Positions 1 through 64,000 of a DNA stretch of 64,000 nt are shown in pieces. Position numbers and translations under genes: made by a program. Below the pieces are notes generated by a model, which worked only from the letters and a program-made list of their open reading frames with translations, was not told the origin of the DNA and made no database searches. This DNA comes from Nocardia rhamnosiphila NBRC 108938 (GTDB taxonomy: Bacteria; Actinomycetota; Actinomycetes; Mycobacteriales; Mycobacteriaceae): contig NZ_JOAJ01000010.1 in the NCBI RefSeq assembly GCF_000720425.1, forward strand, positions 62,001 to 126,000, written 5' to 3'. Within the stretch, counting starts at the first letter, position 1, and each line of letters starts with the position of its first letter.

Positions 1-868
1 GCCGCCGGATATCGGGGCGGCGCAGCACCGGCCGCCGGATCTCCGGGCGCCGCAGGACGGTCAACCGGCGGTCGGCCCGGCGCTGCGCGCGACGCTCGGA
101 CGGTTTGTACTGCCAGGTCTCGGGCCGGGCCGCCACCCAGCGCCGCGAGTACCACGCGAAGGGGATGTGCCCCAGGTACAGCACGATCAGTACGAGCAAC
201 AGCACGATGGGGTAGGTGATCAGCGCCGCGCCGGCCAGCGCGACCAGCACGAGCAGGCCGGCGGCGGCCTGCGGGGCGACCGAGACCGACTTCAGGGCCA
301 GTGTGGGAATGGTGCTCACGCACAGCGCCGCGGCGAAGATCGTCCAGGCCGCGACCACCGGGAAACTCGTCCACCAGCCGTCGCCGAACTGCACGTACAC
401 CGCGATGGGAGCCATCGCGATGAGCGCGCCGGCCGGAGCCGGGACCCCGACGAAGTACTCGCGCGCCCAATCGGGACGGGTGTCGTCGTCGAGCAGGGTG
501 TTGAACCGGGCCAGCCGCAGCACGATGCTCACCGCGAAGAGCAGCGCGATGATCCAGCCCGAGCCGCTGCTCGCACCGTTGAACAGCACCACATAGAGCA
601 CCAGCGCCGGCGCCACCCCGAAAGAGATGGCATCGGAGAGGGAGTCCAGCTCCGCGCCGATCTTGGTGGTCGCCGACAGCAACCGCGCCAGCCGGCCGTC
701 GAGGGTATCCAGGACCGCGGCCGCGCCGATCATGGCGAGCGCGATCTTCAGTTCCCCCTCCAGGCCGAACCGAACCGCGGACAGTCCCGAGCACAGCGCC
801 AGGATGGTGACGATACTGGGCAGCAGCCGGATCGATCGGCGCCGCCTGCCTTCGATGACCTGCTCCAT
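1..868 (-). CDS. pssA: CDP-diacylglycerol-serine O-phosphatidyltransferase, C-terminus cut by window edge
   Basis: This enzyme makes phosphatidylserine from CDP-diacylglycerol and serine in the membrane, and psd then decarboxylates the product. Reading leftward from the ATG at 866-868, the protein starts [19 protein letters not shown]. It carries the CDP-alcohol phosphotransferase signature DG..AR........G...D...D in the stretch LDTLDGRLARLL and following residues GAELDSLSDA. Several hydrophobic segments follow, then a basic Arg-rich tail that is still open at base 1, so about 289 codons are visible and the stop lies outside the window. The start codon overlaps the psd stop codon (TGATG), so the two are translationally coupled. 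The psd-pssA order is the one known in M. tuberculosis. Confidence 0.93.
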   Translation of the reverse strand, partial: MEQVIEGRRRRSIRLLPSIVTILALCSGLSAVRFGLEGELKIALAMIGAAAVLDTLDGRLARLLSATTKIGAELDSLSDAISFGVAPALVLYVVLFNGASSGSGWIIALLFAVSIVLRLARFNTLLDDDTRPDWAREYFVGVPAPAGALIAMAPIAVYVQFGDGWWTSFPVVAAWTIFAAALCVSTIPTLALKSVSVAPQAAAGLLVLVALAGAALITYPIVLLLVLIVLYLGHIPFAWYSRRWVAARPETWQYKPSERRAQRRADRRLTVLRRPEIRRPVLRRPDIRR

Positions 869-1593
869 CACGCGCCTGCCGACGGCAGGATCGCCAGCAC
901 CGTCTCCCCCCCGATCGTCCGCTGGCCGATGTTCACCAGCAGTTCGGTCCCGGCCGGGAAGTAGGTGTCCACGCGCGACCCGAAACGGATCAGGCCGTAG
1001 GTGTCGCCGATGGTGATCCGGTCACCGGCGGCGGCGTCACAGACGATGCGCCGGGCCAGCAGACCGGCGATCTGGACCACCACCACCTGTTGCCCGTCCG
1101 CGGTATCGATCAGCATGCTGCTGCGTTCGTTGACCTCGCTGGCATCGGCCAGGTCGGCGGATTTGAACTGCCCGCGCCGGTAGCGCACATCGCGCACCAC
1201 GCCCGAGACCGGCGTGCGCTGTACGTGCACGTCCAGCACCGACAGGAAGATGCTCACCCTGGGCAGCGGCTGATCGCCCAAACCCAGCTCGGGCGGGGGC
1301 GCCGCCGTGTCGACCAGGGCGACCTCACCGTCGGCGGGGGCGACCACCACTCCGGCCCGATTCGGCGGGACCCGGTGGGGATGCCGGAAGAAGGCGGCGC
1401 TCGCCGCGGCCGCCGCGAGCGCGGTCCGGCGGACCCAGCGCCGCCTGCGGCCCAGGACGGCGACCCCCAGCGGAACGGCCACGAAGGGCAATCCGGCCGG
1501 ATGCATCGGCGGGATCGCACTGCGCACCAGATCGGCCAGATGGGCCGGGCCGGTGGTTTCCGGGGTGCCGGGCGGCGTGGGACGGCGTGCCAC
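868..1593 (-). CDS. psd: Phosphatidylserine decarboxylase proenzyme
   Basis: It decarboxylates phosphatidylserine to phosphatidylethanolamine, using a pyruvoyl group made by self-cleavage. The 241-residue protein has the conserved FFRHP and APADG segments, [18 protein letters not shown] in the middle, and the self-cleavage Gly-Ser at about 205-206 in the context [11 protein letters not shown], as in mycobacterial short-form enzymes. I chose the GTG at 1593 because AAAGAGGA lies just upstream and the protein then begins ARRPTPPG, like its mycobacterial counterparts. An in-frame GTG at 1650 would add 19 residues without homology support. It overlaps pssA by one base. Confidence 0.93.
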
Positions 1594-1735
1594 TGATTCC
1601 TCTTTCGTACTCGGTTCGATCGGCGCGGACTCCGGGTGGCGACCGGTCACCGCGCACGGGCCGGCCGAACCTGTCGGCGCAAGCGTTCACACCTTACGCC
1701 GAACAGGCCGGTGGCACCGGGTGTCGAACCGAGGC

Positions 1736-1996
1736 CTACCTCCGTACGACCAACTTCACCAGGAACAAGAGGATGACGGCGCCGGCCAGGCAGGTGAAGA
1801 AGCTGAACCACCAGCCTCCACTGTTCACGTCGACACCGAATGCCGAGAGCAGGAAGCCGCCGAGCAGGCCGCCGACGATACCTACCACGATATTGAGAAG
1901 AATGCCCTGCTGGGCGTCGGTTTTCATGATCTTACTGGCGATCCAGCCGGCGATACCGCCGATGATGATCCAGCCGATGATGCCGAGTCCGAGCAT
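1736..1996 (-). CDS. GlsB/YeaQ/YmgE-family small membrane stress protein
   Basis: An 86-residue hydrophobic protein of the transglycosylase-associated (GlsB/YeaQ/YmgE) family. It has three predicted membrane segments and the Gly-rich pattern IIGGIAGWIASKIMKTD followed by NIVVGIVGGLLGGFLL. The molecular role of the family is unclear; members are often induced by general stress. The start at 1996 is set by GAGGAA a few bases upstream; an upstream in-frame start would add an unlikely hydrophilic MGTRRTSEEKL leader. It diverges from fabH, and a SigF/SigB-like promoter candidate lies at 2057-2081. Confidence 0.82.
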   Translation of the reverse strand: MLGLGIIGWIIIGGIAGWIASKIMKTDAQQGILLNIVVGIVGGLLGGFLLSAFGVDVNSGGWWFSFFTCLAGAVILLFLVKLVVRR

Positions 1997-2056
1997 GAGT
2001 TTTTCCTCGCTTGTTCTCCGGGTACCCACCCGCGGCCGCGGGCGTGTATCGCCGCA

Positions 2057-2081
2057 ATACCCGGAGTCGATCTCGATAACC
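2057..2081 (-). promoter_or_regulatory. Possible alternative-sigma (SigF/SigB-like) promoter for the GlsB-family gene
   Basis: On the minus strand the sequence reads GGTT, 15 bases, then GGGTAT. This matches the GGTTT-N(15-17)-GGGTA pattern known for actinobacterial stress sigma factors. It lies about 60 bases upstream of the ATG at 1996. The match is short, so this is an inference supported by the stress-type gene it precedes. Confidence 0.35.
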
Positions 2082-2255
2082 CCGGCGAATATCGAATAAG
2101 CGATGCCCTCGCCCGAACTTGGAGATAATATGAGGGTGCCTCATGTCTCCGGATTGCCCGGTGACCGCGACCACGCGGCCGGCGGGTGAGGAATCCACAT
2201 CGAAATCGGGTCCACCCTCGCGGCGGCCCAGCCGCAGGTACATAGGAGAAGCACC

Positions 2256-3302
2256 ATGGCTACTCAGATCGCCCAGACAACCGGGGCCCAGCACACCGCG
2301 ATCCTGGGGCTGGGTGTGTACCGCCCGGCGCGCGTCGTCACCAACGACGAGGTAGCCGGACCGATCGATTCCAGCGACGAGTGGATCCGGACCCGTTCGG
2401 GTATCCGCACCCGCCGCTTCGCCGACGACACCGAGACCATTCATTCGATGAGCGTGGCCGCCTGTCGCGGCGCCCTGGACTCGGCCGGGATCGCCGGCGA
2501 CCAGGTCGACTGCGTCATCGTCGCCACCTCGACCCATCTGCTGCTGACTCCCGCCGCCGCCCCCCGGATCGCCACCGAACTCGGCACCGGCGGCGCCGCG
2601 GCCTTCGATATCTCGGCGGGGTGCGCCGGCTTCTGCCACGGCCTGGCCATGGCCTCGGACCTGGTCCGCGCGGGCACCGCCTCGCATGTGCTCGTCATCG
2701 GGGTGGAAAAACTCAGCGACACCGTCAACCCGGCCGACCGCGGTACCGCGTTCCTGTTCGCCGACGGTGCGGGCGCGGTGGTGGTGGGCGCGGCCGAGGA
2801 ACAGGGCATCGGGCCGACCGTCTGGGGTTCCGACGGCACCCAGCACCGGGTCATCCGCCAGGACAAGGACTGGGTCGAGTTCTTCGCCGAGATCGAGGAG
2901 AAGGGCACCGACGCCGTCCGTCCCTACCTGGCCATGGAGGGCACCGCGGTGTTCCGGTGGGCAGCGCACTCCCTGGAGAAGGTCTGCCGCGACGCCATCG
3001 ACCGCGCCGGCCTGTCCACCGACGACCTGGACGCCATGATCCCGCACCAGGCCAACGGCCGGATCATCGAGATCATGGCGCGGGTGCTGAAACTGCCGGA
3101 GAACTGCGCGCTGGCCAACGATATCGAGGAGGCCGGCAACACTTCGGCAGCCTCGATTCCGCTGGCGATGGAGACCCTGCTGCGCACCGGGCAGTCCCGG
3201 CCCGGCGATACCGCACTGCTCATCGCCTTCGGCGCCGGGCTCTCCTACGCGGCCCAGGTCGTGAACCTGCCGAAGTTCAGTTCGCCTCGGCCGCTGTCCT
3301 GA
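2256..3302 (+). CDS. fabH: Beta-ketoacyl-ACP synthase III
   Basis: A condensing enzyme that starts, or links, fatty-acid elongation by joining acyl-CoA to malonyl-ACP. The 348-residue protein has the KAS III catalytic triad: Cys123 in DISAGCAGF, His264 in IPHQANGRI and Asn295 in EAGNTSAASIP. The DRGTAFLFADGAGA segment is also typical. AGGAG lies 8 bases before the ATG. The product is slightly longer at the N-terminus than mycobacterial FabH, which channels FAS-I acyl-CoA into FAS-II; a similar role is plausible but not shown. Its 3' end overlaps the convergent SRPBCC gene by 26 bases. Confidence 0.92.
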   Translation: MATQIAQTTGAQHTAILGLGVYRPARVVTNDEVAGPIDSSDEWIRTRSGIRTRRFADDTETIHSMSVAACRGALDSAGIAGDQVDCVIVATSTHLLLTPAAAPRIATELGTGGAAAFDISAGCAGFCHGLAMASDLVRAGTASHVLVIGVEKLSDTVNPADRGTAFLFADGAGAVVVGAAEEQGIGPTVWGSDGTQHRVIRQDKDWVEFFAEIEEKGTDAVRPYLAMEGTAVFRWAAHSLEKVCRDAIDRAGLSTDDLDAMIPHQANGRIIEIMARVLKLPENCALANDIEEAGNTSAASIPLAMETLLRTGQSRPGDTALLIAFGAGLSYAAQVVNLPKFSSPRPLS

Positions 3303-3795
3303 TCTTCGCCAGCGATTCGTTCATCCCGGCCACCAGGTTCTCCTCGAACGCCGGCTCCCCGCCGAGCACCGCGTCGATCAGGGTCCGCGATACCCAGGTG
3401 GTGCCGTTGGGGACGTCCCGGCGTTCGACGAGCCGGGTCCCGTTCTCGGTGGGCTCGAGCGTGTAGGTCCATACTGTCCGGTTCTGGCTCACGCGAAAGG
3501 CCAGCGCGCTGTTCTTTTCGTAGCGCAGGATGCGCGAGGTGGTCGGCCAGAACTTCCAACCGTCCCGGTTGAGGTTGATCGTCAGCGTGCCCGCTCGCGG
3601 CTTGCCGATCGGGACCATCCGGACACACTGGGGGCTGAACTCCGGCATCCGGCTCGGGTCGGCGAGCACCGCCCAGACCCGCTCCGGTGGCGCGGCGATT
3701 TCGATGCTGGCTTCGAGGTTTTTCGGCAACGTTGCCTCCGGGTAGATGAAACTCCAAGTATCAGAAAGAGTAGCGATAGGCGACGGCTCGGTCAC
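3277..3795 (-). CDS. SRPBCC-fold (polyketide cyclase/START-like) protein
   Basis: The 172-residue protein contains the SRPBCC pattern LEASIEIAAPPERVWAVLADPSRMPEFSP near the N-terminus, followed by alternating strands and a C-terminal helix (NLVAGMNESLAKIRTA) that would cap a hydrophobic cavity. Family members bind lipids or other hydrophobic ligands, or act as cyclases. No catalytic residues can be assigned. It converges on fabH with a 26-base tail overlap, so nothing suggests co-transcription with it. Confidence 0.8.
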   Translation of the reverse strand: MTEPSPIATLSDTWSFIYPEATLPKNLEASIEIAAPPERVWAVLADPSRMPEFSPQCVRMVPIGKPRAGTLTINLNRDGWKFWPTTSRILRYEKNSALAFRVSQNRTVWTYTLEPTENGTRLVERRDVPNGTTWVSRTLIDAVLGGEPAFEENLVAGMNESLAKIRTAAEAN

Positions 3796-3929
3796 ATTTT
3801 CCCGCGCCGTGTATCGATATCACCGATCCGGAAGCAGAATCGATTGCGGGACCCCATCGGTTGCCGTACACGCCACCGCCAGCAAGACGCGTCGCCAGCA
3901 AATACACAGCTACCGTGAGGTGATGGGCC

Positions 3930-4091
3930 GTGAACCTTCGCTCGCTACTGCGCCGCCAGACCCCCGGGGGACTGCCGCAACTCCCGGCACTCGAACCCGA
4001 TGACCCCTCCGGAACCGCCAGGATCGACGAACGGCTGGAACGTCTGCTCACCCCCACCGAACTGGATATGGTCCTGCACCACCGAGTCTGA
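3930..4091 (+). CDS. Small hypothetical protein, 53 residues
   Basis: A GTG at 3930 is preceded by GAGGTGA with a spacing of about 6-7 bases, one of the better ribosome sites nearby. The frame runs 53 codons to the TGA at 4089-4091 and encodes a basic N-terminus (NLRSLLRRQTPGGLPQ), an acidic middle (LEPDDPSG) and the ending RIDERLERLLTPTELDMVLHHRV. I do not recognise the family. GC-rich third positions and the ribosome site argue for a real gene; the short length argues for caution. Confidence 0.45.
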   Translation: MNLRSLLRRQTPGGLPQLPALEPDDPSGTARIDERLERLLTPTELDMVLHHRV

Positions 4092-4198
4092 ACCCCGGCG
4101 TCCGGAGCCCCGGCTGCGGCCGGGGTGGCCGCGCGCCACCCGGTACGCTGCTGGTCGCGCCGGAGGCTCCGGCGTGGCTGACCACCGGGGAATGCGTA

Positions 4199-4669
4199 AT
4201 GAAGCGAATCTCAACTGCCGTGCTCGCCGCTGCCGCCGCCGCGGCGCTGGTGCTTTCGGGTTGCTCTTCCGAAGATGAGCCGGCCGAAGCGTCGGGCCTG
4301 CGCAAGAACACCGCGACCGCGCAGACGGCGCCGCAGACGGAATCCGGCGAGGGCGCCACCGCCGAAACCACCGCCCCCGGCGCGGCACAACCCCCCGCGC
4401 AGTCGCCGGAAACCACCGCGACCGCGGACGATTCCGCCGGCGACGCCCCTGCCGCGGACCGCCCCTCCGACACCACCTGCGGCCAGTTCGCACAGCTCGA
4501 CGAACCGCAACAGCAGCAACTCATCGGCCAGATCCTCGCCGAGAATCCCGACAGCGCGTTCGTGGGCAACCCCAATGCCGCACTCGGCACCGCCAAACTG
4601 GTGTGCAACTCCCAGAAGCTGGCCGATCAGAAGGTCGCCGTGGTCGCGGGGATCGTCGTCAACGGATGA
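4199..4669 (+). CDS. Putative secreted lipoprotein
   Basis: The 156-residue protein has a lipoprotein signal peptide MKRISTAVLAAAAAAALVLSGC, with the lipobox LSGC. A long disordered Thr/Ala/Pro/Glu-rich linker follows to about residue 85, then a compact C-terminal domain of about 65 residues with two cysteines (TTCGQFAQLDEPQQQQL and AKLVCNSQK) that could form a disulfide. It is probably tethered to the outer face of the membrane. The function is unknown. It is followed by a 305-base gap before the AAA ATPase, so co-transcription is uncertain. Confidence 0.8.
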   Translation: MKRISTAVLAAAAAAALVLSGCSSEDEPAEASGLRKNTATAQTAPQTESGEGATAETTAPGAAQPPAQSPETTATADDSAGDAPAADRPSDTTCGQFAQLDEPQQQQLIGQILAENPDSAFVGNPNAALGTAKLVCNSQKLADQKVAVVAGIVVNG

Positions 4670-4974
4670 GAGAGAGTGCGGCCGGCCGTGGCCGCACACT
4701 TTCAGCTACCGATCACCGAGATCTAGTCGTTGCGGTGGGTGAGGCCAGCGGTATCGCCGCCGGTATCGATCGTGATATTTCGCGGGACACGCCGTCACCG
4801 AGATCAACGGTGGCGCTCACCGTGCACCGGGACCGACCCGAGAACCCGGGCCAACCCCCGGGGCACGATCGACAGAACCGCTCGTCGCCCGTTCCCGGCC
4901 TCGGACGTCCGGGGTGCGTAGCCGGTCACCGGGCCCGCGCCCCGGCCTTCCCGAAAGCGGCGCAGAATGGCACG
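4670..4974 (+). other. Intergenic stretch between lipoprotein and AAA ATPase
   Basis: Open frames occur on both strands here, but none has a ribosome site or a recognisable product. The frame upstream of the ATPase start stays open by chance and does not look like protein. I see no clear terminator or operator. Confidence 0.5.
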
Positions 4975-7227
4975 GTGGCTGAGTTGGCGTTGACCGTTCG
5001 TCTGAATCCCTCCGCCGCCGACGCCCGGCGCGGGGTGGTCCGGCTGCATCCCGAGGCGCTTACCGCCCTCGGTTTACGCGAATGGGACGGTGTCTCACTC
5101 ATCGGCGCACGCCGTACCGCGGCCGTGGTGGGCCGGGCGCCCGCGGGAACTCCGGCCGGTACCGCGCTCCTCGACGATGTGACCCTGTCCAATGCCGGCC
5201 TGCGGGAGAATGCGGGCGTGGTGGTGGCGCCGGCCGTGGTGTACGGCGCCCGCCGTGTCACCGTGAGCGGATCCCGGCAGGCCACGCAGTCGATTCCGGC
5301 GGCCACGCTGCGCCAGGCACTGCTCGGCAAGGTGGTGACCGTGGGTGACACGGTATCCCTGCTGCCCCGGGAATTGGGACCCGATATTCCGTCGTCGGTG
5401 GCGAGTCAGGCGTTGTCACGGGCGTTCGGAATCGCCTGGACCTCCGAATTGCTCACCGTGGTCACCACCGATCCACCCGGTGCGCCGGTGAGCGTGCAAC
5501 CGAACACCGCGGTCGAGTGGACGGCGGGGGTCGCCACCGGTGACGAGCCGGTTCCTGTCCGGGTGAACGAATATCCCGGTCCGGAACAGGCGCTGGCGCC
5601 GAGCCACCTCGACACGGTGACAGGCCGCGACCTACCCGGATCCGTTCCGGTCGGGACAGCGCCGCCTCCCGAACTGAAAGTGGAGGATCTGGCGGGGGTG
5701 CAACCGCAGGCGGCGAAGCTGGCGGAATGGCTGAGCCTGGCACTGGACGAACCCGAATTGCTGAAGGCGCTGGGCGCGACCCCGCGGTTGGGTGTGCTCG
5801 TCACCGGCCCGGCCGGGGTGGGTAAGACCACGCTGGCCAGAGCGGTCGTGGCACCGCGCCGGATCGTGGAACTGGACGGGCCCTCGGTCGGCGCGGCGGA
5901 GAGCGGGGCCCGGTTGCGCGCGGTCGCCGCCGCGGCCGCGGCCGTGGGTTCGGGCCGGGGCGGCATTCTGCTGATCACCGATATCGACGCGCTGCTACCC
6001 GAACCGGCCGAACCGGTCGCGACGCTGATCCTGGATCAGTTGCGGGCGGCGCTGGCCGAACCGTGCGTAGCGCTGCTGGCCACCACCGCGCATCCGGCGG
6101 CGATCGACCGGCGGTTGCGGGCGCCCGATCTGTGCGACCGGGAGGTCGCGCTCACGCTGCCCACCGCCGGGATGCGCCGGGCGTTGCTCGAACAGCTGCT
6201 CCGCAAGGTGCCCACCGGTGAGCTACGACTGGACGAGATCGCGTCGTCGGCCCCCGGGTTCGTGGTCGCCGATCTCGCCGCGCTGTGCCGGGAGGCGGCC
6301 CTGCGGGCGGCTGCGCGGGCAAGCCGGGACGGCACCGAACCACTGCTCGAGCACGCGGACCTCAGCGGCGCCCTGCAGGTCATCCGTCCGCTGTCGCGCT
6401 CGGGCACCGAGGAATTGGCGATCGGCAGTCTCGGTCTGGACGATGTGGGCGATATGGCCGAGACCAAGCAGGCACTGACCGAATCGGTTCTCTGGCCACT
6501 CCGGCACCCCGATTCGTTCGCGCGGCTCGGTATCGAGCCGCCCCGCGGGGTGCTGCTGTACGGGCCGCCCGGCTGCGGGAAAACCTTCCTGGTGCGGGCG
6601 CTGGCGGGTAGCGGGCAGCTGAGCGTCCACACCGTCAAGGGCGCGGAGCTGATGGACAAATGGGTGGGCTCCTCCGAACGTGCGGTGCGCGAGCTGTTCC
6701 AGCGGGCCCGGGACTCGGCGCCCTCGCTGATCTTCTTGGACGAGGTGGACGCGCTGGCGCCGCGCCGCGGCCAGAGCTCCGATTCCGGAGTCGCCGACCG
6801 GGTGGTGGCGGCGCTGCTCACCGAGTTGGACGGAGTGGAACCGCTGCGCGATGTGGTGGTCCTGGGCGCCACGAACCGGCCGGAACTGATCGATCCGGCC
6901 CTGCTGCGACCGGGGCGGCTCGAACGGCTGGTGTTCGTGCCCCCACCGGACGCCGAGGCCCGGGCGGCCATTCTGCGTACGACCGGCCGCGCGGTCCCGC
7001 TGGCGGAGTCGGTGGACCTGGACCGGCTCGCGGCCGAGCTGGACGGTTTCTCCGCCGCGGACTGCGCGGCACTGCTGCGCGAGGCGGCGCTGGCGGCCAT
7101 GCGCCGTGATGTGGATGCCGCGGATGTGACGGCCGCGGATATCGACGCCGCCCGCCGGGCGGTGCGCCCCTCGCTGGAGGCCGATCAGGTGGAGTCGCTG
7201 CGCCGGTACGCGGAGTCCCGCCGCTGA
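4975..7227 (+). CDS. CDC48/p97-like AAA ATPase with two ATPase domains (Rv0435c-like)
   Basis: A 750-residue unfoldase-type ATPase. The N-terminal ~170 residues form a CDC48_N-like double-psi barrel (RRGVVRLHPEALTALGLREWDGVSL). D1 has Walker A GPAGVGKTT near residue 278, but its Walker B reads LLITDIDALL, lacking the usual catalytic Glu after Asp. D2 has Walker A GPPGCGKT near 529, Walker B LIFLDEVDAL near 584, sensor GATNRP and the RPGRLERLVF arginine-finger region. D2 is therefore probably the main engine. The GTG start gives the N-terminus AELALTVRLNPSAADARRG, as in the mycobacterial protein; its ribosome site is weak. The gene sits close to pssA-psd in M. tuberculosis too. Confidence 0.9.
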   Translation: MAELALTVRLNPSAADARRGVVRLHPEALTALGLREWDGVSLIGARRTAAVVGRAPAGTPAGTALLDDVTLSNAGLRENAGVVVAPAVVYGARRVTVSGSRQATQSIPAATLRQALLGKVVTVGDTVSLLPRELGPDIPSSVASQALSRAFGIAWTSELLTVVTTDPPGAPVSVQPNTAVEWTAGVATGDEPVPVRVNEYPGPEQALAPSHLDTVTGRDLPGSVPVGTAPPPELKVEDLAGVQPQAAKLAEWLSLALDEPELLKALGATPRLGVLVTGPAGVGKTTLARAVVAPRRIVELDGPSVGAAESGARLRAVAAAAAAVGSGRGGILLITDIDALLPEPAEPVATLILDQLRAALAEPCVALLATTAHPAAIDRRLRAPDLCDREVALTLPTAGMRRALLEQLLRKVPTGELRLDEIASSAPGFVVADLAALCREAALRAAARASRDGTEPLLEHADLSGALQVIRPLSRSGTEELAIGSLGLDDVGDMAETKQALTESVLWPLRHPDSFARLGIEPPRGVLLYGPPGCGKTFLVRALAGSGQLSVHTVKGAELMDKWVGSSERAVRELFQRARDSAPSLIFLDEVDALAPRRGQSSDSGVADRVVAALLTELDGVEPLRDVVVLGATNRPELIDPALLRPGRLERLVFVPPPDAEARAAILRTTGRAVPLAESVDLDRLAAELDGFSAADCAALLREAALAAMRRDVDAADVTAADIDAARRAVRPSLEADQVESLRRYAESRR

Positions 7228-7388
7228 CTCGCTCCCGTTCTGTCCGATATGCCTGACCTGGTGAAATCGTTGCCCGAGGGTAGCCGGATGCGAGCGCGCA
7301 TCGCTTAATCTGTACGATTGTCCCAGTTCGTGCTCGCATATGATGAGCGCGCAATACCCCGCCGCCCCTATCTCGACGGAGGTAACGC

Positions 7389-10181
7389 TTGCTCGCCATT
7401 CTGCTCGCACACGCCCTGGCCGCGCTGATCGCGCCCTCCGCCGTGCGAGTACTGGGCCGCAACGCGTTCTATCCGCTGGCGCTGGTACCGCTGGGCTGCC
7501 TCGGCTGGGTGATCGCCCACTGGAACGACGAGATAAAGGTCCGGATGCAGTGGGCTCCGACCATCGATCTGAGCCTGGACCTGCGCTTCGACTCCCTGGC
7601 CACCGTGATGAGCGCGCTCGTCCTGGGTATCGGCGCCCTGGTCCTGGCCTACTGCGCCCGCTACTTCACCGACGACGAACCGAAGCTCGGCTCCTTCGCC
7701 GCCTGGCTGGTCGCCTTCTCCGGCGCCATGTTCGGCCTGGTCACCAGCGACAACATGCTGTTGCTGTTCACCTTCTGGGAAGTGACCACCGTCCTGTCGT
7801 TCCTGCTGGTCGGCCACAACTCCGACAGCGTGCCGGGCCGCCGCGCGGCTCTCCAGGCCCTGCTGGTCACCGGTGCGGGCGGCCTGGCCATGCTCGCCGG
7901 CATCGTCATCCTCGGCGAGGCGTACGGCAGCTACCTGCTGTCGGATCTGCTGGCCGCCACCGACCGGCCCGGCGGCCTCGCGATACAGGTCGCGGTGGTC
8001 CTCGTCCTGGTGGGCGCACTGAGTAAATCCGCCATCGTGCCGCTGCACTTCTGGCTGCCCGGCGCCATGGCCGCCCCCACCCCGGTCAGCGCCTACCTGC
8101 ACGCCGCCGCCATGGTGAAAGCCGGCGTCTACCTGATCGCGCGCCTGGCACCCGCGTTCGCCGACGAACCGGTCTGGCGACCGCTCGTCCTCACTCTCGG
8201 CCTGGCGTCCATGCTGCTGGCCGGTTTGCGCGCGATGCAGGTCACCGATCTGAAACTCGTTCTGGCCTTCGGCACCGTGAGTCAGCTGGGCTTCCTGGTG
8301 ACCATGGTGGGCCTGGGCACCCCGGATGCGGCGCTCGCCGGTATCGGCCTGGTGGTGGCGCACGCGCTGTTCAAGGCCGCGCTCTTCCTGGTGGTCGGCA
8401 TCATCGACCATGGGGCAGGCACCCGAGACCTGCGCGAACTCTCCGGATTGGGCCGGCGCTCACCTGTCCTCTTCGGTGCCGCGTCGCTTGCCGCGCTGAG
8501 CATGGCGGGCATCCCACCGCTCTGGGGATTCGTGGCGAAGGAGTCGGCGCTGGCCGCCGAACTCGACGCCGCGCCGCTCTCACCCACCGTGCGGCTGCTG
8601 CTGGCCGCCGGATTGGTGCTGGGGTCCATGCTCACCGTCGCCTACAGCGCGCGCTTCGTCTGGGGCGCTTTCGCCGACAAGCCCGGAGTCCCGGTCCCGG
8701 GGTGGCACGCGCCGGGTATCGGACTGAGCGCGGCGCCCGTGCTGCTGGCCGTGGGCTCGCTGGGCGCTGGACTCGCCGCTCCCTGGATGGACGGTCTGCT
8801 GGCACCCTATGCCGAAACCCTGCCCGGCACCCTGACCGGTCACCTTCAACTCTGGCACGGCCTGACCTGGCCGTTGCTGCTCACCGTCGTGATCATCGCC
8901 GGTGGCCTCGCCCTGTTCGCGGCACGGGACCGGTTCGGTGAATCGGCGACCCTGCTGGGCAACGCCGACCGCGGCTACGATGCCGCGCTGCGGGCGGCCG
9001 ACCGGCTCTCGCTGCGCATGACCGGTGCCGTCCAGCGCGGTTCGCTGCCGCTCACTCAAGCGGTCATCCTCGGCACCCTGGTGATCGTGCCCGCGGTGGT
9101 ACTGGCGGTCGGTACCCGGGCCGGGGTCGAACTTCGCCTGTGGGACTCCCCGCTGCAAATGGTGATCGGCGCCATCATGATCGCCATGGCGCTGGGCGCG
9201 ACCGTACTGCGCAACCGGCTCGCCAGTGTGCTGGTGGTCGGGCTCACCGGATACGGATGCGGTGTCGTCTTCGCCCTGCACGGCGCGCCCGACCTGGCAT
9301 TGACACAGTTCCTCGTGGAAACGCTGACACTGGTGGTGTTCGTTCTGGTCCTGCGGGCCTTCCCGGCCGAGATCGGACCGGAACAGCAGGCCGGCTTCCA
9401 GGTCGGCCGGGCGGCGATCGCCATCGCGGCCGGTATCGCGGTGCCGGTGCTGGCGGCATTCGCCGCGACGGCGCGCAACACCCGGCCCATCTGGGAACGT
9501 ATCCCGGACGCGGCCTACGAGTTCGGCGGCGGCAAGAACGCGGTCAATGTGCTGCTGGTCGATATCCGTGCCTGGGATACGCTCGGCGAGATATCGGTGC
9601 TGGTCGTAGCTGCCACCGGCGTGGCCTCGCTGGTGTTCCGCAGCCGGCGGTTCGGTCTGCCGCCGCGCGCCGCCGACGCACCCAACTACCGGCCCGGCGG
9701 CAAGGTGGGCTGGCTGCCCGCGGGCCGGCTGGTCGACCGCCGCGACCGCTCCATGGTCCTGCAGATCACGACCCGCCTGGTGTTCCCCACCATCATGGTG
9801 CTGTCGGTCTACTTCTTCTTCTCCGGCCACAATGCGCCCGGCGGCGGTTTCGCCGGTGGTCTCATCGCGGGGCTGGCGCTGGTGCTGCGTTATCTCGCGG
9901 GCGGCCAGTACGAACTGGGTGAGGCACTACCGGTGGAGGCCGGCCATCTGCTGGGCGCCGGGTTGATCCTCGCCGCCGGTACCGCCAGCGCCTCACTGCT
10001 GCTGGGGGCGCCGCCGCTGAGTTCGGCCATCCTGGAGATCACGGTTCCACTGCTCGGCCACGTCAAACTGGTGACCTCGCTGTTCTTCGACCTGGGTGTC
10101 TACCTGATCGTGGTGGGTCTCGTGCTGGACGTATTGCGCAGCCTCGGCGCGCGCCTCGACGACGAGTTGGTGCAGTCATGA
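7389..10181 (+). CDS. mrpA: Mrp antiporter subunit A fused to subunit B
   Basis: Largest subunit of a multi-protein Na+(K+)/H+ antiporter that resembles the membrane arm of complex I. The 930-residue protein has many membrane segments, including the conserved core FWLPGAMAAPTPVSAYLHAAAMVKAGVYLIARL. The C-terminal ~140 residues (from about VLQITTRLVFPTIMVLSVYFFFSG) are the MnhB/MrpB domain, so MrpB is fused rather than separate. The start is TTG at 7389, chosen because GGAGGTAAC lies 5-6 bases upstream. The stop overlaps mrpC as ATGA, and this coupling repeats down the operon. Confidence 0.93.
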   Translation: MLAILLAHALAALIAPSAVRVLGRNAFYPLALVPLGCLGWVIAHWNDEIKVRMQWAPTIDLSLDLRFDSLATVMSALVLGIGALVLAYCARYFTDDEPKLGSFAAWLVAFSGAMFGLVTSDNMLLLFTFWEVTTVLSFLLVGHNSDSVPGRRAALQALLVTGAGGLAMLAGIVILGEAYGSYLLSDLLAATDRPGGLAIQVAVVLVLVGALSKSAIVPLHFWLPGAMAAPTPVSAYLHAAAMVKAGVYLIARLAPAFADEPVWRPLVLTLGLASMLLAGLRAMQVTDLKLVLAFGTVSQLGFLVTMVGLGTPDAALAGIGLVVAHALFKAALFLVVGIIDHGAGTRDLRELSGLGRRSPVLFGAASLAALSMAGIPPLWGFVAKESALAAELDAAPLSPTVRLLLAAGLVLGSMLTVAYSARFVWGAFADKPGVPVPGWHAPGIGLSAAPVLLAVGSLGAGLAAPWMDGLLAPYAETLPGTLTGHLQLWHGLTWPLLLTVVIIAGGLALFAARDRFGESATLLGNADRGYDAALRAADRLSLRMTGAVQRGSLPLTQAVILGTLVIVPAVVLAVGTRAGVELRLWDSPLQMVIGAIMIAMALGATVLRNRLASVLVVGLTGYGCGVVFALHGAPDLALTQFLVETLTLVVFVLVLRAFPAEIGPEQQAGFQVGRAAIAIAAGIAVPVLAAFAATARNTRPIWERIPDAAYEFGGGKNAVNVLLVDIRAWDTLGEISVLVVAATGVASLVFRSRRFGLPPRAADAPNYRPGGKVGWLPAGRLVDRRDRSMVLQITTRLVFPTIMVLSVYFFFSGHNAPGGGFAGGLIAGLALVLRYLAGGQYELGEALPVEAGHLLGAGLILAAGTASASLLLGAPPLSSAILEITVPLLGHVKLVTSLFFDLGVYLIVVGLVLDVLRSLGARLDDELVQS

Positions 10182-10558
10182 GCGCGAATCTGACCCTGCT
10201 GATCGTCGTCGGCGTACTGGTGGCCTGCGGTGTGTACCTGCTGCTCGAACGCACCGTGACGAAAATGCTGCTCGGCATCCTGCTGTTCAGCAATGCGGTG
10301 AACCTGCTCATTCTCACCATGGGCGGACCCGATGGAGCGGCACCGATCCGGGGCACGGACGATATCGCCCACAGCACCATGGCCGACCCGCTGGCCCAGG
10401 CGCTGGTGCTGACCGCCATCGTCATCACCATGGGTGTTTCGGCGTTCGTGCTGGCCCTGGCCTATCGCTCCTACATCCTGACCACGAGCGAAAAAGTCGA
10501 GAACGACCCGGAGGATGTCGGGATCGCCGCGCGCCGGCCGGAGGAACCCGAAGAATGA
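10178..10558 (+). CDS. mrpC: Mrp antiporter subunit C
   Basis: A 126-residue NuoK-like protein with three membrane segments (LLIVVGVLVACGVYLLLE, MLLGILLFSNAVNLLIL, LAQALVLTAIVITMGVSAFVLALAY). The GGPDGAAPIRG loop and the DPLAQALVLTAIVI motif are typical of MrpC/MnhC. The C-terminal tail is acidic. Both ends overlap neighbours by ATGA, with mrpA upstream and mrpD downstream. Confidence 0.93.
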   Translation: MSANLTLLIVVGVLVACGVYLLLERTVTKMLLGILLFSNAVNLLILTMGGPDGAAPIRGTDDIAHSTMADPLAQALVLTAIVITMGVSAFVLALAYRSYILTTSEKVENDPEDVGIAARRPEEPEE

Positions 10559-12150
10559 GCTTGTCCCCCGATCTGGTCCCCGCCTTCGCCCCGCTGCCGG
10601 TGCTCATCCCGCTGCTGGCCGCCGCCGCGACTCTGGTGGCCGGGCGGCGCGCCCGCGTCCAGCGGATCCTGGCGACGGTCGCGCTGAGCGCCGCGGTGGC
10701 CGTCTGCGGGGTGCTGCTGTATCTGGCCGACCGCGACGGGACGGTGGCCGTTCAGGTCGGCGGCTGGGAAACCCCCATCGGTATCACCATCGTGGTGGAC
10801 CGGCTCTCCGCGGCCATGCTGCTGGTCTCGGCGATCGTGCTGCTCGCGGTCGCCCTCTACGGCGCCGGCCAGAACATCAGCGACGCCCAGGTCCGCCAGC
10901 CGACCTCCATCTTCTGGCCCACCTACCTGATCCTCAGCGCGGGTGTGGCGATGGCCTTCCTGGCGGGCGACCTGTTCAACCTGTTCGTCGGTTTCGAGAT
11001 ACTGCTGGTCGCCTCGTTCGTCCTGCTCACCCTGGGCGCGACGGCGGAACGTATCCGCGCCGGGGTGTCCTATGTGATGGTCTCCATGGTGTCGTCGCTG
11101 ATCTTCCTGATCGGCACCGCTGTCACCTACGGCGCCACCGGCACCCTCAATTTCGCGCAACTGGCCCAGCGGATGGACGCCATCCCGGATGGCATCCGCC
11201 AGGCGGTGTACGCCGTACTGCTGGTCGCCTTCGGTATCAAGGCCGCGGTGTTCCCCCTGTCGAACTGGCTGCCCGACTCCTACCCCACCGCGCCGGCACC
11301 GGTCACCGCGGTGTTCGCCGGCCTGCTCACCAAGGTCGGTGTGTACGCGATCGTGCGCACCCAGACACTGCTCTTCCCGGACGGCGGATTCGACAATCTG
11401 CTGATGATCAGCGGCCTGCTCACCATGCTGATCGGCATATTCGGTGCCATCGCGCAGAGCGATATCCGGCGACTGCTCTCCTTCACGCTGGTCAGCCATA
11501 TCGGCTACATGATGTTCGGGGTGGGCATCGCCAGTTCCATCGGGCTGGCGGGCACGGTGTACTACATCGCGCACCACATTCTGGTGCAGACGGCGCTGTT
11601 CCTGGTGGCCGGACTGATCGAACGCCAGGCGGGCTCCACCTCGCTGCGGCGGGTGGGCGGGCTGGCCGCGGCAAGCCCACTCCTGGCGGGTCTGTTCCTG
11701 ATCCCGGCGCTGAACCTCGGCGGGATACCGCCCTTCTCCGGTTTCATCGGCAAAGTGGCGCTTCTCCAGGCCGGCGCGCAGGACGGCAGCGTACTCGCCT
11801 GGGTGTTGGTCGCCGGGTCGGTGGTGACCAGTCTGCTGACCCTGTACGTCATGGCGCGGACCTGGAGCAAGGCGTTCTGGCGGCCCCGCGAACAGGCCCC
11901 CGAGGGCCACCTGGTGGCCGCCACCCTGCCGTCGCTGGTGGAGGACAACACCGACATGCTCTACGACGAACGCACCGATCCGGGCCGGTTGCCGACCATG
12001 ATGGTGCTGCCGACCGCGGCGCTGGTCGCGGTCGGATTGGCGCTGACGGTATGGGCGGGCCCGGTCCTGGGGATCGCCGACCGTGCCGCGGCCGAACTGC
12101 AGGACCGGGGCGTCTATATCGGCGCGGTCCTGGGCGGGGGGTCGCAATGA
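10555..12150 (+). CDS. mrpD: Mrp antiporter subunit D
   Basis: A 531-residue NuoN/NuoM-like proton-translocating subunit. Conserved antiporter features include NLFVGFEILLVASFVLLTLG, the lysine-containing helix FGIKAAVFPLSNWLPDSYPTAPAPVTAVFAGLLTKVGVYA, and SDIRRLLSFTLVSHIGYM. About 14 membrane segments are expected. It is translationally coupled to mrpC and mrpE by ATGA overlaps. Together with MrpA it should form the ion-translocating core in the plasma membrane. Confidence 0.93.
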   Translation: MSLSPDLVPAFAPLPVLIPLLAAAATLVAGRRARVQRILATVALSAAVAVCGVLLYLADRDGTVAVQVGGWETPIGITIVVDRLSAAMLLVSAIVLLAVALYGAGQNISDAQVRQPTSIFWPTYLILSAGVAMAFLAGDLFNLFVGFEILLVASFVLLTLGATAERIRAGVSYVMVSMVSSLIFLIGTAVTYGATGTLNFAQLAQRMDAIPDGIRQAVYAVLLVAFGIKAAVFPLSNWLPDSYPTAPAPVTAVFAGLLTKVGVYAIVRTQTLLFPDGGFDNLLMISGLLTMLIGIFGAIAQSDIRRLLSFTLVSHIGYMMFGVGIASSIGLAGTVYYIAHHILVQTALFLVAGLIERQAGSTSLRRVGGLAAASPLLAGLFLIPALNLGGIPPFSGFIGKVALLQAGAQDGSVLAWVLVAGSVVTSLLTLYVMARTWSKAFWRPREQAPEGHLVAATLPSLVEDNTDMLYDERTDPGRLPTMMVLPTAALVAVGLALTVWAGPVLGIADRAAAELQDRGVYIGAVLGGGSQ

Positions 12151-12701
12151 GCAAACTGATGAACCGCGACAATGTACTGCGCGTCGGCGTCCTGATCTGG
12201 CTGACCGCGGTGTGGGTGGCGCTGTGGGGCCAGGTCAGCGTCGCCAATGTGCTGGCGGGCGCCGGCGTCGGAGTGGTCATCATGGTGGCCCTCCCACTGC
12301 CCTGGATACCGACGCGCGGACGGTTACGGCCGGTCCCGCTGGTGAAACTGACGGCGGTCAGCATCTACTACGCCCTGGAATCCAGTTTCCAACTGGCCTG
12401 GTTCGCAGTGCGGCCCGGGCCGCCGCCCCCTTCCGGCGTGCTGAAGGTGCAGTTCGCGTTCCGGTCGGATCTGGTCATGGTGCTGTGCACCAACCTGATA
12501 AATCTGATCCCGGGCACCATGGTGCTGGAGATCGATCGCGAACACTGTGCGGCCTACGTGCACGTCATCGATGTGAGCAGTGCGGAGGCGGTGGCCGAGT
12601 TCTACCGCACCATCCGGGTGCTGGAGCGGTTGCTGATCGATGGGCTGGAACGTCGTGCCACTCCGCTCCCCCCGCCGACCGGTCAGGAGGTGACCAAGTG
12701 A
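12147..12701 (+). CDS. mrpE: Mrp antiporter subunit E
   Basis: A 184-residue subunit with two or three N-terminal membrane segments and a soluble C-terminal part. The pattern LVMVLCTNLINLIPGTMVLEIDREHCAAYVHVIDV is the typical MrpE signature (PGT followed by a strand-rich region). The ATG lies in an ATGA overlap with mrpD. The gene ends in a GTGA overlap with mrpF. Confidence 0.92.
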   Translation: MSKLMNRDNVLRVGVLIWLTAVWVALWGQVSVANVLAGAGVGVVIMVALPLPWIPTRGRLRPVPLVKLTAVSIYYALESSFQLAWFAVRPGPPPPSGVLKVQFAFRSDLVMVLCTNLINLIPGTMVLEIDREHCAAYVHVIDVSSAEAVAEFYRTIRVLERLLIDGLERRATPLPPPTGQEVTK

Positions 12702-12958
12702 TCGTCGTGGCCGTGGTGGCCGCGGTCCTGCTCAGTGCGGCCGCGTTGATCACCGCTTACCGCATACTCGCAGGCCCCGACACCCTCGACCGGGTGGTCG
12801 GGATCGACTCGATCATCGCGATGGCAATCTGCGGTCTCGCGGTGTGGGCGGCCTACAGCCGCGACACCAGCGTGGTGCCCGCCATCGTCGCGCTGTCGCT
12901 GGTGGGCTTCCTCGGTTCGGCCGCCGTCACCCGCTTCCGGGTCCGGGACGACCGATGA
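12698..12958 (+). CDS. mrpF: Mrp antiporter subunit F
   Basis: An 86-residue protein with three membrane segments and the MrpF signature YRILAGPDTLDRVVGIDSI. It starts at a GTG that overlaps the mrpE stop, with the strong ribosome site AGGAGGTGA just upstream inside mrpE. Its stop overlaps the mrpG start (ATGA). Confidence 0.92.
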   Translation: MIVVAVVAAVLLSAAALITAYRILAGPDTLDRVVGIDSIIAMAICGLAVWAAYSRDTSVVPAIVALSLVGFLGSAAVTRFRVRDDR

Positions 12959-13302
12959 ACACCGTATTCGACTGGATCTCCGGCATCCTGATCATTTTCG
13001 GTGCGGTACTCGCGCTGACCGCGGCTGTCGGCATCGTCCGGTTCCCGGACACCCTGTTTCGTATGCACTCCGCGACCAAACCACAGGTCATCGGTCTTAT
13101 TTCGGTGCTGGCCGGCACCTGTATCCGGGTCTACGACGACCCCAATGTGTGGATGCTGGTGCTGGTGGGCCTGTTCACGTTGCTCACCGCACCGGTGATC
13201 GCCCATCTGATCGGCCGCACCGCCTACCGGGAGCAGCTGCACCGCAAGGACCTGCTGGTGGTCAACGAACTCGAGGACGAACTGGATCGGCCGCAGCCGT
13301 GA
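12955..13302 (+). CDS. mrpG: Mrp antiporter subunit G
   Basis: A 115-residue last subunit of the operon with three membrane segments. The signature VGIVRFPDTLFRMHSATKPQVIGL is characteristic of MrpG/MnhG. The hydrophilic tail KDLLVVNELEDELDRPQP overlaps the convergent PAP2 gene by 41 bases at 13262-13302. No terminator is visible between the two genes. Confidence 0.92.
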   Translation: MNTVFDWISGILIIFGAVLALTAAVGIVRFPDTLFRMHSATKPQVIGLISVLAGTCIRVYDDPNVWMLVLVGLFTLLTAPVIAHLIGRTAYREQLHRKDLLVVNELEDELDRPQP

Positions 13303-14722
13303 CCTCGGCGGTGCCGTGGGCCGCCACCGCTGCCGTATCGAGGGCCGCCGTATCGAGCGGGTCGGCCGTGGCGACCACCGCGTCCGCGGCGCGAGCCGGC
13401 AGTGTCGCGACCCCGGCCGGAACCGGCCGCTCGCGGCGCCGCCGGGCGAACCACGTGGCGTGGAAACCCGCCGCCATCGCCGCGAGCAGCGCCGAGACGA
13501 CCGAACCCGCGACCACCGGATAGTCGGCCATGTGCACCGCCAGATACCGGTAGCCGACGAGCAGCGTCACCAGTATCACCGCCCCACCGGCCACCAGCCG
13601 GATCCGGAACCGGCCCCAGCCGCGTTCGGGTTCCCGCAGCGCCGATTCCACGGTCAGGCAGAGCACCGCCCCGGCGACCAGGTCCACGCCGTAGTGGTAG
13701 CCGAAACCGAGGGTCGCGGCCAGCGTGCACAGCAGCCAGAACATCCCACCCCAGCGCAACCAGGTCGGCGCGAGCGAACCGTCGGGGTTGCGGCGGGTGT
13801 GCAGGAAGAGCGCCAGCGCCCACGCCGTGTGCATCGAGGGCATGCAGTTGCGCGGGGAGAACGAGTCGAAGGCCATCGCTTCCGGCGCACGGTCGAGCGG
13901 CGGCAGCACATCGGGCCAGAAGTTGCCGAGCTGGAAGCCGTTCCCGTCGACCCCGTAGGCGAACATCGGTCCGACCACCGGAAACAGTATGTACACCAGC
14001 GGTCCGACCAGACCGAGCACCAGGAACGTGCGCACCAGATAGTGATTCGGCCACCGGCCGCCCGCCGCCACCGAGCGCAGCTGCCAGACCGCCACCACGA
14101 TGGCCGCCGCCGGCAGTTCGATGTACACCCAGTGCAGTACCGCGTCGGGTATCGGTCCCAAGGTTTCCAGTACCCGGCCCATCACCCACGCCGGATCACC
14201 GAGCGCGTGATCGGCCAGCATCACGTACTGGTCCAGTACCTGTGGCCGCAGGTCCACGGTGATGTGCAACCAGACGTCACCGACCTTGGTCGCGAGGATC
14301 AGCAGCGCGCCCAGCGCGGCCGCGTGCAGCGCGTTGCGCCGTTCGGCACCCGTCCAGCGCAACCAGGCCACCAGCGCCAGCGCGGTGAGCACGAGGACCG
14401 GCCCGTTGCCCACGGTGAACGGTCCCCCCAGCAGCAGCCGCACGCCCGCGTACGCCAGATCGATCAGTACCGCCGCCCCCGCGGCGATCCACCGGCGCCG
14501 GGCCGGGATACCGACCAGCGCGAGCACCAGGCCCGCCCAGGGCACGGTCATGGATTTGGGGGTGCCGATGTAGTCGCGGGCCAGGCTCGTCAGCGGCCCT
14601 TCGAAATCCCGCCACATCGCCACGCCCTGCAACACCAGCAGCAGTACCGGTACCGCGGCGACGGCGGCGACCCGAACCCCCCGGCGCGGCACAGCACTGT
14701 GCGCCGCTGCTCCAGCTCCCAT
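13262..14722 (-). CDS. PAP2-superfamily integral membrane phosphatase/phosphotransferase
   Basis: A polytopic protein of about 486 residues with roughly ten or more hydrophobic segments. The catalytic PAP2 motifs are visible as PRNCMPSMHTAWALAL and GYHYGVDLVAG, giving the histidines expected to act on a phospho-lipid substrate. The layout resembles inositolphosphotransferase/Aur1-like PAP2 proteins of actinobacteria, but the substrate cannot be told. The start is uncertain: ATG at 14722 (MGAGAAAHS), GTG at 14743 or GTG at 14779 are all in frame and none has a strong ribosome site. The tail overlaps mrpG. Confidence 0.8.
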   Translation of the reverse strand: MGAGAAAHSAVPRRGVRVAAVAAVPVLLLVLQGVAMWRDFEGPLTSLARDYIGTPKSMTVPWAGLVLALVGIPARRRWIAAGAAVLIDLAYAGVRLLLGGPFTVGNGPVLVLTALALVAWLRWTGAERRNALHAAALGALLILATKVGDVWLHITVDLRPQVLDQYVMLADHALGDPAWVMGRVLETLGPIPDAVLHWVYIELPAAAIVVAVWQLRSVAAGGRWPNHYLVRTFLVLGLVGPLVYILFPVVGPMFAYGVDGNGFQLGNFWPDVLPPLDRAPEAMAFDSFSPRNCMPSMHTAWALALFLHTRRNPDGSLAPTWLRWGGMFWLLCTLAATLGFGYHYGVDLVAGAVLCLTVESALREPERGWGRFRIRLVAGGAVILVTLLVGYRYLAVHMADYPVVAGSVVSALLAAMAAGFHATWFARRRRERPVPAGVATLPARAADAVVATADPLDTAALDTAAVAAHGTAEVTAAADPVRPRVR

Positions 14723-14811
14723 ATTCGGGTTTTCGACTAGCACCCGACCATCGTAAACGGCACGTGAACGGCAGGTCACCGGGCTGCTGAACAGCAGCGT
14801 ACCGACCCGGG

Positions 14812-15957
14812 TCAGCTATCGAGTTCGCGGACCAGCGCGTCCACCACCGCGACCAGATCCCCCTGCGCGGCCGCCGCCACCTGCCGCTGCCGTTGATAGT
14901 TGGCCCCACGCCGCGGAATATCGGCCACCGCGGCGAGTTCCGCCACACAATCCAGGCGCCGCGCGGTCGGCTCCAGCCGGGTCAGCAGATCGTCGAGGTC
15001 CTCGGTGACCAGACGTTCACGGTTGTCGTCACCCACGATCACGATGGCGTCCAACCCGTAACGCGCGGCCCGCCATTTGTTCTCCTGCACATGCCAGGGC
15101 GGCAGGGTGGGCAGCGACTCACCGCGTTCCACCCGCTCGTCCAGATGCACGATCAGGCAGTGGATGAACGCCGCGAGAGCGGCCAGTTCCGCCCGGTTGG
15201 AGATACCGTCGCAGATACGCACCTCGATGGTTCCCCACTTCGGGGCGGGCCGGATATCCCAGTGCATACCGCCGAGCTGTTCGAACACACCGGTTTTCAT
15301 CTGGTCGTGCACATAGCGTTCGAATTCGTTCCAGTTCTCGAACTGGAACGGCAGTCCCGCCGTGGGTAACTGCTGGAACATCAAGGCGCGATTGCTCGCG
15401 TACCCGGTGTCCGAACCCGACCACATCGGTGAGGAGGCCGACAGCGCCAGCAGATGCGGATAGGACAGCAGCAGGGAGTTGAGAATGGGAAAAACCTTGT
15501 CCCGGTGCGACACCCCGACGTGCACGTGCACGCCCCAGATCAGCATCTGCCGACCCCACCACTGCGTACGTTCGATCAGTTCGTCGTAGTGCTCCGACCG
15601 GGTGAGCTGCTGAGTGGACCATTGCGCGAACGGATGCGTGCCCGCGCAGAACAGATCCACGCCGAGTTCGTCGGCGGCCCGGCGCACCGTATCCATGGTG
15701 CCCGAGAGATCCGCCACAGCGGCCCCGACGGTTTCGTGCACCCCGGTGACAAGTTCCACGGTGTTGCGGAGCAGTTCTTTGGTCACCTGCGGGGTGCCGT
15801 CGTGCGCCCGCAGCTCACCCACCGCGTCGAAAACGGCTGCCGCCGTATTGGACAGATCGCGGCTCGTCTTGTCGACGAGCGCGATCTCCCATTCGATCCC
15901 CACGGTCGGCCGAGGCGAACCGCGGAACGGCACCGGCTCGATCCGCGCCCCACCCAT
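14812..15957 (-). CDS. YbdK-type carboxylate-amine ligase (glutamate-cysteine ligase family 2)
   Basis: A 381-residue ATP-grasp-like ligase of the GCS2/YbdK family. It starts with TVGIEWEIALVD, which carries the metal-binding glutamates, and has WGVHVHVGVSHRDKVFPILN, SSPMWSG and KWGTIEVRICDG. Family members show weak gamma-glutamylcysteine synthetase activity; the true substrate here is unknown, and in an actinobacterium making mycothiol or ergothioneine glutathione synthesis need not be the role. The sodC stop is only 21 bases upstream, so the pair is probably one transcription unit, as in M. tuberculosis (Rv0432-Rv0433). Confidence 0.88.
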   Translation of the reverse strand: MGGARIEPVPFRGSPRPTVGIEWEIALVDKTSRDLSNTAAAVFDAVGELRAHDGTPQVTKELLRNTVELVTGVHETVGAAVADLSGTMDTVRRAADELGVDLFCAGTHPFAQWSTQQLTRSEHYDELIERTQWWGRQMLIWGVHVHVGVSHRDKVFPILNSLLLSYPHLLALSASSPMWSGSDTGYASNRALMFQQLPTAGLPFQFENWNEFERYVHDQMKTGVFEQLGGMHWDIRPAPKWGTIEVRICDGISNRAELAALAAFIHCLIVHLDERVERGESLPTLPPWHVQENKWRAARYGLDAIVIVGDDNRERLVTEDLDDLLTRLEPTARRLDCVAELAAVADIPRRGANYQRQRQVAAAAQGDLVAVVDALVRELDS

Positions 15958-15978
15958 ATCGGCCCCTCCGTCTTGCGT

Positions 15979-16671
15979 CTAACCGATGACGCCGCAGGCG
16001 ACCCGGCCGCCCGCGTCACCGGTGCTCATCGTCTGCTGGTCCGGGCCGGCGCCACCCTCGCGGCTGTAACGGTCCGGGATATTGGCGAAGTTGTCCGAAT
16101 TGGCGTGCACAATGATCGCCTTGCCCCGGATATCGCTCAGGGTGACGGTGTCGGTGGTGGTCACCAGGTAACCGTGACCGTCCTTGCGGACCTGCAGCGA
16201 GGTGAGGTCACCGCTGGCGGGGTGCCCGGTGGCACCGCCGACCTGCAGATGCCCACCCGCGGACAGGAAGTCACCGGGCGCCCCACCGGCGGGCGGGGCC
16301 GAATTCGCCTCGCATTTGCCGTCCTGGTGGATGTGCAGGCCGTGGAAACCGGGGGTCAAACCGGTTGTGTCGACGGTGATCCGCAGATGGTTGCCCTCGT
16401 CGGCGATATTCGCCGTCCCGACCTTGGCGCCGCTCGGCGACTTCAGTTCGACCTCGGTCCCCGAACCGGCCGGGGACTTCTGCTCTTCTCCGTGCTCACC
16501 GGACTCGCCCGCACCGGCCGGGGCCGGGGACGAGGTCCACACCGGCGGAGTCGTCCCCGTCACGTCACTGGATTCCTGGCTGTTCGTGCAGGCAACGAGG
16601 CCGAAAGCCGCGACAGCCAGCACCGGGGTCACGCTCCGCCAAGACCGGCGACGAGAAGTGGACTGTGCCAT
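15979..16671 (-). CDS. sodC: Cu/Zn-type superoxide dismutase, lipoprotein
   Basis: It removes superoxide at the cell surface. The 230-residue precursor has a lipoprotein signal ending FGLVAC (Cys28), then a disordered linker to about residue 75. The SOD fold shows GFHGLHIHQDGKCE, SAGGHLQVGGATGHPASGDL, KAIIVHANSDNFANIPDRY and TGDAGGRVACGVIG, which supply the copper-ligand histidines and the disulfide cysteines. The classic zinc ligand set looks incomplete, as known for mycobacterial SodC. AAAGGAG precedes the ATG. Confidence 0.93.
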   Translation of the reverse strand: MAQSTSRRRSWRSVTPVLAVAAFGLVACTNSQESSDVTGTTPPVWTSSPAPAGAGESGEHGEEQKSPAGSGTEVELKSPSGAKVGTANIADEGNHLRITVDTTGLTPGFHGLHIHQDGKCEANSAPPAGGAPGDFLSAGGHLQVGGATGHPASGDLTSLQVRKDGHGYLVTTTDTVTLSDIRGKAIIVHANSDNFANIPDRYSREGGAGPDQQTMSTGDAGGRVACGVIG

Positions 16672-16796
16672 CAGGGAACTCCTTTACGAGTACCGAGTTT
16701 AGGGGTAGAGCGTTTCGACAACGATCTTTCGACGCACAAAATAATGCCACGCCGCCCCGGTCCGACCGGGACACCCCCGATCTCGGGAGACGCGTG

Positions 16797-17354
16797 TCAC
16801 CGACCGGTCACCACCACGACGACTCCCGACCCGTCGCCCAGACCCGGGATCATCGGCGCGGTGGTGGCGCCGATATCCGCGGCGACCGCGGCGGCGGTGG
16901 CCTCGTCGGCCGGCGCCGGACCGTAGTACACGGTGGTGTTCTCGAGCGTGGTGGCGGCGTAGTTGCCGGTGGAGGTGTTGGTCCAGCCGCGTGCCGTGAG
17001 CTCGTTCGCGGTCGTGGATGCCAGACCCGCGACCATGCTGTTGTTGAGCACCCGGACCGGGGCCGATCGATCGACCCCGCCGGCCGCCGCCGTGGTGCTC
17101 GGCGCGGCGGTGGTGGTGGTACCGGATTCGACGGCCGCGGTGGTGGGCGCGGCCGCGGTGGTGGTGCCGGCGCGCGGCGCGGCCAGCGCGGTCGTCGACG
17201 AGGCCGCCGTGCTCTCGGCATTGTCCGAACTCTCCGAGTCCGCACTCGACAGCGACATCGCGCCCAGACCGGCGAAAACGATCGACAGGGCGATCAGAAC
17301 CATTGCCGTCGCACGCAGCGGCGGTCCACCGGAGCCAGGGTTCGAATTGCTCAC
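16797..17354 (-). CDS. LytR_C-domain membrane-anchored protein (Rv0431/VirR-like)
   Basis: A 185-residue protein with an N-terminal membrane anchor (ATAMVLIALSIVFAGLGAMSL), a long Ala/Thr/Ser-rich extracytoplasmic linker to about residue 93, and a C-terminal LytR_C domain (APVRVLNNSMVAGLASTTANELTARGWTNTSTGNY, then TTVYYGP). The mycobacterial counterpart at this position, VirR, affects envelope integrity and vesicle release; a similar envelope role is an inference. The start is a GTG with a weak ribosome site. Confidence 0.85.
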   Translation of the reverse strand: MSNSNPGSGGPPLRATAMVLIALSIVFAGLGAMSLSSADSESSDNAESTAASSTTALAAPRAGTTTAAAPTTAAVESGTTTTAAPSTTAAAGGVDRSAPVRVLNNSMVAGLASTTANELTARGWTNTSTGNYAATTLENTTVYYGPAPADEATAAAVAADIGATTAPMIPGLGDGSGVVVVVTGR

Positions 17355-17424
17355 CCGCCCGAGCCTAGCGGTTGGACCGCCCGGACGGGCGCAAGCACGG
17401 CGCCACCGCCCGGATCATCACGTC

Positions 17425-17772
17425 CTAGACCTGGAAGCCGAGCTTTCGCGCCGCTCGGGATTTCTGCCGGCTGGCGCGTAGCCTGCGCAGGCGCTTCACC
17501 AGCATCGGGTCGGCGGCCAAGGCCTCGGGCCGGTCGATGAGGGTGTTGAGCACCTGGTAGTAACGGGTCGGTGACAGCGCGAACAGTTCGCGGATCGCCT
17601 CTTCTTTGGCGCCCGCGTACTTCCACCACTGTCGCTCGAAGGCCAGGATCTCGTGTTCGCGGCGACTCAGGCCGCTCTCGGGATCTCGAGCCCCTTCGGG
17701 ATTCGTATTCGCTGTGTTGGCCGGAGGACCGCCCTGGATTGCGGAAAGATCCCGCGCTGCTGCGCCGTCCAT
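17425..17772 (-). CDS. DUF3263 family protein (Rv0430-like)
   Basis: A 115-residue cytoplasmic protein of unknown function. The conserved core is LSRREHEILAFERQWWKYAGAKEEAIRELFALSPTRYYQVLNTLIDRPEAL, which looks like a short helical, possibly DNA-binding, domain and ends in a basic tail (KRLRRLRASRQKSRAARKLG). I placed the start at 17772 because GAGGAGCAAG lies directly upstream; an earlier GTG adds 20 residues without homology. It lies 70 bases upstream of the LytR_C gene, the same order as in M. tuberculosis. Confidence 0.85.
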   Translation of the reverse strand: MDGAAARDLSAIQGGPPANTANTNPEGARDPESGLSRREHEILAFERQWWKYAGAKEEAIRELFALSPTRYYQVLNTLIDRPEALAADPMLVKRLRRLRASRQKSRAARKLGFQV

Positions 17773-18018
17773 CTTGCTCCTCGCCGAGTTACCACCGGAC
17801 GCGATCGCCGTATCAGGGCACGATCGGGTCACCGTGTTACTGCCTTGCGATATTCAACCACGCCGTCCGGACGAGCGCTGGCGTCGACGTCCGGCGTGTC
17901 CGGTACGGTAGTACCACATATTGTGCGAGAACCCGTTCCACCTGCCCGGATCGGTACCGGCGGCCACGCAGAGCAGGCCCTTTTCACCGGCCGCCGCCGC
18001 CCCCAATAAGCTCGTGTC

Positions 18019-18609
18019 ATGTCAATCCTGCCCATCGTGATCGTCGGCGACCCCGTGCTGCACGGCCCCACCGCGCCGGTGACCGAATCGCCGGCGGAAC
18101 TGGCCGGGCTGATCACGGATATGTACGAGACCCTGGACGCCGCCAACGGCGTCGGCCTGGCCGCCAACCAGGTCGGAGTGTCCAAGCGCCTCTTCGTCTA
18201 CGACTGCCCGGACCGGGCCGAGGACGGTACGGTGGTGCGACGCCGGGGAGCGGTGATCAACCCCGTACTGGAGACCTCGGCGATCCCGGAGACCATGCCG
18301 GATCCCGACGACGACGAAGAGGGCTGTCTGTCGGTCCCCGGCGAGCAGTACCCCACCGGCCGGGCCGAGTGGGCCAGGGTGACCGGCACCGACGAGCACG
18401 GCGAACCCGTCACCGTCGAGGGCACCGATTTCTTCGCCCGCATGCTGCAGCACGAGGTCGGCCATCTCGACGGCTACCTCTACATCGACGTCCTCGTCGG
18501 ACGCCACGCGCGGGCGGCGAAGAAGGCCGTCAAACGCAACGGCTGGGGCATTCCCGGCCGTACCTGGCTGCCCGGCAGCGATCCGGACCCCTTCGGACAT
18601 GACGACTGA
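18019..18609 (+). CDS. def: Peptide deformylase
   Basis: It removes the N-formyl group from nascent proteins. All three motifs are present in the 196-residue product: [10 protein letters not shown] at 44-53, EEGCLSVPG at 100-108 with metal ligand Cys103, and QHEVGHLDG at 144-152 with ligands His145 and His149 and catalytic Glu146. The motif has Gly instead of the usual Asp before the second histidine, as in mycobacterial enzymes. It overlaps the following GNAT gene by 11 bases. Confidence 0.95.
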
Positions 18610-19609
18610 TCCGCACGACCACGACGGCGACATCCCGATCACGGAGATCCCGCTCGGCGAGCGGGTCGTGGTGCGATACCGGCTCCCCGAGGGCAGCACC
18701 CCGCCGCTCACCGATGTGATCGGTGAGGTGGTGGAGACGAATCCGCTGACCATCCTGGCCGCCGACGGCCATCCGGTGATGATCCCGGCGGCCGGCGTGG
18801 TGGCGTTGAAATCGCTGGCTCCCAGGCCGATTCGCACCTCGGAGATCCGCGCGCTGGAGACCGCGGCGGCGTTCGGCTGGCCCGGCACGGAATCCGCCTG
18901 GATCGACGGCTGGCTGCTGCGCGCCGGACACGGTTACACCCGCCGCGCCAATTCCGCGGTGCCCATAGGTGATTCGAACGGGCCGGCCCGGATCACTCCG
19001 GACACCCTGCACCGGATCGGCGCCTGGTATGCCGCCCAGGGATTGCCGCTGCAATTGGCACTTCCGGACCGGCTGGCCACCGTGCCGCCGGGCTGGAACA
19101 GCTGGGGCGAAACCCGTGTCCTGGGCATCGACCTGGAGAATTTCGTCCTCCCACAGGGCCCGTCCATGGTGCGTATCGCGCCCGAACCCGATATCGCGTG
19201 GCTGGAGATCCACCGCTACCGCGGCGACGAACCGAGCGGCCACTCCGCCACGGTCCCGCTGCCCGAAGTGCTCTCCGCCGTGCACGACGGGCAGCTGGGT
19301 TTCGCCTCGTTGGGCCTGCCCAATCCCATCGCCATCGCCCGCGGCGCACTCACCTCCGCCTCCGACGGCCGCCGCTGGGTCGGCCTGACCTGTGTGGCGG
19401 TGGTGGCCGCCCATCGCCGGCACGGGCTGGCCGCACTCGTCTGCGGGGAACTGCTGCGCTGGGGTCGCGATCGTGGCGCGACACATGCGTACGTCCAGGT
19501 CGAGGCCGGTAATGTGGACGCCCTGGAGCTGTTCGGCGAACTCGGGTTCGTCGATCACCACAGCTACCGCTACGCCGTCCCCGGCAGTTCCGGGGTGGCC
19601 GGACCGTAA
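18599..19609 (+). CDS. GNAT-family N-acetyltransferase, two-part (Rv0428c-like)
   Basis: A 336-residue protein. The N-terminal ~70 residues ([14 protein letters not shown] ... [19 protein letters not shown]) form a small beta-barrel-like domain. The C-terminal half is a GNAT domain with the acetyl-CoA loop [29 protein letters not shown] and the ending [27 protein letters not shown]. The substrate is unknown. It is coupled to def by overlap, and the def-GNAT-xthA order is conserved with M. tuberculosis. Confidence 0.87.
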
Positions 19610-19660
19610 CGCCGGTACACCCCGGACTACGGTTCACCCGACTCGCGAAAAGGTAATTTG

Positions 19661-20476
19661 TTGCGCCTGGCCACCTGGAATGTCAATTCGATCCGCTCCC
19701 GGCAGGACCGGGTGCTGGCCTGGCTGGATCGCCAGGACATCGATGTGCTGGCGATCCAGGAGACCAAATGCCGGGACGACCAGTTCCCCTTCGAGCGTTT
19801 CGCCGAGGCCGGCTACGAGGTCGCGCATGTGGGGTTGAACCAGTGGAACGGGGTGGCGATCGCGTCGCGGGTCGGTCTCGACGAGGTGGAGATCGGGTTC
19901 CCGGACCAGCCCGGATTCGACCGGGACGCCGCCGATACGCTCATCCCCTCACCGACCGTCGAGGCGCGGGCCCTGGGCGCCACCTGCGACGGAGTCCGGG
20001 TGTGGAGTCTGTACGTACCCAACGGGCGCGCGCTGGCCGATCCGCACTACGAGTACAAACTGGCCTGGCTGGCCGCGCTCCGCGACAACGCCGCCCGCTG
20101 GCTGGCCGCCGACCCGCAGACGAAGACGGCTCTGGTCGGGGACTGGAATATCGCGCCCACCGACGACGATGTGTGGTCACCGGAACTGTTCGCCGGCAGA
20201 ACCCATGTCTCGCAACCGGAACGGGACGCGTTCACCGCGATCACCGATACCGGTTTCGCCGATGTCATGCGGCCCTTCGCTCCCGGCCCCGGCGTGTACA
20301 CCTACTGGGACTACACCCAGCTGCGCTTCCCGCGTAAGGAAGGGATGCGGATCGATTTCGTGCTGGCCTCGCCGGCCCTGGCCGCGACGGTGGTAGACGC
20401 CGGGGTGGACCGGGAGGAACGCAAGGGCAAGGGTGCCAGCGACCACGCTCCGGTGATCGCCGAATTCACCCTGTGA
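19661..20476 (+). CDS. xthA: Exodeoxyribonuclease III / AP endonuclease
   Basis: A base-excision-repair nuclease of the EEP fold, 271 residues. Motifs are LRLATWNVNSIRSR at the start, LAIQETKC with the metal-binding Glu, SLYVPNGR, VGDWNIAPTDDDVW and KGASDHAPVIAEF with the catalytic Asp-His pair. Two adjacent TTG codons (19658 and 19661) can serve as the start; the second places RLATWN directly after Met as in relatives, and GAAAAGG lies upstream. Confidence 0.93.
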   Translation: MRLATWNVNSIRSRQDRVLAWLDRQDIDVLAIQETKCRDDQFPFERFAEAGYEVAHVGLNQWNGVAIASRVGLDEVEIGFPDQPGFDRDAADTLIPSPTVEARALGATCDGVRVWSLYVPNGRALADPHYEYKLAWLAALRDNAARWLAADPQTKTALVGDWNIAPTDDDVWSPELFAGRTHVSQPERDAFTAITDTGFADVMRPFAPGPGVYTYWDYTQLRFPRKEGMRIDFVLASPALAATVVDAGVDREERKGKGASDHAPVIAEFTL

Positions 20477-20480
20477 CGCG

Positions 20481-21059
20481 TTACAGCCAGTCCGCGAGCG
20501 GATCGGTGGCGAGGAAGACACCGAGCGGCTCGGGAATTTCGATATCGGTGCCGAACGGCACGGTCACCTTGGTGCTGTAGCGCCCGTCCTCGGGCTCGCT
20601 GTACACGCTCACCTCCGCGGCGCCGCGGTCGATCAGGAAGTAGAGCGGGATACCCGTGGCCGCGTACAGGAACGGCTTGTCGAGCCGATCCCGCAGTTCG
20701 GTGTGCTGGGCCCGGGAACTGATCTCGATGGTCATGAACACCGGCTGCGGGTCCGACCATTCACCTTCACCGGCGAAGGCCGACGCGGGCGCGAGGATGG
20801 CGTCGGGTCGCACCCGGCTGCCGCCGGTACGCCCGGCCCGCAGGCCGCGATCGGCGAAAAGCCACAGTTCGGACCGGCGCGGCACCAGGAACCGCGCCAG
20901 CCACTGCACGACCCGGGTGTGGTTGGTATCCGGTCGTGCCTTCGCGGCCAGCAGGCCGTTCAGATATTCGAGCCGCAGCCCTTCGGAAATCCGCTGGGCC
21001 GCCGCGTCGAGTTCCTCGAACTCGTCGACGGTCATCAGCGATCCATGCGAGAGGGTCAC
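20481..21059 (-). CDS. Uma2-family (DUF820) putative endonuclease-fold protein
   Basis: A 192-residue protein of the Uma2 family, which has a PD-(D/E)XK nuclease-like fold. Visible features are LEYLNGLLAAKARPDTNHTRVV, RVRPDAILAPASAF with the likely catalytic Asp, and VFMTIEISSRAQHTELRDRLDKPFLYAATGIPLYFLIDR with the ExS element. The biological role is unknown; these genes often occur in many scattered copies. The stop lies four bases from the convergent xthA stop. A truncated relative lies at 29772-29980. Confidence 0.85.
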   Translation of the reverse strand: MTLSHGSLMTVDEFEELDAAAQRISEGLRLEYLNGLLAAKARPDTNHTRVVQWLARFLVPRRSELWLFADRGLRAGRTGGSRVRPDAILAPASAFAGEGEWSDPQPVFMTIEISSRAQHTELRDRLDKPFLYAATGIPLYFLIDRGAAEVSVYSEPEDGRYSTKVTVPFGTDIEIPEPLGVFLATDPLADWL

Positions 21060-21248
21060 GGATAGACCCTATCTCTCGCAGTCCACAACAGCCGCACCGA
21101 ACACTCTGTGCTTATCCGCCCCGCTTCCGGCGGGCCGCGGGCGGGGCCCGGCGGTGACGGTAGGACGCCGGAACCGGCGGAGTTCGCCGTCCGGGACCGA
21201 GACGGTTCGCGGGCGGGTATGGTCGGCGGCGGAAAATTTCACATGCCA

Positions 21249-22982
<1,734 letters not shown>

Positions 22983-23084
22983 CGCCGACTCCTGTGCCAG
23001 CGCTCACAGTCGGGCAACCTCGGGTTTCCTCGAGCTCCGAAGGCCGGGGGCGGGCCCGTCGCCGGGGGCGGCCGGGTGGATGAG

Positions 23085-23123
23085 GTGTTCGGCCCCCGCC
23101 GACGATCGGTGGGGGCCGAACAC
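23085..23123. terminator. Strong bidirectional hairpin after thiC and the kinase gene
   Basis: A near-perfect inverted repeat: GTGTTCGGCCCCC at 23085-23097 pairs with its complement at 23111-23123, and four more inner pairs (one G-U) extend the stem to about 17 bp with a 5-base loop. It lies between the convergent thiC and kinase-like genes, 11 bases past the latter's stop. No T-run follows, as is common in high-GC actinobacteria. Confidence 0.8.
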
Positions 23124-23133
23124 GTCGGCCGGT

Positions 23134-24084
23134 TCATATGCCCGGTATCGTACGAAGTTCCCGTATCTCGTTCAGCCGCTGGAGCACCCCGTCGATGGCC
23201 CTCGGGTCCAGGTCGAGATCCGCCAGCGCACTGCGTATGTCCCGATGGTCGATCGCGTCCACGGCGCGGAGTACGTCGTCATCGAGCTGGGTTTTCGGGT
23301 CGAATGTGACGAAGTCGGAGCGCAGAACGAAATCCGTGCCGGGGCCGAGCTCGTCGGCTCCTCTCGTCGGATGTGCCGGCTCCGGAAAGGAATATCCGTG
23401 GTCGTACAGGACGAGGTTCCCATTGCGATCCGGCCGGTAGTTGCCGCGCCGTCCGTCGCCCGCACCGATCACATAGTGGAGCACCGCCGCCCGTTGCCGT
23501 TGTGCGTCGTCGAATCCGTTGACCCAGGTCATGGGACCGAAATCCACGAACTGCTGGACCATCCCTTCCCTGCCCTGTGTGTTGACGAGCGCGGTGGGCG
23601 GTACCAGCCCGAAGCCGAAGAGCCGGTCCATTCGATAGGCGGCGACTTCGCGTCGGGCGAGCGCTCCCGGCGTGTGCGGCAACCAATTCTTCTTGCCGAA
23701 TTCCTCTCCTGAGGAGGGCTTGAAAACGACCAGGCCTTCCCCGTCGCGGCCCGGCAACGGGTCGCGTGTCCGCATGACCTGCACCTCGTTCACGGAGTCG
23801 GGCAGTTGCAGCGTCCGCTCGACGTCGGGCGTCAGATGCGCGTTCTGTAGCCGCAGTTCCGCCTCGTCCGGCCGATAAACCGATGAGCGGCGTGCCCAGG
23901 GCCCCGGTCCGCCCCTGTCGTCGAGTCGCCACCGCGTTTCCGACGCGGGCAGGTCCGGGCGGTCCTGTCCGCGCCAGAGCTCGTCTGCTGAGACCAGCCT
24001 CCTGCCGGCACCTTCGGGCTGCGCCGAAACGACGCGGCTGATATCCCCGGTGTCCCGGATGAGCAGGTTTTTGATACGGGCCAT
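23134..24084 (-). CDS. Orphan PI3/4-kinase-like or HipA-fold kinase
   Basis: A 316-residue protein with features of the actinobacterial PI3/4-kinase-like family. The candidate ATP-binding lysine is in GEGLVVFKPSSGEEF, followed by RREVAAYRMDRLFGFGLVPPTAL. The catalytic loop VIGAGDGRRGNYRPDRNGNLVLYDHGYSFP has the Asn and a DHG where kinases have DFG. Whether it phosphorylates a protein or a lipid is unknown. I chose the ATG at 24084 with AGGGG upstream; a TTG at 24219 would add 45 residues. No partner gene is adjacent, and third positions look slightly less GC-biased than in neighbours. Confidence 0.65.
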   Translation of the reverse strand: MARIKNLLIRDTGDISRVVSAQPEGAGRRLVSADELWRGQDRPDLPASETRWRLDDRGGPGPWARRSSVYRPDEAELRLQNAHLTPDVERTLQLPDSVNEVQVMRTRDPLPGRDGEGLVVFKPSSGEEFGKKNWLPHTPGALARREVAAYRMDRLFGFGLVPPTALVNTQGREGMVQQFVDFGPMTWVNGFDDAQRQRAAVLHYVIGAGDGRRGNYRPDRNGNLVLYDHGYSFPEPAHPTRGADELGPGTDFVLRSDFVTFDPKTQLDDDVLRAVDAIDHRDIRSALADLDLDPRAIDGVLQRLNEIRELRTIPGI

Positions 24085-24346
24085 GAGCCCCTGTAGAGCG
24101 CCGCTCACCCTGATCGGGTACGCCTTCTGCGTACGCCGCGAGCACGGGCCGTCATATCGCGGAGCATCGGAAGCCCGGCCCTCCTCGCATCTGATCACCA
24201 GCGGAACCAAGTACGGCAATCATTTCCTGCGAGTGTCCATACGTAGTCCGTCCTGGCGGCCGTTTCCCTCCGGACCGTCGGGACGTATAGCGCCCGATCT
24301 TAATCCGACGAGCACGAGACCACCCACCGCACAGAGTCGCGCCTTA

Positions 24347-24368
24347 TTGACAATGGTTACCATTAACT
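24347..24368. promoter_or_regulatory. Zur-like zinc repressor box before the COG0523 GTPase gene
   Basis: The sequence TTGACAATGGTTACCATTAAC contains the perfect inverted repeat AATGGT-T-ACCATT at 24352-24364. It resembles the actinobacterial Zur consensus, which is built on TGACAATGATAATCATTGTCA. It ends only a few bases before the ATG at 24370. The element GACAAT at 24349-24354 could be the -10 box, which would put the operator on the transcription start and leave an almost leaderless mRNA. Confidence 0.65.
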
Positions 24369-24369
24369 G

Positions 24370-25518
<1,149 letters not shown>

Positions 25519-25748
25519 ACCGGGCCATGCGCTCGGCCTCCCCGGTCGATGTCTCCCTGATTCCACCCACCGGGCTACCTGCCGGCGGCACCGGAGATAT
25601 TCCGCGCGCCGGGCCCGCCAGGCGTCGCGGGCGCGCCCGTGCGATAGCCCGACCCCGGTGGCGGGCTCGGCTCGGAACGGACCGCGACTACAGCGGATCC
25701 GGTACTCGCCTGGCCCGCAGACCTCACCGCAACCACTTCCGGAGCCGT

Positions 25749-26372
25749 TCAGTTGGAGATCCCGGGCGCCCGGTGCACATAGGTCCGGTCGGTGATCTGA
25801 TCGAGCAGGAACTCCGCGATATCGGCACGGGCGATCTTCAGGCTCAGCCCGGTCTCGTCGGCACCGAAGCCACGCCGGTAGGCGCCGGTGCGGGGGCCGT
25901 CGGTGAAGGCGCTGGGCCGCACGATGGTCCACTCCAGATCGCTGGCCCGGACATGGGACTCCTGCTGCTGGTGGTCGGCGTAGGCCGGGCGCAGCAGCAG
26001 GCCGAACATGATGTACTTCCAGAGGAAATCCAGATTGGCACGGCTGTCGCCGACACCCAGCGTGGACTGGCAGATCAGCCGTTTCACGCCGGTACGGTTC
26101 ATCGCCTCGATAACCGTGCGGGTGCCCTCCGCCCGCACCACGCCCTTGCGCCCGTTGCCCAGTGCCACCAGTACGGCGTCCTGGCCGAAGACGGCGCGCT
26201 CGACCGCACCCGGATCGAGCACATCCCCCTCCACGATGTGCAGGCGTTCGTGGGTGCGGGTGATCCGGCCGGCGTCACGGGTCAACGCGGTGACCTCGTA
26301 TCCGCGCGCCAGCGCCTGCTCGACGATGTGCCGTCCGACCGTGCCGGTCGCTCCGAAAACCGCGATTCGCAT
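25749..26372 (-). CDS. NAD(P)-binding atypical SDR / NmrA-like protein
   Basis: A 207-residue Rossmann-fold protein starting MRIAVFGATGTVGRHIVEQALARGYEVTALTRD, with the GxxGxxG dinucleotide motif at residues 8-14. Later segments HIVEGDVLDPGAV, LICQSTLGVGDS and EWTIVRPSAFTDGP are typical of flavin reductase or anti-sigma-like NAD(P)H-binding proteins (NAD(P)H-binding domain family PF13460). The substrate is unknown. GGAGCAATC before the ATG fixes the start. It is 123 bases downstream of the XRE gene on the same strand. Confidence 0.85.
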   Translation of the reverse strand: MRIAVFGATGTVGRHIVEQALARGYEVTALTRDAGRITRTHERLHIVEGDVLDPGAVERAVFGQDAVLVALGNGRKGVVRAEGTRTVIEAMNRTGVKRLICQSTLGVGDSRANLDFLWKYIMFGLLLRPAYADHQQQESHVRASDLEWTIVRPSAFTDGPRTGAYRRGFGADETGLSLKIARADIAEFLLDQITDRTYVHRAPGISN

Positions 26373-26495
26373 GATTGCTCCTGTCTCGAAAACCTCTGCC
26401 TTGTGGCTGGTTCCAGTACAGCAATCAGGAGCTGGACGAACCATGGCTCGAACGCTCGCCCGCATAAGCGAGCGTCTACGGCTCCGGGTGGCGGC

Positions 26496-27269
26496 TCAGG
26501 TGCGGAACAGCCGGGCCGTCGCCTCGTCGGCGGGGTAGAAGGCTTCGATATGGAGTTCGTCGATGGTGACGTCGGTGGCCGACAGGGCCGAGGCGGTGAT
26601 GCTGAAGAAGGAGAGTTCCGCGTCGCCCACCCGCAACTGCAACGGCACCACCACATCGGTGCGGGCCCGGGCGCCGCCGGCGTGGCACGGATAGGCGGAT
26701 ACCTCGTCGAGCAGCGCTTTCAGCCGGCTGTCGCCGGTGGCTTCCAACCGCCCGCGCACCTGGCCGAGCAGATGGTTGCGCCACTGACCGAGGTTGCGGA
26801 TCCGGGGCGCGAGGCCGCCGGGGTGCAATGAGATACGGATGGCATTGACAGGCGGTTCCAGCAGCTCGGGGGCACAACCGTCGAGCAGCGCGTCGGTGGC
26901 GGCATTGCGGTCGACCACATCCCAGCACCGGTCCAGCACCAGGGCCGGATGCGGGAGGTGCGCGTCGAGTAGGAGCCGGAAGGCGTCCATCACCGACCGC
27001 AGTTCCGGTGCGTCCACCTCGCGCTGGCCGTAACTCGGCGCGTAACCGGCCGCGAGGAGCAGTTCGTTTCGTTCGCGCAGCGGGACGTCCAGGTGCCCGG
27101 CCAGTCGTTCGACCATCTCGCGCGTGGGCCGGGAGCGGCCGGTCTCCACGAAACTCAGATGGCGGGTGGACACCTCGGCCTCCGACGCGAGCTGCAACTG
27201 ACTCAACCGGCGCCGCTCCCGCCAGGACCGCAGTAGGCCGCCGACCGAGGGTTCGGTATCCGAGATCAT
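26496..27269 (-). CDS. XRE-family regulator with MmyB-like ligand-binding domain
   Basis: A transcription regulator of about 257 residues. The N-terminal HTH is LLRSWRERRRLSQLQLASEAEVSTRHLSFVETGRSRPTREMVERLAG. The rest is the MmyB-like domain with ALVLDRCWDVVDRNAATDALL, NAIRISLHPGGLAPRI and the ending FFSITASALSATDVTIDELHIEAFYPADEAT. Such domains bind fatty-acyl or other hydrophobic ligands. Starts at 27269 or 27308 are possible; the latter would overlap a perfect palindrome and has its GGAGGT too close to the ATG. It diverges from a SnoaL-like gene. Confidence 0.85.
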   Translation of the reverse strand: MISDTEPSVGGLLRSWRERRRLSQLQLASEAEVSTRHLSFVETGRSRPTREMVERLAGHLDVPLRERNELLLAAGYAPSYGQREVDAPELRSVMDAFRLLLDAHLPHPALVLDRCWDVVDRNAATDALLDGCAPELLEPPVNAIRISLHPGGLAPRIRNLGQWRNHLLGQVRGRLEATGDSRLKALLDEVSAYPCHAGGARARTDVVVPLQLRVGDAELSFFSITASALSATDVTIDELHIEAFYPADEATARLFRT

Positions 27270-27306
27270 CACATCCGAAATCGTAGCCGCCGCAGTAACC
27301 GATCCC

Positions 27307-27323
27307 ATTACCTCCGAGGTAAT
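27307..27323. promoter_or_regulatory. Palindromic operator candidate between XRE regulator and SnoaL-like gene
   Basis: ATTACCTCCGAGGTAAT is a perfect 8-bp inverted repeat with one central base. It lies in the divergent intergenic region next to the regulator start and 67 bases before the SnoaL-like ATG. It is a natural binding site for the dimeric XRE protein, which would then control itself and its neighbour. Confidence 0.55.
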
Positions 27324-27389
27324 CGTCGGGGCCGCCGATCCCGGTGATGCTTATGGCACCTGGTTCACACAACCCCGGAAGGAACTCCG

Positions 27390-27743
27390 ATGAAAGACAC
27401 CGTCACCGCCTACCTGCAGACCTGGAACGCCACCGATGCGGCTGTCCGGAAAGAACTGCTGAACACCCACTGGGCCCCGGAAGCGTCCTACATCGATCCG
27501 CTGGCCGAGGCGGCCGGCCTCGACGCGATCGGCGCGACCATCGGCGCGGTGCACGAACAATTCCCCGGGTTCGTCTTCACCCCGGTCGGGGACCCGGATG
27601 CCCACCACCGTCAGGTCCGGTTCCAGTGGGGCCTGGGGCCCGCGGGCGCCGAGCCGGTGATCATCGGTTTCGATGTTCTGGTCACCGACGAGCAGGGCCG
27701 GATCGAAACGGTGCTGGGCTTCCTGGACAAGGTGCCGGGCTGA
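27390..27743 (+). CDS. SnoaL-like (NTF2-fold) protein
   Basis: A 117-residue single-domain protein. The pattern VTAYLQTWNATDAAVRKELLNTHWAPEASYIDPLAEAAGLDAI, then FVFTPVGDPDAHHRQVRFQWGLG and VLVTDEQGRIETVLGFLDKVP, is that of SnoaL/NTF2-like proteins, which enclose a hydrophobic pocket. An enzymatic role is possible but no catalytic pair can be assigned. GGAAGGAA lies before the ATG. It probably answers to the divergent XRE regulator. Confidence 0.83.
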   Translation: MKDTVTAYLQTWNATDAAVRKELLNTHWAPEASYIDPLAEAAGLDAIGATIGAVHEQFPGFVFTPVGDPDAHHRQVRFQWGLGPAGAEPVIIGFDVLVTDEQGRIETVLGFLDKVPG

Positions 27744-27929
27744 TCCCCGGACGGCCGATCCGCGCCCGGTGGCGGCCGGGCGCCGATTCGGCCGTCACCT
27801 GCGCCGGCCCGGCCTTCCGCGGTGACGAGTCCGGGGCCGTACGCACGAAACGCGTCCGGCCCCGCACGCTGCGGCGCTCGGTCGAAGAGGTCGGCGCGGC
27901 CCCCGGTGGCGCCTCCGCCGGCCGTCGCG

Positions 27930-29174
27930 TCAGGCGCGGCCCAGCGCCAGCGTCACATTGTGACCGCCGAACCCGAACGAATTCGTCAGGGCGTACTCGA
28001 TCCGCTGCGGCCGGGCCCGGCCGTGCACGATATCCAGGTCCACCTCCGGGTTCTCGAGATTGAGGGTGGGCGGTACGACCTGTTCCCGCAGGGTGAGCGC
28101 GGTGAGGATGGTTTCCAGGGCGCCGACCGCACCGATGGAATGCCCGAGCGCCGATTTGGGGGCGTAGACCGAGGCGTCGGGCGTAACCGCCTCGATCGCG
28201 GCCGCTTCCGAGGCGTCACCGATGGATGTCGAGGTGGCATGGGCGTTGATATGCCCGATATCGGCGGGCGTGAGACCCGCGACGGCGATCGCCTTGCGCA
28301 TGGCGCGCGCCGCGCCCTCGCCCGCCGGATCCGAAGCGACGATGTGATAGGCGTCGGAGGTGATGCCGGCACCGAGCACCCGGGCATGGACACGGGCGCC
28401 CCGGGCGCGGGCGTGGCGCTCCGATTCCAGCACCAGTAGCGCACCCGCTTCGCCGAAGACGAAACCGTCACGGTCCCGGTCGAACGGCCGCGAGGCGGCG
28501 ACGGGATCGTCGTTGCGGGTGCTCATCGCCCGCATCATGGCGAAACCGGCGATCGGTACGGCGTGTATATGGCCCTCCACGCCACCGGCCACCACCACAT
28601 CCGCCTCGCCGGTGGCGATCAGCCGCCAGGCCTGCGCGATGGCCTCGGTACCGGACGAGCACGCCGAGACCGGCGCGAAAACCCCTGCCTTCGCGCCGAT
28701 TTCCAGGCCGACGGCCGCCGCCGGGCCGTTGGGCATGACCATGGGCACCGCCATGGGCGAGACCTTGCGGTAGCCACCGGCGCGCATCGCGTCGACCGCG
28801 TCGATGAGCGCGTCGCCGCCGCCGAGCCCGGTGCCGATACTCACCGCGAGCCGTTCGCCCTCCACCTCCGGTCGGCCCGCCGCGCGCCAGACCTGCCGTC
28901 CGAGCACGAGGGCGAGCTGTTCGACATAGGAGTGCCTGCGCTGTTCGACCCGGGTGAGCTGCGCACCCGGATGCGCGGCGAGCTTGCCACCGATACGTAC
29001 GGGCAGGTCGTATTCGGCGACGAAATCGTCGTCGAGGGTGGTGATACCGGTCCGGCCGTCCAGCAGGCCCGACCAGGTCTCGTCCATATCGCCGGCGATC
29101 GAGGTGGCGCCCGCGTACCCGGTGACGACCACCTGCGCCGCCGACGGAGTTTCTGAAGCGATCGGTACAGTCAC
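27930..29174 (-). CDS. KasA/FabF-like beta-ketoacyl-ACP synthase
   Basis: A 414-residue condensing enzyme close to mycobacterial KasA/KasB, which elongate acyl-ACP toward meromycolic acids. Catalytic residues are Cys172 in [12 protein letters not shown], His312 in [11 protein letters not shown], and Lys340 with His345 in [22 protein letters not shown] near the end is also diagnostic. The His312 loop reads ATSTS where KasA has GTATP. No acpM, fabD or second kas gene is adjacent, so this is an orphan copy. The GTG start has no ribosome site; the promoter spacing implies a leaderless mRNA. A TetR gene diverges from it. Confidence 0.88.
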
Positions 29175-29181
29175 GGGATCA

Positions 29182-29210
29182 TGAATACCTGTAGCGTTCG
29201 CTACAGTCAA
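29182..29210 (-). promoter_or_regulatory. Core promoter of the KasA-like gene with embedded TetR operator
   Basis: On the minus strand, TTGACT (29210-29205) and TATTCA (29187-29182) are separated by exactly 17 bases. The expected transcription start is the GTG at 29174 itself. Between the two boxes lies CTGTAGCGTTCGCTACAG (29189-29206), a perfect inverted repeat with 8-bp arms and a 2-base spacer. A repressor bound there would block RNA polymerase. The divergent TetR protein starting at 29214 is the obvious candidate. Confidence 0.75.
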
Positions 29211-29213
29211 CCC

Positions 29214-29771
29214 ATGGCCCGTCCACTCGACCACGCCAAACGCGCCGAGATCCTCGACGCGGTGGTGCGCTACATCGCCGAACGCGGACTCGCGGACCTC
29301 TCGCTGCGTCCCCTGGCCGCCGCCCTGGGCACCAGTTCTCGAATGCTGATCTATTACTTCGGAACCAAGGAAGAACTGCTGGTCCAGGCTCTGGCAACCC
29401 ATCGCCCGGATCTCACGGCCGTATTCGCCGAAGTACACGACGCCGCCACGCTGCGGGAACGGCTCTGGGATTTCTGGCGTTCGAACACCACCGGATCGGG
29501 ATCGGTCAGCGTGCGGGTGATGCTCCAGGTCCTCGGCGCGGCCTGCGCGCCCCACGGCCCCTACGCCGGCTACGCCGACCAGGCCACCGCGGCGTTCGTC
29601 ACCGCCCTCACCGCGGGCCTGCGCGCACTGAACCCGGACGACGAACCCGAAGTGGTGGCCACCGTGCTGGTCTCCGGGTTGCGCGGCATCCTGCAGGACC
29701 GGCTCATCACCGGCGATACCGAACGCACCGACCGGGCGGCCCGCCGGATCATCGACCACACCATCCGCTGA
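29214..29771 (+). CDS. TetR-family repressor of the KasA-like gene
   Basis: A 185-residue regulator. The N-terminal HTH is [50 protein letters not shown], and the remaining helices form the ligand pocket. It diverges from the KasA-like ketosynthase gene, with a perfect palindrome 8 bases upstream of the ATG. The start at 29214 ([12 protein letters not shown]) is preferred over an earlier ATG that lies inside the operator region. No ribosome site is visible, so its mRNA may also be leaderless. Confidence 0.86.
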
Positions 29772-29980
29772 CTCGTCGGGCAAAGCCGATCGCCTACGCG
29801 GCCACCGGGATTCCGATCTACCTTCTGATCGACCGGGAATTCGGCGAGATCACGGTGTTCAGCCAACCCTCGGGCGCGCGCTACCAGCGCCGGGTGACCG
29901 TCTCGATCGGTGACAGCGTCGACCTGCCCGACCCTGTCGGTCTGGCCCTGGACACCGAACCGCTCAAAGCCTGGGTCTGA
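29772..29980 (+). pseudogene. C-terminal remnant of a Uma2-family gene
   Basis: Directly after the TetR stop, an open frame without a start codon reads [26 protein letters not shown], then VTVSIGDSVDLPDPVGLAL and the ending LKAWV before a TGA at 29978-29980. This aligns along its length with the C-terminus of the Uma2 protein at 20481-21059 (KPFLYAATGIPLYFLIDRGAAEVSVY and following). The first two thirds of the gene are missing, so it is a truncated paralogue. Confidence 0.8.
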
Positions 29981-30038
29981 GGCTCGCCGACTCGAGACAC
30001 CCACCCGGGCGCGAACCCCGCCCACGTAGGGTGACCGG

Positions 30039-30878
30039 GTGAGATTGTTGCCGTTGACGCCCCCCGGGCAGACCCCGGTCCGGGTGCTCACCATCGCCGG
30101 TACCGATTCGGGCGGCGGGGCCGGAATCCAGGCCGATACCCGGACCATGGCCCTGTGCGGGGTACACGCCCTGGTGGCGGTGGCCGCGGTGACCGTGCAG
30201 AACACAGTGGGCGTGAGCGGGTTCCACGAGATTCCCCCGCAGGTGGTCGCGGACCAGGTGCGCTCGGTGGCCGGCGATATCGGTATCGGCGCCGCGAAGA
30301 CGGGCATGCTCGCCTCCGGGGACATCATCGAGGCCGTGGCCGGAGTCTGCCGCGAGGTCGGCATCGGGCACGACACCGAGGTGCCGCTGGTGGTCGACCC
30401 CGTCGCGGCTTCCATGCACGGCGACCCGCTGCTGCACACCGAAGCACTCGATGCCGTGCGGTACACGCTGTTCCCACTGGCCACCATCGTCACCCCGAAC
30501 CTGGACGAGGTGCGATTGCTGACCGGGGTGGAGGTCACCGACGCGGCATCCGCGCGCATCGCCGCCGAGGCGCTGCACGGGCTCGGACCGCGCTGGGTCG
30601 TGGTGAAGGGCGGCCACCTGCGCACCTCGGCGCAGAGCACTGATCTGTTGTTCGACGGCAACCGGTTCTTGGAGTTCACCGCCCCGCGTATCGAGACCGG
30701 CAACGATCACGGCGGCGGTGACACCCTGGCCGCGGCCCTGGCCTGCGCGCTGGCCCACGGCTACTCGGTCCCCGACGCCTTCGAATTCGCCAAGGAATGG
30801 ACCCGGCGCAGCCTGGAAGCCGCCTACGACCTGGGCAAAGGCCACGGTCCGGTCTCCCCGCTGTGGCGGCTGAGCTGA
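30039..30878 (+). CDS. thiD: Hydroxymethylpyrimidine/phosphomethylpyrimidine kinase
   Basis: It phosphorylates the pyrimidine made by ThiC on the way to thiamine. The 279-residue ribokinase-fold protein has LTIAGTDSGGGAGIQADTRTMALCGVHAL, the basic-pocket segment VVDPVAASMHGDPLL, VTPNLDEVRLLTG, VVKGGH and GNDHGGGDTLAAALACALAHG, which holds the catalytic Asp. It starts at GTG 30039. There is no TPP riboswitch in the 58 bases upstream. In M. tuberculosis thiC and thiD are neighbours; here about 7 kb separates them. Confidence 0.92.
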   Translation: MRLLPLTPPGQTPVRVLTIAGTDSGGGAGIQADTRTMALCGVHALVAVAAVTVQNTVGVSGFHEIPPQVVADQVRSVAGDIGIGAAKTGMLASGDIIEAVAGVCREVGIGHDTEVPLVVDPVAASMHGDPLLHTEALDAVRYTLFPLATIVTPNLDEVRLLTGVEVTDAASARIAAEALHGLGPRWVVVKGGHLRTSAQSTDLLFDGNRFLEFTAPRIETGNDHGGGDTLAAALACALAHGYSVPDAFEFAKEWTRRSLEAAYDLGKGHGPVSPLWRLS

Positions 30879-31348
30879 CGTCGGCCGAGTCGGCGAACCT
30901 GTCGGTGGGCGGGTCCATACTCGAGGTGTCACGAACATCCCCACAATGGCGTGGAGACCGGAACAACGACGTTCGATCAGTGACACCGGACGGGTCGGCC
31001 CCGGCGCGCCGCCTTCCCGCCTGATCCGCATTCACGATCGGCCGTGTCCGGCGCCCGGCGCCGACAGGTACGGCGTCCACCGAGCAATAACAGTGCTGTC
31101 AACCCAACCGCACTGGTCGTGACCTCGGCCGACAGACCTTCTGCCCATTCCGGATCGTCCACCTCGCTGGTCGGGGCCCGCCCCCGATCTGGACCGACGG
31201 AGCGAAGGAGCGCAGCGACTGAGCGCAGGAGGGAAGAATCGGGGTCACAGGGCCCCGACCCGCGGCGCCGAAGGCGCCGCAAATAAACACAGCTACCTCC
31301 CAGGTTGGCTGGAGCCGGGCCCCAGCCCGCCCACCGACTCTGGTCCAC
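30879..31348. other. Intergenic stretch before the glycosyltransferase operon
   Basis: No frame here has a ribosome site or recognisable product. A short hairpin at 31262-31280 (GCGGCGCC, loop GAA, GGCGCCGC) is followed on the plus strand by AAATAAA. Before it lies a degenerate repeat around 31200-31235 built from GGAGCGAAGGAGCGCAGCGA-type units. A promoter for the downstream operon probably lies here but I cannot point to it. Confidence 0.45.
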
Positions 31349-32602
31349 ATGACCGAGACCGTGACCCTCGCCGCAGCGGCGGACCTCAGGGAACACACCG
31401 CGGCGCCGCCGGTGCTGGATGTGGTCGTTCCCGTGTACAACGAAGAAACCGATCTCGGCGTGTGTGTGCGCCGGCTTCACGACTACCTCGACAGCGGGCT
31501 CCCGTTCCCGGCGCGGATCACCGTCGCCGACAACGCCAGCACCGATTCCACGCTGGCGGTGGCCGAACTGCTCGCCGGGGAGTTGGACGGTGTCCGGGTG
31601 GTCCACCTGGACGCCAAAGGTCGCGGGCGCGCGCTGCGCACTGTGTGGCAGGATTCGGACGCGCAGGTCGTCGCGTATATGGATGTCGATCTCTCCACCG
31701 ATCTGAATGCGCTGCTGCCGCTGGTCGCACCACTGGTCTCCGGTCATTCGGATCTGGCGATCGGTACCCGGCTGGGCTCCGGGTCCCGGGTGGTGCGCGG
31801 ACCGAAACGCGAATTCATCTCCCGCTGCTACAACCTGCTGCTGAAGGCTTCACTGCGGGCACACTTCTCCGACGCCCAGTGCGGTTTCAAGGCCATGCGC
31901 ACCGAGGTGGCGCGCAAACTGCTCCCGCTGGTCGAGGACGGGGAGTGGTTCTTCGACACCGAACTGCTGGTCATCGCCGAACGCGCCGGGCTGCGGATCC
32001 ACGAGGTCCCGGTGGACTGGATCGACGACCCCGACAGCCGCGTCGATATCGTCGATACCGCCTACAAGGACCTGCGCGGCATCTGGCGGATGGGCCGCGC
32101 GCTGGCCACCGGGTCGCTTCCGCTGGCCGAGCTCCGCACGGCGGTGGGCCGCGAGCCGCTGGTGCCCGGGGTGCCGCTCGGCATGGTGGGCCAGCTGGTG
32201 CGGTTCGCGCTGGTGGGGGTCGGCTCCACCCTCGCCTACATGCTGCTCTACCTGCTGCTGCAACCGATGACCGGTGCGCAGGTCGCCAATTTCGCGGCCC
32301 TGTTGATCACCGCGGTCGGCAATACCGCCGCCAACCGGGCATTCACCTTCGGGGTGCGCGGGCAGAGCGGGATGGTGTCGCACCAGTTCCAGGGTCTGCT
32401 GATCTTCGGGTTCGGGCTGCTGGTCACCAGCGGTTCGCTGTTCGTCCTGCACCACTGGGCGCCCGGCGCCGCGGTGCAGCTGGAGTTGTTCGTCCTGGTC
32501 GTCGCGAACCTTATCGCCACTCTCGCGCGGTTCGTCGGGCTGCGCTGGGTGTTCCGTGGGAGCGGCCGCCCCGCACCGGTAGCCGAGGAGGTCGCTCGAT
32601 GA
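31349..32602 (+). CDS. GT2 glycosyltransferase fused to a GtrA-like membrane domain
   Basis: A 417-residue protein. The N-terminal ~240 residues are a GT-A (DPM1-like) domain: LDVVVPVYNEETDLGVCV, ADNASTDST, and the metal-binding MDVDLST near residue 112, then HFSDAQCGFKAMR. The C-terminal ~150 residues carry four membrane helices of the GtrA type (VRFALVGVGSTLAYMLLYLLL and following). Such fusions make polyprenyl-phosphate sugars and flip or hold them for the outer-face enzymes. It is coupled by ATGA to the GT39-like gene, which would use the lipid-linked sugar. Confidence 0.88.
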   Translation: MTETVTLAAAADLREHTAAPPVLDVVVPVYNEETDLGVCVRRLHDYLDSGLPFPARITVADNASTDSTLAVAELLAGELDGVRVVHLDAKGRGRALRTVWQDSDAQVVAYMDVDLSTDLNALLPLVAPLVSGHSDLAIGTRLGSGSRVVRGPKREFISRCYNLLLKASLRAHFSDAQCGFKAMRTEVARKLLPLVEDGEWFFDTELLVIAERAGLRIHEVPVDWIDDPDSRVDIVDTAYKDLRGIWRMGRALATGSLPLAELRTAVGREPLVPGVPLGMVGQLVRFALVGVGSTLAYMLLYLLLQPMTGAQVANFAALLITAVGNTAANRAFTFGVRGQSGMVSHQFQGLLIFGFGLLVTSGSLFVLHHWAPGAAVQLELFVLVVANLIATLARFVGLRWVFRGSGRPAPVAEEVAR

Positions 32603-34767
32603 CGGCGACCGCCGCCGCGGCCGGAACCGGGGCGCCCCCGGCAACCACGACCGCTACCGGACCGGCACGCGCGAACCGCTGGGAGTACCCCGCGGCGGCG
32701 GCGCTGCTGCTCGCCACCGGACTCGCCTATCTGTACAACCTGAGTGCCAACGGCTGGGCCAACTCCTTCTATTCGGCCGCCATCCAGGCGGGTTCGGTGT
32801 CGTGGAAGGCGTTCTTCTTCGGTTCCTCCGATGCCGCGAATTCCATCACCGTGGACAAGGCGCCCGCATCGCTGTGGCTCATGGAGCTGTCGGTGCGCCT
32901 GTTCGGTCTGAGCAGCTGGAGCATCCTTGTGCCCCAGGTGCTGCTGGGGGTGGCGACGGTGGCGCTGGTCCGGACGATCGTGCGGCGTTCGTTCGGCCCG
33001 GCGGCCGGATTGATCGCCGGGCTGGCATTGGCGGTGACCCCGGTGTTCGCGCTGATGTTCCGGTTCAACAATCCGGACGCGCTGCTGGTGTTGCTGATGG
33101 TCGCCGCGGTGTGGGCGATGACGCGCGCGCTGGACGACGGACGCGGGCGCTGGCTGGTACTCACCGGGACCTTCATCGGATTCGGTTTTTTGGCCAAACA
33201 GTTGCAGGTCATGCTGGTGGTGCCCGTCCTCGCGCTGGTCTATCTTTTCGCCGGACCACCGCGACTCGGCAAACGTATCGCGCAACTCTTCGCCGCCGGT
33301 GCCGCCATGGTGGTGGCCGCGGGCTGGTGGATTCTGGCCGTGGAACTGTGGCCGGCCGATTCGCGCCCGTATATCGGTGGTTCGCAGAACAATTCGATCA
33401 TCGAACTGACCCTCGGCTACAACGGGCTGGGGCGATTGAACGGTAACGAGACGGGCAGTGTCGGCCCGGGCGGTGAACTGCCGCCCGGCGGCAACGGTAT
33501 GTGGGGCCGGACCGGGATAACCCGGATGTTCGACCAGATGCAGGGCGGGCAGATCGCCTGGCTGATCCCCGCGGCACTGGTCGCGCTGGTCGCCGGACTG
33601 CTGCTGCGCGGCCGGGCGGCCCGCACCGACGCTCCCCGCGCGCAGGTGCTGCTGTGGGGTGGCTGGCTGCTGGTCACCGGGCTGGTGTTCAGCTTCATGG
33701 CCGGGATCTTCCACCAGTACTACACGGTGGCGCTGGCCCCGGCTGTCGCCGCGCTGGTGGGTATCGGCGCGGTGCTGTTCTGGCGCGAGCGGTCCCGGTG
33801 GTGGGTGCGTGTGGCGGCCGCGCTCGCAGTCGGCTCGACCACCGCCACGGCCTGGATGTTGCTTTGGCGCAGTGCGGAGTTCCTGCCGTGGCTGCGGTGG
33901 GCGGTACTGGCCGGCGGTATCGTCGCGACGATCGCGCTTCTCGTACCGCTGCCCGGCCGAGCTACCGTGGCGGCGGCGGTTCTCGCCGCGGCGGTGGGCT
34001 TGGCCGGACCGGTCGCCTACACAGTGGACACGCTGAACACCGGCCACGCCGGCGCGATTCCGACCGCTGGGCCGAACACGGGGATGTTCGGCGGTATGCG
34101 GCCGCCAGGTATGGGCGGCGAGGGATTCCCGGTCGGAATGGACGCTGGTCCGGGCGGGATGCCGGGGATCGCCGGCGGCCCCGCTGGGATGCCCCCCGGC
34201 AGGAACGATGGAACCGGCGGATTTCCCGGGATGAACGGCGGACCCGCGGGGATGCCGAATATCGACGGCAGTACGGGTGGGATGCCTGGTATGGACGGCG
34301 GACCCGGCGGCATGCCCGGGACGACGACCGGCGGCGGGACCGGACCCGCCGGGGGCGCGATCGGCGGTGACGGTGGTCGCGACGGCAACCGCCGGGGCGG
34401 GCCCGGCGGCGGATTCCTGAACGCGAGCAGTCCCAGCGATGCGCTGGTGGCGCTGCTGCGGGAGAACGGCGACGCCTACACCTGGGCGGCGGCCACCATC
34501 TCCTCCAACGGCGCCGCCGGATATCAGCTGGCCACCGAACTGCCGGTCATGCCGATCGGCGGGTTCAACGGCAGCGACCCCTCCCCCACGCCGGCGCAGT
34601 TCCAGCAGTACGTGGCCGCCGGGCAGATCCACTACTTCATCGGTGGCGGATCCGGGCCGGGCGGTCGGCAGGGCACGTCCTCCGCGATATCCCAATGGGT
34701 CGCGGACAACTTCACCGCGAAGGACGTGGACGGGGTCACGCTCTACGACCTCACCGCGCCGAAGTGA
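32599..34767 (+). CDS. GT39/ArnT-like membrane glycosyltransferase with a Gly/Met/Pro-rich insert
   Basis: A 722-residue GT-C enzyme that transfers sugar from a polyprenyl-phosphate donor on the outside of the membrane. About a dozen membrane segments run to residue 480. The first loop has NGWANSFYSAAIQAGSVSWKAFFFGSSDAANSITVDKAPASLW with the catalytic acidic residue region, and RFNNPDALLVLLM follows. Residues about 495-607 are low-complexity repeats of the type GGPxGMPG. A soluble C-terminal domain follows (NGDAYTWAAATISSNGAAGYQL ... YFIGGGSG). It is translated from an ATGA overlap with the GT2-GtrA gene and ends before a strong hairpin. Confidence 0.88.
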   Translation: MTATAAAAGTGAPPATTTATGPARANRWEYPAAAALLLATGLAYLYNLSANGWANSFYSAAIQAGSVSWKAFFFGSSDAANSITVDKAPASLWLMELSVRLFGLSSWSILVPQVLLGVATVALVRTIVRRSFGPAAGLIAGLALAVTPVFALMFRFNNPDALLVLLMVAAVWAMTRALDDGRGRWLVLTGTFIGFGFLAKQLQVMLVVPVLALVYLFAGPPRLGKRIAQLFAAGAAMVVAAGWWILAVELWPADSRPYIGGSQNNSIIELTLGYNGLGRLNGNETGSVGPGGELPPGGNGMWGRTGITRMFDQMQGGQIAWLIPAALVALVAGLLLRGRAARTDAPRAQVLLWGGWLLVTGLVFSFMAGIFHQYYTVALAPAVAALVGIGAVLFWRERSRWWVRVAAALAVGSTTATAWMLLWRSAEFLPWLRWAVLAGGIVATIALLVPLPGRATVAAAVLAAAVGLAGPVAYTVDTLNTGHAGAIPTAGPNTGMFGGMRPPGMGGEGFPVGMDAGPGGMPGIAGGPAGMPPGRNDGTGGFPGMNGGPAGMPNIDGSTGGMPGMDGGPGGMPGTTTGGGTGPAGGAIGGDGGRDGNRRGGPGGGFLNASSPSDALVALLRENGDAYTWAAATISSNGAAGYQLATELPVMPIGGFNGSDPSPTPAQFQQYVAAGQIHYFIGGGSGPGGRQGTSSAISQWVADNFTAKDVDGVTLYDLTAPK

Positions 34768-34778
34768 GCCGGCCTCGA

Positions 34779-34823
34779 CGCCGATGGCCTGGACCGTTCC
34801 GTATCGGGTCCGGGCCATCGGCG
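34779..34823 (+). terminator. Hairpin terminator after the GT39-like gene
   Basis: A 17-bp stem: CGCCGATGGCCTGGACC at 34779-34795 pairs with 34807-34823 with one T-G wobble and an 11-base loop. It begins 11 bases after the stop codon. No T-run follows. Confidence 0.75.
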
Positions 34824-35378
34824 TTCCGACGCGCCGTGCCGGTCGGGCCCGCGGAACACTCGGCGGAGGCGCCGTAGCGCCACTGCCGGCTCGATTGTCC
34901 GAGTCGGACCTCGCGGACCCGGCCGGACAGGGCGCGCTCCGCACCGCCTATCGGAACGAGACTGTGGTGCAGAGGTTTCCACGATCCAATGCCGACTCGA
35001 GCAAATATCCGGCGATCTGCTCCGATTGATTCTTCTCCGCTATTACGCGAGGTTCTCCGTCCGCCAGGGGAACGGCGATCCCACGGGCGGCACCGGCCGG
35101 CATCGAACCACCCGGCGAACGAGATAATGCCCGCGGGCGTGAAACAAGGACCCAATTCCGAAAACCGACCGGAATGCACTATTCGACAGGCCGTCCGAGA
35201 CAGCGGGAAATTCCGAGCGGCACGCGCCCGCGCATTGCCTATAATTCACCAAGTTCTGAAATTTCGACGTTCCGGACAGCCGGATTCCCCTGGACGCCGC
35301 GCGCCGGAACGCTAGGATCGACCGAGCTGCCTGTCACGACCAGGCAATTCTTCATATCGGTACCGCTGGGCAGGAAAC
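34824..35378. other. Gene-free stretch before the WS/DGAT-like gene
   Basis: About 555 bases with lower GC than the neighbours, especially 34940-35280. Short frames exist on both strands but none has a ribosome site or familiar product. The stretch probably holds the promoter of the acyltransferase gene; I cannot define it. Confidence 0.4.
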
Positions 35379-36821
35379 ATGGTGATATACGGGAACAGTG
35401 GAGTTCTCGCCACGAAAAAGGCCAAAGGCATTGTGGCGAAAGAGCAGTTGGCGCCCCGTGACGCGGTGTTCGTCTACGACGAAACCGAGCGGCACCCGAC
35501 CAATATCGTTGCGGTCTATGTTTTCGACGCCACCGGGGCCGAACCGGTGGATACCGCCGCGTTGCGAGATTGGGCGCGGGCACGGCTGGGCTTCGCACCC
35601 CTGTTCCAGCGACGATTGCGACGTGTCCCACTGGATCTGGACCTGCCGTACTGGGTTCCCGATCCGGCATTCGATATCGCCGAGCACGTGGTGGCCGGAC
35701 CGTCGGGAGCCGACTGGGACACCGTGCGCGCCCGGCTCGCGGAAATAACCATGGCGCGTATGGATCTCACACGACCGCCATGGCAGATCCAGGTGTTCGA
35801 CCGAGTCCGGGCCGTTCCGGAGATCCCGGGAGAGGCCACGGTCGTCGCACTGAAATTCCACCACAGCGCCTGCGACGGTGTGGCGACCCGGGAACTCGAA
35901 CTGGAACTCTTCGGCGGCCGGGAGGCGCCGGCCGCACCGACGGCGAATCGGTGGTCGAGATCGGCGGCGGGGTTACGTGCCGCCGCGCTGTTTCCCTACC
36001 GTATAGGCCGTTTCGCAATGGGACTGTCGCGTACCCGGGCGGCGAACGCCACCGCGCGCGCCCGGATCGAGGCCGGCCTGCTGCACGAACCGGCGCCCGT
36101 ACGCCCCGCGACCCGCTTCAACCGCGCGATCGGCCCGACCGTACTGATCGAGCAGGTGTTCCTGCCGTTGCCCGAGGTGACGGCATTGCGCGACCGGTCC
36201 GCCGAACGCGTCACGGTCAACGATGTCATGCTGACCGTGGTGTCCGGTGCGCTCGCCGCCTACCTCGACGAGAAGGGTGAGACGCCACCGGAGGGACTCG
36301 CGGCGATGGTTCCGATGTCGATGCGCGGGATCGCGCAATGGGATTCGGCGAATCAGCTGTGCCAGATGACGGTCGATCTGCATACCGGTCACCGGGATCC
36401 ACGTGCGCGATTGGCGGCGATCCGGGAGTCGGTACGCCGGGAACGGCGCCGGAACAGCGATCCGGCGGTACTCCGGCACGCCGCGCGGGTCGAGACCGCG
36501 CCGGCGTGGTTGTTGCGGGTGGCCGGCCGGGCGCGAGCACATCGCTCGTTCACCGATCTGTCCTCGGTACCGCTGCACAACACCACGATCAGCAATGTCC
36601 CGCCGCTGGGTGCCGGGCTGACCTTCCGCGGCGCGCCGGTGCTGCGGGCGTTCGGTGTCCTGCCGCCGATGGACGGTGACGGTCTGCGGCACCTGATCTC
36701 GGCCCAGGGCGAGGAGATCGTGCTCACCATCAGCGTCGACAAGGCGATGATGCCGGACCCCGACCGCTACCGGGAGCTGCTGCGGGAATCGTTCCGCGAG
36801 CTGGTGGAAGCCCTCGACTGA
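35379..36821 (+). CDS. Wax ester synthase/diacylglycerol acyltransferase-like protein
   Basis: A 480-residue acyltransferase that would esterify alcohols or diacylglycerol with acyl-CoA to make storage lipid. The catalytic HHxxxDG motif is present as KFHHSACDGV near residue 160. Other family features are LAPRDAVFVYDETERHPTNIVAVYVFD at the N-terminus, VNDVMLTVVSGALAAYL, and the C-terminal SSVPLHNTTISNVPP. The ATG at 35379 has AGGAA upstream; a slightly later start is possible because the family usually begins close to LAPRDAVF. Substrate not determinable. Confidence 0.87.
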   Translation: MVIYGNSGVLATKKAKGIVAKEQLAPRDAVFVYDETERHPTNIVAVYVFDATGAEPVDTAALRDWARARLGFAPLFQRRLRRVPLDLDLPYWVPDPAFDIAEHVVAGPSGADWDTVRARLAEITMARMDLTRPPWQIQVFDRVRAVPEIPGEATVVALKFHHSACDGVATRELELELFGGREAPAAPTANRWSRSAAGLRAAALFPYRIGRFAMGLSRTRAANATARARIEAGLLHEPAPVRPATRFNRAIGPTVLIEQVFLPLPEVTALRDRSAERVTVNDVMLTVVSGALAAYLDEKGETPPEGLAAMVPMSMRGIAQWDSANQLCQMTVDLHTGHRDPRARLAAIRESVRRERRRNSDPAVLRHAARVETAPAWLLRVAGRARAHRSFTDLSSVPLHNTTISNVPPLGAGLTFRGAPVLRAFGVLPPMDGDGLRHLISAQGEEIVLTISVDKAMMPDPDRYRELLRESFRELVEALD

Positions 36822-36828
36822 CGCGCCG

Positions 36829-36857
36829 CGGGCCCCGCCGGATACCGGCGGGGCCCG
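36829..36857. terminator. Bidirectional hairpin between acyltransferase and mycoloyltransferase genes
   Basis: A perfect 13-bp GC stem, CGGGCCCCGCCGG at 36829-36841 pairing with 36845-36857, with the 3-base loop ATA. It lies 8 bases after the WS/DGAT stop and 24 bases beyond the stop of the convergent gene, so it can serve both. Confidence 0.8.
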
Positions 36858-36880
36858 GCGAGACCGCGGCCGCGGTGGGT

Positions 36881-37900
36881 TCAGGAGGTCAGCGCACCGG
36901 CCAGCAGTGGCCAGGATCGGTGCAGATCATCCTGCCAATACCCCCACGAATGGGTGCCGGAAGGACGGAGGTCGTAGACGATATCGGTCCGGCCGAGCTC
37001 CTGGGTGCGGCGCTGGAGCGCCCGGGTGCAGTAGTCGGCCGCGGCCTCGATTCCGCCGCCGACGAGCAGCTGGTTCCACAGCATCTTCTGATTACCGTCG
37101 AGCCGTGGGTCGTCGGCGCTGTCGTATCGCCCGGCCAGCCCGGTGCCGCTGGTGATGTACATGGGGATATCCGGGAGCCGGTGGGCCTGCAGGTAGGGGT
37201 CGTGTTCCCGCCACCCCGGACCGTCGGTCGGGCCCCACATGTTCTCGGCGTTGCCGCCGCCCAGACTTACCACCAGGGTGACGAACGCCTGACCGAGCAG
37301 GTCGCTGGTCATCGCACATCCGCTGTACGCCGCCGCCGCGCTGTAGAGGTGGGGCGCGCGGATGGTGAGGTCGAGTACCGAGGTCGCGGCCATCGAGATC
37401 CCCGCGATCGCGTTCCGGCCCGTGGTACCGAAAGCGGCATCGAGTACGGGCGGTAGTTCTTCGGTGAGGAAGGTCGCCCACATGTTCCGGCCGTTGTTGC
37501 CCAGTTTCGCGGCCAGGCCGGAATCCTCTTGCTGCCAGTCGGTGTAGTAGCTGAAGGCCCCCTCGCGGGGGATCACCACATTGACGTGTTCACCGGCGAA
37601 GAATTCGGACACGTCGGTCTGCGCGGACCAGGTCGCGGCGTCTTCGCCGCCGCCGGCACCGTTGAGCAGGTAAAGGGTCGGCGCGGGGGTACCGGTATCG
37701 GCCGGGCGCAGGACCTGCAGCGGGATATCACGCCGCATGGCCGGTGAGTACACCGTGACCTCGACCGATCGTCCGGCACCGGGCGCGAGCGAGACGATAT
37801 GCGCTCCCGGGGTGGCGGCGGCGCGTGGTGCCGCGCCCAGGGCGAGAACGAACAGTATTGCCAGCAGATATGCCGGCGCGGTCCTGCTACGTGAAATCAT
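36881..37900 (-). CDS. Antigen-85-like secreted esterase / mycoloyltransferase
   Basis: A 339-residue exported alpha/beta hydrolase. A signal peptide (SRTAPAYLLAILFVLALGAAPRAAA) is followed by VTVYSPAMRRDIPLQVLRPADTGTPAPTLYLLNGAGG. The nucleophile is the Ser in AIAGISMAATSVLDLTIRAP, and the His is in PSGTHSWGYWQDDL, very like the HSWEYW of antigen 85. These enzymes move mycolic acids onto trehalose, arabinogalactan or, in Corynebacterium (MytC), onto small porin peptides. I placed the start at 37900 so the signal peptide begins MISRSRT. Two tandem 38-residue peptide genes lie just upstream on the same strand. Confidence 0.85.
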   Translation of the reverse strand: MISRSRTAPAYLLAILFVLALGAAPRAAATPGAHIVSLAPGAGRSVEVTVYSPAMRRDIPLQVLRPADTGTPAPTLYLLNGAGGGEDAATWSAQTDVSEFFAGEHVNVVIPREGAFSYYTDWQQEDSGLAAKLGNNGRNMWATFLTEELPPVLDAAFGTTGRNAIAGISMAATSVLDLTIRAPHLYSAAAAYSGCAMTSDLLGQAFVTLVVSLGGGNAENMWGPTDGPGWREHDPYLQAHRLPDIPMYITSGTGLAGRYDSADDPRLDGNQKMLWNQLLVGGGIEAAADYCTRALQRRTQELGRTDIVYDLRPSGTHSWGYWQDDLHRSWPLLAGALTS

Positions 37901-37927
37901 CAATTCGTATACGTGGCTTTCGAGCAC

Positions 37928-37958
37928 GGGGTCCACCCGTGGTGACCGGGTGGACCCC
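37928..37958 (-). terminator. Hairpin between the small peptide genes and the mycoloyltransferase gene
   Basis: A perfect 12-bp inverted repeat, GGGGTCCACCCG at 37928-37939 pairing with 37947-37958, with a 7-base loop. It starts 17 bases after the stop of the second peptide gene. It could be a terminator or attenuator that lets most transcripts stop after the peptides and some read into the esterase. Confidence 0.65.
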
Positions 37959-37974
37959 CTTTCCGACCGGCGAT

Positions 37975-38091
37975 CTATTTGCCGGGCGCGGGCGTGCCCC
38001 CGCTCAGGGTGATCAGCGCGTTGACGATACTCGTGCCGACACCTCCGGCGCTGGCGGTGCCCATGCCCAGTATTTCGAAGAGAGATCCCAT
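37975..38091 (-). CDS. 38-residue MGSL peptide 2 (candidate envelope peptide)
   Basis: The ATG at 38091 has GGAG 8 bases upstream and opens a 38-codon frame. The product starts MGSLFEILGMGTASAGGVG and continues TSIVNALITLSGGTPAPGK. It is short, Gly/Ser/Ala/Leu-rich and has no signal peptide. It has the same length and the same first four residues as the neighbouring peptide 1, so the two are likely paralogues. In layout and size class it recalls PorA/PorH, small mycolated channel peptides of Corynebacterium that also lack signal sequences. Homology to those is not established. Confidence 0.65.
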   Translation of the reverse strand: MGSLFEILGMGTASAGGVGTSIVNALITLSGGTPAPGK

Positions 38092-38121
38092 GTCGTGCTC
38101 CTTGCAGTGCTGAATTAACGG

Positions 38122-38137
38122 AATTCCGATCGGAATT
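38122..38137. repeat. 16-base perfect palindrome between the two peptide genes
   Basis: AATTCCGATCGGAATT lies in the 76-base spacer between the peptide 1 stop and the peptide 2 ribosome site. It may be a small RNA hairpin or a protein site. Its AT content stands out from the surroundings. Confidence 0.5.
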
Positions 38138-38167
38138 TCGGTGAAAGTGGGTGTATCGTTCGCCGAA

Positions 38168-38284
38168 TCAGGCGGCGACGCTTCCCTGTAGGGAACCGAT
38201 GAAAACATCGAGGAGGCCGTCACCCGCGACGGCCGAACCGAGTGCCGGAATCAACGCGGTGAGCAGATCGGTCAACGAACCCAT
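38168..38284 (-). CDS. 38-residue MGSL peptide 1 (candidate envelope peptide)
   Basis: The ATG at 38284 is preceded by GAGGAG at a good spacing. The 38-residue product starts MGSLTDLLTALIPALGSAVA and continues GDGLLDVFIGSLQGSVAA. It could fold as an amphipathic helix or two short ones with a Gly-Asp turn. No signal peptide is present. It is the first gene of the unit, about 95 bases downstream of a promoter candidate at 38379-38407. Function unknown; possible roles include a channel-forming or mycolated envelope peptide, or a surface-active peptide. Confidence 0.65.
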   Translation of the reverse strand: MGSLTDLLTALIPALGSAVAGDGLLDVFIGSLQGSVAA

Positions 38285-38378
38285 AGTGAACTCCTCGAGA
38301 GGGGTGAGACGTCCTCGCGGATCCGGCCTACAGCCGGAGAGGACGGTCACGGCCGCGGTGTCCCGCAGTGACCCAGGC

Positions 38379-38407
38379 AACATAACAAGCGACCAGTTTT
38401 CTCGCAA
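38379..38407 (-). promoter_or_regulatory. Promoter candidate for the MGSL peptide genes
   Basis: On the minus strand TTGCGA (38407-38402) and TATGTT (38384-38379) are separated by 17 bases. Each matches four of six positions of the standard -35 and -10 boxes. The surrounding DNA is unusually AT-rich for this genome. Transcription would begin about 90 bases before peptide 1. Confidence 0.5.
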
Positions 38408-38419
38408 CGAATTCCTCTA

Positions 38420-38886
38420 AATTTGAGTTACAGGAAACAGGCAATCAACTGGCAACCGACCGCGACGCGCTCCGCTCGCCGCCGGAACCCCGACGGGTGA
38501 TACACGGCGGGGCTGCCGCCCGGTGATGAAATCGCCGAACGCACGGCGCCGACGCGAGAAACCGGCATCGCCAGGCGCAGGAAGCCGCGGGTGTCTGGGT
38601 CGGATACCGCACCGGAACCCGCACTCGAAGGCATCGGCCGCCCCGCCCTCAGGCGACAACCCGACCCGGCTCACCCAGCGGCTGCGCACTCCTCTGCTGC
38701 GGCACGCGGCCCGGGCCGGATCACAAGCCCACCCGGCGGTCTCGACGGCGAACGCCGCCCGTGTCGAGCGAACGTGCCGGCACACCGGCAGGCGATGGAC
38801 TGCCCGGCGCGAGAACGCCCATCCACCACGCGGCAGCCCGCCACGCCGGAGAGGCAAGAGCGGGAGACGAATCGGCGCTGATATGG
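38420..38886. other. GC-rich stretch without a recognisable gene
   Basis: Overlapping open frames exist on both strands (about 38417-38917 minus, 38523-38978 plus), but their translations are Arg/Pro/Ala-rich without domains or ribosome sites, as expected from chance frames in high-GC DNA. It may be decayed sequence. Confidence 0.45.
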
Positions 38887-38919
38887 CGATGGCTCGGACC
38901 GGCCGGGTCCGAGCCATCG
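38887..38919 (-). terminator. Hairpin terminator after the SnoaL-like gene
   Basis: A perfect 14-bp stem, CGATGGCTCGGACC at 38887-38900 pairing with 38906-38919, and a 5-base loop. It lies 29 bases beyond the stop of the minus-strand gene ending at 38948. Confidence 0.75.
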
Positions 38920-38947
38920 ACGTATCAGCGCACCGTAGGCGGCGGAC

Positions 38948-39331
38948 TCAGGCGAACACCTGGGTGAGGTCGCCGTAGAGCCGCTGCTCGGTGCACTGGG
39001 TGTCCGCGTCGAAACTCGCGTACACCGCCCCGGGGATATCGAGTTCCGTACCGTTCTTCAGCCAGTAGTGGATCCGGATCTCGAAGGTGACCTCGGCCGT
39101 ACCGTCCGCCGCGGTCTGCGGCTCCATCCAATGGAAAATGGTGTGCCGAATCTTGGTGGTCTGGTCGAGCACGTACCGGATGGAGGCGGAGGCCGCTTCC
39201 CGGCCGGTCACGGGGTCGGCATTGGCGAAGGTCAGCTTCACGTCGTCGGTCATCAACTGCACGGCATCGGCCAACCGGCCGGAGTCGATGTGCTCGTAGT
39301 AGTCCTCCACGGCCTTCCGGACGGACGTCAT
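38948..39331 (-). CDS. SnoaL-like (NTF2-fold) protein
   Basis: A 127-residue single-domain protein. VRKAVEDYYEHIDSGRLADAVQLMTDDVKLTFANADPVTGREAASASIRYVLDQTTKIRH is the classic SnoaL_2 start with the helix pair and ligand cavity. The later strands VTFEIRIHYWLKNGTELDIPGAVYASFD complete the fold. AAGGAGTGGGTTG precedes the ATG at 39331. It is a different branch from the SnoaL protein at 27390. Function unknown. Confidence 0.83.
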   Translation of the reverse strand: MTSVRKAVEDYYEHIDSGRLADAVQLMTDDVKLTFANADPVTGREAASASIRYVLDQTTKIRHTIFHWMEPQTAADGTAEVTFEIRIHYWLKNGTELDIPGAVYASFDADTQCTEQRLYGDLTQVFA

Positions 39332-39563
39332 CAACCCACTCCTTGCTGAGTTCCCTGAAAAGAGAATGGTTTTCGATTACTGCGAGCACACAGTAGTAGA
39401 AGTTCACCGCGAGCGCGCTCGGATCGAAGGGATCGGAGAGAAAGCCGGCCGGCGACGACACACGGAGCAGACTTCTCGCGTCGACACCGGGCAGCCCGAG
39501 ATCGCAACCTCGGAAACCCCGATAGCAGGACGGGCCGGGCTTTCCGGCGCGCGGCCCGTCCAC

Positions 39564-39761
39564 CTACGGCAAGTTCGCTCCGCGGTACGCGGTGAACAAG
39601 CCCAGGATGGCGATCAGGATGGTCGCGGCGGCGGCCCAACCCGCGAGGACACCGGCGCCGACAGCAATCGTCACGGCGACGACCAACGCGAGCAAGGGGT
39701 GAACAGGGCGTGGCTCTCGCGGCGAAGGACGAGTTGCCTCGACGTCGGGCGATGCGCTCAT
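39564..39761 (-). CDS. Small two-helix membrane protein, 65 residues
   Basis: A hydrophilic N-terminus (SASPDVEATRPSPREPRPVHP) is followed by two hydrophobic helices, LLALVVAVTIAVGAGVLAGW and AAATILIAILGLFTAYRGANLP. AAAGGAG lies 8 bases before the ATG, which supports a real gene. No family is recognised. It lies 232 bases beyond the SnoaL-like start on the same strand. Confidence 0.65.
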   Translation of the reverse strand: MSASPDVEATRPSPREPRPVHPLLALVVAVTIAVGAGVLAGWAAAATILIAILGLFTAYRGANLP

Positions 39762-39996
39762 TCGATACTCCTTTGGGTTGAGAACTGGATTGCGGAGATT
39801 CAGCCACCTTCGCCTGTATATGAACAGATAGTTTGTTTCTGATGGTTAAACCATGACGCAACCTTGATACTTAGAGTCTTGCAATCGGTTTCACACCAGG
39901 TCAAGCCGCCATGCGCCGAAAGATGTTCTGGTGAAGAGAAGTTGAAAACAGGTGAAAGGGGCTCTCCGGCCCGCCGACAACCACCATGGAGAAGAG

Positions 39997-40740
39997 ATGG
40001 CGAAGCGACCGCTCAAACCCCCTGACGTTCCCCCCGGCGCCCGGTACGAGTTCTTCATGTTCATGCAGCGTCTCGTCACCGACAACGGAGATCTGTCGAC
40101 TCCTGCCCTCGGAAAGCTGATCGGACACTCACATCAGGCGGTGTACAAGACACTGACCGGGACTACCATGCCGAGCCGAGCCATCGCCGAACGGCTCGCG
40201 CAGGCACTTGGCGGCGATACGGCCAGGGGTAGGGCGCTGAGCCTATGGGAGAAAGGAGTCCGGGAGCAGCGAGGGTTCGCCGACGCGACCTCGAATCACA
40301 CGCCGAGGTCTCGGGCCGACGCCGCACAGGAAGGAGGAGACCCGAATATTCGGCCGACCACCGCGCCACGCGGTGGTGCTCTGACAAAGCTGGACAAGGC
40401 CCGCGCATACTGGGCCGAAGAAGACCTTGCGTCGTCCTGGGAGAACCGTCCCAGCAAGACCATGCTTTGGGACCCCGACCGCCTGGCCTCTGCAGCATTT
40501 GCGGACGAGATCTGGCGGCTGGTCTCTGCGGCCGGCGGTGACCCACGCCTGTTCACTGCGGACAGTGCCCGGTCCGGCTTCCCCGACTGGATAACCGGCG
40601 ATGCCCTCCCGACTACCCATAATCTGCTCAACTTCGCATACGAGTTGCGCTTGGACGAGCTGCAGCAGGCTCGCCTGTCGGCCCTCCACGCGGCTGCCGT
40701 CGAAGAGCAGCGTCCTCCACCGAACGTATACCGAACCTGA
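39997..40740 (+). CDS. Putative HTH (XRE-like) regulator of unknown target
   Basis: A 247-residue protein. Near the N-terminus YEFFMFMQRLVTDNGDLSTPALGKLIGHSHQAVYKTLTGTTMPSRAIAERLAQALGG reads as a helix-turn-helix of the XRE type. A low-complexity linker follows, then a helical C-terminal region (ALTKLDKARAYWAEEDLASSW ... NLLNFAYELRLDELQQARLSALHAAAVEEQ) I do not recognise. The ATG at 39997 has GGAG upstream. Codon use is less GC-biased than in most neighbours, which hints at acquisition. No operator is obvious. Confidence 0.65.
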   Translation: MAKRPLKPPDVPPGARYEFFMFMQRLVTDNGDLSTPALGKLIGHSHQAVYKTLTGTTMPSRAIAERLAQALGGDTARGRALSLWEKGVREQRGFADATSNHTPRSRADAAQEGGDPNIRPTTAPRGGALTKLDKARAYWAEEDLASSWENRPSKTMLWDPDRLASAAFADEIWRLVSAAGGDPRLFTADSARSGFPDWITGDALPTTHNLLNFAYELRLDELQQARLSALHAAAVEEQRPPPNVYRT

Positions 40741-40861
40741 ATCGGATCGGATCCACCGTGTCGAATCGTGAGACTGGTCTCGACACGGTGGAGCTGGGAA
40801 ATCGACCGGTCGTCCAGAGGTCGACTCGAGTAACCGATGCGGCCGCAGTACCGCGGGAGGC

Positions 40862-40903
40862 GTGAGTGGGGCACCCGGCCTCGAGGCCGGGTGCCCCACT
40901 CAC
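40862..40903. terminator. Perfect 42-base palindromic terminator
   Basis: Bases 40862-40903 form a perfect palindrome (arms of about 20 bp beginning GTGAGTGGGGCACCCGGC). The stop codon of the HDAC-like gene (40900-40902) lies inside one arm. It separates the convergent HTH gene and HDAC-like gene. As RNA it gives one long GC hairpin on either strand. Confidence 0.8.
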
Positions 40904-42003
40904 ATCGCGGGAGCGTGCGCCGCCGCCTGGATGGCCTCGGCCTCGTGATCGAGCAATACGTCCCCACCTTGCGTCGAGACGATCGGGCTGTACGGGTCCG
41001 GCTCGTAGGGGTCGCCGAGCAGTTCGCGCAGCACCGCCAGCCCGCAGAACGGCACATAGTGCGGGCTGTATCCACCCTCCTGGACGAACGCGATCCGCCC
41101 CTCGCAGAGTTCGGCCGCCACATCGAGCACGCGCCGGGTGAGCCGGGCGAATCCGGCACTGGTGACCATCTGGCGGGCCAGCGGATCCATGATGCTCGCG
41201 TCGAAACCGGAGGCCACCAGGATCAGCTCGGGCCGGAACTCGCGCAGCGCCGGCAGCACGACCTCGTCCATGGCGTGCACATGGGCGGCGTCACCACTGG
41301 CGGGCGGCAGCGGGATATTGATCGAGAAGCCCTCCCCCGCACCGGTGCCCCGCTCCTCCAGGTAGCCGGAGTTCGGCGGGAAGCACAGATGTTGATGCAG
41401 CGAAACGGTGAGTACCGACGGGTCGCTGTACCAGATCTCCTGAGTGCCGTTGCCGTGGTGGACATCCCAATCCACCACGGCCACCCGTTCCAGCCCGAGG
41501 ACGTCCTTGGCGTAGGCGGCGGCTATCGAAATATTGTTGAAAATGCAGAACCCCATCCCACCGGCCCGGTACGCGTGATGTCCCGGCGGGTTGACCAGCG
41601 CGTAACCGGTATCGATGGTCCGGGAGACCACCTGATCCACGAGTTGGATCGCACCGCCTGCGGACAGCGCCGCGATCTCGTAACCCCCGCGCCCGAACGG
41701 CGAACAACCGTCCCCGGCGTCGCCGCCCTTCGGCAGGAGGCTCTCCTCCTTGATCCGGGCCAGATGCTCGGCGGTATGGACGCGGAGGATATCCGCCTCG
41801 GTGGCCGGGACCGCCCGCACCGGTCGCAGCCGGTCGAGCAACCCGGAAACGGCGACCAGTTCGTGGAACCGGCGTTTGGTATCGGGGTGGGCGAGATGGT
41901 GACCTATCGGCTGGAGTCCGGTGGTCGCATCGGCGGGGAACAAGCTCCCCGAACCGGTGTCGGCCCATCCGTAGACCGTGTTCCAGACATATCCGATTGT
42001 CAT
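40900..42003 (-). CDS. Class II histone-deacetylase-like amidohydrolase
   Basis: A 367-residue zinc hydrolase of the HDAC/acetylpolyamine-deacetylase superfamily. Conserved elements are PPGHHAY with the active-site His pair, DWDVHHGNGTQEIWYSDP with the zinc-binding Asp and His, and LVASGFDAS with the second zinc Asp. The C-terminal EGGYSP supplies the GG-Y element. The bacterial substrate may be acetylated proteins, polyamines or small molecules. AAGGAG before the ATG at 42003 fixes the start. Its stop lies in a perfect palindrome. Confidence 0.88.
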   Translation of the reverse strand: MTIGYVWNTVYGWADTGSGSLFPADATTGLQPIGHHLAHPDTKRRFHELVAVSGLLDRLRPVRAVPATEADILRVHTAEHLARIKEESLLPKGGDAGDGCSPFGRGGYEIAALSAGGAIQLVDQVVSRTIDTGYALVNPPGHHAYRAGGMGFCIFNNISIAAAYAKDVLGLERVAVVDWDVHHGNGTQEIWYSDPSVLTVSLHQHLCFPPNSGYLEERGTGAGEGFSINIPLPPASGDAAHVHAMDEVVLPALREFRPELILVASGFDASIMDPLARQMVTSAGFARLTRRVLDVAAELCEGRIAFVQEGGYSPHYVPFCGLAVLRELLGDPYEPDPYSPIVSTQGGDVLLDHEAEAIQAAAHAPAM

Positions 42004-42408
42004 GGTCGAACTCCTTGGTGTCCCGCTACCCGCGCGAGCGGGCGCCGGACGGCAAACCGCGCGCAATCGATCGACAGCGCCAGCTCATCGAGCCACAACC
42101 GGTCCGGCCGTGCAACCGGAACGCGAATGTTGGGAGGACTCCCCGGGGAGGACAGTTCCGCAATCGGAAGCGCCGATCCAGGACCGGTGGACCAACGCGC
42201 GAAGCCGCGCACTTGTAAACCCATGTCCGAATCGAGCGGGGCGGCGGTCGAGTATCTCGGATTTACCGACCGCCGCCCCGGTAGCTACCGACGGTACGGG
42301 CCACGGCAACTCATCGGTGTCGCGAAAGATTCTTCGAAAACACAGGTGGGAGCAGAATTCATCGCGTCGTCGCCCGGTGCCCGCGCGGGGGTGCCAGAGT
42401 CGGACGGT
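42004..42408. other. Divergent intergenic region with a long hairpin
   Basis: The region between the HDAC-like and UshA-like genes holds no convincing gene. A perfect 14-bp inverted repeat lies at 42237-42250 and 42267-42280 (CGGGGCGGCGGTCG arm) with a 16-base loop. It is far from either stop codon, so it may act as a leader structure or a terminator for an unseen transcript. Confidence 0.55.
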
Positions 42409-44091
42409 ATGAGCGTTCTGCGTCGGGCCGCGGCCGGTTGCGCCGCCGGGCTGGGTCTCGTCCTGCTTGCCGCGTGCGCCGGGTCGGAGGGGCCCGCCCT
42501 CGCGACTCCGGGGGTTGTGCCGCTGGTCTCCACCGATGACCTTCCCGCCGCCGGGCCCGGCGAGGTACATCTGTTCGGGTTCAACGATCTGCACGGTCAT
42601 CTCGAACCGCCGGAGGCGAGCAACGGTCTGGTCGGCGAGTACACGGCGGGCGGGGCGGCCTATCTGGCGACTCACCTGGACCGGTTGCGTGCGGCCTACC
42701 CGGACAGTGCCGTGCTCTCGGCCGGGGACAATATCGGCGCCAGTCCACTGGTGTCATCGTTGTTCCACGACGAGCCGACCGTCACGTTCCTGAACGAGGC
42801 GGGAGTGGCGGCATCCGCGGTGGGCAATCACGAACTCGACCACGGGGTAATGGAACTGGCGCGGCTGCGCAAAGGCGGCTGCGCGGTGGACGGATGCTCG
42901 CCCGGTGCACCGTTCGCGGGGGCCCGATTCGATTTCCTGGCCGCGAACCTCACGAACTCGCGCGGTGAGCCGCCCCCGGAGGTGCGGCCCTGGACCATGC
43001 TGGAGGTCGGCGGGCACAAGATCGGGGTGGTGGGGACCGTCACGCCCGACACGGTGAACCTCGTTTTTCCCGAAGGTATCCGCGGTTACACGTTCGGTGA
43101 TCAGGCCGAGGCGATCAACAAATATGTACCCGCCATGACACAGGCGGGCGCGGAAACCGTGGTGGCGCTGGTGCACGACGGCGGCGCCCAGGGGACACCG
43201 GCGAAAACCACGGATTACAACGGTTGCGCCGATATCGACCCGCAAGTGCCCGATCTCGCCGCCCGCACCGACCCGGCGGTCCAGGTGCTGTTCACCGCGC
43301 ACAGCCACCAGTCCTATGTGTGCGAATTCGACGGCAAGGTGGTGACCCAGGGCGCCTCCTACGGTCGGCTGATCACCGATGTGACGCTGCGCTTCGCCGA
43401 CGGGAAGGTCACCGCGGCGGCGGTGAACCGGGTGGTCACCCGGGATGTCGAACCCGATCCGTCGGTCACCGGCCTGATCGACTTCTTCTCCGGACAGGCG
43501 GCACCGCGCGCCGGGCGGGTGGTCGGTACCGCCACCACGCCGCTGCCGCGCACCGGCGCCACGGGTGAATCACCGCTGGGAGCGGTGATCGCCGACGCAA
43601 TGCTCGAAGTCACCGGTGAGTCGGCGCAGGCGGTGGCGGCCTTCATGAACCCCGGCGGGGTCCGTGCCGATATCGATCCCGGCCCGATCACCTACGGCGC
43701 CATCTACGAAACCCAGCCGTTCGGAAACCAGGTCGTCACGCTGACACTCAGCGGCCGTCAGCTCCTCGAACTACTGGAACAGCAGTGGGACAACGAGAGC
43801 AAACCGGCGGTCCTCTCGGTCGCCGGTATCTCCTATGCGTACGACGAGTCCGCGGCCCCGGGTGCGAAGGTGGCCGGCGCTTCGGTGCGGATCGGCGGGC
43901 AACCGCTGAACGAGCTCGCCACCTACCGGGTGAGCACCAATAATTTCCTCGCCTCCGGCGGGGACGGTTTCACGGTCTTCACTCGCGGCACCGATACGAC
44001 CGTCGGTCCTACCGATCTCGACGCGCTGGAAACCTATCTTCGTGAGGAAGGTCCGGTAGCCGCGCCCGGGCAACGCGTGCAGCGTCGCTGA
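42409..44091 (+). CDS. UshA-like 5'-nucleotidase / metallophosphatase lipoprotein
   Basis: A 560-residue exported enzyme that removes phosphate from nucleotides outside the cell. The signal ends in the lipobox LAAC (Cys23). The metallophosphatase domain shows FGFNDLHGHLEP (Asp60, His62), AGDNIGASP, GNHELDHG and TAHSHQSY. The 5'-nucleotidase C-terminal domain follows, with FMNPGGVRADID and NNFLASGGDGFTVF, which forms the substrate pocket. The frame extends far upstream by chance; the ATG at 42409 gives a proper signal peptide. Confidence 0.9.
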   Translation: MSVLRRAAAGCAAGLGLVLLAACAGSEGPALATPGVVPLVSTDDLPAAGPGEVHLFGFNDLHGHLEPPEASNGLVGEYTAGGAAYLATHLDRLRAAYPDSAVLSAGDNIGASPLVSSLFHDEPTVTFLNEAGVAASAVGNHELDHGVMELARLRKGGCAVDGCSPGAPFAGARFDFLAANLTNSRGEPPPEVRPWTMLEVGGHKIGVVGTVTPDTVNLVFPEGIRGYTFGDQAEAINKYVPAMTQAGAETVVALVHDGGAQGTPAKTTDYNGCADIDPQVPDLAARTDPAVQVLFTAHSHQSYVCEFDGKVVTQGASYGRLITDVTLRFADGKVTAAAVNRVVTRDVEPDPSVTGLIDFFSGQAAPRAGRVVGTATTPLPRTGATGESPLGAVIADAMLEVTGESAQAVAAFMNPGGVRADIDPGPITYGAIYETQPFGNQVVTLTLSGRQLLELLEQQWDNESKPAVLSVAGISYAYDESAAPGAKVAGASVRIGGQPLNELATYRVSTNNFLASGGDGFTVFTRGTDTTVGPTDLDALETYLREEGPVAAPGQRVQRR

Positions 44092-44289
44092 AGCAGCATC
44101 GAAGACGTAGAAAACCCGGAAAGCTATTCCTGACCCGGCGAAATCGATGGACCGGCGGCGCGATTCCGGACGTACTCGCCGACCCGACCGGCCTGCCCCG
44201 GACCGCGCCCGGCTCCCCGTATGGTCCGGAGTGCTCGATCCGCACGCGTACCACTTCCCACCCGATCACCGAGAGAGAAGGGGTTACAC

Positions 44290-44754
44290 ATGTCGATCCG
44301 CACCACCACCGCTGCCGCGCTCGCCGCACTGGCCGTCCCCGCCGCGGTCGCCCTCGCCGCCGCCCCGGCGGCCACCGCGCAACCCACCGAGGGAACCGTC
44401 GACCAGCAGGACAGCCGGCCCGGCCTCCTGGGCATTCCGGGCCTTCCCGGTATCGAAGACCTGTTTCCGGGTCTCGGCCTGCCCGTCCAGGACGACCCTG
44501 AAGACGAGCCGGCGCCCGGTGACACCGACCAGCAGAACCCTGGTGACACCGATCAACAAGCTCCCGGTGACACCGACCAGCAGGCACCGGGCGACACGGA
44601 CCAGCAGGCACCGGGCGACACCGACCAGCAGGCACCGGGCGACACCGACCAGCAGGCACCGGACGGCACCGACCAGCAGGGACCGGCCATCGATCAGCAA
44701 GCTCCCGTCATCGACCAGCAGAGCAGTCTTCAGGACTACGGCCCCGCGGAGTAG
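44290..44754 (+). CDS. Secreted octapeptide-repeat protein
   Basis: A 154-residue exported protein. The signal peptide MSIRTTTAAALAALAVPAAVALAAAPAATA is followed by GLLGIPGLPGIEDLFPGLGLP and then seven tandem copies of PGDTDQQA (residues about 76-131), before a shorter IDQQ-containing tail. The repeats are acidic and Gln-rich and probably disordered, so it may act as a surface spacer or be a substrate for cross-linking. AGAAGGGG precedes the ATG. No family is recognised. Confidence 0.75.
   Translation: MSIRTTTAAALAALAVPAAVALAAAPAATAQPTEGTVDQQDSRPGLLGIPGLPGIEDLFPGLGLPVQDDPEDEPAPGDTDQQNPGDTDQQAPGDTDQQAPGDTDQQAPGDTDQQAPGDTDQQAPDGTDQQGPAIDQQAPVIDQQSSLQDYGPAE
44515..44682 (+). repeat. Seven tandem 24-base units coding PGDTDQQA
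   Basis: The unit is in frame with the secreted protein. Units 4 to 6 are almost identical at the DNA level, while the first, second and last differ (Asn for Ala, AATCAACAAG-type codon changes, and DG for GD). The nearly identical core suggests recent expansion, and copy number may vary between strains. Confidence 0.85.
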
Positions 44755-44960
44755 CGGAGGAAGCTGCCGCCGGGTGTGACCGAGCCGGCGCGACCACTGC
44801 CACCGGGTGGTTATGGGGCCTCGCCCGGCGGCAGTGCCGCCCCGGCCCGCCGGCGATCAGGCCCCGGGGGCGTCTCGGATCCAGGGCCGTACCCACCGCG
44901 GCGCAGCAGGTCGGTAGCCTCCCACCGCGGCGAAAGCGGTCGGCGGCGCCCCGCGGCGGA

Positions 44961-45458
44961 TCAGGTCGGTGAACCCGCCGCCGCGCCGGTTGCCAGGTCC
45001 GCGCCCCAGCGTTCGACGGCCGCGTCGAGATCCAGCGGGTGGGGCCGCAGGTCCTCGGTATCGGGCCAGTCGGCGCGGGGCACCCGCCACATCACCTCGA
45101 ACTCGTTTCCGTCCGGGTCTTTCGCGTAGAAGGATTTGGACATCAGATGGTCGGAGGCACCGACCAGCGCGTCCCGGGCCCGCAGCCGGCGCCCGACTTC
45201 GGCGAGTTCACCGAGCGTGCCGACCTCCCAGGCCAGGTGGTAGAGGCCCACACTGCCGGGATGGGGCGCCGGGGCGCGGTCACCCAGCGCGAACAGTCCC
45301 AGATCGTGGTCGTTCTCGGTGTCCGGGGCCCGGAGAAAGGCGGCCCGGCCCGGGACCCGGTGGGCGACGACGAACTGCAGGGTGGCGGTGTAGAAGTCGA
45401 CTGCGCGGTCCAGGTCGCGGATATAGAGGACGGCGTGGTTCAGCCTGCGTACGGCCAT
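44961..45458 (-). CDS. VOC-superfamily (glyoxalase/dioxygenase-like) protein
   Basis: A 165-residue protein of the vicinal-oxygen-chelate fold. It begins RRLNHAVLYIRDLDRAVDFYTATLQF, with the first metal-binding His, then has GLYHLAWEV and FYAKDPDGNEFEVMWRVP, the latter giving the final Glu ligand. This is the pattern of catechol-dioxygenase-like extradiol enzymes, but the substrate is unknown. It lies 39 bases upstream of nothing obvious and is on the same strand as the QorB-like gene, whose stop is 39 bases away. Confidence 0.83.
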   Translation of the reverse strand: MAVRRLNHAVLYIRDLDRAVDFYTATLQFVVAHRVPGRAAFLRAPDTENDHDLGLFALGDRAPAPHPGSVGLYHLAWEVGTLGELAEVGRRLRARDALVGASDHLMSKSFYAKDPDGNEFEVMWRVPRADWPDTEDLRPHPLDLDAAVERWGADLATGAAAGSPT

Positions 45459-45497
45459 ATCGGTTCCTTCGGTGTGGACCGCTGGTGGGCGGAGTTG

Positions 45498-46355
45498 TCA
45501 GAGCGCGGCGGCGACGGCGCTGTGCAGGGAGGTGGCGGGCCGGCCGAGCAACTCGGTCAGATCGGGTGCGATGGTAGCGAGCGCGCCTTCGGCGATCCGC
45601 GTATCGGCGTCGACGAGGAGTTCGACCAGGAACCCGGGCAGGCCCGCACCGGCGAGTATTTCGGCGTACTGCGCGGCGGGGAGATCGGTGTAGGTGACGT
45701 TCTTCCCGGATACCGCGGATGCTTCGGCGGCGAGGTCGTCCAGCGTCCAGGCCGTGTCACCGGTCAGCTCGTAGATCTTGCCCGCCTGGTCGTCGGGGGA
45801 GGTCAGGACGACGGCGGCGGCCTCGGCCAGGTCGGCGCGGGTGGCCGAGGCGATCGCGCCCCGGCCCGCGGCGCCTCCGAGGGTGCCGCGCCGGACCGAG
45901 TCGGCGAGGCCGGCGGTGTAGTTCTCGGTGTACCAGCCGTTGCGCAACAGCACGGTGGGCAGTCCCGAAGCGCTGAGCCGGGCCTCGGTGTCGCGGTGCA
46001 CCCGGGCCAGGGACAGTGGGTTGGTATCGGCGGCGACGATCGAGGTGTAGGCCACGAGCCCGACACCGGCCCGGGCCGCGGCGTCGACCACGGCGGCGTG
46101 CTGGACGAGCCGGAGGTCGTCGGGACCGTTGGCGGATACGAACAGCAGCTTGTCGGCATCGGTGAACGCGGGGACGAGTGTTTCGGGCCGGTCGTAGTCG
46201 GCGATGCGCACTGTGACACCCCGGGCGGCCAGGTCGGCGGCCCTGGTCGTATCGCGGACAGCCACCGCCAGTTGCGCGGCCGGTACGCCCCGCCGCAGCA
46301 GGGCGTCCACCGCGAGGCGGCCGAACTGTCCGGTGGCACCGGTGACGACGAACAT
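45498..46355 (-). CDS. QorB-like NAD(P)H-dependent atypical SDR
   Basis: A 285-residue NmrA/QorB-type oxidoreductase. It starts FVVTGATGQFGRLAVDALLRRGVPAAQLAVAVRD with the GxxGxxG dinucleotide motif, then has FVSANGPDDLRLVQHAAVVDAA, YTSIVAADTNPLSLARVH and LLRNGWYTENYT, all typical of NAD(P)H:quinone oxidoreductase 2. It diverges from an HxlR regulator, a common pairing for quinone or electrophile stress. The VOC gene follows 39 bases downstream and may be co-transcribed. Confidence 0.87.
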   Translation of the reverse strand: MFVVTGATGQFGRLAVDALLRRGVPAAQLAVAVRDTTRAADLAARGVTVRIADYDRPETLVPAFTDADKLLFVSANGPDDLRLVQHAAVVDAAARAGVGLVAYTSIVAADTNPLSLARVHRDTEARLSASGLPTVLLRNGWYTENYTAGLADSVRRGTLGGAAGRGAIASATRADLAEAAAVVLTSPDDQAGKIYELTGDTAWTLDDLAAEASAVSGKNVTYTDLPAAQYAEILAGAGLPGFLVELLVDADTRIAEGALATIAPDLTELLGRPATSLHSAVAAAL

Positions 46356-46416
46356 GAGGAGCTCCTTCTCGGTCGGGCTTCGAGTGCGCGGATCCGACCA
46401 CCAAAGTACACGGTGA

Positions 46417-46435
46417 AATAGTTAGCGCAAACTAT
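46417..46435. promoter_or_regulatory. HxlR operator candidate
   Basis: A perfect inverted repeat AATAGTT-AGCGCA-AACTATT lies in the intergenic region between the divergent QorB-like and HxlR genes, 62 bases from one start and 34 from the other. The arms are AT-rich and stand out from the surroundings. Confidence 0.6.
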
Positions 46436-46468
46436 TGGTAAGTGCTCTCCGGTGGTTACCATGACGGT

Positions 46469-46882
46469 ATGGACGTAGCGGAACCCTCTCCGGACAGCAC
46501 GACCGCGGCGTTGCCCTTCGATGTCTTCGCCCGGGCCTGCCCCTCGCGCCCGGTGCTCGAACACCTCACCGGACGCTGGGGAACCCTGGTGCTCGCCGGG
46601 CTGGCGGACGGTCCGCTCCGGTTCGGTGACCTGCGCCGACGCATCGACGGGGTGAGCGAGAAGATGCTCGCCCAGACTCTTCAGCAGCTGGAACGCGACG
46701 GTTTCGTACACCGCGAGGTCCGCCGCGCCATCCCGCCCCACGTGGAGTACAGCCTCACCGATCTGGGCGCCGATACCGCGCCGCGGCTCCTCGAACTCAT
46801 CGGTTTCCTCGAGACGCGGATGCCCGAAGTCCTCGACGCCCAGCGCCGCCACGCCGAGTCACGAAGCGACGTCGCCACCTGA
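46469..46882 (+). CDS. HxlR-family transcription regulator
   Basis: A 137-residue winged-helix regulator. CPSRPVLEHLTGRWGTLVLAGLADGPLRFGDLRRRIDGVSEKMLAQTLQQLERDGFVHREV is the HxlR signature, and PPHVEYSLTDLGADTAPRLLELIGFLE completes the wing. The Cys in ARACPSRPVLE sits where redox-sensing HxlR proteins have their sensor, so quinone or aldehyde sensing is plausible. I use the ATG at 46469; an earlier start would add nine residues. Confidence 0.87.
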   Translation: MDVAEPSPDSTTAALPFDVFARACPSRPVLEHLTGRWGTLVLAGLADGPLRFGDLRRRIDGVSEKMLAQTLQQLERDGFVHREVRRAIPPHVEYSLTDLGADTAPRLLELIGFLETRMPEVLDAQRRHAESRSDVAT

Positions 46883-46958
46883 CCTGCCGCGGCAACTGTG
46901 CGCGGCGACCGCTCCCGGCCCGAAACCGGCGCACCACTTTCGGCCGCGACGCGAGATA

Positions 46959-47972
46959 TCAGGGTGCGACCGAAGCGCGCAGGATATTGCGCGGGGTGGG
47001 TCCGAGGACGGTGGTGATCGCGGCCAGCCCGACCGGTTCGGCGACCAGGTCGCGCCACGGCAGGGTGTGGTGGGTGCGGGTGAGGAATTGCACCGCGTGG
47101 GCCAGGTGGCGTGGTTCGTAGTTGTGCACACCCGTGACCGTCAGCCAGCCGCGCACCACGGCTTCGGGATCCACGGCCACGGTGGGGCCGGGAGTAACCG
47201 AACCGGCGAGCACCAGCGTCCCGCCGAGGTCGAGCCGGCCGAGGGCCGCGGCCACGGCGGCCGTCGAGCCGGAGAAGTCGAACGCGATATCGACGGGGCC
47301 GCCGTTATCGGCTGCGGCACCGAAGCGCCGGGCCAGATCGCGCCGCTCCCGGTGGGGGTCGGTGATCCGGACCTGCGCGCCCCGATCGGCACAGGCGGCG
47401 ACGGCGGTGATGCCGAGCATTCCGGCGCCACAGACCAGCACCCGCCGCCCGGACAGTTCACCGGCGGCTTCCAGGGCCGCCATGACGGTGGCGGTCGCGC
47501 AACCGGCGGGCGCGGCGACGGCGTCGGGGACCTCGTCGGGTACCGCCACCGTGCCGACTCCCGCGGGCAGCAGGATGTGTTCGGCGTACCCGCCGGACAG
47601 CGGCCAGTCGCCGGTGAACGCCTCGTGCCCGACCTTGCGCACCCGCGCACATTTGGCGGTGAAACCGCGCCGGCAGCGGGCGCAGCGCCCACAGGCGGCG
47701 GTCACCGACCAGACCACGCGTTCGCCGATCTCCCGGCCGGCGTCCGGCCCGGCCGCCACCACCCGCCCGACCGCTTCGTGTCCGAGGATGGACGGCGACG
47801 GGGCGGCGCGCCGGCCGGAGACCGTATGCAGATCGCTGCCGCAGACCGTGGCCAGATCCACGCGTACCAGCAGTTCCCCACGGACGGGTTCGGGCAACTC
47901 CACATCGCGCAGTCGCACACCCGCTTCCGACCAGATCGCCGCGCGGGTCAGACGACGAGTGACCGTATCCAT
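46959..47972 (-). CDS. Zinc-type alcohol dehydrogenase of the phosphonate cluster
   Basis: A 337-residue medium-chain dehydrogenase. It has the catalytic zinc region VCGSDLHTVSGR and GHEAVGRVV, the structural-zinc cysteines CGRCARCRRGFTAKC, and the Rossmann motif VLVCGAGMLGITAVAACADRGA. Such enzymes are known beside phosphonatase-like hydrolases and phosphonate transporters (the group annotated as phosphonate-catabolism-associated alcohol dehydrogenase). It overlaps the phnE stop by 25 bases and is the last gene of the operon. It may oxidise the alcohol freed from the imported compound; that is inference. Confidence 0.85.
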   Translation of the reverse strand: MDTVTRRLTRAAIWSEAGVRLRDVELPEPVRGELLVRVDLATVCGSDLHTVSGRRAAPSPSILGHEAVGRVVAAGPDAGREIGERVVWSVTAACGRCARCRRGFTAKCARVRKVGHEAFTGDWPLSGGYAEHILLPAGVGTVAVPDEVPDAVAAPAGCATATVMAALEAAGELSGRRVLVCGAGMLGITAVAACADRGAQVRITDPHRERRDLARRFGAAADNGGPVDIAFDFSGSTAAVAAALGRLDLGGTLVLAGSVTPGPTVAVDPEAVVRGWLTVTGVHNYEPRHLAHAVQFLTRTHHTLPWRDLVAEPVGLAAITTVLGPTPRNILRASVAP

Positions 47973-49540
47973 CCGGACAGCCTTTCGATGGTGTAGACGA
48001 TGACGAAGACGACGATCACGATCGCGCCCGCGATATCGAAGTTCAGGGTGCGGATGGATTCGAAGAGCAGATAACCGATTCCGCCCGCGCCGACGATGCC
48101 GAGCACGGTGGAGGTGCGGATGTTCACATCGAGCAGATAGAGCCCCGCGCCGATCAGCGCGGGCACCGCCTGCGGGATCACCGCGGCGAACAGTGTCTTC
48201 CACCAACCCCCACCGACCGCGCGCACCGCTTCCAGCGGCCCCGGGTCGATCTCCTCGACCGCGTCGGCGACGAGTTTGCCCAGGAACCCGATGGATCCGA
48301 TGGCCAGCGCGCAGGTCCCGGCGATGGGTCCCAGGCCGAGCGCGGCGACGAACACCACGGCGACGATCAGTTCCGGTACCGCCCGCACCACCAGGATCCA
48401 GGCGCGGGCGAACCAGTAGATCACCGGATGCGGAGTCACGTTGACCGCCGCCACCACGCCGAGCGGGACGGAGAGCACCACCCCGATCGCGGTCGCCACC
48501 ACGCCGATCGCGACGGTTTGCAGTGCGGCGTCGAACAGTTCGGTACCGAGGGCACCGAAATCCGGCGGGATCATCCGGCCGAACACTCCCAGCGACTGCC
48601 ACGGCCAGGTGAACAGCGCCCATGGATCGATCTCCAGGACCACCAGCGAGGCCAGGCAGGTTCCGGTGGCCAGCGCACCGAAGGCGAAACGGGTCCGGCG
48701 GTCCCGGCGCGGCCCGGAGCGCGAAGGGATGAGCAGCGTGCGGCGAATGACGATGGTGAGCACTTCCATGGCGGCGATGATCACCAGGATCACCCCGACG
48801 ATCCCCAGCGCACGCGGGTAGATCAATCCGCGCAGGGCGTCCTGCAGGGCGAACCCGATCCCACCGGCACCGACGAAACCGAGCACTACCGACATCCGCA
48901 GGTTGATATCGATGCGGTACACGAACGCGCCGATCCAGGCGGGCATCACCTGTGGCACCACGGCGTTGAGCATTTCGCGGAAGTAGCCCGCGCCCGTCGC
49001 CCGGACCGCTTCACGTGGACCGGGATCGGTGTGCTCGATGGCGTCGGCGAAGAGTTTGCCCAGCATCCCGATCGAGTGCAGGGCCAGCGCGAGCACCCCG
49101 GGCAGGACACCGATCCCCAGTGCCCGCACGAACAACGCGGCGAACAGCAGGTCGGGCATGGCCCGGCAGAAGGTGATCACCGCGCGGGCCGCGCCGTGGA
49201 CGGCCGGGTGCGGTGTGGTGTTGCGGGCGGCCAGGAAGGCCAGCGGCACCGAGACCGCCGCGGCCAGGACCGTGCCGAGGACCGCCATCAGCAGCGTCTC
49301 GACGGCCAGGACCGATATCCGGCCGGGGTCGTCGAGCCGTGGCGGCAGCATCCGGTCCAGCAGCGCGGCGATCTCGTCCAGGCCGTCGAGCAGGGTGGCG
49401 GGGGCGAAATCGATGTACCAGGCCCCGGCCAGGGTGACCAGGACCGCCGCCGCGGCCGGCGTCCGCAACATCACGCGGCGGATCGCTTCCGGGGCAGGAG
49501 GTTTCGCTCCGGCGCGCTCGGTACGCAGCAGCGTGCTCAT
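47948..49540 (-). CDS. phnE: Phosphonate ABC transporter permease, two PhnE domains fused
   Basis: A 530-residue membrane protein made of two PhnE-type permease domains in tandem. Each half has the EAA-loop contact with the ATPase: PGPREAVRATGAGYFREML in the first and PGPLEAVRAVGGGWWKTLF in the second. Both halves also repeat the pattern NLRMSVVLGFVGAGGIGF / NIRTSTVLGIVGAGGIGY. Usually two separate or identical subunits form the pore. The ATG overlaps the phnC stop (ATGA). Confidence 0.9.
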   Translation of the reverse strand: MSTLLRTERAGAKPPAPEAIRRVMLRTPAAAAVLVTLAGAWYIDFAPATLLDGLDEIAALLDRMLPPRLDDPGRISVLAVETLLMAVLGTVLAAAVSVPLAFLAARNTTPHPAVHGAARAVITFCRAMPDLLFAALFVRALGIGVLPGVLALALHSIGMLGKLFADAIEHTDPGPREAVRATGAGYFREMLNAVVPQVMPAWIGAFVYRIDINLRMSVVLGFVGAGGIGFALQDALRGLIYPRALGIVGVILVIIAAMEVLTIVIRRTLLIPSRSGPRRDRRTRFAFGALATGTCLASLVVLEIDPWALFTWPWQSLGVFGRMIPPDFGALGTELFDAALQTVAIGVVATAIGVVLSVPLGVVAAVNVTPHPVIYWFARAWILVVRAVPELIVAVVFVAALGLGPIAGTCALAIGSIGFLGKLVADAVEEIDPGPLEAVRAVGGGWWKTLFAAVIPQAVPALIGAGLYLLDVNIRTSTVLGIVGAGGIGYLLFESIRTLNFDIAGAIVIVVFVIVYTIERLSGWIRSLVV

Positions 49541-50355
49541 CGTGACCCGGTCGCGTGGGAACCCGCGGTGGCCGGCTCCACCCGCCGGTAGATCTCCATG
49601 ACCTCGTCGCGGGAGAGCCCGACGGCCGGGCGGTCGAGCACCTTGGTCCCGCCGCGCAAACCGACCAGCCGATGCGCCCAGCCCATCGCCAGATCGACCT
49701 GGTGCAGGGTGCACAGCACGGTCAGTTTCTCCTCGATGCAGACCCGGAACAGCAGGTCCATCACCACCGCGGCGTTCTCCGGGTCCAGCGAGGCGACCGG
49801 TTCGTCGGCGAGCAGCACGGTGGGCCGCTGCATCAGCGTCCGCGCGATCGCGACCCGCTGCTGCTGGCCGCCGGACAGGGTGTCGGCCCGGCGTTCGGCC
49901 AGGTCGGCCAGCCCGACCCGGTCCAGATGCGCGAGCGCTTCGGCGCGCATCCGCTTGGGATAGGTGAGCGCGCCGTAGCGCGGTAGGCGGACCCGGCCGA
50001 GCCCGCCGATGAGCACGTTCTCCAGGCAGCTGAGCCGGCCGACCAGGTTGAACTGCTGGAAGACGAATCCGACGTCGCGGCGCAGGTCCCGCAACCGGGC
50101 CCCGGACGCGAGGTCGACGCGGGTGCCGCCGACCTCGATGTGCCCCGAGGTGACCGGATGCAGTCCGTTGAGGCAGCGCAGCAGGGTCGATTTTCCTGAG
50201 CCGGAAAGCCCGAGCAGAACCACCATTTCACTGCGGTGCACCTCGAACGAGACATCGTCGAGCGCCACGGTGTCACCGAATTTCTTGGTGACCGACTGCG
50301 CCGAGATGACGGTGTCGTCTCCGGCCACAGTCGGCCGGTGGGGCGCGGGAGGCAT
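49537..50355 (-). CDS. phnC: Phosphonate ABC transporter ATP-binding protein
   Basis: A 272-residue ABC ATPase with Walker A GLSGSGKST, Q-loop VFQQFNLVGRLSCLENVLIGGLGR, signature LSGGQQQRVAIARTL, Walker B VLLADEPVASLDP and switch His in CTLHQVDLA. The FNLVGRLSCLENVL stretch is typical of PhnC. The ATG at 50355 lies 7 bases after the phnD stop; an earlier in-frame start would overlap phnD widely. It powers the fused PhnE. Confidence 0.92.
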   Translation of the reverse strand: MPPAPHRPTVAGDDTVISAQSVTKKFGDTVALDDVSFEVHRSEMVVLLGLSGSGKSTLLRCLNGLHPVTSGHIEVGGTRVDLASGARLRDLRRDVGFVFQQFNLVGRLSCLENVLIGGLGRVRLPRYGALTYPKRMRAEALAHLDRVGLADLAERRADTLSGGQQQRVAIARTLMQRPTVLLADEPVASLDPENAAVVMDLLFRVCIEEKLTVLCTLHQVDLAMGWAHRLVGLRGGTKVLDRPAVGLSRDEVMEIYRRVEPATAGSHATGSR

Positions 50356-50362
50356 CGCGGGG

Positions 50363-51325
50363 TCAGCCCTTGCACTTCTCGGAGCCGGTGACCTCACAGA
50401 CATGACGTACGCCGTCGTAGTCCGCGTCGGTGGCCGGTGCGACACCCCAGATACGTTCATCGGTGATGCGGCACTCGCCGGTGCAGAAGCCCTGTTCCGT
50501 CATGTATTCGGCATTGGCCTTCTCGATGAAGATCGTCTTCAGCTTGTCCACGATCTCGGCGCCCAGCTCGTTGTTCGCGGCGAAGAGCGATCCGGCGATG
50601 GTCTCCGACTTCCACACCGTCTTCAACTGACCGGGTTTCAGGTCGCCCTTCTCCACGAGGGTCTTGTCGACCATCGTGTCGAAGGCGAACCCGGCGTCGC
50701 AGTCACCGGCGGCGATCGCCAGCGCCGACGCGTCGTGCCCGCCCGCGTAGATCGGCTGCACGCCGGTGGACAGGTCGGCCTCCGAACCCGAGGCGATCAC
50801 CTTCGATTCGATCAGCCCGGCGGTGGGATACAGGAATCCGGACGTCGAACCGGGGTCGACGAAGCACACCTTCCGGCCCCGGAAATCCGCCAGCGTGGAC
50901 ACGGCCGCGTTATCGGCCTTCGCGAGCCCGTAGGACTGGTAGCCCGGCTTGCCCCCCTTCTCCTGCACACCGGCCCCCAGCGGGGTGAGTTGGGCGCCGT
51001 TCACTCCGGCGACCACGTAGGCGAAGGGGCCGAAGAACGCCAGGTCGACATTGCCGGCGATCATGCCCTCGACCACGCCCGCGTAGTCGGAGGCCTGTAC
51101 GAAGTCGACCTCGGAACCGGTTTCCTTTTCCAGCAACGCGATCAACGGGTCGTAGCTGGCTTTCAGGTCGGTGGAGTTCTCCGCGGGGATCGCGGCGAGA
51201 GTCAGCTTCTCGGGAAAGCCCTGTTCGTTGACGGCGCCGGAATCGCCGGAGCCGGAACAGGCGGAGAGGGCGAGGGCCAGGCCGGCGAGCGCGGCGACCA
51301 CGGCGTGACGACGACGGAAGAACAT
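50363..51325 (-). CDS. phnD: Phosphonate/phosphite-type substrate-binding lipoprotein
   Basis: A 320-residue periplasmic-type binding protein anchored by the lipobox LSAC after a 21-residue signal. The PhnD family pattern is clear: LTLAAIPAENSTDLKASYDPLIALLEKETGSEVDFVQASDYAGVVEGMIAGNVDLAFFGPFAYV, then VCFVDPGSTSGFLYPTAGL with the ligand-binding Ser/Thr cluster and GHDASALAIAAGDCDAGFAFDTMV. The ligand may be a phosphonate, phosphite or phosphate. GAGGACG lies before the ATG. Confidence 0.92.
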   Translation of the reverse strand: MFFRRRHAVVAALAGLALALSACSGSGDSGAVNEQGFPEKLTLAAIPAENSTDLKASYDPLIALLEKETGSEVDFVQASDYAGVVEGMIAGNVDLAFFGPFAYVVAGVNGAQLTPLGAGVQEKGGKPGYQSYGLAKADNAAVSTLADFRGRKVCFVDPGSTSGFLYPTAGLIESKVIASGSEADLSTGVQPIYAGGHDASALAIAAGDCDAGFAFDTMVDKTLVEKGDLKPGQLKTVWKSETIAGSLFAANNELGAEIVDKLKTIFIEKANAEYMTEQGFCTGECRITDERIWGVAPATDADYDGVRHVCEVTGSEKCKG

Positions 51326-51356
51326 GGAACGTCCTCGGGGAGAGAGTGGTACGGAA

Positions 51357-52055
51357 TCAGGCGGGCAGGAGCAGAGCGGGCAGATCGGCGACAGAGTCGA
51401 GTACGTGGGTGGCGCCGGCTTCGCGCAGGGTGTGCGCGTCGTGTGCGCCGGTGAGGGTGCCGGCCACGATCGAGGCGCCGGCCCGGAGACCGGTCGCGAT
51501 ATCGCTGGCGGTGTCGCCGACCACCGCGACGTGGCGGACATCGTCGGCTTCGGCGCGCAGCAACGCGGTGAGCACCAGGTCGGGGTAGGGGCGGCCGCGT
51601 CCGGCGTCGGCGGGGGCGAGGGCAAGGTCGGCGAGCTCGGTCCAGCCGAGGGCGGCGAGGATGCGCTGCTGGATGGCCGGACTGAACCCGGTGGTCAGGG
51701 CGACTTTGATACCGGCTTCCCGGAGTCGGGTGATGGCCTTCTCGGCACCGGGGATCGGCGCGATACCGCCGTCGTCGACATGGCGTGCGTAGGCGGCCTC
51801 GAAGGCGGTATTGGCCTGGGCGGCGCGGTCTTCGGAACCGAACAGGGTGCGGAAGACCGCGATCTTGGACTGGCCCATGGTGTCGAGGACGTACCGGCGC
51901 GCGGCGTCGCGTTCGGGGCCGCTGCCGGGTACTCCGACCGCCGTGGCGGCATCGTCGAAGGCACGGATCACCGCACCGTCGTCGGCCACCGTGGTGCCGG
52001 CCATATCCATTACAACCAGGGTGATATCGCTGATGTCTTGCACAGGATCGAGCAT
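51357..52055 (-). CDS. Phosphonatase-like HAD hydrolase
   Basis: A 232-residue HAD-family hydrolase. The nucleophile motif is VVMDMAGTTVADD, the second is VALTTGFSPAIQQRIL, and the last is VAVVGDTASDIATGLRAGA. The alpha-helical cap (MGQSKIAVFRTLFGSEDRAA) fits the PhnX-like group. No PhnW aminotransferase is adjacent, so classic 2-aminoethylphosphonate degradation is not implied. It is the first gene of the operon, 31 bases before phnD. The ATG lies next to operator 1, so it may have a very short leader. Confidence 0.87.
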   Translation of the reverse strand: MLDPVQDISDITLVVMDMAGTTVADDGAVIRAFDDAATAVGVPGSGPERDAARRYVLDTMGQSKIAVFRTLFGSEDRAAQANTAFEAAYARHVDDGGIAPIPGAEKAITRLREAGIKVALTTGFSPAIQQRILAALGWTELADLALAPADAGRGRPYPDLVLTALLRAEADDVRHVAVVGDTASDIATGLRAGASIVAGTLTGAHDAHTLREAGATHVLDSVADLPALLLPA

Positions 52056-52060
52056 GCCCC

Positions 52061-52074
52061 CTGGTATAGACCAG
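52061..52074. promoter_or_regulatory. PhnF-type operator 1
   Basis: CTGGTATAGACCAG is an imperfect palindrome whose core TGGTATAGACCA, as I recall, is the site bound by PhnF in Mycobacterium smegmatis. It begins 6 bases before the ATG of the HAD gene on the minus strand. Confidence 0.85.
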
Positions 52075-52109
52075 GAGAAAGGGCAAGCGGGCGAACCCTT
52101 GGTTAACAG

Positions 52110-52123
52110 CTGGTATAGACCAG
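52110..52123. promoter_or_regulatory. PhnF-type operator 2
   Basis: An exact second copy of CTGGTATAGACCAG, centred 49 bases from operator 1 and ending 20 bases before the GTG of the GntR gene. The pair lets one regulator control both divergent transcripts. Confidence 0.85.
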
Positions 52124-52143
52124 CAGGGCGGTAGGGTTGGGCT

Positions 52144-52857
52144 GTGTCGTCGACGGTCGAACCCCGGGTTCTCAAACATCAGATCGTGCGCGCGAGTATC
52201 GAGGAGCTCCTCGACGGGCTGGCCGTGGGCGCCACCGTGCCCTCCGAACGCGATCTCGCGGTGCGCTTCGACGTGGCCCGGGAAACCGTGCGGCAGGCGC
52301 TGCGCGAACTACTCGTCGCCGGCCGGATCGAACGGCAGGGCAAAACCACCCTGGTCGCGGGCCCGAAACTGGTCCTGCCGCTGGCGCTCGGCTCCTACAC
52401 CGAGGCCGCGCGGTCCGAAGGCCGCAGCGCCACCCGCATACTCGTCGGCTGGACCCGGCAGACCGCCGAACCCGAACTGGCGGCAATGCTCGCCATCGAA
52501 CCCGGCGATCCGGTGATCCAGCTCGAACGCGTACTCACCACCGACGGCGTCCGGCTCGGCCTGGAAACCACCCGCCTGCCCGCCTACCGCTATCCCGGGC
52601 TACCCGAAACCTTCGACTACACGCAGTCGCTGTACGCCGAGATCGCGAGCCGCGGAATCGTATTCGCCGAGGCGGTCGACAGTATCGAGACCACCCTGCC
52701 GGACGCGCGCGAGGCGGCCCTGCTCACCGTGGACACCCGTACCCCGATGTTCCTGCTCAAACGCGTCTCCTACGACCCCGGCCGGGTTCCCATCGAACAC
52801 CGCCGTTCCCTCTACCGCGGCGACCGCATGACCTTCACCGCCATCCAGACCCCCTGA
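52144..52857 (+). CDS. phnF: PhnF-like GntR/HutC-family regulator of the phosphonate operon
   Basis: A 237-residue regulator. The N-terminal winged HTH is IVRASIEELLDGLAVGATVPSERDLAVRFDVARETVRQALRELLVAGRIERQGK. The C-terminal UTRA ligand domain has PGDPVIQLERVLTTDGVRLGLETTRLPAYRYPGLPE and the ending RRSLYRGDRMTFTAIQ. It diverges from the transport operon with two TGGTATAGACCA sites between them. In M. smegmatis PhnF represses phnDCE until phosphate runs short; a similar role is likely. The start is GTG. Confidence 0.88.
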   Translation: MSSTVEPRVLKHQIVRASIEELLDGLAVGATVPSERDLAVRFDVARETVRQALRELLVAGRIERQGKTTLVAGPKLVLPLALGSYTEAARSEGRSATRILVGWTRQTAEPELAAMLAIEPGDPVIQLERVLTTDGVRLGLETTRLPAYRYPGLPETFDYTQSLYAEIASRGIVFAEAVDSIETTLPDAREAALLTVDTRTPMFLLKRVSYDPGRVPIEHRRSLYRGDRMTFTAIQTP

Positions 52858-52911
52858 AAAGGTTCCGCGCGCCATCGATGCACACCGATGAAGCGTTGAT
52901 AGCTTTCGCGC

Positions 52912-53562
52912 ATGAACACGAGAAGAGTACGCGGCGGCCCGCTGTCACTCGTCGCCCTGATCGCCGGGCTGCTCGTCGTAACCCACTCCGCGGCCACGCC
53001 CGATATCGAGTTGACCGGCGGTGAGCCACGGAAACGTAGCCCGGTACCGGTGATCGCCAACGGTTTTCCCGGCGGCAGGTTCGCCCTCCGCAACGAAGAA
53101 GCCCGCCTGTGCCTGACCAGCGAGCCCGGCCGGTACTACGAATACGACGGCACCTGGCAGCAGCGGGAGTACACCCGGCGCAGCGACCGGGCGAGCGTCA
53201 CCACCGCCCCCGGCCTCGAGATGCGCGGCTGCGACGGGTCGGTGCGGCAGGGCTGGATCTTCGATTCCAGTGGCGCGAACACCTATTCCGGCGCGCACAA
53301 TCAGCTCGTCAACGTCGTCGCCGAGGATTCGCGCGGATATTTCGCCCTCGCCTACGGCAGCACCCCCTTCCGCGGCGGAACCGACGCGCGGCTGGTCGAC
53401 AGCACGTCGACTCTCGCGGTGAAATGGCAGATCGAGGACGGTTATCTCTTCGAGCAGGGGTATCCGAAATCCGTGCTCACCTACCTGCCCGACACCGGGG
53501 CACTGAAGATGACTCCACGCGGCGGCCCATACCAGCGCTGGCGGCTACAGGCGACACCGTAA
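52912..53562 (+). CDS. Secreted protein of unknown function
   Basis: A 216-residue protein with a signal or anchor helix (LSLVALIAGLLVVTHSAATP). The mature part has two cysteines (ARLCLTSEPG and MRGCDGSVRQGW), several Trp and Tyr, and short repeating strand patterns ending YQRWRLQ, which recall a ricin-type beta-trefoil; this is only a resemblance. It starts 54 bases after the phnF-like gene but shows no functional link to it. Confidence 0.65.
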   Translation: MNTRRVRGGPLSLVALIAGLLVVTHSAATPDIELTGGEPRKRSPVPVIANGFPGGRFALRNEEARLCLTSEPGRYYEYDGTWQQREYTRRSDRASVTTAPGLEMRGCDGSVRQGWIFDSSGANTYSGAHNQLVNVVAEDSRGYFALAYGSTPFRGGTDARLVDSTSTLAVKWQIEDGYLFEQGYPKSVLTYLPDTGALKMTPRGGPYQRWRLQATP

Positions 53563-53578
53563 CCCGGACCACCGGCCA

Positions 53579-54208
53579 TCAGGCCCGCAGACCGGCCAGC
53601 ACGATCGCCAGCCCGCTGCCGAAATCGGTTTCCGGATCGCCGTCGGCGGCGGCTTCCGCGATTTCGATCAGCTTCGGGAACCGATCGGCCGGCAGCGCCG
53701 CGACCCGCCCGGCCACCGCCGCCCGATCCTCGCCCGCACGGGCCGCGAGCGGGCTCGCGAGTTCGGCCTGCGCGAATCCGGTGACGTAGCCGGAGACCAC
53801 CCGGAAGGCGACCAGCAGTTCGGCTCCCGATCTGCCGGAGCGGGCCAGCGCCCGGAGCAGGGCCTCGGCGGGCGCGAGCGTGGGGACATCGGAGCTGCGC
53901 CGGGTCAGGATCAGCGGGATGGCGTGCGGATGCGCGCGGACGGCCCGCCACATCCCCTCCGCGACCGAGACCACCTGGGCCGACCAGTCACCGGGCGTCT
54001 CGGTCCAGCGCGTTTCGCCCATGACGGCCTCGGTCACCAGTTCCTCGAGCCCTTCGCGGCCGTCGACATAGTTGTAGATCGTCATCGCGCCGGTACCGAG
54101 TTCGGCGGCGAGATTGCGCATGGTCAGGCCGGGGAGCCCCTGCTCGTCGACCAGCGCCAGCGCGGCCGACCGCAGTTGTTCCCGAGTGAATTTCCGGGGC
54201 GCGGGCAT
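53579..54208 (-). CDS. TetR-family regulator (TetR_C-type)
   Basis: A 209-residue regulator. The HTH is REQLRSAALALVDEQGLPGLTMRNLAAELGTGAMTIYNYVDGREGLEELVTEAV, like the TetR class with a TetR_C ligand domain. GGGAGG lies before the ATG at 54208; the frame runs further upstream but without a start that fits. It diverges from an alpha/beta hydrolase gene with a strong inverted repeat between them. Confidence 0.87.
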   Translation of the reverse strand: MPAPRKFTREQLRSAALALVDEQGLPGLTMRNLAAELGTGAMTIYNYVDGREGLEELVTEAVMGETRWTETPGDWSAQVVSVAEGMWRAVRAHPHAIPLILTRRSSDVPTLAPAEALLRALARSGRSGAELLVAFRVVSGYVTGFAQAELASPLAARAGEDRAAVAGRVAALPADRFPKLIEIAEAAADGDPETDFGSGLAIVLAGLRA

Positions 54209-54223
54209 AACCCTCCCTTGTTC

Positions 54224-54271
54224 AAGTACGTAGTACGTGATTAACTCGCCTGGTTCACGTACAACGTACCT
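54224..54271. promoter_or_regulatory. Paired TetR operator between regulator and hydrolase
   Basis: Two 18-base copies face each other: AAGTACGTAGTACGTGAT (54224-54241) and, on the opposite strand, AGGTACGTTGTACGTGAA (54254-54271), separated by 12 bases. Each copy itself contains two GTACGT steps. The position, 16 bases from the tetR ATG and 13 from the hydrolase ATG, suits repression of both genes. Confidence 0.75.
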
Positions 54272-54284
54272 AAATCGAGGGCTC

Positions 54285-55184
54285 ATGACGATACGCACTA
54301 CCTTCCCGTCCGGGCGCGACCGCTGCGCGGCCTGGCTGACACTGCCCGACGGCCCCGGCCCGCACCCCGCCGTCGTCCTCGTCCACGGCGGCGGCGCCAC
54401 CCACGAGATGATGCTCGGGCAATACGAACGATGGTTCGCGCAGGCGGGGCTGGCCGTGGTGGCGTTCGACTTCCGTCACCTGGGCGAATCCGGTGGCGAG
54501 CCGCGGCAACTGGTCTCCCAGCGCCGCTACGCCGAAGATGTCGACGCGGCATTGGCCTTCGCCCGCTCCCGTCCCGAACTGGACGCCGACCGCATCGCGC
54601 TGTGGGGCACCTCCTTCGGCGCCAGCCATGTCCTGGCCGCCGCCGCCCGCCATCGCGACCTGCGCGCGGCAGTCGTGCAATGCCCGGTTTTCAGCGGGCG
54701 TGCCGTCGTCGCCCGCGCCGGTGTGGGCCACCTGCTGCGGTTCACGCTCCCGATCGTCTCGGACCTGATCCGCGCCGCGCTCGGTCTGCCCCGGTGCTAC
54801 GTTCCCCTGGTGGGCGAACCCGGGGAGCGTGCCTTCGTCACGCAGCCGGGGGCGCTCGCGGGGTGGCAGTCCGTGACGCCGCCGGGATACGACTTCGACA
54901 ATCGGATCACGGCAGCCTCCGGCCTCGGCATGCTGTTCTACAACGCGGCGTCGGCCGCGCCACGGGTGCGGTGCCCGCTGATGGTCTGCGCGTGCGAACG
55001 CGAGAATCTCATCGACCCGGCGATCGCGGCCCGGGTGGCCGCCCGCGCACCGCAGGCCGTACTGAAGACCTACGACGCCGACCATTTCACCGTCTACCAC
55101 CCGCCGGTGGTGGAGCAGATCGCCGCAGACCAGATCGCCTTCCTCACCGCACATCTGATACGACCACGCACCGTGGACAACTGA
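54285..55184 (+). CDS. Alpha/beta hydrolase
   Basis: A 299-residue hydrolase. VLVHGGGATHEMMLGQYERWFAQAGLAVVAFDFRHLGESGG gives the oxyanion region, IALWGTSFGASHVLAAAA holds the nucleophile Ser in GTSFG, and DADHFTVYHPP gives the catalytic His. It looks like a cytoplasmic esterase or dienelactone-hydrolase type; the substrate is unknown. The ATG at 54285 is chosen; an upstream start would lie in the operator. It is controlled, by inference, by the divergent TetR protein. Confidence 0.87.
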   Translation: MTIRTTFPSGRDRCAAWLTLPDGPGPHPAVVLVHGGGATHEMMLGQYERWFAQAGLAVVAFDFRHLGESGGEPRQLVSQRRYAEDVDAALAFARSRPELDADRIALWGTSFGASHVLAAAARHRDLRAAVVQCPVFSGRAVVARAGVGHLLRFTLPIVSDLIRAALGLPRCYVPLVGEPGERAFVTQPGALAGWQSVTPPGYDFDNRITAASGLGMLFYNAASAAPRVRCPLMVCACERENLIDPAIAARVAARAPQAVLKTYDADHFTVYHPPVVEQIAADQIAFLTAHLIRPRTVDN

Positions 55185-55199
55185 CGGGCCCGAGACCGG

Positions 55200-55223
55200 C
55201 GGTTCGGTTAGAGTGCCGAACCG
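55200..55223 (+). terminator. Short hairpin after the hydrolase gene
   Basis: CGGTTCGG (55200-55207) pairs with CCGAACCG (55216-55223) around an 8-base loop, 15 bases after the stop codon. The stem is only 8 bp and there is no T-run, so it is a modest candidate. Confidence 0.5.
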
Positions 55224-55262
55224 AGGCCGGCAGGCCGTGGCGGAAGTGCAGAGGGTGGCGTT

Positions 55263-56543
55263 GTGCTGATCCGGTCGGAAGAGATCGCGCAAACCCTTCT
55301 CCGAGCCGCCCGGAATCTGAGCAATTGCTTCATGAGAATGGAAGGCCCTGACACCGCCCACGGCATCAGGCCCTTCGCCCGGCGATTCGAGAACGCGGCC
55401 GCGAAACTCTCCGACTCCGACAGAGGTTTTCGTCATGCCCCCGGCACCGGCGAGTCCACACGCCCGCCGTCGGCGCGTTCGAGCCGTCGGACCGGAGAGG
55501 ACTCCGGCGGCGGTTCCGACGGCGGCGCACCGCTGCCGCGTAGCGGATCCGCCGACCCGTATCCCAAGATCGAGCTGCATGTCCATCTCGAGGGCACGAT
55601 CCGGCCGGAAAAATTGCTGGATATGGCGCGGCGCAATGGTGTGACATTGCCCGCGGACAATGTCGAGGCGCTGTCCGCGCTGTATCGGTACCGCGACTTC
55701 GACCACTTCCTGGAGATGTGGCGCGCCACCACCGGCACGATGCGCACCGGAGACGATTTCCGGCGGGCCGTCCTCGATTACGCTCTGGAGGCGAAAGCGC
55801 ACGGCGTGCAGTACATCGAAACCACCTTCTCACCCATCAATCGCAATAAATGGGACGGCATCCCGTATCCGGCGATGTTCGACGGGGTCACGGACGGCAT
55901 CACCGCGGCGGCCGGACACTACGGTGTCACCGTGCGCGCCATGCCCAGCCTGATCTGGGGGGTCGACCGCGAACTGGCCGAAGAATGCGCGCAATGGGCC
56001 GTGCGCTACCGCGACCGGGGCATTGTCGGCTTGGACGCCGGCGGCAATGAATTGGCGCGCGGCGACGTCTCGGAGTTCGACCGGGCGGTGGCCATCGCCC
56101 GCGACGGCGGGCTGGGAATCGTGCCGCACGCGGGGGAAGCCGGGGGCGTACGCGCGATCCGGGATGTCCTGCGCTGGAACCCGGACGGGCTACAGCACGG
56201 GATCGCCGCGGCCGGCGACCCCGACCTCATGGCCGAACTCGTGGATCGAGGAACGGTACTCCGGGTGACCCCGACCTCCAACGTCGCCACCCGTGTCGTG
56301 GCGGATATCGCGGAACATCCACTCCCCCGGCTGCGCGAGGCCGGTGTCCGCTGCAGTATCGGTACCGACGACCCGGCTCTGTTCGGCACCACCCTCGGCC
56401 AGGAATACGAACTGGCCGAACGACTCGGTATCAGCCCTGCCTCCGCCTACCGGGCCGGCGTCGACGGGTCCCTGTGCGACGACGCCGTACGGCAGCGACT
56501 GCGCGAGGTCGGCGACACCGCGTTCGGCGCCCCGACCGGCTGA
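55263..56543 (+). CDS. Adenosine deaminase with an unusual N-terminal extension
   Basis: The catalytic domain begins at about residue 99 with YPKIELHVHLEGT (metal HxH). It continues with a substrate region, IVPHAGEAGG with the metal-binding His and catalytic Glu, and CSIGTDDPALFGT with the catalytic Asp pair. It converts adenosine to inosine; aminodeoxyfutalosine deaminase is a less likely alternative. The first ~98 residues are low-complexity and not part of the fold. The GTG at 55263 has AGAGGGTGG upstream; an ATG at 55332 or 55338 would shorten the extension, and no GTG, TTG or ATG lies in frame between 55338 and the domain. Confidence 0.85.
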   Translation: MLIRSEEIAQTLLRAARNLSNCFMRMEGPDTAHGIRPFARRFENAAAKLSDSDRGFRHAPGTGESTRPPSARSSRRTGEDSGGGSDGGAPLPRSGSADPYPKIELHVHLEGTIRPEKLLDMARRNGVTLPADNVEALSALYRYRDFDHFLEMWRATTGTMRTGDDFRRAVLDYALEAKAHGVQYIETTFSPINRNKWDGIPYPAMFDGVTDGITAAAGHYGVTVRAMPSLIWGVDRELAEECAQWAVRYRDRGIVGLDAGGNELARGDVSEFDRAVAIARDGGLGIVPHAGEAGGVRAIRDVLRWNPDGLQHGIAAAGDPDLMAELVDRGTVLRVTPTSNVATRVVADIAEHPLPRLREAGVRCSIGTDDPALFGTTLGQEYELAERLGISPASAYRAGVDGSLCDDAVRQRLREVGDTAFGAPTG

Positions 56544-56564
56544 CCGCACGAATACCGCCGCCGG

Positions 56565-56888
56565 TCAGAGACTTCCGGACATCCGCCCGTACACGATCAG
56601 CAGCAGCACGGCGAGAGCGGAAATCGCCGACAGGACCAGCCACTGCCGGGGCCGGTCCCTGCGCATGACCACGAACGACGCCGTCACGCCGAGGAGCCCG
56701 GCGGCGCAGTACCCGAGTTTCCAGCCGAGTCCGTCCGAACTCAGGCCCATCACGGCGATGATCGAGGACAGTACGAGAGCGGCGACCATCAGTTCATTGC
56801 GCAGAAATCCCTCGTCGAGCTGTGCGACGGCCCGCTCGATCGCGGCGCCCACACCGCCCGAACGACGTGCGCGACGTGTATCCCCCAT
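56565..56888 (-). CDS. Small membrane protein, 107 residues
   Basis: A basic N-terminus with a short helical segment (VGAAIERAVAQLDEGFLRNE) is followed by three hydrophobic helices: LMVAALVLSSIIAVMGL, LGYCAAGLLGVTASFVVM and WLVLSAISALAVLLLIVYG. GAAGGGG lies before the ATG at 56888. No family is recognised. It converges on the adenosine deaminase gene, whose stop is 21 bases away. Confidence 0.7.
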   Translation of the reverse strand: MGDTRRARRSGGVGAAIERAVAQLDEGFLRNELMVAALVLSSIIAVMGLSSDGLGWKLGYCAAGLLGVTASFVVMRRDRPRQWLVLSAISALAVLLLIVYGRMSGSL

Positions 56889-57000
56889 GCGAAACCCCTT
56901 CCGCCGGCTGCCGCGCTTCACGCGACAGGTCTGTGTTCACCTCTCCTGCCGGATTTCGAGAAGATCCCGTGCCCGCCGGACACGGCGCCCACACCGCCGG

Positions 57001-57408
57001 TCACAACACCGGGCAGGCCGAGCCGAGGTTCAGGCCGGAGCCGACCTCCACTTCGAGCGACTGTTCGCTACCGATGTTCACGGCGTGCAGGTTGTGTGTG
57101 CCGGGGACCTCCGGGGTCCATTCCGCGGTGACCGTGCCGGACTCACCGACGAGAATCGCGCCGGGCGGATCGAACGAACCCTTCTGGCTGTCGTAGAAAC
57201 TGACGTATTCGCCCGGCTCCGCGGTAGCGGTCGCGGTGTAGGTGCAATGGGTTCCGTAGGGCGCCGTGGCGCTCCCTCCGCCGGTCCCCGGCGCCGGCTC
57301 GAAATCGGTTACCGCCGCGGGCGCGGCGGGAGCGGTGACCACGAGCGCCGGCGACAGTGCGCCCAGCAGCGCGGCCACCGTCGGAAAAGTCCTGCGTGAA
57401 CGGAGCAT
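57001..57408 (-). CDS. Secreted protein with an Ig-like beta domain
   Basis: A 135-residue precursor. The signal peptide FPTVAALLGALSPALVVTAPAAPAAV is followed by about 100 residues of strand-rich sequence: THCTYTATATAEPGEYVSFYDSQKGSFDPPGAILVGESGTVTAEWTPEVPGTHNLHAV. This is the pattern of bacterial Ig-like domains with two cysteines near the ends. AAAGGG precedes the ATG at 57408. It may be a surface or matrix protein; no partner is visible. Confidence 0.7.
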   Translation of the reverse strand: MLRSRRTFPTVAALLGALSPALVVTAPAAPAAVTDFEPAPGTGGGSATAPYGTHCTYTATATAEPGEYVSFYDSQKGSFDPPGAILVGESGTVTAEWTPEVPGTHNLHAVNIGSEQSLEVEVGSGLNLGSACPVL

Positions 57409-57688
57409 CAACGACCCTTTCTGCGACAACGGATGGAACGGAACTACCGGTACCACCTGGTCGAGAACGCTCGACCGGAGTCGAGCGGAAAGCCGGAGCC
57501 GGGTCTCGGCCACGGGCGACCGGCCCCGGGAACACGGACCTCACGCTACTCGGCGAGCTGCGCGCTGTTCGGCGCTTCCGCTGATTTCCTCGCCGGCGGG
57601 TGGTTTCGCGTTCTCGGCGTAATCGCAGTACCCGCCTCATTTCCGGCTAGTGCGCGCCCGATGACGTTTCCGGCGTTACCGTCTGGAC

Positions 57689-58576
57689 ATGAGTTCTTCG
57701 CACTGGACCGCGGCCGACCTGCCCGCCTTCGACGGCCGCACCGTGGTCGTCACCGGCGCCAACAGCGGCGTCGGATTCGGCACCGCCACCCTGCTGTCCC
57801 GGGCCGGCGCGCATGTGGTGCTCGCCGTCCGCGATATCGGCCGCGGCAACGACGCCGCGCGCCGGATCGGCGGCAGCAACGAGGTGCGGCGGCTCGATCT
57901 CGCCGATCAGGAATCGATTCGCGAGTTCGCCGACGAATGGGCGGGTGAGATCGCGATCCTGGTGAACAATGCCGGGGTCGCGATGGTGCCCGAGGGCCGG
58001 ACCGCGGACGGATTCGAAATGCAGTTCGGCACCAACCATCTCGGTCATTTCGCGCTCACCAATCGGCTCCTGCCCCACATCACCGACCGCGTCGTCAACC
58101 TGGCCTCGGGTGCGCACAAGGTGGGGTCCATCGATTTCGACGATCTCGACTACGCCAAGAGCGGCTATGGTCCCGTGAAGGCCTACGGCCGTTCCAAGCT
58201 CGCGAACCTGCTGTTCACCCTCGAACTCGAACGCCGGCTCCGGCAGGCCGGGTCCGCGGTGCGCGCCATGGCGTCGCATCCCGGGTATGCGGCCACCGAA
58301 CTCGGTACCGCGAACCGCAACAAATTCCTGGTCGCCGTCGTGCACCTGGCCGGTCGCTATCTCGCGCAAACCCCGGAGAAGGCAGCCCTGCCCACGCTCT
58401 TCGCCGCGACGCAGGACCTACCGGGCGCGAGTTACGTCGGGCCCGACGGTCGCGGGGAGATGCACGGGTACCCGACGCTCGTCGGCCGGTCGGCGCAGGC
58501 CAGCGATGTGCACGCAGCGCGGCGGCTCTGGGAGGTCTCCGAGGAACTCACCGGCGTCCGGTTCGGTCTGTCCTGA
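57689..58576 (+). CDS. Short-chain dehydrogenase/reductase
   Basis: A 295-residue classical-type SDR. The cofactor motif is TVVVTGANSGVGFGTATLL, NNAG follows in VLVNNAGVAMV, the Ser is in VNLASGAHK, and YGRSK is the catalytic YxxxK. It resembles retinol-dehydrogenase or WW-domain oxidoreductase-like SDRs, which act on varied alcohols. It stands alone on the plus strand, with the PPOX gene 140 bases further on. Confidence 0.88.
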   Translation: MSSSHWTAADLPAFDGRTVVVTGANSGVGFGTATLLSRAGAHVVLAVRDIGRGNDAARRIGGSNEVRRLDLADQESIREFADEWAGEIAILVNNAGVAMVPEGRTADGFEMQFGTNHLGHFALTNRLLPHITDRVVNLASGAHKVGSIDFDDLDYAKSGYGPVKAYGRSKLANLLFTLELERRLRQAGSAVRAMASHPGYAATELGTANRNKFLVAVVHLAGRYLAQTPEKAALPTLFAATQDLPGASYVGPDGRGEMHGYPTLVGRSAQASDVHAARRLWEVSEELTGVRFGLS

Positions 58577-58716
58577 TCCGCACGGAACTTTTCCACGGCG
58601 CCCGGGGCGTTGCGGCCGGGCCGTGGCGGCCACCCGGGAAATAATCATGGCCTCGACGATCGCCGTGCGGGATCGATCAGCACGGGATCTCCGGACTCGT
58701 CACGAGGAGGTTCCCG

Positions 58717-59127
58717 ATGTCGTTCACCGAGGAAGAGGCCGCCTATCTGCGCTCCCAGCCGCTCGCGCGGGTGGCCACCGTGGGCCCGGACGGGCAGCCC
58801 GACGTGGCGCCGGTGGGCTACGAGTTCGACGGCACCCATATCTATATCGGCGGTCACGATCCGGCGCGGACCAGGAAGTACCGCAATGTCGAACGCGGCC
58901 ACACGAAAGTCGCCGTGGTGATCGACGACCTCGTGTCCACGGATCCCTGGACCCCGCGATACCTCCGTGTCTACGGGACCGCCGAACTCGTGGAGCGTGC
59001 CGGCCGGTTCGGGACCGCCCCGTATATGCGGATCACACCCACCGTGTCCTGGAGTTTCAATCTGGCCGGACGCGCATTCTCACCCGGCGATGTGCAGGTG
59101 CGGCGCACCGTCCACACTTCGGCCTGA
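58717..59127 (+). CDS. PPOX-class, probably F420-dependent, flavin/deazaflavin oxidoreductase
   Basis: A 136-residue split-barrel protein. MSFTEEEAAYLRSQPLARVATVGPDGQPDVAPVGYEFDGTHIYIGGHDPARTRKYRNVERGHTKVAVVIDD is the typical PPOX start with cofactor-binding residues, and the later RYLRVYGTAEL completes the barrel. The short length and order fit the F420-dependent PPOX group seen in mycobacteria. Substrate unknown. GGAGG lies before the ATG. Confidence 0.83.
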   Translation: MSFTEEEAAYLRSQPLARVATVGPDGQPDVAPVGYEFDGTHIYIGGHDPARTRKYRNVERGHTKVAVVIDDLVSTDPWTPRYLRVYGTAELVERAGRFGTAPYMRITPTVSWSFNLAGRAFSPGDVQVRRTVHTSA

Positions 59128-59258
59128 TCACCACCGCCGGATCGCCGGGCGATACCGTGGCCGCCGGGCGGAATCATCGCTGATACCGGCCGACTCGCGT
59201 GCCTCGACGCCCCCGGGAACGTGGCCGTCCGTCGGGTAGCCGCAGCACAGAGCCGGAT

Positions 59259-59786
59259 TCACCGCTCCCGTGGTGTCCGGCGCAGCACCGAGAGGTAGAG
59301 CACCGCGGCCGCCCGCTGCGCCGGCCGGGTCAGCGGCCCGCCCCCGCGCAGCTGCCGGGTCGCGGGACGGGAGAACGCGGTGACCACGCCGTACACGACA
59401 TCGGTAGCCCGGTCGTATTCGACGGTGAACAGTTCCTCCCCGCTCACCGGGTGTCCCGGCAGGGTGCCGTAGGCGAACCCGATCCGGTCCGGCTCGTCCA
59501 GTACGTACACCACCCGGCACGGCGCGGTCAGGCCGAACCGGCCGATCCCGAGCCGGACGGTAACCGCCGTGCCCGGCTCGGCCACCGGTGTACCGGCTTC
59601 GCGGAGAATTCTCAGCCCGCGCTGTATCCGATAGCGCATCAGCGCCGAGCCGAGCCGCCGGAATTCCGTCTCGCCGGAAGCCAGCGGGCGACGCACCCGC
59701 AGGTGCTGATATCCCGGCGGCAGCTCACCACGAGTCGCGCCGATCTCGGAGTAGGTGAAGGCGGGACCGTCCGGCGATTCGCTCAT
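59259..59786 (-). CDS. DUF1990 family protein
   Basis: A 175-residue protein. FTYSEIGATRGELPPGYQHLRVRRPLASGETEFRRLGSALMRYRIQRG is the start expected for DUF1990, followed by VTVRLGIGRFGLTAPCRVVYVLDEPDRIGFAYGTLPGHPVSGEELFTVEYD. The fold is probably START-like, with a lipid-binding cavity. Function unknown. The ATG at 59786 follows AGGATCGGGG; an earlier in-frame ATG adds nine residues. Confidence 0.83.
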   Translation of the reverse strand: MSESPDGPAFTYSEIGATRGELPPGYQHLRVRRPLASGETEFRRLGSALMRYRIQRGLRILREAGTPVAEPGTAVTVRLGIGRFGLTAPCRVVYVLDEPDRIGFAYGTLPGHPVSGEELFTVEYDRATDVVYGVVTAFSRPATRQLRGGGPLTRPAQRAAAVLYLSVLRRTPRER

Positions 59787-59933
59787 ACCCCGATCCTCGC
59801 CGCCGCGAGCCATCGACGCGAGACCGCGGCCCGAGACACGCCGGAAAGATCGACTGCACGGGGGTCGCGCGACCCGTACCCACCGGCCACCGCGGGAGCG
59901 ATCGGCCGCGCCGGGCGGCGCGACCCGCCTCGA

Positions 59934-60464
59934 TCAGCCGACCGCGGGGGAGATCGGCGCGCTGCTGCGCCCGTACCCCCGGCCGCTGAGTTCCGCATCG
60001 AGGGTCTCCTGAGCCACCCGCATGACCTCGGCAAACACCGGTTCCTGCAACCGCCGCCACATCTCGTCCTCGGCGACCTCCTCGACCGGAGCGATCACCC
60101 ACCAGATATTGCCGAAGGGATCCGCGATCCGGCCGCCGCGCTGCCCGAACGCATCGTTCGCGGGTGGGGTGACGATCCGCCCGCCGGCCGCCGTGGCCTT
60201 ACCGATCGCCTCGTCCGCGTCGGGCACGAATACGCGCAACAGGCTCGGCAGCACGGGCCAATCCTCATGCCGGTCGAAGGCGAGGACGACAGTGTCGCCG
60301 ATTCGTATCTCGCCGTGCCCGAGCTTCCCGTCCTCGGTCGGTACCCGGCCGAGTTCCACGCCACCGAACACCTGGGTGACGTAATCGAGGAAAGCCCCGG
60401 TGTCATCGGTGACGACCCACGGCGCGACGGTGGTGTAGCCCGCGGGCTGGGTGTGTTCCGGCAT
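59934..60464 (-). CDS. VOC-family (PhnB/glyoxalase-like) protein
   Basis: A 176-residue protein with the PhnB-type VOC pattern: VAPWVVTDDTGAFLDYVTQVFGGVELGRVPTEDGKLGHGEIRIGDTVVLAFD near the start and RGGRIADPFGNIWWVIA near the end. It may bind a hydrophobic substrate rather than a metal, as PhnB-type proteins often lack full ligands. I favour the ATG at 60464 because GAGAGGA lies upstream; a GTG at 60482 is also possible. Confidence 0.83.
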   Translation of the reverse strand: MPEHTQPAGYTTVAPWVVTDDTGAFLDYVTQVFGGVELGRVPTEDGKLGHGEIRIGDTVVLAFDRHEDWPVLPSLLRVFVPDADEAIGKATAAGGRIVTPPANDAFGQRGGRIADPFGNIWWVIAPVEEVAEDEMWRRLQEPVFAEVMRVAQETLDAELSGRGYGRSSAPISPAVG

Positions 60465-60595
60465 CTCGATCCTCTCGCTCACATTCGGTACGACCGTGAC
60501 GGTAGAGCCAATAGCGGTCGGAAACCGTCCTCAAACAGCTACCTCGTGGGCCGGGGCGCGAACGTCGGCCGTGGGAGTGCGTTACGCACGATGTC

Positions 60596-61498
60596 TCAGC
60601 GAGCGATTTCGGTACGAAGCTCGGCCAAGGCGCGGGTCAGTTCGTGGATACCGGGGGTTTCGATCGGGTAATGACCGGCACCGGCCAGCACGGTGAGCTT
60701 CTTCGGGGCAGCGATACGTTCGAAGAACTGCGCGCTCGACGACAGTGGCGTCCAGGTGTCGGCGCCGGGATGAACCAGCCAGACCGGGCAGGTGGTGAAG
60801 TTCTCCGGTTCGACATGCGGCACCGAGGTGAGATAGGTCCGCAGGAAACCCAACGGGATACGAACTCCCCCGCCCAGAGGATCGGTGGAGACCAATCGGA
60901 TCAGCGCCGAGCTGCCGGACATGGCCCGCATATTCGCCATCCACCGGATCGGGACCATGAGGTTGTCGACGGCGGGGAAGAGCAGCCGCGCACCGTGGCG
61001 GCCGAGCCATGGGTGGCGGGCTATCGCGCTGCGTACCGGCGGCAGTCGTGGATCGATCAGGCAGGTCGCCACGACCGCGGCGGCCAGACCGGTGCGTGCG
61101 GCGGCTTCGTAGGCCAGCATGCCGCCCATGCTGGCGCCCAGGAGCACCAGCGGCCGGGGATCGGCGGCGTGCTCGGCCCGGACCAGGTCGGTGAGGCAGT
61201 CCACCCAATCCTGGTAACGGACACCCCGGCGTGCGGGAACCCGCGTACGGCCGTAGCCGGGGAGGTCGGGCACCACCACCTCGAAACCCTGTCCGGCCGC
61301 CAGCACCGCGAATGGCCACACCGCCGCGGCGTGCCCCCCGGCGCCGTGCACCAGCAGCATCCGCACCGGTGCGTCGGCCCGGACGAGGCGTTCGATGTGC
61401 ACGCGGTGTCCGCGGTGGTCCCACCAGGTCCGCTCCGGCCGTAGCGCGGGGTCGGGTCTCAGGTCGGCGGGCAGAAAAGCGAGGTAGGCGCTGTGCAT
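60596..61498 (-). CDS. Alpha/beta hydrolase
   Basis: A 300-residue hydrolase. MLLVHGAGGHAAAVWPFAVLAAGQGFEVVVPDLPGYGRTR leads to LVLLGASMGGMLAYEAAAR with the nucleophile Ser in GASMGG, WLVHPGADTWTPL supplies the acid, and AGAGHYPIETPGI gives the His. It has no signal peptide. It diverges from a TetR gene, with a promoter in between that suggests a leaderless mRNA starting at the ATG. Confidence 0.87.
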   Translation of the reverse strand: MHSAYLAFLPADLRPDPALRPERTWWDHRGHRVHIERLVRADAPVRMLLVHGAGGHAAAVWPFAVLAAGQGFEVVVPDLPGYGRTRVPARRGVRYQDWVDCLTDLVRAEHAADPRPLVLLGASMGGMLAYEAAARTGLAAAVVATCLIDPRLPPVRSAIARHPWLGRHGARLLFPAVDNLMVPIRWMANMRAMSGSSALIRLVSTDPLGGGVRIPLGFLRTYLTSVPHVEPENFTTCPVWLVHPGADTWTPLSSSAQFFERIAAPKKLTVLAGAGHYPIETPGIHELTRALAELRTEIAR

Positions 61499-61504
61499 GT
61501 CACA

Positions 61505-61533
61505 ATAATTCGAGCAATATTCGGTTTTGACAA
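61505..61533 (-). promoter_or_regulatory. Promoter of the hydrolase gene
   Basis: On the minus strand TTGTCA (61533-61528) and AATTAT (61510-61505) are 17 bases apart. The ATG at 61498 lies 6 bases past the -10 box, so the mRNA would have no leader. The region overlaps the upstream sequence of the divergent TetR gene. An exact palindrome is not visible. Confidence 0.6.
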
Positions 61534-61551
61534 CTCGACTTCGGGACCCCT

Positions 61552-62202
61552 ATGTCCACTCCTCGGAATATCCCGCGCCAGCAGCGATCCCAGTTCACCT
61601 TCGATGTGATCCTCGACGCGGCTGCTCGACTTTTCCAACAGCACGGCTACGCGGCGACCACCACCAACAAGGTCGCCGAGCTCGCGGGCGTCTCGATCGG
61701 CACGCTCTACCACTACGTCCCCAACAAAGACGCCCTCCTCTACGCACTCGCCGACCGCCACCTGCGCGAGGCCACGGCCGCCCTCCTCACCGAAACCACA
61801 GCCCTACGCGCCGAGGCGCCACCCCTGGACGAAACCGTGCACCGGCTGATCACCTCGGTCGCCGACCTACACCTTGCCCAGCCACAGATGCACCGGTTGC
61901 TGTTCGAACAATCACCGCGCACTCCCGAAGGCCTCGCACGGCTGCGCGAACTCGAACAGCGCCTCGCCGCCGAGGTCGCCTACCACCTGCGCCGCCTCGA
62001 GGCCGGCGGCCCCGACCCCGACCTGAACGCGCTGCTGTTCGTACAAGCCGTCGAAGCCCAGGTCCACGGCGCGGTCCTCGACCCGCCGGAAGGCAGAACC
62101 ACAGATCAGTGCCTGGAGGCCGTGATCGCCTTCTGGACCGGCTCACTGACTCATCAGCGGCCCTGCGCGGCGAACGCCCGGTACGGCACAGTGACATCAT
62201 GA
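61552..62202 (+). CDS. TetR-family regulator
   Basis: A 216-residue regulator with a clear HTH: FDVILDAAARLFQQHGYAATTTNKVAELAGVSIGTLYHYVPNKDALLYALADRHL, followed by helices of a TetR ligand domain. It diverges from the hydrolase gene, a normal arrangement for a repressor and its target. Its stop overlaps the ATG of the following ADP-ribosyltransferase-like gene (ATGA), so that gene is translationally coupled to it. Confidence 0.88.
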   Translation: MSTPRNIPRQQRSQFTFDVILDAAARLFQQHGYAATTTNKVAELAGVSIGTLYHYVPNKDALLYALADRHLREATAALLTETTALRAEAPPLDETVHRLITSVADLHLAQPQMHRLLFEQSPRTPEGLARLRELEQRLAAEVAYHLRRLEAGGPDPDLNALLFVQAVEAQVHGAVLDPPEGRTTDQCLEAVIAFWTGSLTHQRPCAANARYGTVTS

Positions 62203-63073
62203 GCGGCAGTCCGGACGAAGTGTGGCGGACCGTGCGCGGGGTGCTCGGGACGGCCGCCAGAGATACCGGTGCCGCAGTTTCCGCCTGGCCCGCCCGGGTC
62301 TCCGACGGCCTCGACGAGGTCGCTGCCAGAGCCGCGCAAGCGGATGTGGCGATCGTGCCGGGCCCGACGATCACGTCCCTCGAGCTGTCCGGCCTCGGCA
62401 CCACCCCGAGGCCTTCCACCTACACAACCGGCCGCGATCTTCTCGACGAGCTGGACTACACCGCACTGCGGCGTGCTCGGGGAACCGGCACCCTGGGCTC
62501 CTCTCCGACATTCGAGGAGATCCAGCGACTGCAGGGGTTCGACGGCCCGCTCACCATTGCCACAGCGAACGAGGTCGACGCGGCGGTCGCGACGGGCGGA
62601 AAAGAGCTGTTCCGAGGCTTCGAGGAAGAGCGCTACATCGACGCCTTCATCACCGGCCCGGTGCGACCGGGCGGCGGCACCACCGGAGCCGGAACGTATG
62701 CCTCACCGCTGAAGGAAGTCGCACTCCACTACGCCGATCCCACTCGCAAACAGGACCTCGCCACCCGGCAGGCCCGGGTGGTACGGATGGCGCTACGCCC
62801 TGAGGCCAGGACGATCACCCTCCGCGAGCTCGAGACCGAACGTAGCCGCACTCAGATGCAGGTCACTCGGGAACTACGGGCCATGCGCGACATAGCGAAC
62901 CCCACGCCGAGGACACGGCGCGCTACAACGCCCTGCTGGACATGGAGCTGACGTTCACCGATATCGGCCACTACGGCGCCGTGCGCGGCTGGGATGCCAT
63001 CGACGGATCCGACACCTTCTCGAACAAGGAGTGGGCCGTACTGAACCCCACCGCCCTGTTGATCCAGCGCTGA
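62199..63073 (+). pseudogene. ADP-ribosyltransferase-like toxin gene, frameshifted
   Basis: The first frame (ATG at 62199) encodes an ART-like core: KELFRGFEEERYIDAF with the NAD-binding Arg139, GAGTYASPLKEVALHYADP at 163-181, and then DIANPTP. There it shifts; frame 1 ends uselessly at 62951, while another frame continues as HAEDTARYNALLDMELTFTDIGHYGAVRGWDAIDGSDTFSNKEWAVLNPTALLIQR to the stop at 63071-63073. The join implies loss of one base near 62909. Without repair, the C-terminal strands and the Glu of NKEW are lost. The N-terminal ~115 residues are unlike known domains. The product is translationally coupled to the TetR gene. A sequencing error could also explain the shift. Confidence 0.75.
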
Positions 63074-63255
63074 GGCCCGGCGCGCCATTCGACAGGCGCA
63101 CCGAGGTGGTCCGCCACGGGGCGCCGTCGCACGAATACCGGCGCTCGGCACCACGACCACACTGTTGCGGGTAGGCCGAGATCGCAGGCGATGCGCCACT
63201 TTGTGTGCCGGGAAACCAGTACTCGGATGGCCGGACTGTGTAATAGCGTCGGAAG

Positions 63256-63816
63256 GTGAAGCCCATTCCTTTTCCGGACCCCCCGCTGCGTGAAGAGGAG
63301 GTCGAGCTGCGACCGTGGCGCGAAAGCGATCTCCCACAGCGGTTCCGCGCCTTTACCGATCCGCTCTGCCGCCGGTTCTCGTGGCCACTGACCGAGCCGC
63401 CCACCGAGGCGCACGTACGGAATCGGTTCGCCGAGGAAGAACCGGCACGGCTGCGGGGCGAAGAACTCTGCCTCGCGGTCACCGATGCCGCCGACCCGGC
63501 GGTCATCCGGGGCGGGGCCTCCGTCTACGACGCCGGCAGATCCGAAGGACGGATGGCGATCGGCTACTGGTTGGCACCGCACGCGCGCGGGCGCGGTATC
63601 GCCACCCGGACCCTGCGCATGCTGGCCGGCTGGGCGTTCGACGCGCTCGCAGTCGATCGCCTCGAACTCACTTGTGGTCCGGACAACCTCGCATCCCAGC
63701 GGGTAGCGCTCCGGTGCGGGTTCGTGCGGGAAGGGCTGCTGCGGTCCCATATCCCGTTTCAAGGAGCACGACGGGACACGGTCGTATTCGGCTTGCTTCC
63801 GGGGGAGTTGACGTAG
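63256..63816 (+). CDS. GNAT-family (RimJ-like) N-acetyltransferase
   Basis: A 186-residue acetyltransferase. VELRPWRESDLPQRFRAFTDPLCRRFSWPLTEPPTEAHVRNRF is the RimJ/RimL-type start, MAIGYWLAPHARGRGIATRTLRMLAGWAF carries the acetyl-CoA loop Q/RxxGxG/A, and LELTCGPDNLASQRVALRCGFVREGLLRSHI is the end motif. It may modify ribosomal or other protein N-termini, or a small amine. The start is GTG at 63256. Confidence 0.88.
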   Translation: MKPIPFPDPPLREEEVELRPWRESDLPQRFRAFTDPLCRRFSWPLTEPPTEAHVRNRFAEEEPARLRGEELCLAVTDAADPAVIRGGASVYDAGRSEGRMAIGYWLAPHARGRGIATRTLRMLAGWAFDALAVDRLELTCGPDNLASQRVALRCGFVREGLLRSHIPFQGARRDTVVFGLLPGELT

Positions 63817-63829
63817 AACGGCCCGCGCT

Positions 63830-64000
63830 TCAGGCGATTTCCGCGGCCATGGCCGCGAAGGCGCGGGCCGCCGCGGAGTGATAGGCGGTCCGGCGGCGCA
63901 GCAGTTCCACCGTGCGGGTGGGCGGCGGCGGGGACAGCGTCACCGGATGCAGGTCAGGGTGTGCCCGGGTGATCGCGTCCGGGAGGACGGTGGCCAGTGA
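63830..64000 (-). CDS. LysR-family regulator, C-terminal end only
   Basis: The last 56 codons of a minus-strand gene enter from the right window edge. They read ATVLPDAITRAHPDLHPVTLSPPPPTRTVELLRRRTAYHSAAARAFAAMAAEIA before a TGA. This is the end of a LysR substrate-binding domain (final strand TVELLRRR and helix ARAFAAMAAE). The N-terminal HTH lies outside the window, so the family call rests on this short end. Confidence 0.7.
   Translation of the reverse strand, partial: SLATVLPDAITRAHPDLHPVTLSPPPPTRTVELLRRRTAYHSAAARAFAAMAAEIA

Follow-up and report, generated by a model that had tools for sequence, protein, structure and literature searches.

A conserved Nocardia gene cluster of two 38-residue peptides, a MytC-class transferase and a WS/DGAT-type acyltransferase: a candidate mycoloylated peptide pair

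Organization of the locus and conservation of the peptide genes

The window, that is the whole stretch of 64,000 nucleotides which was analyzed, carries on its minus strand two small open reading frames of equal length (38 codons each) which both begin with MGSL. Peptide A (MGSLTDLLTALIPALGSAVAGDGLLDVFIGSLQGSVAA, 38 amino acids) is encoded at position 38168-38284 and peptide B (MGSLFEILGMGTASAGGVGTSIVNALITLSGGTPAPGK, 38 amino acids) at position 37975-38091. An earlier note on this DNA had described the two tandem frames, each with a ribosome site, and we confirm this in the sequence. The ribosome-binding sites, GAGGAG for A (38291-38296, minus strand) and AAGGAG for B (38098-38103, minus strand), are both purine-rich and located six bases ahead of the ATG. 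Relatives of A and B have such a motif as well, the script having listed only open reading frames with it. Downstream of B on the same strand lies the antigen 85-like esterase of the earlier note, which is also confirmed: the gene extends over 36881-37900 when counted from the ATG, with GTG 37936 as an alternative start, and codes for a predicted secreted mycoloyltransferase of the MytC class. On the plus strand a gene for a WS/DGAT-type O-acyltransferase (35379-36821) converges on the esterase gene. This fourth member, a hairpin after B and the spread of the cluster to other genera go beyond the earlier note.

Upstream of peptide A we find the promoter-like pair TTGCGA-17-TATGTT (38379-38407, minus strand). 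When 35500-39500 was scanned with a generic sigma-70 consensus no site emerged, and the promoter reading draws solely on the comparison of relatives. Of the 37 upstream regions compared, nine have the exact pattern, another 11 a looser one that keeps the 17-base spacing and the -10, and the remaining 17 neither. The pair which the earlier note had described is part of a block conserved among relatives.

Between peptide B and the transferase a GC hairpin of 12 bp is found at 37928-37958 (minus strand). Among 200 dinucleotide shuffles 5 reached its folding energy of -34.5 kcal/mol (z -2.5). On inspection, 36 of 37 loci (the window and 36 others) show a GC hairpin after B, with 18 different 5' arms. 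The only exception is the locus AG03, where an additional A comes after B and before the esterase. Outside Nocardia a hairpin was seen, again by inspection, in all 18 loci with B called. In 22 of the 37 loci, but not in the others, the longest uninterrupted helix exceeds that of every one of 100 shuffles; the nova-type hairpins have a mismatch. There is no T run after the window hairpin. We therefore rejected an intrinsic terminator and prefer attenuation or stabilization of the mRNA. Probably the hairpin is a device for making much peptide and little transferase.

Judged by their codon pattern peptides A and B are genuine genes, since it is mostly the third position of the codon in which relatives differ. 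In the clade of the window the pairwise differences at codon positions 1/2/3 amount to 112/54/336 for A and 118/36/329 for B, counted over pairs which are not independent of each other; in the nova clade they are 7/14/129 and 7/0/124, respectively. The bias is present in four clades. We searched a sample of 119 genomes, 71 from the same genus and the rest from the same order, with a cut-off of E<1e-4 for both peptides. A and B were each found in the identical set of 21 of the 71 same-genus genomes, close together, and both were absent from the other 50. Next in rank for A is a solitary A-like peptide of genome G001 (3.7e-4), which has no esterase nearby. Lack of conservation of the peptide frames, which the earlier note had named as an argument against its own reading, is thus not what we observe. 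Weak matches of A or B at E 0.01-1, mostly inside long frames, were discarded as chance.

Conserved synteny, which the earlier note had proposed to look for, was analyzed as well. Scanning named genomes with the B profile, we obtained 64 pattern matches and confirmed 36 of them. These are Nocardia loci throughout, a part of them from identical or closely related species. The locus script, in which an MGS start and a ribosome-site motif were required, accepted every one of the 36, and all of them keep the order A, B, esterase on one strand. The A-to-B gap has a median of 70 bases, and two or three A-B pairs are present at seven of the 36 loci. In the protein database the A profile matched 39 proteins, which are unnamed or, where a name is shown, hypothetical or uncharacterized, and the B profile matched 10. 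Searches of Pfam and NCBIfam matched A and B to no known family.

The linked transferase and the WS/DGAT-type gene

The esterase domain of the linked enzyme belongs to Pfam Esterase PF00756 (1.8e-32) with the Ag85 fold, and by eye the protein has a Sec-type N-terminus. Compared with all solved chains the best match is Cmt1/MytC of Corynebacterium glutamicum (PDB 4h18, 8qhf) with 248 bits and 43% identity, followed by PS1 (139) and Ag85-A (112). The Ser/Glu/His triad is at the same positions as in MytC. The loop GLAG..DS.D.PR..G, identified by eye, is common to the transferase and MytC and absent from PS1; the MytC loop has been proposed to determine peptide specificity (PMC5310785). By its best solved match, loop and triad the enzyme is therefore of the MytC class, rather than a generic Ag85 protein, and is predicted to transfer mycolate to protein. 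The earlier claim of a real peptide pair beside a transferase is thus supported, and the linkage is conserved. MytC orthologues have been reported in Nocardia, Gordonia and Rhodococcus, not all of which were active in C. glutamicum (PMC5310785).

The genome contains 16 Ag85-like matches at E<=1e-10. Five of these have the longer MytC-like loop (by eye), and only the linked gene is flanked by such peptides within about 1.5 kb on each side. Inspection by eye of the flanks of 15 unlinked paralogue loci, a ribosome-site motif being required, revealed no such small peptide gene. Transferase orthologues are present in 22 of the 71 same-genus genomes with 467.8-767.3 bits, clearly set apart from the next matches at 344.5 bits or below, and 21 of these 22 genomes have the peptides. 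The exception, G045, has kept the transferase and lacks both the peptides and the WS/DGAT gene. A tree of 63 rows unites the peptide-linked enzymes and their counterparts from G318 and G045 in a single clade of 39 (support 99/94). The triad motif patterns are found in this clade, G045 included, for Ser in 39 of 39, for Glu in 39 of 39 and for His in 38 of 39 rows. MytC of C. glutamicum joins unlinked Nocardia paralogues outside the linked clade, with a support of 88/96, which is below the star of the tool, and on a branch flagged as long. The Nocardia enzyme further differs from MytC in being encoded beside its presumed substrates.

The gene at 35379-36821 matches PF03007 and TIGR02946 above cut-off and has the active site HHSACDG, features which it shares with the WS/DGAT wax ester/triacylglycerol synthases. 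At 55 loci the motif HHxxx(D/N)G is present in 47 of 48 WS/DGAT copies, the 48th being a contig-end fragment. Among the 36 named Nocardia loci the gene adjoins the esterase in 35, in 19 convergent and in 16 co-directional; at the remaining locus (N. testacea) the contig stops right after the esterase. The copies of loci L123 and L137 are fragments at contig ends. Orthologues at E<=1e-90 were counted in 19 of the 71 same-genus genomes, all within the 21 that bear the peptides, and in the other two (G015 and G029) the contigs end inside the WS/DGAT gene, being equal in length to the contigs of L123 and L137 with their fragments. The nearest paralogue in the own genome reaches only 79 bits, whereas the identity to linked copies from other genera is 41-51%. 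In the WS/DGAT tree two of three own paralogues are placed outside the linked copies and the third is on a very long branch. The WS/DGAT gene is a conserved fourth member of the cluster with variable orientation. Five other neighbouring genes of the window were compared as well; two or three of them are retained by the nearest relatives alone, the others by no relative.

Distribution outside Nocardia

Among 397 genomes of the order the A profile found, at E<1e-10, 10 genomes of the same genus and one of another genus (G318). With the B profile 49 of 401 family genomes were matched at E<=0.01, 27 from the same genus and 22 from others. We examined 19 of these 22; G498, G512 and G688 (E 0.002-0.008) are outside this set. 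A further B match in G377 and a second, partial B match in G000 revealed nothing when the sequence was fetched. A second, partial B match also occurs in G030.

In 18 of the 19 non-Nocardia loci A is located upstream of B (not in G604); G509 has the most divergent pair. In 18 of the 19 loci a MytC-like gene comes next, at a distance of no more than 2.5 kb; G509 has none. Eleven loci have a closer relative with 58-67% identity (in pieces with 47-59% in G571 and G546), and behind it a second transferase with about 39-42% identity (in pieces in G604). In seven loci the sole transferase is only 38-43% identical. The earlier note had called the transferase dedicated, which fits Nocardia and fits less well these seven loci of 19 and the one locus without the enzyme. 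A WS/DGAT gene with more than 40% identity is found near 13 of the 19 loci, the G318 copy included, and is absent from six.

Thus the cluster recurs in several other genera, among them Speluncibacter (G481, whose A peptide is identical to that of P0033). Another, here called g91, appears to be Prescottella-like, judged by the names that occur among relatives of an A peptide from this genus. Eight g91 loci were scanned, and six contain between two and four additional peptides which are similar in style and low in charge, mostly located 1.6-3.4 kb downstream of B. One of these additional peptide families matched 11 of 301 family genomes, 10 of them g91; in G561 it is far from the A-B pair.

Possible functions of the peptides

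We analyzed the serines in 55 loci, which comprise 42 distinct A and 41 distinct B sequences collected by pattern, with four A picks corrected by hand. In peptide A S3 is present in 42 of 42 sequences and the S17-type and S31-type serines in 41 of 42, G509 being the sole exception. In peptide B S3 and the S30-type serine of the SG motif are found in 41 of 41 sequences; S14 is invariant within the Nocardia alignment only. By inspection neither peptide has a signal peptide, and the window peptides are neutral or acidic with net charges of 0 and -3. The structure models, which are of modest confidence, predict for A two helices at residues 3-19 and 24-37 (pLDDT 77, pTM 0.36) and for B a helix at 4-29 followed by a loose SGG tail (pLDDT 74, pTM 0.34). 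In the comparison of the A and B profiles the shared part is confined to the first 15 residues with a probability of 48%, and the pairwise score of the two peptides was reached by 42 of 500 shuffles. A match of the A profile to PDB 8pjs (SAKeCEref, E 6.4e-8), which we take to be a designed protein, and five more at E 0.25-2.1 were considered to be chance. The B profile had no match in the PDB up to E 10.

The obvious reference system are the peptides PorA and PorH of Corynebacterium (TC 1.B.34 and 1.B.59; NCBIfam NF033925 and NF033938/NF033937), two families for which TCDB in 2016 counted 8 and 13 members from Actinobacteria (PMC4827864). As in this system the Nocardia genes are tiny and in tandem, and the peptides are without signal sequence, predicted to be helical, acidic or neutral, have conserved serines and occur in a host with mycolic acids. 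The NCBIfam PorA/PorH models do recognize the PorA (7.2e-24) and PorH (6.6e-10) sequences used for comparison; they match neither the window peptides nor eight peptides of relatives. In direct comparisons with these two sequences, 13 (PorA) and 19 (PorH) of 500 shuffles did as well as window B, and 175 and 432 as well as window A. As these are four comparisons and the family models give no match, we do not accept homology of the window peptides to PorA/PorH. The hydrophobic moments of A and B, from the window as well as from G057, are not above those of shuffled sequences, 12-65% of which equal them, whereas PorH exceeds its shuffles (0.4%) and PorA nearly so (5%). Thus an amphipathic pore of the PorH kind is not predicted. 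A further difference is the physical linkage of transferase and WS/DGAT gene to the Nocardia peptides. The comparison with PorA/PorH drawn by the earlier note therefore holds for size, lack of a signal peptide by inspection and near-invariant serines, but not for membership in these families by sequence.

Because A and B are conserved together with an enzyme of the mycoloyltransferase type and a second lipid-handling enzyme across related genera, they are probably lipid-anchored outer-membrane proteins, and perhaps they form pores. On balance we favour, with some reserve, the view that A and B are a mycoloylated pair comparable to PorA/PorH, though unrelated to them by sequence, which would be modified by the linked MytC-class enzyme and would reside as a channel in the mycomembrane.

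We suggest that such a system could operate in the following steps. The two hydrophobic, helical and signal-less peptides would be made as an abundant product of one promoter, with the hairpin after B probably providing for much peptide mRNA and little transferase mRNA. A and B would then cross the plasma membrane before they are modified. The MytC-class enzyme could take a mycolic acid from trehalose monomycolate and attach it to serines which are conserved, the likeliest acceptors being S17 or S31 in A and, in B, S30 within the flexible SGG tail. The acylated peptides might finally assemble in the outer mycomembrane, plausibly into a two-component channel by analogy with PorA/PorH. The linked WS/DGAT would act in the same pathway, either on lipid or on the peptides. 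In the known system MytC by itself mycoloylates PorA in vitro at Ser15 (PMC11927696), the modification sites are residue 15 of PorA, 56 of PorH and 37 of ProtX (PMC5310785), and the modified serine is surrounded by small residues (Gly, Ala, Ser) in the absence of a strict motif (PMC11066868).

This proposal is supported by the linkage in 36 of 36 loci, by the co-occurrence in 21 of 22 genomes with its gap in score, by the evidence for the MytC class, by the nearly invariant serines and by the helical models. Counting against it are the missing match to PorA/PorH, the result on the hydrophobic moment, the position of MytC in the tree, the genome G045, the distant or absent transferases and the modest quality of the models, as well as the 50 of 71 same-genus genomes without the peptides and the lone A-like match in G001.

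Rather unlikely, in our opinion, is a variant in which A and B are mycoloylated and located in the mycomembrane but are not channels, having instead a ProtX-like structural, surface-coating or cell-wall-tethering role. A and B resemble ProtX of C. glutamicum in being very small, predicted to be helical and without signal sequence. To our knowledge no paired gene and no linked transferase exist for ProtX. The linkage and the serines fit this variant equally well, the predicted helices of A (3-19 and 24-37) are short, and the moment is not above shuffles. ProtX is mycoloylated as well (PMC9671496 and PMC5310785), and the title of PMC12632848 describes a linkage of PorH and ProtX to the cell wall. 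Furthermore Nocardia farcinica already has a two-component cell-wall channel, NfpA/NfpB, encoded by adjacent genes (PMC5310785). NfpA and NfpB are Sec-secreted MspA-type proteins of about 20 kDa, unlike the 38-residue peptides described here. What argues for a channel is that two different peptides are paired and mostly remain so when multiplied, which resembles two-component channels.

We regard it as improbable that the transferase is independent of the peptides, makes trehalose dimycolate or cell-wall mycolates and is merely a neighbour of conserved peptides of unrelated function. MytC is nearer to the unlinked paralogues in the tree, G045 has the transferase alone and some relatives have only a more distant transferase, all of which would suit such an arrangement; it is at odds with the co-occurrence in 21 of 22 same-genus genomes, with order and strand being kept in 36 of 36 loci and with the recurrence of the cluster in other genera. 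Secreted leaderless antimicrobial or surface-active peptides tailored by the esterase and the WS/DGAT enzyme are highly improbable: the peptides are small, hydrophobic and signal-less and in some species present in tandem copies, but those of the window have net charges of 0 and -3, the sequences are conserved and not diversifying, the neighbouring enzyme is of the MytC class and among six window neighbours compared only the WS/DGAT gene is widely kept.

A bolder extension of the mycoloylated pair would be an assembly line of all four gene products. In this scheme, which we hold to be quite improbable, the cytosolic WS/DGAT enzyme would O-acylate the peptides, which would leave the cell by a lipid route and not by Sec, and the MytC-class enzyme would add the mycolate outside. 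A and B would then be the founding members of a class of signal-less peptides, widespread outside Corynebacterium and comprising perhaps six families (A, B and four further styles, separated by eye). If true, this would solve the export puzzle of signal-less mycomembrane peptides; PorA, PorH and ProtX have no signal sequences either, and how they cross the plasma membrane is called unclear in PMC12632848.

Among the matches listed in the open-access literature, whose scope mostly leaves aside subscription papers, no title or start of an abstract reports a peptide pair of this kind from Nocardia, Prescottella or Rhodococcus. Protein mycoloylation has been shown in Corynebacterium. The cluster joins two presumed substrates with a presumed transferase and is kept across several genera, with the linked WS/DGAT gene as an unexpected extra component. 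Being compact and conserved, it offers a self-contained system in which the generality of protein mycoloylation, the choice of substrate, the site of modification and the route of export could be studied.

Neighbours and copy number of the peptide genes

Two further minus-strand genes of the window, one SnoaL-like (38948-39334) and one histone-deacetylase-like (40900-42066), adjoin the cluster in five of the 36 loci from named Nocardia genomes that carry both tandem 38-codon peptide genes, A and B, and the linked esterase; these five belong to the closest relatives. The peptide genes themselves vary in number, with two or three tandem A-B pairs placed ahead of a single transferase in the loci L144, L145, L146, L147, L149, L152 and L153, and with an additional A-like peptide in N. 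thailandica (L142:7581).

Linked transferases and incomplete clusters

The linked esterase of N. thailandica also departs from the usual GTHSW pattern. Outside Nocardia the closer MytC-class gene is followed by a second Ag85-like gene, about 39-42% identical (L154, L190, L191, L193, L194, L196, L199, L200, L201, L203 and L205). In L155 (genome G045) a MytC-class orthologue is found without the A/B peptides and without the acyltransferase WS/DGAT. A solitary A-like peptide carrying an insertion lies at about position 5986 on the minus strand of L156 (genome G001); no esterase or WS/DGAT match was found within the 12 kb surrounding it, and this peptide is possibly a relic.

Further small peptides in Prescottella-like loci

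Besides A and B, six of the eight scanned loci of the Prescottella-like genus hold two to four additional low-charge small peptides, mostly 1.6-3.4 kb downstream of B (L193:9560-10363, L194:9579-10392, L195:7776 and 9494, L202:8785-9514, L204:8638-8834 and, on the minus strand, L207:4737-5415). They come in the styles MGSIADIL.., M(G/S)SLADL..IPVMS.DA, M(G/A)S..(G/D)IF and GS..IPVGSAD, and one of these additional families is, within the genomes sampled, almost confined to this genus.
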